DNA of 42,755 nt. Source: Clostridia bacterium (lineage in GTDB: Bacteria > Bacillota > Clostridia > Monoglobales > Firm-18). Both the position numbers and the translations under genes were made by a program. Shown here in pieces: positions 1 through 42,755 of this stretch; position 1 is the first letter of the stretch; each line of letters begins with the position of its first letter. The notes beneath the pieces are model-generated. The model searched no databases. It was not told the origin of the DNA and worked only from the letters and a program-made list of their open reading frames with translations. Location of the stretch: contig JAFQJA010000021.1 in assembly GCA_017397315.1 (NCBI GenBank), forward strand, positions 1 to 42,755, in the 5' to 3' direction.

Positions 1-76
1 ATTAAACTCTACCCGGTATCTTTATGACGATTCCAAAACCATTCTTTGTACAAAATAAGTTCGGATTCGTCGGTAG
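1..76. other. Left-edge stretch without a recognised feature
   Basis: I see no open frame, RNA gene or clear hairpin here. It lies downstream of the minus-strand tRNA-Pro, so it may hold that transcript's 3' end, but no run of T marks a terminator. Confidence 0.4.
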
Positions 77-153
77 TGGTCGGGGTTACAGGATTTGAAC
101 CTGTGGCCCCCTGGTCCCAAACCAGGTGCGCTACCAAACTGCGCTAAACCCCG
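77..153 (-). tRNA. tRNA-Pro (anticodon TGG)
   Basis: Read on the minus strand, the seven-base acceptor arms CGGGGTT and AACCCCG pair (81-87 with 147-153). The anticodon stem CCTGG/CCAGG holds the loop TTTGGGA, giving anticodon TGG for proline. A T-arm with the usual GGTTCAAATCC core is present. The 3' ACCA end is encoded (77-80). A promoter lies just upstream. Confidence 0.96.
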
Positions 154-171
154 AAACAGAAAGCAAGGATT

Positions 172-200
172 ATCATACACTATTACAATAACAGTTTCAA
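172..200 (-). promoter_or_regulatory. Promoter of tRNA-Pro
   Basis: On the minus strand TTGAAA (195-200) is followed after 17 bases by TATGAT (172-177), about 18 bases before the mature tRNA 5' end. This is a near-consensus sigma-A promoter. Confidence 0.7.
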
Positions 201-272
201 CTTTTAATTTTGCTATTTTACGGAGAATAAATTGAATTATCTCTGTATTTCTCTATTTTTCTGCATATTTCT

Positions 273-1283
273 CTATTTTATAAATTTTATGCCGTCAGAA
301 ATGGTAAACAGCATAATAATAAATCCAAGGTATCCAAATGCAGAATATACGAACTTTATCAGCTGTTTAAACCCCGCAGTACACATAAGAACTGACAAAA
401 CAACTAAGAAGAGCATTGTTACCGTTTTGTTTATTCCCATATTGTTTATTACTCCTGCACCGCTGGATACTGCAGTTGTAACTATAGCAAATGTCAATAT
501 TACACAATACAATGTTTTGAATTTAGTTCCCACTGCATCAAGCATAGGAATTTCTCCGAGATAACACTGTGAGTTTTTTAATATCATAAAAATGCACAAA
601 GCAGTTACAAGCAGAGCAAATCCACCTGTCAAAGACGCCAGAACCGCCGTAGTTTTGTTCTTTACCAGACCAGAAACAGAAGTCAGTACAGCAACAAGGC
701 TTATAGTATTGTAACTTACATACACCATTGATGAAACAGGAACATTGTTGTATATTTTGTCAACTCTAAACACGGGCTTGATGTTGTCGCACAAAAAGAT
801 TAACACAACTGCAACAATTATTATTGGCGTTAAAAACTTATTTATACCTATTATTCCTTCTTCTCCTTTTGTAAAACAGAATACACAAACCACATTCATT
901 ATGCCAACGCCAACCCACAAAGGCATATTAAACTGAGTAACAAACAACTGCCCGACTGCCGTAACCATAATGCCGTAAGAAGCACACATAAACAAAACAG
1001 AAAGAATATTATATGTTTTTTTGAACCAAACAGGGAACCCGTCATCAAAATACTGAGAAACATTACTTGACTTTGTAGTTGCAATTTTGCAAAGAATCAC
1101 TATTGACAGTAAGGTAAAAACAGCAATAGCAATAAATATACCAAAAACACCAAAACGCCCATACTTCACAAAAAACTGAAGAATTTCCTGTCCTGATGCA
1201 AAACCTGCCCCTATTACCGTACCAGCAAAAACAAAGGCAATTTTTAAAAAGTTTTGCGTAAAAATCCCCCCGACCCTTGACAA
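273..1283 (-). CDS. YkvI family membrane protein (APC-like transporter)
   Basis: An integral membrane protein of up to 336 residues with about ten hydrophobic segments. The N-terminal signature AGTVIGAGFASGQEI is typical of YkvI proteins, which belong to the amino acid/polyamine/organocation transporter fold; the substrate is not known. The start is uncertain. The first possible codon (TTG at 1283) has no ribosome site and lies inside the -35 box of the divergent glyS promoter. Homologues, as I recall them, begin only a few residues before the first membrane helix, which here would need a non-standard start near 1265, close to a GGGGGG run. The gene is divergent from glyS and read toward tRNA-Pro. 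I am sure of the family but not of the start or the transported molecule. Confidence 0.8.
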   Translation of the reverse strand: MSRVGGIFTQNFLKIAFVFAGTVIGAGFASGQEILQFFVKYGRFGVFGIFIAIAVFTLLSIVILCKIATTKSSNVSQYFDDGFPVWFKKTYNILSVLFMCASYGIMVTAVGQLFVTQFNMPLWVGVGIMNVVCVFCFTKGEEGIIGINKFLTPIIIVAVVLIFLCDNIKPVFRVDKIYNNVPVSSMVYVSYNTISLVAVLTSVSGLVKNKTTAVLASLTGGFALLVTALCIFMILKNSQCYLGEIPMLDAVGTKFKTLYCVILTFAIVTTAVSSGAGVINNMGINKTVTMLFLVVLSVLMCTAGFKQLIKFVYSAFGYLGFIIMLFTISDGIKFIK

Positions 1284-1304
1284 TTTGAGTTTTTACATTA
1301 TAAT
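1277..1304 (+). promoter_or_regulatory. Promoter of glyS
   Basis: TTGACA (1277-1282), a 16-base spacer and TATAAT (1299-1304): both boxes match consensus. A second TATAAT (1304-1309) overlaps. The leader is about 20 bases, too short for a T-box, and ends in GGAGG (1322-1326), 6 bases before the ATG. Confidence 0.85.
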
Positions 1305-1332
1305 ATAATATATTAACTGTTGGAGGTATGTT

Positions 1333-2709
1333 ATGATTAACACAGATAAAACTATGGAAAAAATTGTCGCATTATGTAAGGGCAGGGGTTTTGTGTATCC
1401 CGGCTCTGAAATATACGGAGGCCTCGCCAACACCTGGGATTATGGTCCTTTGGGTGTCGAATTAAAAAACAATGTCAAAAAGGCGTGGTGGAAAAAGTTT
1501 GTTCAGGAATCAAAGTATAATGTAGGTCTTGACTCTGCGATATTAATGAATCCAACTACATGGGTAGCATCAGGTCATGTAGGCGGTTTTTCCGATCCGC
1601 TTATGGATTGCAAAGAGTGTAAAACCCGACACAGAGCAGACAAACTTATAGAAGATTTTGACGGAACAGTTGCTGACGGCTGGACAAATGAAGAAATGGC
1701 AAAATATATTGAAGATAATCAAATTCCGTGTCCTGATTGCGGAAAAAGAAACTTTACCGATATAAGAAAATTCAACCTTATGTTCAAAACTTTCCAAGGT
1801 GTTACAGAAGATGCAAAAAACGAGCTATTCTTACGCCCTGAAACAGCGCAGGGTATTTTTGTCAACTTCAAAAATATCCAAAGAACTTCGAGAAAAAAAG
1901 TTCCATTCGGTGTTGCGCAAATTGGTAAATCTTTCAGAAACGAAATCACCCCCGGTAATTTCACATTCAGAACAAGAGAATTTGAACAAATGGAACTTGA
2001 GTTTTTCTGCAAGCCGGGCACCGACCTGGAATGGTTTGCATACTGGAAAGACTTTTGCAAACAATGGCTTCTAGAACTCGGCATCAAAGAAGAAAACCTA
2101 AGACTTCGCGACCACAAACCCGAAGAATTGTCCCACTATTCAAACGCAACAACAGACTTCGAATTCTTATTCCCATTTGGTTGGGGTGAGTTATGGGGCA
2201 TAGCAGACAGAACTGACTTCGACCTGACCGCACACTCAAACACATCAGGTGAAACTCTTGATTATATGGACCCTGTTACAAATGAAAGATATGTTCCTTA
2301 TGTTGTAGAACCTTCTTTAGGTGCAGACCGCGTAACGCTGGCGTTTTTGGTAGATGCCTACGACGAAGAAACTGTCGGCGAGAATGACACAAGAGTGGTT
2401 ATGCATTTCCATCCTGCATTGGCTCCTGTCAAAGTAGCGGTACTTCCGCTTTCCAAAAAGTTGTCAGAGCCTGCCGGTGAATTATTTGAAAATCTTTCAA
2501 AAAAATTCATGTGCGAATATGACGACGCTGGAAGCATAGGCAAAAGATACAGACGCCAGGACGAAATCGGTACACCGCTTTGTATCACTGTTGACTTTGA
2601 TACAGAACAGGACGGTTGTGTTACAGTAAGAGACAGAGATACCATGGAACAAGTAAGAATCTCGATTTCAGATGTAGAAAAATATATTAGCGACAAGGTA
2701 GCATTTTAA
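1333..2709 (+). CDS. glyS: Glycyl-tRNA synthetase, single-chain homodimeric type
   Basis: Charges tRNA-Gly with glycine in the cytosol using ATP. The 458-residue protein starts with the family signature [14 protein letters not shown] and the motif [10 protein letters not shown], carries a CxxC...CPDCG zinc-knuckle-like insert (near residues 93-140), the class II motif around [23 protein letters not shown] split near residues 200-225, and a C-terminal HGTP anticodon-binding domain (from about residue 360). Length is normal for the bacterial one-chain enzyme. The ATG at 1333 is fixed by GGAGG 6 bases upstream. The next gene starts one base after the stop codon, so the two are probably co-transcribed. 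Confidence 0.96.
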
Positions 2710-2710
2710 A

Positions 2711-3607
2711 ATGATAAAACAAGGACTTAAGTTTTTACTGTCTCACTTCTACAGTGTAATTATTTCACTATTTATAATTGCATCCCTTCCCTCCACTGTT
2801 TTGCACGGAAACAGCAAATACATTTTGTGGGCTGTCCTGTTTTTTATAAATATTGCGTTTTTATACAGTGCGGGATGGAATTTAGGTGTGCAAAATAAAA
2901 TAAAATCTCCGGCAATTCCGTTAAAAGCATCATTGGTATCATTTATTGTACCGGTTTTACTTATTATCATAAGTTTAATACCGATAAACAACTGGCGATA
3001 TTTCAAAATGCCCGTAAAACTTGAGCAAGGAAAAAGTTATACCATTTTAATTTCCGGAACACAAAATTCAATGGCTAAAGATTTAAGTATAATTGCAAAT
3101 CCTGATTATGATTTAGACGGAGAGAATTACATTCACCCCAATATTCTTGAAAATGTACAATGGAATTTAAAAGACGGGGCAGTAGTTTCCGACGAAAATT
3201 ATCTTGTTTTTGAAAATGTTGCACAGGCATCAAAGGACTTTGTTGTTGACCAAAGCAGAGAATATTACTTGCGTGGATATTATAAAGGCACCGGCGAAAT
3301 GACAGTTTCGGTTGTATCAGGCGACTTTGTTTTAACGCAAATAAATCCGGCTGAAGAAACGGTTACAAAAAATATACAGATTTTTCGTATAGCAAGTACA
3401 GGTTGGTATATGCCGTTATCTCTTTTGTTTAACAAACTTGACGGTAAAATTTCAATATACAATGTGTTTTATTTAATGTTGGTACTCCCCTTGGTTGTAA
3501 CCCTTGGTTATATTGTAGGCACTACAGGTTTTTCAATTCTTGAAAAATATGCCAAAAAGAAACAAGCAAAGCAAAACTTAAAACGCAAAGACATAAAAAA
3601 CAAATGA
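2711..3607 (+). CDS. Hypothetical membrane protein with extracytoplasmic domain
   Basis: I do not recognise this 298-residue protein. Three hydrophobic segments lie near the N terminus (about residues 12-30, 37-57 and 73-92). A polar region rich in short beta-like stretches follows (about 100-245), then one more membrane helix (about 250-272) and a highly basic tail of Lys and Arg. This suggests a membrane anchor with an external domain of about 150 residues. It follows glyS by a single base and has no ribosome site of its own beyond the 3' end of glyS, so translation is probably coupled. No catalytic motif is visible. Confidence 0.7.
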   Translation: MIKQGLKFLLSHFYSVIISLFIIASLPSTVLHGNSKYILWAVLFFINIAFLYSAGWNLGVQNKIKSPAIPLKASLVSFIVPVLLIIISLIPINNWRYFKMPVKLEQGKSYTILISGTQNSMAKDLSIIANPDYDLDGENYIHPNILENVQWNLKDGAVVSDENYLVFENVAQASKDFVVDQSREYYLRGYYKGTGEMTVSVVSGDFVLTQINPAEETVTKNIQIFRIASTGWYMPLSLLFNKLDGKISIYNVFYLMLVLPLVVTLGYIVGTTGFSILEKYAKKKQAKQNLKRKDIKNK

Positions 3608-3625
3608 GAAATTTTAAAAAATTTG

Positions 3626-3654
3626 TTTACATTTGAAATCAAGTATTGTATAAT
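3626..3654 (+). promoter_or_regulatory. Promoter of the FtsB/DivIC-like gene
   Basis: TTTACA (3626-3631), 17-base spacer, TATAAT (3649-3654). The ribosome site GGAGG follows at 3685-3689. Confidence 0.75.
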
Positions 3655-3694
3655 GATAGGAGAGTATTAAATTATATCTTTTTTGGAGGTCTTT

Positions 3695-4000
3695 ATGGCT
3701 GATAGAAAGAAATCAAAAAGCAAGTATAAAACGATAAGATTGTTTATAATTATAGTTCTTTGTGTTTATTTTTCCTACTCATTAATTACACAACAGGTGC
3801 AAATTTACACTGCAAAAAAACAAATTTCGGAACTAGATGCAGAAATCACTCAACAACAGCAGACCAAAGAAGAATTACAAAAGAAAAAAGAATTAATTAA
3901 TACACCTGAATTTATCGAAAAATATGCCAGGGAAGAGTTGGGCTTGGTCGCTCCGGACGAAATAATATTTATGGAAGCACCAAAAAACACTTCAAAATAA
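3695..4000 (+). CDS. FtsB/DivIC family septum formation protein
   Basis: A 101-residue bitopic membrane protein with a short basic cytoplasmic N terminus (about residues 1-13), one membrane helix (about 14-33), a Gln/Glu/Lys-rich coiled coil (about 36-70) and the small C-terminal motif EKYAREELGLVAPDE typical of the family. Such proteins form a trimer with FtsL and DivIB/FtsQ in the divisome. The ATG at 3695 is chosen because GGAGG ends 5 bases before it; an upstream in-frame TTG overlaps that ribosome site. It has its own promoter and an S1-domain gene downstream, an arrangement common in Firmicutes (divIC-yabR). Confidence 0.85.
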   Translation: MADRKKSKSKYKTIRLFIIIVLCVYFSYSLITQQVQIYTAKKQISELDAEITQQQQTKEELQKKKELINTPEFIEKYAREELGLVAPDEIIFMEAPKNTSK

Positions 4001-4036
4001 TCATTATTAATAACTTAAGGGGGACGCATTTTAGTT

Positions 4037-4450
4037 ATGCAGTTGGAAGTCGGTAGCATCGTAGAGGGAAAAATCACAGGCATTACAAATTTCGGGGCTT
4101 TTGTTCAGTTGGACGATAATAAAACAGGGCTAATACATATTTCAGAAGTTGCCCTTAATTATGTAAAAGATATTAAAGAGCACCTGAAAGTCAATGAAGT
4201 AGTTAAAGTAAAAGTATTAACTATTGATGAAACAGGAAAAATCAGTCTATCAATAAAGAAGGCTCTTGAAGAAGAACAAAAGAAAACACAAAATGTCAAA
4301 AGACCCCCTGCACAATTTGATTTTACAAGAAATACAGAGAATATGTCCTTCGAAGATAAAATGAAACAGTTTATGTTGGACAGCGACGAAAAAATGTCCG
4401 ATATAAAAAGAAATATGGACTCAAAAAGAAGCGGCGGATACCGCAGATAA
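4037..4450 (+). CDS. S1 domain RNA-binding protein (YabR-like)
   Basis: A 137-residue protein with an S1 OB-fold at residues 1-72: EVGSIVEGKITGITNFGAFVQL, read here in two parts, then GLIHISEVA and ISLSIKKA. A charged, probably disordered C-terminal tail follows. Proteins of this shape follow divIC in many Firmicutes and bind RNA or ribosomes; the exact role is not known. The ribosome site is odd: AAGGGGG (4017-4023) lies 13 bases from the ATG, while an in-frame ATT at 4028 would be better spaced, so the start may be slightly upstream. The gene ends in a strong terminator. Confidence 0.85.
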   Translation: MQLEVGSIVEGKITGITNFGAFVQLDDNKTGLIHISEVALNYVKDIKEHLKVNEVVKVKVLTIDETGKISLSIKKALEEEQKKTQNVKRPPAQFDFTRNTENMSFEDKMKQFMLDSDEKMSDIKRNMDSKRSGGYRR

Positions 4451-4459
4451 TTAAAAGAT

Positions 4460-4492
4460 ACACCTTGCACATTTTGTGCAAGGTGTTTTTTT
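4460..4492 (+). terminator. Rho-independent terminator after the S1 gene
   Basis: The 11-bp stem ACACCTTGCAC/GTGCAAGGTGT with loop ATTTT is followed by seven T (4486-4492). Confidence 0.9.
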
Positions 4493-4496
4493 AAAA

Positions 4497-4530
4497 AATG
4501 AACAAACTTGCTGTGTCAAGTTTGTTCATT
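4497..4530 (-). terminator. Hairpin terminator, minus strand (second stop after tRNA-Leu)
   Basis: A 14-bp perfect stem (4497-4510 with 4517-4530) with a 6-base loop. On the minus strand a run of T (the A run at 4493-4498) follows it, so it can stop transcripts coming leftward from tRNA-Leu. Confidence 0.7.
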
Positions 4531-4591
4531 TCTTATTCCCTATTCACTATTACTTATTACTTCCATTTAGGGTTCAAGTCCCAACGAAAGC

Positions 4592-4624
4592 AAAAAAGAG
4601 CCACCCAAATGGGTAACTCTTTTT
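4592..4624 (-). terminator. Terminator directly after tRNA-Leu
   Basis: On the minus strand the stem GAGTTACCC/GGGTGGCTC (with two G-T pairs) is extended by an A/T run and followed by six T. It begins right after the encoded CCA end of tRNA-Leu. Confidence 0.8.
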
Positions 4625-4708
4625 TGGTGCGGATGAAGGGACTTGAACCCCCACGTCGAAGACACTAGATCCTAAGTCTAGCGCGTCTGCCAATTCCGCC
4701 ACATCCGC
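4625..4708 (-). tRNA. tRNA-Leu (anticodon TAG)
   Basis: Acceptor arms GCGGATG/CATCCGC close the molecule. The anticodon stem CTAGA/TCTAG holds the loop CTTAGGA with anticodon TAG. A long variable arm, as expected for a class II tRNA, and an encoded ACCA end (4625-4628) are present. Confidence 0.95.
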
Positions 4709-4732
4709 ATACGCAATTTTAACTACTCGAGT

Positions 4733-4761
4733 ATTATAACACAACAACAAAACTGTGTCAA
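4733..4761 (-). promoter_or_regulatory. Promoter of tRNA-Leu
   Basis: On the minus strand TTGACA (4756-4761), 17-base spacer, TATAAT (4733-4738): perfect consensus. Mature tRNA begins 24 bases further on. Confidence 0.88.
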
Positions 4762-4779
4762 CCTTTTTCTTGAATATTT

Positions 4780-5649
4780 TTATATTATCCTCTTTTTATA
4801 TATTACCGGCGAAGAGCCCACTGCTCGTTTGAAGGCACGCGAAAAACTATGTATGCAAGAGTATCCAAGCATATCTGAAATCTGACTTACAGAATACTTA
4901 TCACTTCGAAGCAATAATTTTGCCTCTGCAATTTTCAAATCATTATAATACTCCATTACACTTTTACCGCTATTACTCTTAATTATAAAACTCAATTGCG
5001 ATTTACCCAACATAAAATGCTCACATATATCGGTAAGCGTCAGGGTCCTGTAAATATTATTTTTCATATATTCAATAACTTTTTCACACAACTCGCTTTG
5101 CAACATCCCCCTTGATTTTTCCGTAGGAATTTCCTCTTCGCTGTCAGTATTATTTCTTATTAAATTTATTAACAGTTCTTCAAGATAGCACGATAAAAGT
5201 TGTATAGAGCCAAATTTAGCGTATGAAAAATCCAAATCTTTTTTATTTTTGAAATCATTTGGAATACTTTCCAAAGAGTTTTTTGCTTCATTTATAAATA
5301 ACTGCAAAAGAGTTCTTGTGGTTTTATCTGCAGTAAAAGTCTTTTTGTTAAAAAAAGACATTGCTTCGCTGTCGCATGTAAAGGACACAACGAGCATATT
5401 ATTAGGGGTTTCGAAATCAGAAACATGAGCATGTATTTCGTTAGGCTCGTGGAAAATAATCTGACCCTGATTTAAAGGTTTGCTGTCTCCATCAGTTATT
5501 GCTAATATTTTACCGCTGTCAACATACACCATTTCCCAAAAAGAATGCTTTTCAGGCGTATGGGTAAAATTCTTGCCAAACTCAAAATAATATATACTGT
5601 TAAACCCTTTAATTTCTATTGTCTTTCTGACAGGTTGCATACTAAACAC
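4780..5649 (-). CDS. AraC family transcriptional regulator
   Basis: A 289-residue regulator. The N-terminal half is a cupin-type sensor domain (about residues 10-160, with HSFWEMVYVDSG and FHEPNEIHAH). The C-terminal 100 residues hold two helix-turn-helix units: LTLTDICEHFMLGKSQLS, and the family signature around ISDMLGYSCIHSFSRAFKRA. The GTG at 5649 is chosen because GGAGG (5657-5661) lies 7 bases upstream; a longer frame exists but has no ribosome site. A consensus promoter lies upstream, and the PfkB kinase gene is read in the opposite direction. AraC members with cupin domains usually sense sugars, so control of the kinase is a reasonable inference, not shown. Confidence 0.88.
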   Translation of the reverse strand: MFSMQPVRKTIEIKGFNSIYYFEFGKNFTHTPEKHSFWEMVYVDSGKILAITDGDSKPLNQGQIIFHEPNEIHAHVSDFETPNNMLVVSFTCDSEAMSFFNKKTFTADKTTRTLLQLFINEAKNSLESIPNDFKNKKDLDFSYAKFGSIQLLSCYLEELLINLIRNNTDSEEEIPTEKSRGMLQSELCEKVIEYMKNNIYRTLTLTDICEHFMLGKSQLSFIIKSNSGKSVMEYYNDLKIAEAKLLLRSDKYSVSQISDMLGYSCIHSFSRAFKRAVGSSPVIYKKRII

Positions 5650-5715
5650 AAAAATTCCTCCCGGAAGAAATGTTAAAAATACAAATAAAAATGCCAAATA
5701 CATTACATTTAATTT

Positions 5716-5744
5716 ATTATATAATATAAGAAAAACTTTGTCAA
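5716..5744 (-). promoter_or_regulatory. Promoter of the AraC-type regulator
   Basis: On the minus strand TTGACA (5739-5744), 17-base spacer, TATAAT (5716-5721). The box overlaps a TATAAT on the plus strand (5720-5725) that would serve the kinase gene and has no good -35 box. Confidence 0.8.
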
Positions 5745-5761
5745 ATCAGCAGGAGGTACTT

Positions 5762-6709
5762 ATGAAAAAAGTAGCATGCGTAGGAATCCTTGTTGCAGAC
5801 GCAATTGTTGAGCCTGTTAACGGATACCCTGAGAAAGGGCTTTTAACTCATGTTAATTCAATTACCATGCATAGTGGCGGTAATGCAATGACGGCTTCTA
5901 TCAATCTAACAAAATTAGGTGTTGATGCCAATGTAATAGGATGCGTAGGCAACGATATTTTCGGCACCTTTTTAATTGATTGTCTTAACAAAGCGGGAGT
6001 AAAAACCAGCGGCGTAAAAATATCAGATGCGGTGCAGACTTCCTCTTCCATCGCTTTAATTGACGGCGAAACAAAAGACAGAACATTTTTACACTGCGTG
6101 GGTACAAACGGCGTGTTCTCAATAAATGATATAGATTTTTCCGTAATTGAAAAAAGCGACATAGTTTTCGTAACGGGAACATTCCTTTTAAAAACATTTG
6201 ACGGTAAAGAGACTATGGAATTTTTAAAGAAATGCAAAGAAATGGGCAAAACTACCGTTCTTGATGTTTGCTGGGATGCAACAGGCAGATGGGGTGAAGT
6301 TTTAAATATGTCGATGCCATATATTGATATATTTATGCCAAGTATTGACGAAGCAAAAGAGCTTGCAAAAAAAGACACCCCTGAAGAAATGGCGGAAGTG
6401 TTCTTCAAAAACGGTGTAGGAAAAGTTGTTATCAAATGCGGTAGTGCAGGGTGTTTTTACAAAGAAAACGAAACTGCCGAGGGCAAGATGCTTCCTGCAT
6501 ACAAGATAGAAAACCCCGTTGATACAACAGGAGCGGGGGACAGTTTCTGTTCGGGATTTCTTGCAGCCTATGCAAGAGACGAACAATTTGAAGACTGCAT
6601 AAAATCAGGAAACGCCACAGGTGCTCACTGTGTTATGGGCAAAGGCGCTACATCAGGAATTCCCACCTATGACGCAATTAAAAACTTTATTAAAGAAAGA
6701 GAAAAATAA
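5762..6709 (+). CDS. PfkB family carbohydrate kinase
   Basis: A 315-residue ribokinase-fold kinase that transfers phosphate from ATP to a sugar or nucleoside hydroxyl in the cytosol. Visible motifs are the N-terminal substrate region SGGNAMTASINLTKLG (about residues 38-53) and the PfkB signature TTGAGDSFCSGF, where G257-A258-G259 form the anion hole and D260 is the catalytic base. The substrate cannot be read from sequence; ribokinase, fructokinase and KDG kinase branches all look alike. The ATG at 5762 follows AGGAGG (5750-5755) at 6 bases. It is divergent from an AraC regulator, so expression is probably sugar-induced. A hairpin terminator and a repeat follow. Confidence 0.88.
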   Translation: MKKVACVGILVADAIVEPVNGYPEKGLLTHVNSITMHSGGNAMTASINLTKLGVDANVIGCVGNDIFGTFLIDCLNKAGVKTSGVKISDAVQTSSSIALIDGETKDRTFLHCVGTNGVFSINDIDFSVIEKSDIVFVTGTFLLKTFDGKETMEFLKKCKEMGKTTVLDVCWDATGRWGEVLNMSMPYIDIFMPSIDEAKELAKKDTPEEMAEVFFKNGVGKVVIKCGSAGCFYKENETAEGKMLPAYKIENPVDTTGAGDSFCSGFLAAYARDEQFEDCIKSGNATGAHCVMGKGATSGIPTYDAIKNFIKEREK

Positions 6710-6720
6710 AAAGCACAACC

Positions 6721-6860
6721 CGGCGTCTTCGCATAGGGATAAAGATTTTTCGTTAATATAAAGAATAAAAATCCGGTAATACTGTCGTATTTCCGGATTT
6801 TTTTGCAATATTAGCGGAAAAGGTCATCCCAAAACCGATTTTCCCTATATGAAGACGCTG
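6721..6860. repeat. Split copy of the GGCGTCTTC palindromic repeat
   Basis: The arm CGGCGTCTTCGCATAGGGA (6721-6739) is repeated inverted at 6842-6860 with 16 of 19 positions matching. The arms enclose about 100 bases that contain the kinase terminator. The same arm pair, directly facing across a 7-base loop, occurs at 22517-22543 and 32202-32228. It fills most of the gap between two convergent genes. Confidence 0.7.
6766..6805. terminator. Terminator between PfkB kinase and reductase genes
   Basis: The arms AATCCGGTAATAC and GTATTTCCGGATT pair with one mismatch around a 4-base loop. An A run precedes and a T run follows, so it can act in both directions between the convergent genes. Confidence 0.8.
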
Positions 6861-7001
6861 TTGTTTCTGCCTTTTTTACTATTAGTCAAATGTTGCTGTA
6901 TCAAGAATATTTTTCGGCTTCATTTTTCAAACCACTTTCTATTATTTCTACATCATAAATCCAACAGCAAGGATAATTTATAATATTCTTTTAGCGTTAT
7001 T

Positions 7002-7703
7002 TTATATAACCATTCCACCGTTAGGGCTAATAACCTGTCCCGTAATAAACTGACCCTGCTCAACAAGATACAAAACACAGTTGGCAATATCTTCGGGTTT
7101 TCCGATTATACCAAGCGGTGTTTCTTCTCTTACCATCATTATTGTTTCGTCATCAAAGCCCTTGTTCATATCTGTATCAATCATTCCCGGTGCAATGCAG
7201 TTAACTGTTATTCCTGACGGGCCAACCTCTTTGGCAAGAGCCTTGGTAAACCCGATAACCCCTGCTTTTGAAACGGAATAATGCACTTCGCAGGACGCAC
7301 CGCATATACCCCACATTGAAGAAATGTTAATTATACATCCTGATTTTTTATTTATCATATATGGAAGAGCACCTTTTGTGCAGTTAAAAACGCCTGTAAG
7401 ATTAACACCAAGCATTCTGTCCCAATCTTCAAAAGTTATGTCGGAGAACAGTTTTTGCTGTGCAATTCCCGCATTGTTGATTAAAATGTCAACACCGCCT
7501 ACAACAGAAAACATTTCTTCCGTTTCCTTGGGTGAGGATACATCTGCTTTTACAGGCACAGCACCAATTTCTTCTGCAAGTTTTTGTGCCTTTTCGTCGC
7601 TTTTTAAATAATTTATATAAACTTTGTAACCTTTTTTACTGAACAGTCTTGCAACCGCTTCACCTATTCCTCTTGTACCGCCGGTTATTAACACTTTTTC
7701 CAT
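7002..7703 (-). CDS. SDR family oxidoreductase, FabG-like
   Basis: A 233-residue classical short-chain dehydrogenase/reductase. It has the nucleotide motif TGGTRGIG (residues 7-14), NNAG (76-79), catalytic N101, S129, Y142 and K146 (HYSVSKAG), and PG in CIAPGMIDTDM. This set and the length match 3-oxoacyl-ACP reductase FabG, but no other fatty acid gene is near, so the substrate may differ. The ATG at 7703 follows GGAG at about 7 bases. The predicted transcript starts near 7790, so its leader consists almost entirely of a repeat-derived segment (7724-7791). Confidence 0.85.
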   Translation of the reverse strand: MEKVLITGGTRGIGEAVARLFSKKGYKVYINYLKSDEKAQKLAEEIGAVPVKADVSSPKETEEMFSVVGGVDILINNAGIAQQKLFSDITFEDWDRMLGVNLTGVFNCTKGALPYMINKKSGCIINISSMWGICGASCEVHYSVSKAGVIGFTKALAKEVGPSGITVNCIAPGMIDTDMNKGFDDETIMMVREETPLGIIGKPEDIANCVLYLVEQGQFITGQVISPNGGMVI

Positions 7704-7723
7704 AATAACTCTCCTTTATATGT

Positions 7724-7791
7724 AAAATGACAAGCCGAAATACACCAAAATTACGCGGTTTAAGGCGTGGTTCGGATAATTCCTGTCACCC
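7724..7791 (-). repeat. 68-bp copy of the mobile-element end, in the reductase leader
   Basis: This segment matches 24439-24506 at 62 of 68 positions. On the minus strand it begins GGGTGACAG next to a TA, the same terminal sequence as the left end of the 24.2-24.5 kb element. On that strand three helices can nest: TGACA/TGTCA, CCGAA/TTCGG and ACGC/GCGT. Five of the six differences between the copies fall outside these helices. No matching opposite end is visible nearby, so it is a solo end or remnant. Confidence 0.75.
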
Positions 7792-7796
7792 TAAAT

Positions 7797-7825
7797 ATTA
7801 TACATAATAAAATAATTAATGTCAA
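7797..7825 (-). promoter_or_regulatory. Promoter of the SDR gene
   Basis: On the minus strand TTGACA (7820-7825), 17-base spacer, TATAAT (7797-7802): perfect consensus. The expected start point (about 7790) is the outer edge of the repeat copy. Confidence 0.85.
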
Positions 7826-7829
7826 TCTA

Positions 7830-7858
7830 TTGTAATTTCTCAACAAAAGTGCTAAACT
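7830..7858 (+). promoter_or_regulatory. Possible promoter of hydG
   Basis: TTGTAA (7830-7835), 17-base spacer, TAAACT (7853-7858). The match is weak; the site is supported mainly by its position 24 bases before hydG. Confidence 0.35.
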
Positions 7859-7881
7859 AATATAGTTGGGGAGGAATTTTG

Positions 7882-9300
7882 ATGTATAACAGCAAATCGA
7901 AAAAAGCGGAAGAATTTATTTCTGACGAGGAAATATTAAAAACTCTGAAAACAGCCAAAGTGCTGTCGAAAAATAATGATTATTTAAAAGAAATATTAAA
8001 TAAAGCAAGAGCGTGTAACGGAATTGACTATGCAGAAGCCACGGCACTTCTTTTATGCGACGATGAAGAAATAATTAAAGAAATTTACGAAATTGCTCAT
8101 AACATAAAGCAAAAAATATACGGCAACAGAATTGTTATGTTTGCACCGCTTTATCTTTCTAACTATTGTGTAAACGGTTGCCTTTACTGTTCGTACCATC
8201 ACAACAACACCTGTATTAAAAGAAAGAGACTCACTCAGGAAGAAATTGCAAAAGAAGTAACGGCGTTGCAGGATATGGGACACAAACGACTTGCTCTGGA
8301 AGCAGGAGAAGACCCTGAAAACTGCCCTATCGAGTATATTTTAGAAAGCATAAAAACCGTATATTCCACAAAACACAAAAACGGTTCTATAAGGCGTGTC
8401 AACATAAATATTGCTGCCACTACTGTAGAAAATTACAGAAAACTAAAAGAAGCAGAAATCGGAACATATATACTGTTTCAGGAAACATATCACAAACCCA
8501 CTTATGAAAGACTTCACCCCACAGGCCCTAAACACAATTATGCATATCACACAGAGGCAATGGACAGGGCAATGGAGGGTGGCATTGACGATGTTGGTAT
8601 CGGTGCATTATTCGGACTTTATAATTACCAGTACGACTTTGTAGGTCTGCTTCTTCATGCAAAACATTTAGAAGACACATTTGGCGTAGGGCCTCATACA
8701 ATAAGCGTTCCGAGAATTTGCCCTGCGGAAAATGTTGACTTGTCAATTTTTCACGACACCATTTCTGACGAAACCTTCAAGAAAATAGTTTCAATTTTAA
8801 GAATTGCAGTGCCATATACAGGGATAATAGTATCCACCAGAGAGTCAAAATCGACAAGACGCGAAGTATTAAAATTAGGCGTTTCTCAAATAAGCGGAGG
8901 CTCTGTTACGGGAGTTGGCGGTTACGCCAAAAACCGGGACGAAGATGAAGGGACACCACAATTTGATGTAACAGACACAAGACCGCTTGACGAAGTTGTA
9001 AGGTGGCTTTGCGAAGAAGGATATGTCCCCAGTTTTTGCACCGCTTGTTACAGGCAGGGCAGAACGGGCGACAGATTTATGAGCTTTGCTAAAAGCGGTG
9101 AAATTTGCAACTACTGTCAGCCAAACGCTCTTCTCACTCTTAAGGAATACCAACTAGATTACGCAAACGACAAAACAAAACGCGCTATCCAGAATGTATG
9201 GGACAAAGAAATAGAAAGAGTGGCACGGCCCGATGTTAAAGAAAAAACTCTTGAAATGACTAAGGAAATTGAAAAAGGAAACAGAGATTTTCGTTTCTAA
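7882..9300 (+). CDS. hydG: [FeFe]-hydrogenase maturase HydG (radical SAM tyrosine lyase)
   Basis: HydG splits tyrosine with S-adenosylmethionine chemistry to make the CO and cyanide ligands of the hydrogenase H-cluster. The 472-residue protein has the radical SAM cysteines C96, C100 and C103 (CVNGCLYC), and the C-terminal HydG-specific motif C386-x2-C389-x22-C412 that holds the second, unusual iron cluster. That second motif separates HydG from the related ThiH and HydE. The ATG at 7882 follows GGGGAGGAA at about 7 bases. hydF starts 13 bases after the stop, so they form an operon. No hydE and no hydrogenase gene lies in this window; they must be elsewhere. Confidence 0.95.
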   Translation: MYNSKSKKAEEFISDEEILKTLKTAKVLSKNNDYLKEILNKARACNGIDYAEATALLLCDDEEIIKEIYEIAHNIKQKIYGNRIVMFAPLYLSNYCVNGCLYCSYHHNNTCIKRKRLTQEEIAKEVTALQDMGHKRLALEAGEDPENCPIEYILESIKTVYSTKHKNGSIRRVNINIAATTVENYRKLKEAEIGTYILFQETYHKPTYERLHPTGPKHNYAYHTEAMDRAMEGGIDDVGIGALFGLYNYQYDFVGLLLHAKHLEDTFGVGPHTISVPRICPAENVDLSIFHDTISDETFKKIVSILRIAVPYTGIIVSTRESKSTRREVLKLGVSQISGGSVTGVGGYAKNRDEDEGTPQFDVTDTRPLDEVVRWLCEEGYVPSFCTACYRQGRTGDRFMSFAKSGEICNYCQPNALLTLKEYQLDYANDKTKRAIQNVWDKEIERVARPDVKEKTLEMTKEIEKGNRDFRF

Positions 9301-9313
9301 TTGCGGAGGGAAT

Positions 9314-10495
9314 ATGAATACAACACCAAATGCAAACAGACTGCACATAGGGGTATTCGGTAAATGTAACTGCGGTAAATCATCCCTTATTAATGTTATA
9401 TCCAATCAGGCATCTGCTATAGTGTCTGACACAAAAGGCACCACCACAGATCCTGTTTTTAAAGCTATGGAAATACACCCCATTGGTCCTTGCGTATTGA
9501 TTGATACTCCGGGATTTGACGACACTACAGCACTTGGGAAATTAAGGGTAGAGGCTTCAAAAAACGCAACTGACAGAAAAGATATTGCCATAATGGTTTT
9601 TTGCGACACCGATTTCGAACACGAAAAACAATGGCTTGAAATTTTTAGACAAAAGAATATACCTGCTGTTGCAGTTATTAACAAAGCAGACATTATAGAC
9701 AGTGAATATATTAAAAACAAAATACTTCAGGAATTAAATCTTAATGCAATTACAGTAAGTGCATTAAATAAAACAGGAATACAAGAACTAAAAGAAGCAC
9801 TTGTGCGGTTAGTACCTGAAGACTACGAGATTAAAAGCATTACCTCACACCTTGTAAATCAAGATGATGTAGTGTTGCTTGTTATGCCTCAGGATATACA
9901 GGCTCCGAAAGGACGCTTGATATTGCCTCAGGTTCAGACTATAAGGGATTTATTAGACAACAAGTGCATTGTTGTAAGCACTACTACAGACCAACTAGAA
10001 AAAGCACTTCTTAGTCTCTGTAAGTCTCCCAAACTTATAATTACTGACTCACAGGTTTTCGATACGGTTTACAACAAAAAGCCGCAAGACAGTATTCTCA
10101 CTTCATTTTCCGCCCTGTTTGCACGGTATAAAGGGGACATTGACATTTATGTCTCCGGTGCAGAAAAAATATTGGAATTAAAGGAAACAGACACCGTCTT
10201 AATTGCTGAAGCCTGTTCCCACAATGCTTTAGACGGCGATATAGGCAGAGAAAAAATACCTGCCATGTTACGAAAGATTGCAGGTGAAAAACTAAATGTT
10301 GAAATAGTTTCGGGAGTAGACTTTCCAAAGGATCTTTCGAAATATTCACTTATTATTCACTGCGGAGGGTGTATGTTTAACAGAAAATATATATTAAGCA
10401 GAATAGAAAAAGCAGTCCAACAAAATATACCCATTACCAATTACGGCATTGCGATTGCAAAAATCAAAGGAATTCTTAATAAAATTAGTTACTAA
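9314..10495 (+). CDS. hydF: [FeFe]-hydrogenase maturation GTPase HydF
   Basis: HydF is the scaffold on which the 2Fe subcluster is assembled before transfer to the hydrogenase. The 393-residue protein has an N-terminal Era-like GTPase domain with P-loop GKCNCGKS (residues 16-23), G3 DTPG, G4 NKAD and G5 SAL. A dimerisation domain follows, then the C-terminal cluster-binding motif C301-x-H303 ... H349-C350-x2-C353 (HCGGC). The ATG at 9314 is fixed by GGAGGG (9304-9309) 4 bases upstream. It is the second gene of the hydG operon. Confidence 0.95.
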   Translation: MNTTPNANRLHIGVFGKCNCGKSSLINVISNQASAIVSDTKGTTTDPVFKAMEIHPIGPCVLIDTPGFDDTTALGKLRVEASKNATDRKDIAIMVFCDTDFEHEKQWLEIFRQKNIPAVAVINKADIIDSEYIKNKILQELNLNAITVSALNKTGIQELKEALVRLVPEDYEIKSITSHLVNQDDVVLLVMPQDIQAPKGRLILPQVQTIRDLLDNKCIVVSTTTDQLEKALLSLCKSPKLIITDSQVFDTVYNKKPQDSILTSFSALFARYKGDIDIYVSGAEKILELKETDTVLIAEACSHNALDGDIGREKIPAMLRKIAGEKLNVEIVSGVDFPKDLSKYSLIIHCGGCMFNRKYILSRIEKAVQQNIPITNYGIAIAKIKGILNKISY

Positions 10496-10501
10496 AAACA
10501 C

Positions 10502-10530
10502 TTGAAAATAATGATATATTGTTATATAAT
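10502..10530 (+). promoter_or_regulatory. Promoter of the murA operon
   Basis: TTGAAA (10502-10507), 17-base spacer, TATAAT (10525-10530). GGGGAGGG follows at 10549-10556. Confidence 0.8.
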
Positions 10531-10564
10531 ATTATGGTAGACAAATCCGGGGAGGGTGAATTCT

Positions 10565-11860
10565 TTGGATAAATTTGTAATTATAGGCGGAAAACCATTA
10601 AACGGCGAGGTTACAATAGCAGGTGCAAAAAATGCTGCTGTTGCAGTTATACCTGCTGCACTATTGGTCGAAGGCGTTAGTATAATCGAAAATGTGCCAG
10701 ACATAACTGATGTTAAAGTTTTACTAAATATTATGACCAGTCTTGGTGCAAAAATAGAAAAACTTGATTGCCATACACTAAAAATTGACTGTACCAATTT
10801 AACAAGCTACTGCGCTCCTGAAAATTTAGTCGCAGAGATGCGTGCTTCTTATTATTTAATCGGTGCATTACTTGGCAGATTTAACCGTGCTGAGGTTGCT
10901 ATGCCGGGAGGATGTAATTTCGGCGTTCGCCCCATAGACCAGCACATAAAAGGTTTTGAAGCGTTAGGTGCTCGGGTTAAAATTAATAGAGGCGTAATTG
11001 ATGCAAAAACTGATAATTTAACAGGTGCACATATTTATATGGATATTGTTTCAGTAGGTGCTACCATTAATACAATTTTAGCATCTGTACGGGCAAAAGG
11101 GATTACAATAATTGAAAACGCTGCAAAAGAGCCCCATGTAGTTGACCTTGCAAATTTCTTAAACGCAATGGGTGCTTCTGTCAAAGGTGCGGGCACAGAC
11201 ACAATTAAAATAAAAGGTGTGGAAAAACTTTGCGGGGGTACATACTCTATCATTCCTGATCAAATAGAAGCAGGAACATTTATGATTGCAGCCGCCGCTA
11301 CTTGTGGTGATGTACTTATTAAAAATGTAATTCCGAAGCATTTAGAAAGTATATCTGCCAAACTTTCGGAAATGAATGTTGAAGTTACTGAATATGATGA
11401 CAGCGTTCGTGTTAAAAGAACAAATCCTTTAAAAAGAGCAAATATTAAAACATTACCGTATCCCGGCTTTCCCACAGATATGCAACCTCAGGCTGTCGTG
11501 CTCTTATCTCTCGCAGAAGGCACATCTGTCATTACAGAAAGTGTATGGGAAAACAGGTTCCAGTATGTAGATGAACTTCGTAAAATGGGAGTAAAAGTTA
11601 CTGTTGACGGCAGAAATGCTATAATTGAGGGAATTAAAGGTTTTACAGGTGCCCCCATAAAAGCAACCGACCTTCGTGCAGGTGCCTCTATGGTAATTGC
11701 AGCATTAGCAGCCAACGGAGTATCAGAAATCAGCAATTTGAAATATATTGACAGAGGTTACGAAGACTTTGAAAATAAACTTAAAAATCTTGGTGCACAA
11801 ATCACAAGAAAAACCCAAAGTGATGAAGCACCCGATTCTGTAAGCGGAGAAGTAATATGA
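10565..11860 (+). CDS. murA: UDP-N-acetylglucosamine 1-carboxyvinyltransferase MurA
   Basis: First committed step of peptidoglycan synthesis: transfer of enolpyruvate from PEP to UDP-GlcNAc in the cytosol. The 431-residue protein has the EPSP-synthase fold, K22-N23 in GAKNAAV, and the fosfomycin-target cysteine C117 in [15 protein letters not shown]. The TTG at 10565 is chosen because GGGGAGGG ends 8 bases upstream; the GTG at 10556 overlaps that ribosome site and cannot use it. The stop overlaps the next gene by ATGA, so the downstream metallo-hydrolase is translationally coupled. Many Firmicutes have two MurA copies; whether a second exists cannot be seen here. Confidence 0.95.
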
Positions 11861-12636
11861 TATTTCGCACATTAGTAAGCGGCAGCAGTGGTAACGCCAT
11901 TCTGTTTTCAGATGACAAAACAAATATTTTAATTGACTGTGGTATAAGCGCTAAACGGCTTATACCATTGCTATGTCAGGCGGGAATTCCTGCACAGGAC
12001 CTGGATTACATTTTGGTTACCCATGAGCATACCGACCACTGCACAGGCGTAGGTGTACTGTCCAGAAAATTTAACATTCCGGTTATTGCAAGCGTTGGCA
12101 CCTGGCAGGGTATGAATGTCGGAAGAATAAATCCGCAAAATATTATATCTTTCCAAAATTATGACAGTTTTAATATTGGCAGTGTTTTAATTACACCGTT
12201 CGAAATACCACACGATGCAAATTTGCCAACAGGATATGTCATACAATCAAAAGAGAAGAGATTTGCAGTTGCTACAGATATGGGACATGTTACAAAAAAT
12301 GTTGCAGACACCATAAAAGGTTGTAATTCCGTAATTCTTGAGGCTAATTACGACGAAAAAATGCTTATTAACGGAAGTTATCCTATTAGCCTTATAAACA
12401 GAATTGGCGGTAAGTTGGGGCATCTTTCCAACAATGAAACAGCAAGATTTGCTTCGTATTTATTTAAAAATGGTACCGAAAAAATCATACTTGGTCATTT
12501 AAGTGATGAAAACAATACACCTAAAACCGCTTTTGATACCGTGGCAGCAATAATTGAAAAAGACGGAACAGTATTAGACAAAAAAGAAATGCTCACTGTA
12601 GCACCAAGGTATGAAATAAGTATAAATGCAGGTTGA
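11857..12636 (+). CDS. MBL-fold metallo-hydrolase, YycJ/WalJ-like
   Basis: A 259-residue metallo-beta-lactamase fold protein with the metal motif H56-E-H58-T-D60-H61, the N-terminal SGSSGNAIL typical of the YycJ branch, and later metal-binding positions in DMGHV and LGHLS. YycJ-type proteins are predicted nucleases linked to DNA replication or repair and cell-wall control in Firmicutes. Here the gene lies between murA and rlmH; a yycJ-rlmH neighbourhood is common in the phylum. It overlaps murA by four bases and is followed 3 bases later by rlmH. Confidence 0.85.
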
Positions 12637-12639
12637 ATT

Positions 12640-13092
12640 ATGATTACAATAGAAATTATCGCAGTAGGAAAAATCAAAGAAAAATATTTTAAGGATGCAA
12701 TAAACGAGTACCATAAAAGGTTGTCTCGCTATTGTCGATTTATTATAACGGAAATTCCTGATTTCCCCGATAACGAAGACAGCATTGTTAAAGAGGCTCA
12801 ATTAATACTGCCCAAAATTAAAGGAACTTGTGTTCCGTTATGTATTGAGGGAACCCCGTTGGACAGTATCGGACTGGCAAACTTTATAAAAGATGAAGCT
12901 TTATCCGGGGGCTCTCATATTTCTTTTATAATCGGCGGGAGCAACGGTCTGCACAATGATGTTAAAAAAGCAGGAAAACTAAAACTTTCATTCTCTAAAA
13001 TGACATTCCCTCACCAGCTCATGAGAGTAATTCTTACAGAACAAATATACAGAGCCTTTAAAATTATAAATAATGAAAATTATCATAAATGA
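12640..13092 (+). CDS. rlmH: 23S rRNA pseudouridine-1915 N3-methyltransferase RlmH
   Basis: RlmH methylates pseudouridine 1915 in helix 69 of 23S rRNA on the assembled 70S ribosome. The 150-residue protein is close to the usual 155-160 and shows the SPOUT-fold end typical of the family: IGGSNGLH (SAM-binding loop), the LSFSKMTFPHQLMRVILTEQ region and the C-terminal YRA-FKIINNENYHK, which reaches the active site. It starts 3 bases after the metallo-hydrolase stop. A terminator stem starts within its last codons. Confidence 0.94.
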   Translation: MITIEIIAVGKIKEKYFKDAINEYHKRLSRYCRFIITEIPDFPDNEDSIVKEAQLILPKIKGTCVPLCIEGTPLDSIGLANFIKDEALSGGSHISFIIGGSNGLHNDVKKAGKLKLSFSKMTFPHQLMRVILTEQIYRAFKIINNENYHK

Positions 13093-13119
13093 GACAAAGA
13101 TTACATTTGTCTCATTTTT
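13087..13119. terminator. Bidirectional terminator between rlmH and the XRE gene
   Basis: A 12-bp stem AAATGAGACAAA/TTTGTCTCATTT with the 7-base loop GATTACA. A T run follows on the plus strand and an A/T-rich tract flanks the other side. The stem includes the rlmH stop codon and overlaps the 3' end of the convergent XRE gene. Confidence 0.8.
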
Positions 13120-13435
13120 CTTTATCCAAATGACAATCAACAACAGCATTGACACACTTAACAGCAGTTTTGTCAAGAATCCTGTACTTAAAAACAAGTT
13201 TTATCTCCTCGTCTGATAATTTTATAAAGTCCTTTGGATTGTCGCTTACAAAATAATTAATATTAACACCAAATACAGATGCTATTGACATAAGCACATC
13301 AAGGTCTGTTTTATTGCTGTCCCGTTTTTTCATACTGTAAATGGTAGATACAGGGACACCACTAAGCCGCGATAGTTCAGCGTCAGTCATATTACTAATT
13401 TCCAACAATGATTTTAATTTACTATATATACCCAC
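13112..13435 (-). CDS. XRE family helix-turn-helix repressor
   Basis: A 107-residue protein with a Cro/C1-type helix-turn-helix at residues 5-60 (MTDAELSRLSGVPVSTIYSM, then NKTDLDVLMSIASVFGVNINYF) and a short helical C-terminal part. The GTG at 13435 is chosen because GGAGG lies 7 bases upstream. Its own promoter contains a palindrome over the -10 box, which suggests autorepression. It is divergent from a gene for a sigma-like protein, the usual arrangement of a phage-type switch, but no other phage gene is present. Confidence 0.85.
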   Translation of the reverse strand: MGIYSKLKSLLEISNMTDAELSRLSGVPVSTIYSMKKRDSNKTDLDVLMSIASVFGVNINYFVSDNPKDFIKLSDEEIKLVFKYRILDKTAVKCVNAVVDCHLDKEK

Positions 13436-13451
13436 AACAACACCTCCTAAT

Positions 13452-13487
13452 ATGGTATATTTTACCATTTTTTCTATTTTTAGTCAA
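13452..13487 (-). promoter_or_regulatory. Promoter and likely operator of the XRE gene
   Basis: On the minus strand TTGACT (13482-13487), 17-base spacer, TAAAAT (13459-13464). The inverted repeat ATGGTA-5-TACCAT (13452-13468) covers the -10 box, as expected for an autoregulatory operator. Protein binding is inferred, not shown. Confidence 0.7.
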
Positions 13488-13516
13488 TATTTTATTTGTT
13501 TTTCCATTTTTTGGTA

Positions 13517-13571
13517 TTGACAAAACACTCAATTGCGTGTATAATATTGGTAAATAATTCCAATTGAGTGA
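13517..13571 (+). promoter_or_regulatory. Promoter with flanking inverted repeat for the sigma-like gene
   Basis: TTGACA (13517-13522), 17-base spacer, TATAAT (13540-13545): perfect consensus. A perfect 10-bp inverted repeat, CACTCAATTG (13526-13535) and CAATTGAGTG (13562-13571), has one half in the spacer and the other in the early transcript. It could be an operator or, less likely, a leader hairpin. Confidence 0.75.
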
Positions 13572-13596
13572 TTTTATGGAAAGGAAGTTTTGAAAA

Positions 13597-14067
13597 ATGA
13601 CTAAAGAAGAGCAAAAGCAAATTCGCAAATGGTTAAGTTCTTACCGAATTTTAAAAAGGACTGTTCAGCTAAAAGAAAAACATCTCGAGGATTTTATTTC
13701 GATAATGTATAATCCTATAAAACAAACAATTGTAAAGACTGTATCGGCAAAGGACTGGGAACAGGACATATCCGTTTCAATTATGAATAAAATTGAAAAA
13801 ATTTATTTAGAAATAATTGAGGATTTAAAACAGGACCTTGTTAATATGAAACAACAGATGCAGGAAATTTTCGATGTCATTAACAGCCTTAACAATTATG
13901 AAAGAAGCGTATGTTTTAACAGATATATTTTGGGTTGCAGTTGGAATGATATTGCTGCTCAGATAGGCTACGAGGTTCGTCAATGCCAACGATTTGACCT
14001 GAGTGCTATAAGAAACATTGCGAAAAACTACAGCGGTAACTTTTATGATGTAATAAATAAATATTAA
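13597..14067 (+). CDS. Phage-type regulator with sigma-70 region 4-like domain
   Basis: A 156-residue protein with an N-terminal helical part, a coiled-coil-prone centre (about residues 65-95) and a C-terminal helix-turn-helix resembling sigma factor region 4: YERSVCFNRYILGCSWNDIA, then the recognition helix region with RQCQRF. This layout resembles small ArpU/DUF1492-type regulators found in Firmicute prophages and integrative elements. AAGGAAG lies before the ATG at 13597. Divergent from an XRE repressor, each with operator-like repeats. The target genes are unknown and nothing around it is clearly phage; it may be a domesticated remnant. Confidence 0.55.
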   Translation: MTKEEQKQIRKWLSSYRILKRTVQLKEKHLEDFISIMYNPIKQTIVKTVSAKDWEQDISVSIMNKIEKIYLEIIEDLKQDLVNMKQQMQEIFDVINSLNNYERSVCFNRYILGCSWNDIAAQIGYEVRQCQRFDLSAIRNIAKNYSGNFYDVINKY

Positions 14068-14084
14068 ACTATTTTAAAAAAGTG

Positions 14085-14113
14085 TTGATTTTTTATATAA
14101 AGTGTTGTATATT
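14085..14113 (+). promoter_or_regulatory. Promoter of the glycosyltransferase gene
   Basis: TTGATT (14085-14090), 17-base spacer, TATATT (14108-14113). The octamer AAGTGTTG occurs twice, at 14080-14087 and 14100-14107, 20 bases apart, overlapping the promoter; it may be a binding site. Confidence 0.5.
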
Positions 14114-14164
14114 AATTATGTATGGATATTTTTATACTTTTTATGAAAGGAAAGTGTTAAATTC

Positions 14165-15403
14165 ATGGAAGACATATCTGTAATAATGATTATCAACTAT
14201 GTATTTCAATTTATTTTTCTGATGCTTGGCGCATATTACTTTGTTATTTCTGTTTTCAGTTTTATTCCCAAACGCGAAAAGAAACTGGAGGAAATAATAG
14301 AGCGAGATTATGCCGTTGTTGTTGCTGCCCACAATGAAGAAAAAGTAATTGAAAATTTAATTTACAGTCTTAAAAAGCAACACTATCCTAAAGATAAATA
14401 TGAGATATTTTTAATTGCCGACAACTGCACTGATAACACTGCAGATGTTGCAAGAAAAGCAGGAGCTACTGTTTTTGAGAGAACAGATACAGAGTGCCGT
14501 GGTAAAGGCTTTGCTCTTGATTGGATGTTTGATAAAATCTATGCAATGGAACGAAAATTCGATTCAATTATTGTATTTGATGCTGATAACCTTGTTCACT
14601 TTGATTTTCTTAAAAACATCAACATTCAGCATAACAGAGGACACAAAGTTGTTCAGGGATACATAGACAGTAAAAACCCCGGCGATTCCTGGATTTCCTA
14701 CTCCTACTCCATTGCCTTTTGGTCTGTTAATAAACTGTTCCAGCAATCAAGATATAATTTAGGTCTGGGCTGTCAGCTTTGCGGAACCGGTTTCTCTGTC
14801 GATTTATCAGTATTAAAAGAAATTGGCTGGGGTGCTACATGCCTTACAGAAGATATGGAATTTACAATGAAACTTTCACTTAATGACATAAAAGTTTCGT
14901 GGGCAAATGATGCGATAGTATATGACGAAAAACCCCTTACAATGTCTCAGTCGTGGAAACAAAGAGTAAGATGGATGCAAGGCCATGCTGATGTTGCAGG
15001 CAGATTTTGTTTGAAATTGTTTAAAAAATCATTTAAAGAACGCAGACTTGCACCTTTTGATTGTGCCATTTACCTGCTTCAGCCTTTAAGAATAATAACA
15101 AACGGTATGATTACTGTTATGGCATGGATACAGGCAATATTCCCCGAGAGTAATTTGGTTTTATATGGACTTGTTCCCCAAGAAATATGGAACGCTTATG
15201 TCATAATGCAATTTTTATGGTTGCCTTTAGTATTGATAACAGAAAGAAAAGCAGATAAGAAACTTCTTATCCACTACTTCACTTATATGATTTATTCATT
15301 AACCTGGGTACCCATCACAATCGTAGGAATTGCGAAGAAAAACAAAAAAGAATGGTTCCACACCCAGCACACAAGAACAATAAGTATAAACGAAATGGAA
15401 TGA
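14165..15403 (+). CDS. Processive family 2 glycosyltransferase, membrane-bound
   Basis: A 412-residue inverting GT-A glycosyltransferase with an N-terminal membrane helix (about residues 8-33), the catalytic domain, and three or four membrane helices after residue 290. Key residues are D86 (ADNCTDNT), D139-A-D141 (nucleotide-sugar and metal binding), the TED motif at 228-230 and Q266-R-V-R-W270. The last two mark processive synthases of the cellulose/hyaluronan/poly-GlcNAc type. The polymer and sugar donor cannot be assigned. The gene is not in a polysaccharide cluster; a DUF1015 gene follows 6 bases later, probably in the same transcript. Confidence 0.88.
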   Translation: MEDISVIMIINYVFQFIFLMLGAYYFVISVFSFIPKREKKLEEIIERDYAVVVAAHNEEKVIENLIYSLKKQHYPKDKYEIFLIADNCTDNTADVARKAGATVFERTDTECRGKGFALDWMFDKIYAMERKFDSIIVFDADNLVHFDFLKNINIQHNRGHKVVQGYIDSKNPGDSWISYSYSIAFWSVNKLFQQSRYNLGLGCQLCGTGFSVDLSVLKEIGWGATCLTEDMEFTMKLSLNDIKVSWANDAIVYDEKPLTMSQSWKQRVRWMQGHADVAGRFCLKLFKKSFKERRLAPFDCAIYLLQPLRIITNGMITVMAWIQAIFPESNLVLYGLVPQEIWNAYVIMQFLWLPLVLITERKADKKLLIHYFTYMIYSLTWVPITIVGIAKKNKKEWFHTQHTRTISINEME

Positions 15404-15409
15404 TAAACT

Positions 15410-16639
15410 ATGGCCAAAGTCCCTTTTAAAACTGCAGATATATTGTTGCCTCAAAATGCAGATATGACGAAATGGAGTGTCGTTGCATGCGACCAATATA
15501 CATCAGAGCCTAAATATTGGGACCATGTTAAAAATACCGTGGGTACTTCCCCCTCAACTTTCAATATGATTTTTCCTGAGATTTATCTGGAAGACGACGA
15601 CGCCGACATCAGAATTAAAAATATAAACGAAACTATGGAAAAATACTTAAAAGACGGCGTTTTTAAAACATTAAACAACAGCCTCATTTATGTAGAAAGA
15701 AGTGTTTTGTGCGGAAAAATCAGACGCGGTATAGTAGGTTCTGTTGACTTGGAACACTACGACTACAACAAAGGCTCAACATCTTTAATACGAGCAACAG
15801 AAGGCACCGTTTTAGAAAGAATACCCCCAAGAGTTAAGGTGAGAATTAATGCAAGTGTGGAACTACCACACATCATGTTATTAATTGATGACGAAAAAGA
15901 TATAGTATTCAATGCAATTAACAAAGACACCTCCCCTGTTTATGATTTTGACTTAATGTGTAACAGCGGTCATATCAGGGGATATAAAATTGACGGCGAG
16001 CCTGTTATTAACGCATTAACCGAACTATATAATAAGTTAGATGGCGACAATAAACTTCTATTCGCAGTTGGCGACGGAAACCACTCACTGGCAACAGCAA
16101 AAGAATGTTGGGAACAAATAAAAAAAGGTCTGACACAACAACAAATGCTGACCCATCCCGCAAGATTTCCGTTAGTTGAAATTGTAAACATTCACGACAG
16201 TTCATTAGAATTCGAGCCCATTCACAGAGTAGTTTTTGGTTGTAACAGTAAACACCTTTTAGACTCCCTTAAAGAGTATTACAAAGAGTGCAATAATGAT
16301 GGAGTCGGACAAAAAATTACATTTGTTATAAATGGCAATAAAGAAGATATTTACATAGGAGATCCCTCAAGCCAGCTTACCGTCGGTACACTCCAGAATT
16401 TTTTAGATGCTTATATAAAAGACAACAACTGTAAAATAGACTACATTCATGGTGAAGATGTTGTTTTAGAACTTACAAAAGAAACCAACACAATTGGTTT
16501 TCTTCTTCCTCCTATGGGAAAATCAGAACTGTTTCCGACCGTAATAAAAGACGGCTCATTGCCCAGAAAAACCTTTTCAATGGGTGAAGCGTGGGAAAAA
16601 AGATTTTATCTGGAATGTAAAATGATAAAACAAGTGTAA
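15410..16639 (+). CDS. DUF1015 family protein
   Basis: A 409-residue cytosolic protein of the DUF1015 family, recognised by the start VPFKTADILLPQ, the central FAVGDGNHSLATAKECW (about residues 221-238) and the conserved C-terminal KSELFPTVIKDGSLPRKTFS region. The biochemical role is unknown. In many Clostridia the family lies beside serine biosynthesis genes; that is not the case here. It starts 6 bases after the glycosyltransferase stop with only a weak ribosome site, so translation is probably coupled. A strong terminator follows. Confidence 0.85.
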   Translation: MAKVPFKTADILLPQNADMTKWSVVACDQYTSEPKYWDHVKNTVGTSPSTFNMIFPEIYLEDDDADIRIKNINETMEKYLKDGVFKTLNNSLIYVERSVLCGKIRRGIVGSVDLEHYDYNKGSTSLIRATEGTVLERIPPRVKVRINASVELPHIMLLIDDEKDIVFNAINKDTSPVYDFDLMCNSGHIRGYKIDGEPVINALTELYNKLDGDNKLLFAVGDGNHSLATAKECWEQIKKGLTQQQMLTHPARFPLVEIVNIHDSSLEFEPIHRVVFGCNSKHLLDSLKEYYKECNNDGVGQKITFVINGNKEDIYIGDPSSQLTVGTLQNFLDAYIKDNNCKIDYIHGEDVVLELTKETNTIGFLLPPMGKSELFPTVIKDGSLPRKTFSMGEAWEKRFYLECKMIKQV

Positions 16640-16655
16640 TATTTCCTAATCATTT

Positions 16656-16694
16656 AAAAAAAGCCTATATCCGAAACAGGATATAGGCTTTTTT
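16656..16694. terminator. Terminator after the DUF1015 gene
   Basis: The arms AAAAGCCTATATCC and GGATATAGGCTTTT pair perfectly around a 6-base loop, with A and T runs on the two sides. Confidence 0.92.
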
Positions 16695-16771
16695 AAATTT
16701 ATGCGAAAATAAATCAGCCTTTTTGTTACTTTTAATAATAAATTTCAGCTTACATTTGGCGTTAAATTTTG

Positions 16772-16800
16772 TTGACAACAAAACCTCAATATGATATAAT
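16772..16800 (+). promoter_or_regulatory. Promoter of the CBM9/SLH gene
   Basis: TTGACA (16772-16777), 17-base spacer, TATAAT (16795-16800): perfect consensus, suggesting strong expression. AGGAGG follows at 16818-16823. Confidence 0.88.
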
Positions 16801-16827
16801 TAAAAAAAAATTTTTCAGGAGGGTAAT

Positions 16828-18123
16828 ATGAAAAGATTATTATGCATAGTACTAACTGCAATAATGCTGTTAGGTTCAATTCCGGCGATTGCCAGAGAAA
16901 GTACTCTTTTGTACGGCAACAAAACAATTTTGCAAGGAACACCCGTTATTGACGGTAAAATTGATGATATTTACAGAGAAAGTTTTTATGTAAACATTTC
17001 CGGTCCAACATCTTATGGTGTGGATTCCGAAGGCGAAGCCTCCGTTTATACATTATATGATTCTAACTATGTTTATATAGTGGCAGAAGTAATAGATACA
17101 ACACCATTCGAAGTAGATACTAAGTACTTAGAAGAAGATTCACATCCGCATTTGAATGATGCCTTGGAAATAAGAATTAAAGCAGACGGACATATGGCTC
17201 CATATAACGGCTCTATTGCAGACCACCACCTTTTCTATGCCGACTGGAAGGGCAGAAGATTTTCATCTTACGAACAGCAAGTAGTGGGATTTAAAGGTGC
17301 AACAACTAATGATTACGGAAAATCATTCATAGTAGAAATAGCTATCCCTCTTCTTACTCCGTTAGAAATAGGCGAAACTATTTCATTCAATATACAGGTT
17401 GACAATATGACACTTCAAGGCGAAGAAACTGAAGAATATGCATTTAGTTGTATATCTCTTGCAGAGGGTAAAAATCTAATCAACTTTAAGGTTGGTGAAA
17501 AGGTTTCCGGACTTGGTAATGTTGGAGCAATTACTGACCCTACAGAAAAAGAGCCAGAATCTGAAGCCACGATGTTTAAAGATGTAAGATCAAATGACTG
17601 GTTCTGCGAAGATGTACTTAACGCTTACAACAGTGGCATAATCAAAGGCACAAGCGCAGATGAATTTTCACCCAATGATGATGTAACAAGAGCGATGTTT
17701 GCTAAAATTCTTCACAGACTTGATGGCGAACCTGTTGTGAATTACGATATGCCTTTTACAGACTTTTCTCGTGGTGAATGGTATGCAGATGCTGTAAAAT
17801 GGGCTGCAAGCAATGGTATCATAAGTGGAATTAACAACACAACATTTGCGCCTGACGAAAAAATAACAAGAGAACAGATTGCCACAATGATTTTCAGATA
17901 TATATGCTATAAAGGAAAAGGTCCTCAAGGCGCATGGGCATCTACTCTTCCCTATAAAGATGCAACCAGTATTTCGGCTTGGGCAAGAGCATCAGCAATG
18001 TATTGCTATAACGAAAGCATTATGACAGGCGATAAAGACAGACTTTTCCACCCGCAAGACTTTGCTACAAGAGCAGAAGTTGCAACAGTTGTTAACAGAC
18101 TGGCAAAAGTTCTTGAGAAATAA
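16828..18123 (+). CDS. Secreted CBM9-like protein with three S-layer homology domains
   Basis: A 431-residue exported protein. A signal peptide spans about residues 1-22 (KR, hydrophobic core, cut after AIA). A carbohydrate-binding module family 9-like beta-sandwich follows (about 28-235; GTPVIDGKIDDIY, DALEIRIKADG, SFNIQVDNM). After a short Glu-rich linker come three SLH domains (about 249-295, 311-357 and 373-431) that normally anchor proteins to secondary cell-wall polymers. No catalytic domain is present, so it may bind sugars or act structurally at the surface. Single-gene unit with a consensus promoter and its own terminator; a second CBM9-like gene lies downstream on the other strand. 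Confidence 0.88.
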   Translation: MKRLLCIVLTAIMLLGSIPAIARESTLLYGNKTILQGTPVIDGKIDDIYRESFYVNISGPTSYGVDSEGEASVYTLYDSNYVYIVAEVIDTTPFEVDTKYLEEDSHPHLNDALEIRIKADGHMAPYNGSIADHHLFYADWKGRRFSSYEQQVVGFKGATTNDYGKSFIVEIAIPLLTPLEIGETISFNIQVDNMTLQGEETEEYAFSCISLAEGKNLINFKVGEKVSGLGNVGAITDPTEKEPESEATMFKDVRSNDWFCEDVLNAYNSGIIKGTSADEFSPNDDVTRAMFAKILHRLDGEPVVNYDMPFTDFSRGEWYADAVKWAASNGIISGINNTTFAPDEKITREQIATMIFRYICYKGKGPQGAWASTLPYKDATSISAWARASAMYCYNESIMTGDKDRLFHPQDFATRAEVATVVNRLAKVLEK

Positions 18124-18155
18124 TATTTCCTGTCTTTAAGAAATCTATAATAACC

Positions 18156-18199
18156 AAAAACCTCTCAAACGCACGATAACAAGCGTTCGAGAGGTTTTT
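18156..18199. terminator. Terminator between the two CBM9-like genes
   Basis: The arms AACCTCTCAAACGC and GCGTTCGAGAGGTT pair with one mismatch around a 10-base loop, flanked by A and T runs; usable in both directions. Confidence 0.88.
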
Positions 18200-18259
18200 A
18201 TATATGTATTAAAAAATAATTGATTATAATGATATAATTCCCTTGTTTTTACCTGTACT

Positions 18260-18859
18260 CTATTCCAAAATAAATTCTCCAAAAAATTCCGGTCTGTGAT
18301 AATCCGGTTCTTTAGTCATGACCGGATAATATGTAGCATAATGTATTTTTAAAGTTTCATCTCCGCACTTATACAAATTACCATATATTTTCTTTGTATG
18401 ACTACCAAAAATCCCATCTATAAACTCAAACGGAATACAAAATTGCAGTGCCCATCTTTTATCATCAACATAAGATTTAACATCAAAATATTTTTTGTCC
18501 TTGTCAGGATGAACAGCATCGTAACGCGATGTTCTTATCGCAAGATACATTGTGCCAAACGGATTAAACTCAAAATTCAAATATCTTGCATCATTTTCAT
18601 TAGGGCGAAAGAAAAACTCCATACAACTATCACAGCAAACCTTGTCATTTTGATTACAATGCCTTGCAAGTAATGGTTTTTCGTCTGTTTCAAGCCGAAC
18701 ATAAATGCCATAATCGTTATACAAAATTTTCCCTGTTGTTTTTGGTGCACAACCAAATTCCGACCAGTTAATTTTATCAATATTTGCAACATCAGCATTG
18801 TCCCATGCCTTATCATCAATACAATTAATCTTGTTTTCCGTTTTCTTAATAATATACAT
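18260..18859 (-). CDS. CBM9-like carbohydrate-binding protein, no signal peptide
   Basis: A 199-residue protein consisting almost entirely of a family 9-like carbohydrate-binding module, with the typical ILYNDYGIYVRLETDEKP, CMEFFFRPNEN, YLNFEFNPFGTMYLAIR and WALQFCIPFEFI stretches. It has no signal peptide or anchor, so it appears cytosolic. The ATG at 18859 is chosen because AGGAG lies 8 bases upstream and the predicted promoter gives a 55-base leader; a 32-residue upstream extension is unsupported. Whether it binds sugars is inferred from fold only. Convergent with the surface CBM9/SLH gene, which shares the fold. Confidence 0.8.
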   Translation of the reverse strand: MYIIKKTENKINCIDDKAWDNADVANIDKINWSEFGCAPKTTGKILYNDYGIYVRLETDEKPLLARHCNQNDKVCCDSCMEFFFRPNENDARYLNFEFNPFGTMYLAIRTSRYDAVHPDKDKKYFDVKSYVDDKRWALQFCIPFEFIDGIFGSHTKKIYGNLYKCGDETLKIHYATYYPVMTKEPDYHRPEFFGEFILE

Positions 18860-18920
18860 TTCTATATCTCCTTGTCTATATCTTATAATCTTTGATTTTA
18901 TTTGTTTTGCAATCATACTA

Positions 18921-18949
18921 ATTATACCACTATATATGTTGTTTTTCAA
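18921..18949 (-). promoter_or_regulatory. Promoter of the small CBM9-like gene
   Basis: On the minus strand TTGAAA (18944-18949), 17-base spacer, TATAAT (18921-18926). Confidence 0.78.
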
Positions 18950-18959
18950 CCTCAAAAAC

Positions 18960-19132
18960 CACTTTAATTTGACACCTTAACAGTGCTTTGTCAGTTGATT
19001 TTAAATAATGTTCTTAATAGAATAAGAATTTAATATTAGACAAAAAATAAGAATATAATTTAAAATAATATTCTGATTTTATACTGATGATGTATTAAAG
19101 ATTTAAAAGATTAAATATTAAGGAGACAAATA
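18960..19132 (+). promoter_or_regulatory. A+T-rich leader region of adhE
   Basis: No convincing promoter pair is visible. The nonamer AATAAGAAT occurs at 19021-19029 and 19046-19054, and an inverted TTCTTA lies at 19011-19016, so a regulator may bind here. A TATAAT (19054-19059) lacks a good -35 box, consistent with an activated promoter. I see no Rex-type site (TTGTTAA...TTAACAA). Confidence 0.35.
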
Positions 19133-21739
19133 ATGAGCAAACAAAAACATCAAATTATTGATAGTGTCGAAAGTCTTGAAACAGCAATCAAAAAATTACG
19201 AGACACACAAAAAATATTTTCCAACTACACACAGGATGAGGTTGACAAAATATTTTTAGCAACCGCAACTGCAGCATGTAAAGCAAGAATACATCTCGCA
19301 AAACTGGCAGTACAGGAAACAGGTATGGGGGTAGTTGAAGACAAAGTAATTAAAAACCACTACGCCGCAGAATATATATATAACGCTTACAAAAACACTA
19401 AAACCTGCGGTGTTATTGAGGAGGACTGCTCCTACGGAATTAAAAAAATAGCGGAACCTATAGGAGTAGTGGCGGCGGTTATCCCTACAACAAACCCCAC
19501 CTCTACTGCAATTTTTAAAATTCTTCTTGCGTTAAAAACAAGAAACGCCATAATATTAAGCCCTCATCCGCGGGCAAAAGACAGCACAATAGCAACAGCA
19601 AAATTATTGCTTGAAGCTGCAGTCAAGGCAGGAGCACCGCAAGGTATTATCGACTGGATTGATGTTCCATCTTTGGAACTTATAAATACAGTAATGAAAC
19701 AAGCAGACATTATTCTTGCTACAGGTGGTCCGGGCATGGTAAGAGCGGCATATTCATCCGGAAAACCCGCAATAGGCGTTGGTGCAGGGAATACACCTGC
19801 AATTATTGATGATACTGCCGATATAGTTCTTGCAGTAAACTCAATAATCCATTCGAAAGTTTTTGACAACGGAATGATTTGTGCATCAGAGCAGTCTGTT
19901 ATTGTGTTAGACAAAATATATAATGCAGTAAAAAAAGAATTTAAAGACAGAGGCGCATATATTTTAAACAAAGAAGAAACAGATAAAATACGAAAATTGC
20001 TTATTATAAACGGTGCATTGAATGCTAAAATAGTTGGTCAGACTGCATACAAAATAGCACAACTTGCAAGGATTAATGTTCCCGAAACCACTAAAATTCT
20101 AATTGGTGAAGTTGAGGCAGTGGACATTTCTGAGGAATTTGCCCACGAAAAACTTTCGCCTGTCCTTGCAATGTACAGAGCAAAAACTTTTGAAGAAGCC
20201 CTTGATAAAGCAGACCGTTTAGTGCAGGACGGCGGTTTTGGCCATACTTCTTCAATATATTTAAACCAGATGACTGAACACGAAAAACTGTCAGGCTTTG
20301 CAGACAGAATGAAAACATGCAGAATTTTAGTAAACACCCCTTCTTCTCACGGCGGTATCGGAGATTTGTATAACTTTAAACTTACACCGTCGCTTACTCT
20401 TGGTTGCGGTTCATGGGGAGGCAATTCAGTTTCCGAAAATGTGGGAGTTAAGCAACTATTGAACATTAAAATTGTTGCTGAAAGGAGAGATAATATGTTA
20501 TGGTTTAGGGCTCCCGAAAAAATATATATTAAAAAAGGATGTCTCCCGGTTGCGTTAGAAGAATTAAAAAATGTTATCAACAAAAAGAGAGTGTTCATTG
20601 TAACCGACAATTACCTCTTTAACAACGGTTACACCAAACCTGTTACCAACAAATTAGATGAACTGGGTATTTTGCACACTACATTTTTTAATGTCGAGCC
20701 CGACCCAACACTTAAAAGTGCAAAAGAGGGTGCAAATGCCATGAGAGATTTTAACCCCGACTGCATTATTGCGTTTGGTGGCGGAAGTGCAATGGACGCA
20801 GCAAAAATAATGTGGGTGTTGTACGAACATCCCGATGCTGACTTTATGGATATGGCAATGCGTTTTGCTGATATAAGAAAAAGAATTTATACATTCCCGA
20901 AAATGCGCGAAAAGGCATACTTTATTGCTATCCCCACATCAGCAGGAACAGGCTCTGAAGTAACTCCTTTCGCAGTAATAACAGATGAAGAAACAGGCAT
21001 AAAATATCCTCTTGCAGATTACGAACTGTTGCCTAATATGGCAATTATTGATACCGACCTTCATATGTCTGCACCAAAAGGGTTAACTGCTGCATCGGGC
21101 ATCGACGCAGTTACTCACGCTATTGAAGCATATGCTTCTGTAATGGCAACAGACTACACAGACAGTCTGGTGCTTCGTTCACTTAAAATGATATTTGAAT
21201 ATTTGCCCATAGCGTATGAGAAAGGCGACACAGACATTACGGCAAGAGAAAAAATGGCTAATGCCGCAACAATGGCTGGTATGGCTTTTGCAAACGCATT
21301 TTTAGGAATCTGTCATTCAATGGCTCATAAATTGGGTGCATACTTCCACTTGCCTCACGGCGTCGCAAATGCACTTTTAATTACACATGTTATGCGTTTT
21401 AATGCTTCCATTGCTCCGACAAGAATGGGGACTTTTTCACAGTACACCCATCCTCATACTTTAAAAAGATATGCAGAAATTGCAGACTGTTTAGGCGTTA
21501 AGGGCAAAAATGACAGCGAAAAACTTGAAAACTTAATTTCCCTCATAGACGAACTCAAAGATAAGATAGGAATTAAGAAAACCATTAAAGAGTACGGTGT
21601 TGATGAAAAAGATTTTTTAAGCATACTTGATGAAATGGTTGAGCAGGCTTTTGACGACCAGTGCACAGGTGCAAACCCAAGATATCCGCTTATGAGCGAA
21701 ATCAAACAAATGTATAAAGACGCATACTACGGTAATTAG
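19133..21739 (+). CDS. adhE: Bifunctional acetaldehyde/alcohol dehydrogenase AdhE
   Basis: Reduces acetyl-CoA to acetaldehyde and then ethanol, using two NADH; it forms filaments (spirosomes) in the cytosol. The 868-residue protein is full length. The aldehyde dehydrogenase domain (about residues 1-440) has the catalytic C250 ([10 protein letters not shown]) and GVGAGNTPA. The iron-dependent alcohol dehydrogenase domain (about 455-868) has [10 protein letters not shown] (549-558), [13 protein letters not shown] and Fe ligands D658, H662, H728 and H742. The start follows AAGGAG. A phosphotransferase gene begins 12 bases after the stop. Together with hydG/hydF and rnf nearby it points to ethanol and hydrogen as reductant sinks. 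Confidence 0.96.
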
Positions 21740-21751
21740 GGAGGGGTAAGG

Positions 21752-22501
21752 ATGAAACTGGATAAAGTAATAGCAAAAAGAGTAAATAAAACGGTATACC
21801 GAGACGGCAACCTTGCAATTAAAGTGTTTGAAAAAGAATTCAAAACATCTGACATTTTAAATGAGGCATTAAACCTTGCAAGAGTTGCGGAAACAGATTT
21901 AAATATTCCAAAACTACAGGAAGTAACAAAAATTGACGGCAAATGGGCGATAGTAACTGACTTTGTTGAAGGTAAAACTCTTGCACAACTTATAGAGGAA
22001 AACCCCGATAAAACAGATAAATACCTTGAAATGTTTGTTGATTTGCAACTTGAAATTCACAAGCACTGCGTTCACCATCTTAACAAATTAAAAGATAAAA
22101 TGACAAGAAAAATTTCCGAATCCGGATTAGATGCTACAATAAGGTATGAACTTAACACAAGACTAATGGGTATGCCAAAGCACAAAAAACTTTGCCACGG
22201 CGACTTTAATCCCAGTAATGTTATAGTTGGAAATGATAATAAGTTATATGTCCTTGACTGGTCTCATGTTACTCAAGGCAACGCAAGTGCCGATGCTGCA
22301 AGAACTTTCCTTCTATTCAGTCTTGCCGGAAAAGACGAAATTGCAATTAAATACCTTGACCTCTTCTGCAAAAAAAGCGACACCGCAAGACAATATGTGC
22401 AAAAATGGTTGCCTATTGTTGCGGCATCTCAACTGGTTAAAGGCAAAGAAGACGAAAAAGAATTTCTGCTCTCATGGGTAGATGTAGTGGAATACGAATA
22501 A
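21752..22501 (+). CDS. Aminoglycoside phosphotransferase (APH)/choline kinase-like protein
   Basis: A 249-residue protein with the eukaryotic-kinase-like APH fold: a conserved Lys in LAIKVF (about residue 24), the catalytic loop H149-G-D151-F-N-P-S-N156 and the metal-binding D169 (VLDWSHVTQGNASADAART). Small phosphotransferases of this type occur widely in Clostridia and the substrate is usually unknown; resistance to a drug is not implied. It has a strong ribosome site (GGGAGGGG) and follows adhE by 12 bases, so it is probably co-transcribed with it. A very strong hairpin ends the operon. Confidence 0.78.
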   Translation: MKLDKVIAKRVNKTVYRDGNLAIKVFEKEFKTSDILNEALNLARVAETDLNIPKLQEVTKIDGKWAIVTDFVEGKTLAQLIEENPDKTDKYLEMFVDLQLEIHKHCVHHLNKLKDKMTRKISESGLDATIRYELNTRLMGMPKHKKLCHGDFNPSNVIVGNDNKLYVLDWSHVTQGNASADAARTFLLFSLAGKDEIAIKYLDLFCKKSDTARQYVQKWLPIVAASQLVKGKEDEKEFLLSWVDVVEYE

Positions 22502-22559
22502 AAAAACTCGCGTTAACGGCGTCTTCACATAAGGAAGACGCCGTTAACGCGAGTTTTTT
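22501..22559. terminator. 26-bp-stem bidirectional terminator containing the GGCGTCTTC repeat
   Basis: A perfect 26-bp stem (22501-22526 with 22534-22559) with a 7-base loop ACATAAG; A and T runs lie at the ends. It separates the convergent adhE and ATP synthase operons. Its inner part (22517-22543) is a copy of the palindromic repeat also found at 6721-6860 and 32202-32228. Confidence 0.93.
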
Positions 22560-22560
22560 A

Positions 22561-22820
22561 TCATTTCCATTGTGCGTTCCCAGAAATCAAAGCAACATTT
22601 TCTAAAGTTACGCTTAAAATTCCGCTATTTATATCTAATTCTTTAGCATTGCCGTCTTCCGTTTCAATACGGCAAGTACAAGGTTTTACAGAAGTAACAA
22701 AAGGGGTATGATGTGCCATTACCGCCAGTTCTCCCTCTGTACCTCTTAATGAAACCTTTACAATTTTACCCTCAAACAGATTTCCGTCAGGGGTAGTTAT
22801 AACAAAATCAAAAGTCTTCA

Positions 22821-22821
<1 letters not shown>
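22561..22821 (-). CDS. atpC: F1F0 ATP synthase subunit epsilon, short form
   Basis: Central-stalk subunit of F1 that sits on gamma and the c ring. The 86-residue chain covers only the N-terminal beta-sandwich (VITTPDGNLFEG, GTEGELAVMAHHTPFV, SGILSVTLENVALISG). The usual 45-50 residue C-terminal two-helix domain, which inhibits ATP hydrolysis in many bacteria, is missing. The stop is followed directly by the terminator, and no leftover coding sequence lies beyond it. The start overlaps the atpD stop as TAATG. Short epsilons are known in other lineages, so this is likely a real loss rather than an error. Confidence 0.92.
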
Positions 22822-24230
<1,409 letters not shown>

Positions 24231-24233
24231 TTA

Positions 24234-24506
24234 GGGTGACAGAAGCTGTCCGAACCTCGATTTTCAAAGGTTAATTTTTGTCTCTGCCACATTAAAATAC
24301 TCGGTAATCCGTCAGGATTACCTGCGTTTTTGCCTTGCATAGTCATAAAATTTCCTCTTTGAAAATTCTTCGACCTTAAATCGATGGAATTTCGAGAGGA
24401 TTTTGGTGCGGAAGATACAGCAAGGCTGACACCTTGCAAAAATGACAAGCCGAAATACACCGAAATTACGCTGTTTAAGGCGTGGTTCGGACAGTTCCTG
24501 TCGACC
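24234..24506 (-). mobile_element. MITE-like element between atpG and atpD
   Basis: A 273-bp segment flanked by TA on both sides (24232-24233 and 24507-24508). Its ends are inverted repeats: the first 25 bases from the left TA agree with the complement of the last 25 at 21 positions (shared core CTGTCCGAACC). It contains internal hairpins and no gene for a transposase. A 68-bp relative of its right end lies at 7724-7791. TA flanks, terminal repeats and small size fit a non-autonomous element of Tc1/mariner or IS630 type. It makes the atpG-atpD gap about 290 bases where other gaps in the operon are under 20. Confidence 0.75.
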
Positions 24507-25309
24507 TATATACCGCTTCCGGCTACTATTTCAGTAATCTCCTGAGTAATGGCACCTTGTCTTGCACGGTTGTACTCAAGTGTAAGATTATCTATCATTT
24601 CTCCTGCATTCTTTTCAGCATTATCCATAGCAAAGCGTCTTGCCACAACTTCGCATGTGAAACTTTCTCTTACTGTCTCCAGAATTTTAGACGCTACATA
24701 TTCTTCCACTACAGATTCCAGTATGCTTTTTTCGTCAGGTTCAAATATTATATCAGATTTTGATTTTACCTCCGTCTTATTAAGAGGCAAAATCCACAAT
24801 ATTTCGGGTTCCTGCACCATCATAGACTTGTATCTGGTGTAAACGATACCTACTTTTTCATACTTGCCATCTTTAAAGGCATTGCAAAGTTTTTGTGCAA
24901 TCTCCATAGCGTTTCCGTAAGAAAAGCCCTCTGCCTTAATTAAATCTCCGCCAAACCTTTCGCATGCCCTTTTACCTACAGAAATGATTTCTGTATAGGG
25001 AACCGTTTGGGTCAACTTAAAAACATTAGTGTTAAAGCCTCCCGCAAGACCTCTGTCCCCTGCGACGGTTACAAGACATATTTTGCCTTGTTCACCCTTG
25101 TTCATATAGGGACTTCTTTCGCATACTTTTGAACAGCAAAGCATCTCAATTGTAGATTCTATTGATTTCGAATACTCTCTTCCCCTTTGCATTGACATCG
25201 TTGCACCGCGTATTTTTGCAGATGCCACAAGTCCCATTGCTTTCGTCAGGTGCAAAGTGGAATTTATGCTCTTTATTCGGTTCTTTAAACTTTTAATATC
25301 TACGCCCAC
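24506..25309 (-). CDS. atpG: F1F0 ATP synthase subunit gamma
   Basis: Rotor shaft of F1, 267 residues. The N-terminal helix (VDIKSLKNRIKSINSTLHLT) and the C-terminal helix with NAGEMIDNLTLEYNRARQGA, followed by the short ITQEITEIVAGSGI end, are both complete. Length is slightly below the usual 280-290. The start is GTG, 4 bases after the atpA stop. The stop TAG is built from the TA flank plus the first G of the inserted repeat element, so the coding end may have been altered slightly by the insertion. Confidence 0.95.
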   Translation of the reverse strand: MGVDIKSLKNRIKSINSTLHLTKAMGLVASAKIRGATMSMQRGREYSKSIESTIEMLCCSKVCERSPYMNKGEQGKICLVTVAGDRGLAGGFNTNVFKLTQTVPYTEIISVGKRACERFGGDLIKAEGFSYGNAMEIAQKLCNAFKDGKYEKVGIVYTRYKSMMVQEPEILWILPLNKTEVKSKSDIIFEPDEKSILESVVEEYVASKILETVRESFTCEVVARRFAMDNAEKNAGEMIDNLTLEYNRARQGAITQEITEIVAGSGI

Positions 25310-25313
25310 AATA

Positions 25314-26807
25314 TCACTCTTTCATTTCCGCAAGTGCTTTCTCAAGTTCCATTACATCACTGTCCTCGTAGAAATTATTTTCAAATCTGTTAAGCAATGA
25401 CGCATACTTTGTTTCAAGCAAATAGAACAGTTTTTCCTCGTATAAATGAACTTTATTTACAGGCACACTGTTTAAATGTCCGTTTACTACTGCGTAAACA
25501 ATAGCAACCTGACAACCTGCTCGTACAGGTGAGTTTCTGTTTTGTTTTAAAACCTCAACAATTCTTTCGCCAAGAGCAAGTCTGTTCTTTGTATCCTGGT
25601 CAAGATCGCTTCCGAACTGTGCAAAAGCCTGAAGTTCACGGTACTGAGCATAAAGAAGTTTCAACTCTCCTGACACTTTCTTCATTGCCTTTAACTGTGC
25701 TGCACCGCCAACACGGCTTACTGATATACCGGGATTTATAGCAGGCATAATACCTGCGTGGAACAACTCGGTTTCAAGGAAAATCTGACCGTCGGTAATC
25801 GAAATAACATTGGTAGGAATGTATGCAGAAACATCTCCTGCCTGTGTTTCGATAATGGGAAGTGCAGTAATTGAGCCACCGCCGTATTCCGGGGCAACAC
25901 ACGCTGCTCTTTCCAACAGTCTTGAATGTAAATAGAATACATCACCGGGATACGCTTCTCTGCCTGGAGGACGGCGTATCAGAAGTGATAAAGCACGATA
26001 CGCTATTGCGTGTTTTGACAAGTCATCATATATAATTAATACATCTTTACCTTGTTCTCTGAAATACTCTGCCATAGCACAACCCGAATATGGTGCCACA
26101 TACTGAATGGGAGCAGTTTCAGATGCAGAAGCAGATACAATTATAGTGTAGTCCATAGCCCCTGCTTTTGTAAGTTCATTAGCCAACTGAACAACAGCGG
26201 TATTTTTTTGTCCTATTGCAACATAGATACATATAACTCCTGTGTTCTTCTGGTTCATTATTGTATCTATAGCGATTTCAGTTTTACCCGTTTGTCTGTC
26301 TCCTATAATAAGTTCCCTCTGCCCTCTTCCTATGGGAATCATACTGTCAATAGCCTTAATTCCTGTCTGCAATGGCACAGAAACGCTCTTTCTTTCGATA
26401 ATACCCGGTGCTTCAGACTCAATAGGTCTTGTCTCCTTGGTATCAATAGGACCTTTGCCGTCAATAGGATTGCCAAGAGCACCTACTACTCTGCCTAAAA
26501 GACCGTCTCCAACAGGCACAGACACAACTTTTCCTGTTCTTTTAACTTTAGAGCCTTCATGAATGTCGTTATCATCTGACAAAAGTGCGACAGACACTGT
26601 TTCGTTTTCAAGATTTTGTGCCATACCGAAGCTTCCGTCCTCAAACTCCAAAAGTTCGCTTGACATACAAGAACGAAGTCCGTAAACTCTGGCAATACCA
26701 TCACCTACTAAAATAACGGTGCCTGTTTCCTGCATTTCTATTTTAGATTGGTAATTTTTAATCTGCTCTTTTATAATCTGACTGATTTCATCAGGTCTTA
26801 GATTCAT
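25314..26807 (-). CDS. atpA: F1F0 ATP synthase subunit alpha
   Basis: Regulatory nucleotide-binding F1 subunit, 497 residues, with P-loop GDRQTGKT (169-176), the N-terminal [16 protein letters not shown] and the conserved [17 protein letters not shown]. Full length. The ATG overlaps the atpH stop (ATGA). The ribosome site AAGGATGTGAT lies inside the last codons of atpH. Confidence 0.97.
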
Positions 26808-27334
26808 TTGTCAATCACATCCTTTATATCGTTTAGATGTTTATGAATACTTGCATTTATGACTTTTCCGTCCATTTCCACAATCAGACCGCCGATTATG
26901 GACTGGTCAACGGTGCACTCCATAAATACAGTTTTTCCGCTTATTTTCTCCAATTTTTCTTTAAGTGCCTTCTTTTCTTTTTCTGTTAAAGAAACAGCAC
27001 TTTTAACTTGTGCTTTAGCAATACTTTTACTCTCTTCAAGCATTTTTTTATACTGCAAAACACAGTCGCCGAAATACTTAATATATCTCTTCTCGCACAT
27101 TAACTTAACAAAAGACATAACATATTCGGAAATATGGCTTTCAAAGGCTTTATGGAAAGCACTTTGTCTTTCCGAAAGAGGAATTGACGGCGAGGATAAA
27201 AACTCTTCATACTGAGGGTTTTCACGCAAAGAATTGTATACTAAATCAAGTTCTTTGCCGTATTGTTCACTGCTATTTTCTTCAATAGCCAAAGAAAACA
27301 GAGCCTCTGCATATTCCCTGCTTAAATCATTCAT
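26804..27334 (-). CDS. atpH: F1F0 ATP synthase subunit delta
   Basis: Peripheral-stalk subunit that ties F1 to the b subunits, 176 residues with this start. It shows [11 protein letters not shown] at the N terminus and [17 protein letters not shown] near the C terminus, both typical. Three in-frame starts (27343 GTG, 27340 and 27334 ATG) are possible; 27334 is chosen because AGGTG and the family's usual N terminus fit it. It overlaps atpF by 8 bases. The C-terminal KDVIDK codons carry the ribosome site of atpA. Confidence 0.9.
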
Positions 27335-27833
27335 TATCATCACCTATTTTCTCGATAAATGAATCAATAAACTGTCTGTGGTCATCGGCATTAATCTCTC
27401 TCTTTAAAAGTTTGTTGGCAAGAGCAGTAGAAACCACAACAATTTCCTGCTTGATTTCTGCCTGTGCTTTCTTGCGTTCCAAATCAATTTGATTTTCTGC
27501 CTGACGAATTATACCGTCTGCCTGTTCTTTTGCTTTTGAAACAATAGTTTCACCCTGCTTTTTAGCAACTTCCTGAGCTTGTTTTATCATTTCGTCAGTC
27601 TCTGATTTGACTGTCTTTATTTTTTCGTCCCACAACTGTCTGTCATTCTCGGCAACACGCTTTGCCTCATCAGCATCGTGATACTTTTTATCAAGTTCGT
27701 TCTGCCTTTTTGCAAGCATATTGTTAACAGGCTTAAACAAGAATTTTTTAACAAGAAGAAAAAGGATTATTAAGTTAATTAAAGAAATCAGTATATTCCA
27801 CAGATTTACAGAAATAACTTCTAACGATTGCAT
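27327..27833 (-). CDS. atpF: F1F0 ATP synthase subunit b
   Basis: Peripheral stalk, 168 residues: one N-terminal membrane helix (about residues 8-28, NILISLINLIILFLLVKKFL), then a long charged helical region with coiled-coil character that dimerises and reaches up to delta. GGAAGGGG precedes the ATG by about 8 bases. Only one b-type gene is present, so the stalk should be a homodimer. Confidence 0.94.
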   Translation of the reverse strand: MQSLEVISVNLWNILISLINLIILFLLVKKFLFKPVNNMLAKRQNELDKKYHDADEAKRVAENDRQLWDEKIKTVKSETDEMIKQAQEVAKKQGETIVSKAKEQADGIIRQAENQIDLERKKAQAEIKQEIVVVSTALANKLLKREINADDHRQFIDSFIEKIGDDNE

Positions 27834-27851
27834 AGTTTTTCCCCTTCCGAA

Positions 27852-28148
<297 letters not shown>

Positions 28149-29024
28149 CTAAACATCACATTTTTTTCTTTGCATATATAATTCATAAGGAAATCCCCCG
28201 GAAACATACATCATTGTAAGCATCGCAAAAATATACGCCTGAAGACAACCGCTGAATATATCAAAATAAACAGATAATATTGCAGGTATACCTACCTGTA
28301 AAAACGGAATATCACCTAAAAATCCGGGAAGAAACCCAAAAACCATTTTAGAAAGTCCTCCAAGTGCCGAAGCAACAAGGACCGATATAACAGAACCCGA
28401 CAACACATTTCCGTAATGACGAAAAGCCATAGAAATTGGTGTTGCAACTTCGCTTATAACATTAAGGGGTGCCATTAAAACGGGGTTTGCAAAACTTTTT
28501 GCATATTCTATTGGTCCGCATTTCATCTTGAAATATGTTATTAAAACAAACACCAGTATTGCCCAACCCGCAACAATATTCAAGTCCGAAGTGGGAGGGT
28601 ATAACCCGAACAAAGTAACAAGACTTGAGAATGCAGATAGCCCTATTATTGCGACGATAAACGGTGCAAAGGATATAAAGTAATCTCCCATATTGTTTGA
28701 CACCATCTTTTTGCTCATTTCAACAATAATTTCAGCAAAATGATGCCTTTTTAACCACACGCCGTCTCTTATTCCGTGGGTTAGGTACAAACATAAACAC
28801 AAGATTGAAATTATTACCGCCAAAGAATTAATCTGGGATTCCGTTATGGGCAAGTCCTGAAATGGCATTTTAATTGTAAAAAATATTGATGCACCCGATA
28901 TAACTATTCCTTCTTTTAACGGTGTAGTAACAACCTTAATCACTATGCAGGACAAAATCGGCAATACCATTAAAATAATTAAAAGAATGTCAATTATTTT
29001 AAACCGACGGGATATTTTATTCAC
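28149..29024 (-). CDS. atpB: F1F0 ATP synthase subunit a
   Basis: Stator channel of F0, 291 residues with six or so membrane helices. The essential arginine is R202 in MAFRHYGNVLSG. The N terminus begins with GTG, overlapping the stop of the preceding gene as GTGA, and its ribosome site is in the last codons of that gene. Length is slightly above the common 240-270, because of an extended first loop. Confidence 0.93.
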   Translation of the reverse strand: MNKISRRFKIIDILLIILMVLPILSCIVIKVVTTPLKEGIVISGASIFFTIKMPFQDLPITESQINSLAVIISILCLCLYLTHGIRDGVWLKRHHFAEIIVEMSKKMVSNNMGDYFISFAPFIVAIIGLSAFSSLVTLFGLYPPTSDLNIVAGWAILVFVLITYFKMKCGPIEYAKSFANPVLMAPLNVISEVATPISMAFRHYGNVLSGSVISVLVASALGGLSKMVFGFLPGFLGDIPFLQVGIPAILSVYFDIFSGCLQAYIFAMLTMMYVSGGFPYELYMQRKKCDV

Positions 29025-29425
29025 TTGTCTATCACATCCTTACTGTTTTTGTCCTTAAATAAAGGACGGAAACTTATTGCAATTCTTGGAAAAAACACCG
29101 GTGCAACAACAGAAATTATATTGAAGCACGGCACCAAAACTCCAACTGCAATAGCAACAAACATACCTAATGTTCGAAGTTGCTGTGATGCTTTTATTAT
29201 TTTTTTAGCCTCATCTTGTTCTTTACCAAGTGCTTTTTGCACAAACAGTCCCATAAGGTAAAAATTCCCCACAGCAAAAAAATCGGAAAACAAATTACCC
29301 AAAAGCACAGTGTAATCCCATTTGTTAAGGATTAGAAACACCGCCTGCATTAAAACACTTAAAATTATAACAAACCCACTGATGTATTTTGTTTCTTTTA
29401 TAACAGTCGCATCAACTTTTGCCAT
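29021..29425 (-). CDS. ATP synthase subunit I-like membrane protein
   Basis: A 134-residue protein with four predicted membrane helices (about residues 13-32, 38-60, 83-101 and 103-120), at the place where AtpI, the assembly helper of the c ring, normally sits. Sequence similarity to AtpI is weak by eye, so the call rests on topology and position. It overlaps atpB by four bases and starts 37 bases after the E2-like gene, with GGAG before its ATG. Its last codons (KDVIDK) hold the ribosome site of atpB. Confidence 0.7.
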   Translation of the reverse strand: MAKVDATVIKETKYISGFVIILSVLMQAVFLILNKWDYTVLLGNLFSDFFAVGNFYLMGLFVQKALGKEQDEAKKIIKASQQLRTLGMFVAIAVGVLVPCFNIISVVAPVFFPRIAISFRPLFKDKNSKDVIDK

Positions 29426-29462
29426 AAGTTTTCTCCTTCATTAGTATTGCATAAATAAAACA

Positions 29463-30347
29463 TTAATAATCTTTCCCTATGTATTCGGGAGGCTGAAGTA
29501 ATAATTCGGGTTTTTTCATCAACTGCTTAAACAGTTTTATCGCAGTTGCAAAATAATAACCGTCGCAAATTCTCTCATCAAGTACAAAGCGTACATTAAT
29601 AACATTTTTATTTACAACTGTTCCGTCAGCCTGTAATTCCCTGACAACTGTTTTCTTACCGATTGCAAGAAAGACCGAAGTAGTTCCAAATTCATACAAA
29701 TGATGGTATATCGAATTCAGTCCGATAGAACCTACATTTGTAACAAAAAGACTTGAATGGAACGGACTTACTTTGTTGATGATTTTAGGCATTTTACCAA
29801 AAGCATCAAGATTTCTCATTACCCATACGAAAAACTTCTTTGTAAATCCGGGAAGTAAATTAATAAGTTTTACAGTAACATCTGTTGAGTTTTCGTTGTT
29901 TTCTTCCGCCTTTACCTGCTGTACCGTCTCGTTAAATCTTTCCACTACTTCACGCAAAGTATCGGTTGACTGAAACTCAGGCATAACAAGTGCCTCTTCT
30001 GCATCTTCGCTCATTCCTCTTTTAACGGTAAGAGAAGCACGAAGATAACTTCTGGCAAAGATTTTTCTTCCGCTTACAAACCTGTTGAGGCGTGGCTTTT
30101 GTACCATTGTTCTTATAGCCGCAGCCACAAAAATATGGTATGAAGATAAGTTAGGAATTTCTTTTCTGTGTTCCATTATGAATTTTCTCAAGTTTGTAAT
30201 ATCAATTTGCTCTTCAAAGAACACCTGACTGTCTAATCTTGAACGCATAATATGGGGTATTACATGGAATAACGGATCCTGTTCTTTTACTCTGTATCCG
30301 TCATATCTATCGCCAAAACGACGCTTTCTTTTAACTCCTTGTTCCAT
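29463..30347 (-). CDS. E2-like acyltransferase catalytic-domain protein, degenerate active site
   Basis: A 294-residue protein with the chloramphenicol acetyltransferase/dihydrolipoyl acyltransferase fold: IPNLSSYHIFVAAAIRTM, SLFVTNVGSIGLNSIYHHL and FVLDERICDG. No lipoyl domain or E1-binding domain is present. The catalytic motif of true E2 enzymes is DHRxxDG; here it reads D257-E258-R-I-C-D-G, so the catalytic His is replaced by Glu. It is therefore unlikely to be a normal acyltransferase. It starts 3 bases after dusB and is followed by the ATP synthase genes, so it may be co-expressed with them. Function unknown. Confidence 0.75.
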   Translation of the reverse strand: MEQGVKRKRRFGDRYDGYRVKEQDPLFHVIPHIMRSRLDSQVFFEEQIDITNLRKFIMEHRKEIPNLSSYHIFVAAAIRTMVQKPRLNRFVSGRKIFARSYLRASLTVKRGMSEDAEEALVMPEFQSTDTLREVVERFNETVQQVKAEENNENSTDVTVKLINLLPGFTKKFFVWVMRNLDAFGKMPKIINKVSPFHSSLFVTNVGSIGLNSIYHHLYEFGTTSVFLAIGKKTVVRELQADGTVVNKNVINVRFVLDERICDGYYFATAIKLFKQLMKKPELLLQPPEYIGKDY

Positions 30348-30350
30348 TAA

Positions 30351-31307
30351 TTACACATCCTCACATATTTTGTTTAATTCATTAAAAATTTCGCACATTT
30401 CATTATATGTCTTGCATCTAACAAGCATATCTTTATATTTAACATTATTAGGCATCCCCTTGACATACCACAAAGCATGTTTTCTTGCTTCTTTTATGCC
30501 GTTTTGTTCGCCTTTGTATTTAACTATAAGTCCGATATGCCGTTTTGCCAAGAGCAGTTTTTCATTATTACTCTGTTTAGGAATTCCTAAACCTTTTTCA
30601 AGAAAATCAGCAATTTCTTTTATTAAATGCAAGTTGCCCAAAGTCGCTCTGCCAACCATTATTCCGGCACAGCCGGTTTGTTCTATTACTCGTTGGGCGT
30701 CGCATGGGGATTTAATATCACCGTTTGCAATTACGGGAATATTAACACTTTTAACTACTTTTGCTATTTCACCATAATTGCATTGTCCTGAATAGTTCTG
30801 TTTAGTTGTACGCCCGTGAACTGTAATATATGACGCACCACTGTTTTCGGCAACCTTTGCACACTGTACCGCATTTATGGAATTTTCATCCCAACCCAAA
30901 CGCATTTTAACACCTACTGGAACATTGCAACTGTCAGTTACCGCCTTAACAATTTCGCCTATCAGTTCAGGGGTTTTCATCAAAGCACTTCCGTCGCTGT
31001 TTGATATTATCTTCTTTGCGGGACAACCGCAGTTAATGTCAATATAATCCCCGCCAAAAGAAAGAGCTTTTGGAACAGTCTCACGAAAAATTTCAGGCTC
31101 ATGGCCAAAAAGTTGTATGGCAATAGGGTGCTCCCTTTCTCCGTTTTCAAGAAGGTCAGCAGTTTTTTTGTCGTTATAATAAAGTCCTTTTATACTTATC
31201 ATCTCTGTTGTACACATTGTTGCGCCGTACTCCATTGCTAATTCGCGAAACGCCCTGTCCGTTACTCCTGCCATAGGTGCAAGACACAATTTAACGGGCA
31301 AGTTCAT
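30351..31307 (-). CDS. dusB: tRNA-dihydrouridine synthase, DusB type
   Basis: Reduces uridine in the tRNA D-loop using FMN and NADPH. The 318-residue protein has the TIM-barrel motifs APMAGVTD (10-17), the catalytic Cys C95 in NCGCPAKK, KMRLGWD, HGRT and the FMN-binding GIMVGRATLGN. The length and the NxGCPAKK pattern favour DusB. The ATG at 31307 overlaps the end of the Ppx/GppA gene by 17 bases and follows GGGAGGG. A dusB gene beside small housekeeping genes is common in Firmicutes. Confidence 0.93.
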   Translation of the reverse strand: MNLPVKLCLAPMAGVTDRAFRELAMEYGATMCTTEMISIKGLYYNDKKTADLLENGEREHPIAIQLFGHEPEIFRETVPKALSFGGDYIDINCGCPAKKIISNSDGSALMKTPELIGEIVKAVTDSCNVPVGVKMRLGWDENSINAVQCAKVAENSGASYITVHGRTTKQNYSGQCNYGEIAKVVKSVNIPVIANGDIKSPCDAQRVIEQTGCAGIMVGRATLGNLHLIKEIADFLEKGLGIPKQSNNEKLLLAKRHIGLIVKYKGEQNGIKEARKHALWYVKGMPNNVKYKDMLVRCKTYNEMCEIFNELNKICEDV

Positions 31308-32172
31308 AAAGTATTCCCTCCCTGACTCCGCTTCGGGTTACATATATTTCTTTTGAATTCACACATTCTATCACGGCTTTTGCAATTGCAAATCCGCCTT
31401 TAATTATATCTGCTCTCTTACTTTCTATTTTAACATTATTTTGTATATTTTGCAATGTCATATTATTAACAGAATTAATTATTTCTTTTGTGCGATTTGC
31501 CGTTAGTCTGTAATTGTAATCATCATTTCCGCCGTCTATTCGTGCCACTACACTTGCCGTTCCCCCAAGAGCCACAAGTGGAACGCCTTTTACTTCTTCT
31601 AAAAAATCAAGTTTTGAAAGTTCACATTCAAGATACGAATATGCTTTTTCTGTGCAGTCCGGTTCGTCATAATTTTTAATATAATTTTCCGTTATGCTTA
31701 CAGCCCCAAAAGGCATACTTGTCATTCCTTTAATTTCGCCGTCTTTAACCGCAATAATTTCTGTACTTGCTCCTCCTATATCCAGTATAACACAAGAGTT
31801 TACAGACAAAGAATACATCACCCCCAGAAAATCATAGCGTGCTTCTTCTACACCGTCAATTATCTTTAAAGAAATACCCATTTCCAAAAGTGGCTTTGTT
31901 ATTACCTCTTTGTTTTTTGCCATTCTCATAGCCGCTGTTGCAACCGCAACAATTTTCTCGGCTTTGAAACTGTCGGCATAGTTTTTAAACAGCCTTATAG
32001 CATCTAATGTTCGTGCAACAGGTGCGTGTTTAAGCATCATATCGCAGGACAGATTTTCACTTAATCGAACATTTTCTCTGTAACGATTAAGCACTGTTAT
32101 TTTTCCGTCAGAAACATCAGCCAAAGACATTCTTACGGCATTTGAACCAAGGTCAATTACTGCAACACGCAC
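31291..32172 (-). CDS. Ppx/GppA family phosphatase
   Basis: A 293-residue ASKHA-fold enzyme of the exopolyphosphatase/pppGpp phosphatase family. Visible motifs: DLGSNAVRM (phosphate-1 loop), ATAAMRMA, EEARYDF (catalytic Glu), DIGGASTEI (phosphate-2 loop) and the end SGVREGILYELA. It lacks the C-terminal HD domain of long forms, so it is the short type. It could hydrolyse polyphosphate or (p)ppGpp; sequence alone does not decide. The GTG at 32172 follows AAGGAG at 11 bases. A palindromic repeat separates it from guaB. Confidence 0.88.
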   Translation of the reverse strand: MRVAVIDLGSNAVRMSLADVSDGKITVLNRYRENVRLSENLSCDMMLKHAPVARTLDAIRLFKNYADSFKAEKIVAVATAAMRMAKNKEVITKPLLEMGISLKIIDGVEEARYDFLGVMYSLSVNSCVILDIGGASTEIIAVKDGEIKGMTSMPFGAVSITENYIKNYDEPDCTEKAYSYLECELSKLDFLEEVKGVPLVALGGTASVVARIDGGNDDYNYRLTANRTKEIINSVNNMTLQNIQNNVKIESKRADIIKGGFAIAKAVIECVNSKEIYVTRSGVREGILYELAR

Positions 32173-32201
32173 AAAAAATTCATCTCCTTTGAAAATACAT
32201 A

Positions 32202-32228
32202 CGGCGTCTTCGCGTAGCGAAGACGCCG
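32202..32228. repeat. GGCGTCTTC palindromic repeat, copy between guaB and ppx/gppA
   Basis: The arms CGGCGTCTTC and GAAGACGCCG face each other across GCGTAGC, the inner part of which can also pair. It is 27 bp long and differs from the copy at 22517-22543 only in the loop. No T run follows on the minus strand, so it is a weak terminator at best. Confidence 0.8.
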
Positions 32229-32237
32229 GTATTCGTT

Positions 32238-33774
<1,537 letters not shown>

Positions 33775-33830
33775 TATTTTATAGGTATTATTTTTGTTGT
33801 TTTTTGCGAAAATAATAATGAGGTGATAAT

Positions 33831-33980
33831 GTGAAACAAAATAAAAAAAATATAGTGCCAAAAAATATAACATTAGGTCTTGCGGACAATCAAAAGACCG
33901 ATAAAAAAACAAATACCAAAAGACCTTCTGACACCTCGGTAGAGCAAACACGCGACTGGTCGATAGAGAATAAATTATAA
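33831..33980 (+). CDS. Small hydrophilic protein, 49 residues
   Basis: A short frame starting with GTG and preceded by GAGGTGAT (a near-perfect ribosome site, 33820-33827). The product is very polar, Lys/Asn/Thr-rich at first, and ends SVEQTRDWSIENKL. The pattern of a charged start and a C-terminal Trp-containing acidic helix resembles small clostridial proteins of the DUF3787 kind, but I am not sure of that. A hairpin terminator overlaps its stop codon. It is divergent from guaB and convergent with the ABC ATPase gene. Function unknown. Confidence 0.65.
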   Translation: MKQNKKNIVPKNITLGLADNQKTDKKTNTKRPSDTSVEQTRDWSIENKL

Positions 33981-34009
33981 AAAGGACTTGGGTGTACCAA
34001 GTCCTTTTT
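33979..34009. terminator. Bidirectional terminator, small ORF and ABC ATPase gene
   Basis: The 13-bp stem AAAAAGGACTTGG/CCAAGTCCTTTTT with a 5-base loop. It begins in the small ORF's stop codon and ends 5 bases from the ABC ATPase stop codon. Confidence 0.92.
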
Positions 34010-34014
34010 ATATA

Positions 34015-35124
34015 TCAGTTAATAATTGTTTTTTCAGTTTCTTTGTCAAACAAGTGCAATTTGTTCATATCAAATGCAACCTTAATTTTGTCATGAGGTT
34101 TAGCAGTTGTACGAGGATTTACTCTTGCAGTAAAGTTTGTACCATTGATAACAAGATACAAATATGTTTCTGAACCCATAGGCTCTGTAACTTCAACATC
34201 TGCATCCAAAACTGCACCTTCAGTTGCACTGATGTGTGCTTCATCATCATGGATATTTTCAGGTCTTACGCCTGCAATAACTTCTTTGCCAACATAATCT
34301 GCAAAAGCGTCAGAAACTTTACCCTGAGGAATTTTAAGCATTGTGCCGTTAAAGTTTAACGCATATCCTTCGCCGTCTTTTTCCAAAATACAGTTAAATG
34401 TATTCATTTGAGGGCTACCAATGAAACATGCTACGAACAAGTTAGCAGGTTCTGCATACAATTCGATTGGTGATGCAACCTGTTGAATAATACCGTCTTT
34501 CATAACAACAATTCTTGATGCCATTGTTAACGCTTCTGTCTGGTCGTGTGTTACATAGATAAATGTTGTTTGTAATTTATTATGCAATTTACTGATTTCA
34601 GTTCTCATCTGAACTCTTAGTTTAGCGTCAAGGTTTGAAAGAGGTTCGTCCATCAAGAAGACTTTAGGTTCACGCACGATAGCACGACCCAAAGCAACAC
34701 GCTGTCTCTGACCGCCTGATAAAGCCTTTGGTTTTCTATCAAGCAAGTGTTCAATGTCAAGAATTTTAGCAGCCTCGTGAACCCTCTTGTCTATTTCAGC
34801 CTTTGGTGTTTTACGAAGTTTTAAGCCAAAAGCCATATTATCATAAACACTCATATGAGGATATAGAGCATAACTCTGGAAAACCATCGCTATATCTCTT
34901 TCCTTCGGTGGAACATCATTAACCATTTTATCGTCAATATATAATTCACCTTTTGAAATATCTTCAAGACCAGCAATCATTCTAAGCGTTGTTGATTTAC
35001 CGCATCCTGATGGTCCAACCAACACAACAAATTCTTTATCTTCGATTTCCAAATTAAAATCATTTACAGCAGTAACACCGCCTGCAAATATTTTATAAAT
35101 TCCATCTAATTTTAAACTTGCCAT
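34015..35124 (-). CDS. Sugar ABC transporter ATPase, MsmX/UgpC type
   Basis: A 369-residue ATPase that powers carbohydrate importers of the CUT1 class. It has Walker A GPSGCGKST (37-45), the Q-loop in VFQSYALYPHM, signature LSGGQ (135-139), Walker B with E160 (FLMDEPLSNLD) and a C-terminal OB-type regulatory domain (about 240-369; AGVRPENI, DKETEKTI). No permease or binding protein gene is near, which fits a shared ATPase that serves several sugar importers, as MsmX does in Bacillus. The ATG at 35124 follows GGGGAGG at 7 bases. Confidence 0.92.
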   Translation of the reverse strand: MASLKLDGIYKIFAGGVTAVNDFNLEIEDKEFVVLVGPSGCGKSTTLRMIAGLEDISKGELYIDDKMVNDVPPKERDIAMVFQSYALYPHMSVYDNMAFGLKLRKTPKAEIDKRVHEAAKILDIEHLLDRKPKALSGGQRQRVALGRAIVREPKVFLMDEPLSNLDAKLRVQMRTEISKLHNKLQTTFIYVTHDQTEALTMASRIVVMKDGIIQQVASPIELYAEPANLFVACFIGSPQMNTFNCILEKDGEGYALNFNGTMLKIPQGKVSDAFADYVGKEVIAGVRPENIHDDEAHISATEGAVLDADVEVTEPMGSETYLYLVINGTNFTARVNPRTTAKPHDKIKVAFDMNKLHLFDKETEKTIIN

Positions 35125-35166
35125 TTTATTGCCTCCCCTTTTTTGCAATATTTTATAACAGTAATA

Positions 35167-35197
35167 TGATAACATAATTTTGCAAAGAATGTTACCA
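35167..35197. promoter_or_regulatory. 31-bp imperfect palindrome upstream of the ABC ATPase gene
   Basis: The arms TGATAACAT and ATGTTACCA (one mismatch) lie around a centre with TTTGCAAA. It sits about 45 bases before the ABC ATPase start, where an operator would be expected. No binding protein is known. Confidence 0.45.
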
Positions 35198-35248
35198 CCC
35201 AAATTCACAAATTTTTTTAAGATATTTTATATATTTTGCATAAACCAA

Positions 35249-35953
35249 CTAAATTTTGTCAGAAACAAGCATTTGTACCTCTTCGTTTTCAAGTTCTCTA
35301 ATTTCACCCAATGGGAGATTTTCATCAAGTCGAAGTCCTCCCATCGCTATCCTTTTTAAATAAGTAACCTCGTTTTCTGTTTTTTCAAACATTCTTTTTA
35401 CTTGATGAAATTTACCCTCGTATATACATATTACTACTCCGTCTCCCTCAAATTCCACCTTTGCGGGAATAGTAGTAAAATCACCCAAATCCATAGGGCT
35501 CTCCAGCATCTTCACATCTTCATCCGTAACCCGTCGTTTTGTTTTAACAAAGTATTTCTTTGGTATGTGATTTTTAGGCGACAACACTTTATGAGCAAGT
35601 GCCCCATCATTGGTAAGCACCAATAGACCTTCTGTGTCAACATCAAGTCTGCCGACAGGGAACAAATCATAGTTAGAATAAAAATCATCTGCCAATTCTA
35701 CAACTGTAGGATATCTGTTATCTGTAACAGCACTTACATACCCACTTGGTTTGTTAAGCATAAGGTACACATATTTTCTATAAACCAAGGGTTGGTCAAA
35801 AACGGTAATTTCGTCATTTTCTTCATCAATTTTAATATCCGACTCTGTAATTGTAACCCCGTTTACTTTGACTGCACCTTTTCTTGTTAGTTTTTTCACT
35901 TCTTTTCTCGTACCTACACCCATATTGGCAAGTATTTTGTCAAGTCTTTCCAT
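35249..35953 (-). CDS. 16S rRNA pseudouridine synthase, RsuA family
   Basis: A 234-residue enzyme with an N-terminal S4 RNA-binding domain (about residues 1-55, MERLDKILANMGVGTRKEV) and a pseudouridine synthase domain with the catalytic D104 in GRLDVDTEGLL. It also has YLMLNKPSG and the C-terminal GKFHQVKRMF. The members of this size modify uridine 516 of 16S rRNA; a related RluB-type role on 23S rRNA is possible. It starts 18 bases after the aminotransferase gene, perhaps as the last gene of the long minus-strand operon. Confidence 0.9.
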   Translation of the reverse strand: MERLDKILANMGVGTRKEVKKLTRKGAVKVNGVTITESDIKIDEENDEITVFDQPLVYRKYVYLMLNKPSGYVSAVTDNRYPTVVELADDFYSNYDLFPVGRLDVDTEGLLVLTNDGALAHKVLSPKNHIPKKYFVKTKRRVTDEDVKMLESPMDLGDFTTIPAKVEFEGDGVVICIYEGKFHQVKRMFEKTENEVTYLKRIAMGGLRLDENLPLGEIRELENEEVQMLVSDKI

Positions 35954-35971
35954 TATTTATCCCTTTCGTAA

Positions 35972-37138
35972 TTACTTGTGAGAAGATACAAATTTATCTA
36001 TTCTGTCAAGTGCTCTGTTAATGGCTTCTATGGAATACGCATAAGAACACCTTATATATCCCTCGCCACTTTCGCCGAAAGCATCTCCCGGCACTACCGC
36101 TACTTTTTGTTCCTTTAATAAATTTTCGCAAAAATCATTGGACTTCATGCCTGTGGATTTAATGCTAGGAAATACATAAAAAGCACCAAGGGGTTCAAAA
36201 CATTCAAGTCCAATCTGGTTAAATGCTTCAAATATTACTTTTCTTCTGTAGTTATATTCAGAAACCATAGCATCGATGTCGTTATCTCCTTTTTTAACTG
36301 CCTCTAGAGCCGCATACTGGCTGACAGTAGGAGAACTCATTATTGCATATTGGTGTATTTTTGTTAATGGTGCAATAATATCGGGATGAGCACATACATA
36401 ACCAAGACGCCAACCCGTCATTGCGTAGGCTTTTGAAAAACCGCTTACCAGAATTGTTCTGTCTCTCATTTCAGGAAACTCTGCAATAGAACGATGCTTT
36501 GTGCCGTAAGTAAGTTCTGCATATATTTCATCTGACATAACAAAAATATCGGTATCCTTTAAAACATCAACAATGGCTTTTAACTCGTCATAAGTCATAA
36601 TAGCACCTGTGGGATTGTTCGGATAAGGCAGTACCAGAAGTTTTGTTTTCGGGGTTATTGCTTTTTTAAGTGCCTCGGGAGTTAACTTAAAATTATCTTC
36701 TTCCTTTGTAACAATAGGAACAGGAACTCCGCCTGCCATCTGAACGCAAGGCACATAGCACACAAAACTGGGCTGTGGAATAAGTACCTCGTCGCCATTT
36801 GAAATAAGTGCCCTGATTGTCAGGTCAATAGCTTCGCTTCCGCCCACCGTAACCAGAACTTCATTTTTGTAATTATATTTTAAGTTAAAACGCCTGTCCA
36901 GATAATTGCATATTTCTTCCCTTAAAGAAGCAAGACCGCTGTTAGAGGTATAATAAGTGTGTCCTTTTTCAAGAGAGTAAATACCTGCATCTCTTATATG
37001 CCACGGTGTAACAAAGTCAGGTTCGCCTACGCCCAAAGAGATAGCCTCGGGCATCTGTGCTACCAAATCAAAAAACTTTCTTATACCTGACGGTTTCATA
37101 TCAGTTATTACCTTGTTTATTTTATCTTTAATTATCAT
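35972..37138 (-). CDS. PLP-dependent class I/II aminotransferase
   Basis: A 388-residue fold-type I aminotransferase with the PLP lysine K236 (SGFSKAYAMTGWRLGY), YPNNPTGA (172-179), SDEIYAELTYG and the substrate-carboxylate Arg in GYIRCSYAYS. The MKPSGIRKFFD start is typical of the AspC/PatA-like branch often paired with an Lrp regulator in Clostridia. The amino acid substrate is not certain: aspartate, aromatic or N-acetyl-diaminopimelate. It overlaps the Lrp gene by ATGA. Confidence 0.9.
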   Translation of the reverse strand: MIIKDKINKVITDMKPSGIRKFFDLVAQMPEAISLGVGEPDFVTPWHIRDAGIYSLEKGHTYYTSNSGLASLREEICNYLDRRFNLKYNYKNEVLVTVGGSEAIDLTIRALISNGDEVLIPQPSFVCYVPCVQMAGGVPVPIVTKEEDNFKLTPEALKKAITPKTKLLVLPYPNNPTGAIMTYDELKAIVDVLKDTDIFVMSDEIYAELTYGTKHRSIAEFPEMRDRTILVSGFSKAYAMTGWRLGYVCAHPDIIAPLTKIHQYAIMSSPTVSQYAALEAVKKGDNDIDAMVSEYNYRRKVIFEAFNQIGLECFEPLGAFYVFPSIKSTGMKSNDFCENLLKEQKVAVVPGDAFGESGEGYIRCSYAYSIEAINRALDRIDKFVSSHK

Positions 37139-37617
37139 AATGAAATCACTACTCTTTCGTCCTTACCCTGTTGGCTGAAAATTACTCCATCCTGCTTATA
37201 CTTTTTAAGTATAAAATGAGTTTTTGTGGAATTCACATACTCCATTGTAGCCAGTTTCTCAGCCACAAACAAGGCAACTTCTTTCATTGTTTTACCCTCA
37301 ATGGTAACTGCAATATCGAACCCTCCCGACACAAGATAAACGCTTTTTACTTCAGGATACTGGTAAATTCGTTCTGCGACTTTATCAAATCCCTCGCCTC
37401 TTTGAGGAGTAACTTTCAATTCTATCTGAGCGGTAACAAACTCTCTGTCTGTTTTTTCCCAGTTTATAAGAGCCTTGCTTTTTAACAAAATTCCTTCTTC
37501 CGTCATCGCCTGTATTTCTTTTTCCACTTCTGAAACTGACATATCAAGCATTACTGCTATTTGGTCATGTTTAAGTTCTGCATTTTGTTCAAGTAATGAT
37601 AAAATTTGATTTCTCAT
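37135..37617 (-). CDS. Lrp/AsnC family transcriptional regulator
   Basis: A 160-residue regulator with an N-terminal winged helix-turn-helix (about residues 1-50, ELKHDQIAVMLDMSVSEVEK) and a C-terminal RAM ligand-binding domain (about 65-145, EVKSVYLVSGGFDIAVTIEG). It probably senses an amino acid and controls the adjacent aminotransferase, with which it overlaps by four bases. The start overlaps the rnfB stop as TAATG, so both genes are tied to the rnf transcript. Confidence 0.9.
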   Translation of the reverse strand: MRNQILSLLEQNAELKHDQIAVMLDMSVSEVEKEIQAMTEEGILLKSKALINWEKTDREFVTAQIELKVTPQRGEGFDKVAERIYQYPEVKSVYLVSGGFDIAVTIEGKTMKEVALFVAEKLATMEYVNSTKTHFILKKYKQDGVIFSQQGKDERVVISL

Positions 37618-38411
37618 TATCCCAAAATTCCTTTCCTAATAATTTTTTTCGGACATTTTTCAGCACACAGTCCGCAATTCGTGCACTTGTCATAATCTAT
37701 TTCCGCAAGGTTGTTTTCTACCAAAATAGCTCCGGCAGAACAGTTCTTTTCGCAGATTTTGCAACCAATACAACCTGACGAACATTTATCTTTCATTTCC
37801 GCACCTTTGTTTTTTGATGCGCAACTTACATAATATTTCGCAGTTTTAGGTATTAATACTATAACATTTTTAGGACAAACAGCCGTGCATTTCCCGCAAC
37901 CTGTGCACTTGTCGGGGTTAACATTTGCCACTCCGTCTTCGATGGCTATTGCATCAAAAGGACAAATTTTCGCACAGTTTCCAAGCCCTAAACATCCATA
38001 AGCACACGCTTTGAAACCACCGCCAAGTCTTGCAGCTGCATCACAGTCGCAAATGCCCTCATATATGTATCTGTTTTTTGCACACTCTGTTGTTCCAAAA
38101 CACAAAACTTTTGCAACCTTATGTTCTTTTCCTTGTGCTTTAACGCCAATCAGTTCGCTTATTTTTTTTATTACTTCATTACCGCAAACAACACAGGCGT
38201 CAACAGGTGCATTGCCTTCCACAACAGCAGTTGCATAAGCACCGCATCCAGCATAACCGCATCCTCCGCAGTTTGCCCCGGGAAGTAATTCGTTTATCTG
38301 TTCAATTCTTTCGTCAACCTCTACTGTCAGATATTTAGAAGCAACAGCCAACAACAGACCGCACAAAAGTCCAATTCCGCCTAATGTAATTCCTGCATAA
38401 AGTATTATCAT
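37617..38411 (-). CDS. rnfB: Rnf complex subunit RnfB
   Basis: Entry point for electrons from reduced ferredoxin. The 264-residue protein has an N-terminal membrane helix (about 5-24), the [4Fe-4S] domain with C48, C51, C56 (NCGGCGYAGC) and C73, and several ferredoxin-type clusters from residue 135 on: CxxxxxC-rich GLGNCAKICPFDAIAI, CTGCGKCTAVCP, CIGCKICEKNC and CTNCGLCAEKCP. Up to six clusters are possible. It is the last gene of the rnfCDGEAB order, as in Acetobacterium and Clostridium. Confidence 0.96.
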   Translation of the reverse strand: MIILYAGITLGGIGLLCGLLLAVASKYLTVEVDERIEQINELLPGANCGGCGYAGCGAYATAVVEGNAPVDACVVCGNEVIKKISELIGVKAQGKEHKVAKVLCFGTTECAKNRYIYEGICDCDAAARLGGGFKACAYGCLGLGNCAKICPFDAIAIEDGVANVNPDKCTGCGKCTAVCPKNVIVLIPKTAKYYVSCASKNKGAEMKDKCSSGCIGCKICEKNCSAGAILVENNLAEIDYDKCTNCGLCAEKCPKKIIRKGILG

Positions 38412-38429
38412 TACAACTGTTCCTCCCGT

Positions 38430-39017
38430 CTAAAAAGATAATCCTGAAAAGCCCAGAAATGCCATAGCCACCAAACCGGCAGATACAAGAGCAATGGGAG
38501 TTCCTTGTAAAAATTCAGGAATGTCGCTTGTTTCCAGTCGCTCCCTCACTCCTGCAAACAAAACAATGGCCAAAGTAAAACCTACTGCCGAAAAGCAACC
38601 GAACAGTACCGACTGCAAAAGATTAAAGCCGTTGTCAATATTAAGTATTGCTGCACCAAGAACAGCACAGTTTGTTGTTATTAACGGCAAATAGATGCCA
38701 AGAGCCGAATACAGAGCGGGTGTAATTTTCTGCAAAAACATTTCAACCAACTGCACAATAGCAGCAATAATTAAAATAAAGGCAATAGTTTTTAAGTATT
38801 CAAGTCCAAGTGTTACTAAAAGATACTTGTAAACCAGATATGTAGCAAGGGAGGATATGGTCATGACAAATATAACTGCCATACCCATACCAAATGCGGT
38901 TTCTGTCTTTTTAGAAACCCCGAGGAAAGGACATATACCCATAAATTTTACAAGAACAAAATTCTCAACAAAGATAGCGGTAATAGCCAACACAAAGATA
39001 TTAGCATCTTTAAGCAT
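38430..39017 (-). CDS. rnfA: Rnf complex subunit RnfA
   Basis: An integral membrane subunit of 195 residues with six helices, which with RnfE binds a membrane [2Fe-2S] cluster. Conserved FVENFVLVKFMGICPFLGVS (residues 16-35) holds one Cys ligand and TTNCAVLGA the second. The ATG at 39017 is chosen because GGGAGG lies 8 bases upstream; it overlaps the rnfE stop by 8 bases. Confidence 0.95.
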   Translation of the reverse strand: MLKDANIFVLAITAIFVENFVLVKFMGICPFLGVSKKTETAFGMGMAVIFVMTISSLATYLVYKYLLVTLGLEYLKTIAFILIIAAIVQLVEMFLQKITPALYSALGIYLPLITTNCAVLGAAILNIDNGFNLLQSVLFGCFSAVGFTLAIVLFAGVRERLETSDIPEFLQGTPIALVSAGLVAMAFLGFSGLSF

Positions 39018-39612
39018 TTCTCTTACCTCCCTTTGCAATAACATTTACAACTGCAATTACTACACCAAGTATGATAAATGCACCGGGTGGCATAACAGCC
39101 ATAATAACCGGCTCGTAGTTTGCACCGAATAAAGATATACCCAAAAATGTACCGTTCCCAAGTATTTCCCTTACTGCAGAAATAATAACCAACGCAATCG
39201 TAAAACCCAGTCCCATACCAAGACCGTCTAAAACACTTGGGAAAACTCCATTTTTAGAAGCAAACATTTCTGCTCTTGCAAGTATAATACAGTTAACAAC
39301 TATAAGTGGTATAAAAATGCCAAGAGAATTTGAAACAGATGGCACATACGCTTTTAACACCATATCTACAATGGTAACAAAACCCGCAATGATGACAATG
39401 TATGACGCTATTCTGATTTTTTGCGGGACTATTTTCCTTAAAAGAGAAATAAGCAGATTTGACATAACAAGCACTGCCGTTGTGGACAAACCCATACCTA
39501 TTCCGTTCACAACAGTGGTAGTTACCGCCAAAGTTGCACACATACCAAGAAGTTGAAACAAAACAGGATTTTGCTCGATAAGACCTGCGGTGAAAATTTT
39601 AAATTTATTCAT
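39010..39612 (-). CDS. rnfE: Rnf complex subunit RnfE
   Basis: A 200-residue membrane subunit with six helices, paralogous to RnfA and inserted with inverted topology. It shows GLIEQNPVLFQLLGMCATLAV (read in two parts) near the start and IVVNCIILARAE near the centre, each with a conserved Cys for the shared [2Fe-2S] cluster. Its start directly abuts the rnfG stop codon. Confidence 0.95.
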   Translation of the reverse strand: MNKFKIFTAGLIEQNPVLFQLLGMCATLAVTTTVVNGIGMGLSTTAVLVMSNLLISLLRKIVPQKIRIASYIVIIAGFVTIVDMVLKAYVPSVSNSLGIFIPLIVVNCIILARAEMFASKNGVFPSVLDGLGMGLGFTIALVIISAVREILGNGTFLGISLFGANYEPVIMAVMPPGAFIILGVVIAVVNVIAKGGKRNA

Positions 39613-40137
39613 TTATTTCACCACACCTTTCAAAATAATACCAACTTCTTTTATGGCTTCGGAAACACCAAGTTTAACAGCATTTGTAGTAACTGTGGCA
39701 CCTGTTATTGCCGTGATTTCCGTATTGTTGTTTTTAAACTGCTCTAAAAACTTCTGTTCTTTGGCTTTTGCACCAAGTCCCGCAGTTTCACTCATATCCA
39801 TAACAGAAACGCCCGTAACAACACCCTCCTGATTTAAACCAATCATAAGACTGATTGTTCCGCCGTACCCTTTCGGAACTGCGGTAACCGCAAAGCCACG
39901 ACCTTCTGTTGTAGGATATTCCGCAATACTTTCAATATATCGTGAAGACTGCACTTCATATATTATTTCGTCGCCTGTAATATCGCCTGATAAAACTTCC
40001 TTAATTGACTGCAACCTCGTCTGTTGTGCCAGTTGTTCTATAACAGGCTCCGTAACACTGTTAACCAAGCCAAGAAGCAAACCCATAATCAGTGTAATGG
40101 CACAAAGTATCCCGCCGTATTTCACAAACAACTTCAT
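39613..40137 (-). CDS. rnfG: Rnf complex subunit RnfG
   Basis: A 174-residue subunit with one N-terminal membrane helix (about 7-26) and an external FMN-binding domain. The motif TGATVT at 145-150 holds the Thr that carries covalent FMN in this family. Further conserved: GYGGTISLMIG and MSETAGLGAK. It overlaps rnfD by four bases (ATGA). A flavin transferase (ApbE) is needed for maturation and is not in this window. Confidence 0.95.
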   Translation of the reverse strand: MKLFVKYGGILCAITLIMGLLLGLVNSVTEPVIEQLAQQTRLQSIKEVLSGDITGDEIIYEVQSSRYIESIAEYPTTEGRGFAVTAVPKGYGGTISLMIGLNQEGVVTGVSVMDMSETAGLGAKAKEQKFLEQFKNNNTEITAITGATVTTNAVKLGVSEAIKEVGIILKGVVK

Positions 40138-41105
40138 TGTGCTTTCCTCCTTCCGAACTTCCTGGGAGGAGTAATTTTATCAATAAGAGGAGTTGCTACA
40201 TTCATAAGAAGTATTGCATAAGATACGCCCTCCGGATAGCCACCCCATTTTCTTATAATAAACACCAATATTCCGCAACCTATTGCATATATGTACTGTC
40301 CAAGACTTGTCATAGGAGAAGTTGTGTAATCAGTCGCCATAAATATTGCACCTAAAAACAAACTTCCGCTTAATATTGAAAAGAGAAAATCACCTGTGAA
40401 AAGACCATTGTTTCCGCCGAAAGCGTAAGACAAAAGCCCTGTAACGCCGATAAATACAACAGGTATTCTCCAAGAAATTACTTTTCTTATAAGAAGATAT
40501 ACAAATCCTATAATTAATGCAATAGCAGAGACTTCGCCTATACACCCCGAAACATTACCCAAAAACAATTCCATATATGTAGGGATTTCGCCCTCAAGTC
40601 CGTTTTTGATAATACTAAGGGCTGTAGGTGAAGTAACCGCATCAATTTTTGATATTAACGGCACTTTTGCAAACGGCGAGACAAAAGCAATCATACGGGT
40701 TGGCCATGACGCCATTAAAAAAACTCGTGCCGCAAGAGCAGGGTTAACAATGTTCTGTCCCAATCCGCCAAAAAAGGCTTTAACTATAATCATCATAAAA
40801 AACGAACCTGCAATACACATCCATAAAGGTGCAGTAGGTGGCAAGTTAAACCCAAGCATAATGCCTGACACAACAGCACTTAAATCTCCGATTGTAGTTG
40901 GAAGTTTCATTAACTTTGTCCACAAATATTCAAACAGTACGGCAGAAATGGTACAAGTTGCAACAACAAGCACTGCTCTGTATCCAAAAACATAAGCACC
41001 CACGATTAATGCAGGCATAAGTGCAATAATTACATCTAACATTATAACATTCGTGTCATTTTTTGTACTTATATGGGGAGGTGCTGAAACTTTTAATAAA
41101 TTCAT
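40134..41105 (-). CDS. rnfD: Rnf complex subunit RnfD
   Basis: A 323-residue membrane subunit with nine or ten helices and a covalently bound FMN, part of the ion path. It has KVSAPPHI at the start, FGGLGQNIVNPALAARVFL (112-130), the likely flavin-attachment region DAVTSPTAL (155-163) and the end YPEGVSYAILLMN. The ATG at 41105 overlaps the rnfC stop as TAATG; a 35-codon upstream extension lies entirely inside rnfC and is discarded. Confidence 0.94.
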   Translation of the reverse strand: MNLLKVSAPPHISTKNDTNVIMLDVIIALMPALIVGAYVFGYRAVLVVATCTISAVLFEYLWTKLMKLPTTIGDLSAVVSGIMLGFNLPPTAPLWMCIAGSFFMMIIVKAFFGGLGQNIVNPALAARVFLMASWPTRMIAFVSPFAKVPLISKIDAVTSPTALSIIKNGLEGEIPTYMELFLGNVSGCIGEVSAIALIIGFVYLLIRKVISWRIPVVFIGVTGLLSYAFGGNNGLFTGDFLFSILSGSLFLGAIFMATDYTTSPMTSLGQYIYAIGCGILVFIIRKWGGYPEGVSYAILLMNVATPLIDKITPPRKFGRRKAQ

Positions 41106-42424
41106 TATTTTTTTCCCGCCTTCCCGATTTTCAATTTGGAAACTCTTATATACTGCAACGGATTTTGATGTCCGGGGCACAAATAAGAACACGCACCGCA
41201 CTCTATACAATCCATTACATTTAACTCTTTCATTTTGTCAATGTCATCTTTTTTGCCATACGCACCAAGCAAAAAAGGCTGTAAAAACATAGGACATGCT
41301 TCCACACATTTTCCGCATCTCATACATTTGCTTGAAGCAGTCTCAATAAGTGCATCGTCGGTGAAAGATAAAATGGCTCCCGTTCCCTTGATAATGGGGA
41401 CATCTGTATTGGAAACAGCCGTTCCCATCATAGGTCCGCCAAGTATTATTTTTGAGGGGTCCTTTTTAAACCCTCCTGCACATTCAATTACAAAACTTAT
41501 AGGTGTGCCTATCCTCACCTTGTAATTTTTGTTATTTTCTATGGCATCTCCGCCCACTGTAACAATTCTGCTTATAAGAGGCATACCTGTAGTAACTGCA
41601 GTGGCAATAGCATTTGCTGTATCTGTATTAATAACAACACATCCTACGCTTGAAGGCAATCCGCCTGACAAAACAGTTCTTCCCGTTACCGCCTTGATAA
41701 TATGTTTTTCAGAGCCTTGGGGATACTTTGTTTTAAGAGGCACCACCGTAATCCCGTCATACTCTTGTGCAAAGGTTTTCATAATTTCTATAGCATCGGG
41801 TTTGTTGTCCTCTATTGCGACATACCCTGTTGTTACTCCCAAGGCTTTCATTGCAATTTTAAGACCATCAAGCACACCTTTAGTGTTTTCCACAAGCACT
41901 CTATGGTCAGAAGTAAGGTACGGTTCACACTCTGCACCGTTTACAATTACGCAGTCAACTTCGCCGTCTTTAGGAGGCATAAGTTTTATGTAAGTGGGGA
42001 AAGTTGCACCGCCCATACCTACGATACCTGCTTCTTTTACAATTTCAACTATTTCCGCAGGGGTTAGCTGTTCCAGAGGTTTGTTTGGCTTAATACTTTC
42101 GTGAGTTGTGTACTGTCCGTCATTTTCCACAACTACCGTCATTACTTCCGTTCCGTTTGGATGAGGATATGGTTTAACAGCCGTAACTGTGCCTGAAACG
42201 GACGAATGAATGTTTGAAGAAACAAATCCTCCTGCCTTTGCTATCACCTGTCCGCAAAAGACTTTATCACCCACATTCACAACCGCTTCTGCAAAAGCAC
42301 CTATATGTTGGGACAAAGGGTAAAACATTTCTTTTGCTCCATCTAATACTTCTATCGGAATATCTTTTGAATACTGTTTGTTATACGGGGGATGGATCCC
42401 GCCCTTAAATGTTTTCCCACGCAA
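41105..42424 (-). CDS. rnfC: Rnf complex subunit RnfC
   Basis: NADH/NAD+ site of the Rnf complex. The 439-residue protein has the glycine-rich loop GMGGATFP (136-143) and NGAECEPY (162-169) of the Nqo1-like fold. Two [4Fe-4S] motifs lie near the C terminus: C367, C370, C373, C377, and C406, C409, C412, C416. The TTG at 42424 is chosen because AAAGGAGG ends 8 bases upstream; the 52 codons before it overlap the promoter. First gene of the rnf operon. Confidence 0.95.
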   Translation of the reverse strand: MRGKTFKGGIHPPYNKQYSKDIPIEVLDGAKEMFYPLSQHIGAFAEAVVNVGDKVFCGQVIAKAGGFVSSNIHSSVSGTVTAVKPYPHPNGTEVMTVVVENDGQYTTHESIKPNKPLEQLTPAEIVEIVKEAGIVGMGGATFPTYIKLMPPKDGEVDCVIVNGAECEPYLTSDHRVLVENTKGVLDGLKIAMKALGVTTGYVAIEDNKPDAIEIMKTFAQEYDGITVVPLKTKYPQGSEKHIIKAVTGRTVLSGGLPSSVGCVVINTDTANAIATAVTTGMPLISRIVTVGGDAIENNKNYKVRIGTPISFVIECAGGFKKDPSKIILGGPMMGTAVSNTDVPIIKGTGAILSFTDDALIETASSKCMRCGKCVEACPMFLQPFLLGAYGKKDDIDKMKELNVMDCIECGACSYLCPGHQNPLQYIRVSKLKIGKAGKK

Positions 42425-42461
42425 AAAGGACACCTCCTTTATGTAAAATACAGTTATAAAT

Positions 42462-42490
42462 ATTATACTATATTTTTTTTTAAAAAACAA
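42462..42490 (-). promoter_or_regulatory. Promoter of the rnf operon
   Basis: On the minus strand TTGTTT (42485-42490), 17-base spacer, TATAAT (42462-42467). The gap also holds a TATAAT on the plus strand (42533-42538) for the divergent MecA-like gene. Confidence 0.7.
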
Positions 42491-42554
42491 CAGTCTTTTC
42501 AAATTTCTCTTTTCAAACTGCATATACTGTAGTATAATGTAGGGAGGGATATAT

Positions 42555-42755
42555 ATGAAGGTCGAAAAACTTTCGTACAACAGAGTAAAAATAACCCTTA
42601 CATACGATGAAATGTCAGATTACGGAATAGACTGTAACGAGTTTTGCCGTAATTACGATCTGGCTTATGATTTTATTGATTATTTAGTCAACGATACCGA
42701 CAATAACCTTGATTTCTTAAAAGGAGACTGCAAATTAAAGGTGGAAATACAAAAG
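42555..42755 (+). CDS. MecA-like adaptor protein, 5' part only
   Basis: The frame begins with ATG at 42555 after AGGGAGGG (42541-42548) and runs off the right edge; 67 residues are visible. The pattern (VEKLSYNRVKITLTYDEMSD, GIDCNEFC, then an acidic helix and KLKVEIQK) fits the N-terminal domain of MecA, the adaptor that brings substrates to ClpC protease in Firmicutes. Identity is low and the C-terminal domain is missing from the window, so the call is tentative. It is divergent from rnfC. Confidence 0.55.
   Translation, partial: MKVEKLSYNRVKITLTYDEMSDYGIDCNEFCRNYDLAYDFIDYLVNDTDNNLDFLKGDCKLKVEIQK

Follow-up and report, generated by a model that had tools for sequence, protein, structure and literature searches.

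A TA-flanked foldback element in the ATP synthase operon belongs to a Clostridia-wide family with a conserved fold and free terminal sequences

The window analysed comprises positions 1 to 42,755 of contig JAFQJA010000021.1 of a Clostridia bacterium (assembly GCA_017397315.1). It contains an ATP synthase operon in which a short element lies between atpG and atpD. The minus strand of the element is the strand that is read through from atpG to atpD, and the features of this region, given in the direction of transcription, are as follows.

24506-25309, minus strand: atpG; the stop codon is now TAG (24508-24506) and must have been TAA before the insertion
24232-24508, minus strand: the whole element from TA to TA, 277 bp, with 273 bp between the TAs; 300 bits with the covariance model on the minus strand
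24484-24508, minus strand: terminal inverted repeat at the atpG side, one arm of the terminal stem P1, including the duplicated TA at 24507-24508
24370-24482 (ends approximate), minus strand: arm A of a three-way junction, from RNAalifold and covariation
24259-24365 (ends approximate), minus strand: arm B of the three-way junction, from RNAalifold and covariation
24232-24256, minus strand: terminal inverted repeat at the atpD side, the other arm of P1, including the duplicated TA at 24232-24233
24227-24231, minus strand: Shine-Dalgarno sequence AGGAG of atpD, directly adjoining the element
22821-24218, minus strand: atpD, the downstream gene of the operon, with orthologues of 97-98% identity in the sister species G001 and G002

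A preliminary description of this DNA had reported a MITE-like segment here, and its coordinates, its TA flanks and the 273-bp body proved correct to the base. The 25-bp element ends (TAGGGTGACAGAAGCTGTCCGAACC and TAGGTCGACAGGAACTGTCCGAACC) are identical at 21 of 25 positions, exactly as it had stated. It was also right that internal hairpins are present (GCAAGGTGTCAGCCTTGC at 24420-24437 in arm A, GGTAATCCTGACGGATTACC at 24303-24322 in arm B, the terminator-like strand being the opposite of the latter) and that the segment contains no transposase. The location between atpG and atpD holds as well, with the refinement that the right-hand TA also belongs to the atpG stop codon. As the other end abuts the Shine-Dalgarno sequence of atpD, the element does not occupy a free gap. 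None of 200 dinucleotide shuffles folded as well as the element (z-scores of -7.5 and -8.8 for the two strands). These z-scores on both strands, together with the recurrence of the element at three unrelated sites in the same genome, indicate that its fold and its ends are not due to chance.

The new atpG stop codon TAG consists of TA and the first G of the element, and the C-terminus ...AGSGI is unchanged. The same C-terminus is found in both sister species, and it reads ...GSGL in G035, a representative of a different genus (AtpD 89% identical) which has an empty site (GGAAGCGGCTTATAAAGGAGG...ATG). The junction must have read GGT ATA TAA GGAGACG... prior to insertion, with TAA being the atpG stop codon and TAAGGAG carrying the Shine-Dalgarno sequence of atpD. 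Because the TA was duplicated within the TAA stop codon, the atpG stop was rebuilt as TAG and TAAGGAG stayed whole on the atpD side. Judged from the sequence, the insertion is harmless by position, as the atpG protein is the same and the atpD Shine-Dalgarno sequence is intact; the latter is predicted to be unpaired to the same extent (0.73) in the filled and in the empty site.

The insertion is common to the window's own genome (G000) and to sister species G001, with copies that are 92% identical. In sister species G002, just a 27-bp scar of the element (AGTTAACCATTGAAAATCGAGGTTCGG) is found between two TAs (L043, G002:C160:2583-2612), and this scar, in which both TA ends are kept, is a deletion product. 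Since the insertion is shared by G000 and G001, scarred in G002 and missing in G035, the event is placed in the ancestor of the genus, and the element is dispensable at this site. At L078 (G001:C1), atpD has the start codon ATT instead of ATG after an intact Shine-Dalgarno sequence, which is either a rare start codon or an assembly error.

The draft assembly to which the window belongs (917 kb, 27 contigs, 84% complete) carries four full copies, which are 93-94% identical, as well as several fragments, and no two of them have the same flanks. BLAST gave 23 matches in G001 and 11 in G002, and at least 20 full copies exist in the genus. For 16 copies, both flanks were joined and the resulting sequence was sought in the three genomes of the genus. 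Contiguous empty matches were obtained for 11 sites, with TA occurring once when the site is empty and twice when it is filled, and no target bases were lost at the clear ones. Examples (5' to 3') are L011, filled gtaagt-TA[element]TA-AGGAGTG and empty gtgagt-TA-AGGAGTG; L091, filled ctatat-TTA[..]TA-AAGGGG and empty ctatat-CTA-AAGGGG; and L080, filled aataaga-TA[..]TA-TGGAGTG and empty aataaga-TA-GGGAGTG. The element inserts at TA, duplicates the TA, is present in multiple copies and has recently been mobile in this genus. The preliminary description had made its MITE-like reading depend on many TA-flanked copies and on relatives with an empty site. Both were found, the former by the copy search and the latter in the 11 filled/empty pairs and at the atpG-atpD site itself with its empty (G035) and scarred (G002) versions, and they support that reading; the segment is neither single-copy nor kept by all relatives without an empty allele.

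Two further members of the family are present in the window.

7724-7793, plus strand: remnant of a second copy of the focal subfamily, limited to a truncated right end (70 bp at 91% identity) with a perfect terminal inverted repeat at 7769-7793
6721-6860 (ends approximate), plus strand: single-arm relative with a different terminal repeat (GGCGTCTTCGCATAGGG ... CCCTATATGAAGACGC); covariance-model match at 6734-6832, arm B only

The fragment at 7724-7793 is situated upstream of a short-chain-dehydrogenase-like gene that is read on the minus strand. The relative at 6721-6860, a member of the wider family with ends of the CGGCGTCTTCGCATAGGG class, is found just past a gene end, and further copies of this class occur in G000:C24 and on several contigs of G001 and G002.

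Distant BLAST matches and a scan with the core pattern led to elements in metagenome-assembled genomes of ruminant-gut Clostridia (RGIG, RUG, SIG and SUG assemblies). Their interior is common while their ends differ (e.g. TAACCGAAAGAGAGTAATCCGAACC, TAGCCTGATATTAGCTATCCGAACC, TAAGCATTGGGGAGTCGAACCC and TAGGCATACGGAAATCGAAC). TA is always outermost. With few exceptions these elements are about 273-282 bp long, and there are also versions with a single arm (about 146-223 nt). A covariance model built from 24 elements of this wider family has matches in 27 of 51 genomes of the order (12 of 20 genera) and, in a class sample for which few candidates per genome were scored, in at least 71 of 391 genomes (44 of 223 genera). 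Plasmid and phage collections contained no match to the element, and the scan of viral contigs with the core pattern returned none. Neither the window nor eight loci gave an Rfam match above the gathering score when a permissive threshold was used. The open-access literature that was searched, with most subscription journals outside its scope, contains no description of the family, and a 2024 review of prokaryotic MITEs does not mention clostridia (PMC10969869).

A cluster of four matches on G046:C14 was considered as a larger element and rejected, since just ordinary genes lie in between, and arm-only matches, which might have been halves of a long element, turned out to be located at contig ends. 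In genus g14, there are paired terminal repeats only 71-84 bp apart (G050:C12:12651-12734; G050:C16:26445-26528; G039:C43:4106-4178; G039:C92:6650-6720), which are either minimal elements or products of internal deletions.

In an alignment of 103 copies, 94.4% of the pair cells are paired and 55 of 60 pairs have changed on both sides. The covariation score of this alignment, which is inflated because the alignment was fitted to the structure, is 0.558, compared to 0.151 when shuffled and about 0.1 when slid. With 24 sequences treated by MAFFT and RNAalifold, both-side changes are already found in 36 of 60 pairs. The terminal repeats were compared at positions 3-20 for 36 clusters (<80% identity). 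Within an element, the left and right repeats have 90% of these positions in common, and for repeats taken from different elements the value is 41%. End position 6 has only 0.07 bits and yet the two ends agree in every case; positions 9, 14 and 16 have 0.09-0.14 bits, with own-end agreement of 94, 75 and 69%, respectively. In the interior, unpaired motifs (0.83 bits) and paired positions (0.99 bits) are nearly equally conserved. The three-way-junction fold of about 277 nt is conserved under heavy compensatory change, while the sequence of the terminal repeats is free.

In a fold that is selected as RNA, GU pairs are expected to be common and AC mismatches, which are GU on the other strand, to be rare. 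The size-matched SRP RNA (~267 nt) from the same genomes, used as control, follows this expectation, with GU in 19.9% of the cells and a GU:AC ratio of 403:3. The corresponding values for the element are 2.8% and 173:92, and four pairs account for about half of its GU cells. Pairing changes between subfamilies are mostly direct changes from one Watson-Crick pair to another. These Watson-Crick changes and the near strand-symmetry of GU and AC, unlike SRP RNA, show that the fold is maintained at the level of DNA and not of RNA. Either the DNA has to be folded for movement, or replication corrects imperfect palindromes, or both. The young subfamily shows 80 one-sided changes. It also shows 11 compensated double changes, four of which are the same change, where about 3.4 would be expected, so that some concerted correction is likely. 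In L081 and L206, the two terminal repeats carry the same substitution at mirror positions within a young subfamily (GGGTGACAG to GGTTGACAG and TAGGGTGA to TAGAGTGA, respectively), which is a hint at concerted palindrome correction.

Fifteen copies of the focal subfamily are found directly before a Shine-Dalgarno sequence and start codon, and all 15 have the same end toward the gene, with none reversed; by eye, L079 and L094 have the same placement at a gene start. The reverse strand contains a strong terminator-like hairpin (GGTAATCC-GTCA-GGATTACC) followed by TGCGTTTTTG, while the hairpin on the sense strand is weaker. The strand with the weaker terminator is thus transcribed in 15 of the 15 gene-start copies (p=6e-5). 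With all subfamilies pooled, a trend is seen (43 of 61, p=0.002), and in an independent set from outside the focal subfamily the count is 11 of 17, which is not significant (p=0.33); we therefore restrict the claim on orientation to the focal subfamily and reject a general rule that every copy has its terminator-poor strand transcribed. L077 is the only antisense copy among those between codirectional genes, and a perfect 12/12 promoter is found between L077 and the gene that follows. In G001, sigma-A-like promoters end 4-7 bp before L075, L079 and L080, and the elements are located between the sigma-A -10 box and the Shine-Dalgarno sequence. In these three cases, the start of transcription is expected only a few bases away from the element end, and the element makes up nearly the whole 5' leader. 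The preliminary description had remarked that the element in the atp operon must be transcribed through. This gains indirect support, as the strand that is transcribed has few terminator-like hairpins and the Shine-Dalgarno sequence is predicted to be as accessible as without the element.

We consider it fairly probable that the element is a non-autonomous, MITE-like member of a foldback family that is spread over the Clostridia and has no description in the literature searched, that it is moved in trans by an enzyme acting on folded DNA, and that it is a tolerated passenger of the atp operon. Such an enzyme would need folded DNA, consisting of the terminal stem and the conserved internal motifs, and would cut at TA; a transposase that reads a fixed terminal sequence would then not be required. 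The element landed in the TAA stop codon of atpG, and the TA duplication provided atpG with TAG and left TAAGGAG to atpD. In the read-through orientation, the polymerase would pass and the RNA would fold on itself without hiding the atpD start. A more tentative part of this reading, which we regard as possible, is that the ends are recognised not by their sequence but by pairing into the folded junction, by a structure-reading enzyme that makes 2-bp TA duplications. If so, one pair of repeats could be exchanged completely for another, provided that the two change in concert and that TA remains at the outer ends. The recognition of folded DNA is an inference, as the search turned up no mobilising enzyme. 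Template switching during replication (palindrome correction) could also keep the arms complementary, and if the 71-84 bp elements of genus g14 are mobile and not deletion products, the internal arms are dispensable.

The family may instead consist of ordinary MITEs, in which a separate TA-specific DDE transposase (IS630/Tc1-mariner type) reads the terminal repeats of each subfamily and moves it, with the interior being a passenger and complementarity being upheld by replication errors that correct quasi-palindromes. The TA duplication, the terminal repeats of ~25 bp and the size all fit, an inner CGAAC motif recurs in many ends, and the excess of both-end changes within the young subfamily is in agreement with such correction. 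Nevertheless, we judge this to be rather unlikely. The IS630 transposase domain (DDE_3, PF13358) was found in 0 of the 51 draft genomes of the order, 27 of which are carriers, while controls were positive in 3 of 14. The assembled sequence of genera g1 and g14 contains no larger element that has these ends: a search of these drafts by the terminal-repeat pattern returned element ends only, with no pair being 0.5-3.5 kb apart. As draft assemblies are broken at these repeats, a missing helper or autonomous element is weak evidence. Also, interior arms and unpaired motifs are conserved throughout the class and the end sequence is not, which is the reverse of the usual MITE pattern.

That a HUH (Y1) transposase moves the element as single-stranded hairpin DNA, as is the case for REP or IS200/IS605 elements, would agree with a fold that is conserved as DNA. 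We hold this to be very unlikely. None of the three species of the genus has Y1_Tnp, and it is also missing from G005 despite 13 full copies among the matches listed. Carriage of the element is not significantly associated with Y1 (PF01797), which is present in 13 of 27 carriers and in 7 of 24 non-carriers. The TA duplication counts against this reading too, since the HUH mechanism is not expected to duplicate 2 bp of its target.

It is highly improbable that the element is a structured RNA, i.e. a cis-regulatory leader or a retro-transposed RNA with a fold selected as RNA. The strong conserved fold would fit, as would the 5' leader position just before the Shine-Dalgarno sequence in many copies, extending from the -10 box to the Shine-Dalgarno sequence in three. 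Against this, the strand-specific GU tolerance of Rfam structured RNAs is lacking (GU:AC 173:92), GU and AC pairs being rare and nearly symmetric as opposed to SRP RNA, and one-sided changes after insertion are 32 to GU and 23 to AC. Furthermore, Rfam gave no match, the neighbouring genes are unrelated and orthologous sites are often empty. Reverse transcriptase (PF00078), considered as a helper, shows no association with carriage of the element, being present in 5 of 27 carriers and in 7 of 24 non-carriers. A reverse-transcriptase gene is present in the window's own genome (G000:C17:9169-9717) and was not found in the two sister species. A translated leader, in which a sense-strand frame with Shine-Dalgarno sequence and ATG (MTMQGKNAGNPDGLPSILMWQRQKLTFENRG...) leaves the element in the direction of atpD and would couple translation to that of the following gene, is scarcely credible even though the frame at 24203-24460 is open and a similar one is open in several relatives. 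It was rejected because the start codon is not conserved (AAG or ACG in 7 of 20 copies, and also mutated in the G001 orthologue of the focal copy) and indels in the hairpin loop break the frame in more distant members.

With respect to known categories, the element is short and non-coding (277 bp, without a conserved ORF or a transposase), has terminal inverted repeats (21/25 in the focal copy, 17-22/22 in nearly all full-length copies), shows target-site duplication with empty alleles (TA, 11 filled/empty pairs) and has many dispersed copies. An autonomous, transposase-supplying element with common ends was not found in the draft genomes of genera g1 and g14. This is not decisive for the broad MITE class, as the partner is likewise not known for ERIC and Correia elements. 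An IS630/Tc1-mariner derivation of the RUP type would require, besides the TA duplication that is seen, an IS630 transposase with matching ends, and none was found in carriers. Broadly defined, the family thus qualifies as a MITE family that lacks only a known autonomous partner, and it falls outside the IS630-derived definition as tested.

The pneumococcal repeat unit RUP (107 bp) is likewise non-autonomous and intergenic, duplicates TA, resides in a Firmicute host and has terminal repeats that are paired in one tight fold (PMC2229807, PMC3049150). RUP shares its terminal repeats with IS630-Spn1 (PMC2229807, PMC3049150), whereas no IS630-type transposase was found for the Clostridia family, which also differs by its length of ~277, its two internal arms and its free terminal sequence. 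ERIC/IRU elements of enterobacteria (127 bp) are also imperfect palindromes with TA termini and without a known transposase, and are co-transcribed in operons with an orientation-dependent effect (PMC2229807). The Clostridia family occurs in another class of hosts, its elements are about twice as large and have long terminal repeats, and its subfamilies, found throughout the class, differ in their ends; the distinction from ERIC/IRU is made by length (277 versus 127 bp). Correia/NEMIS elements of Neisseria (107-155 bp) resemble it in having 24-bp terminal repeats, TA, a gene-adjoining position and long-stem transcripts, but they have a fixed terminal sequence, are confined to one genus, are smaller and have no described three-way-junction fold (PMC2229807). 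The pneumococcal SPRITE is similarly small with a terminator-like hairpin, but lacks a terminal-repeat stem (PMC3049150), and in the focal subfamily the terminator-like strand is not transcribed into the gene.

Folded DNA rather than a fixed sequence is kept in REP/BIME elements with RAYT and in the attC sites of integrons. The likeness of the Clostridia family to these exists only if folded DNA is indeed what is recognised, and the family differs from them in the TA duplication, in having no HUH association and in having no integron context.

The single insertion into the atp operon is an ordinary tolerated passenger, and the family with its free ends and conserved DNA fold is the interesting part. 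An essential operon accepts a 275-bp insertion when the target is the TA in TAAGGAG, because the stop codon is restored along with the ribosome-binding site; the orientation tolerated is the one in which the strand without the terminator-like hairpin is read. Rfam has no entry for the family. Repeats of this kind interrupt draft assemblies and can be mistaken for regulatory RNAs. Bacterial genomes commonly contain small palindromic repeats, most of which move by a mechanism that has yet to be explained. This family provides a handle: dozens of its subfamilies have unrelated ends and agree in length and in DNA fold, there are many pairs of empty and filled sites, and the carriers are without IS630-type transposases. 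With these features, one can test whether a transposon end that is defined by its sequence can be replaced by the shape of the DNA.
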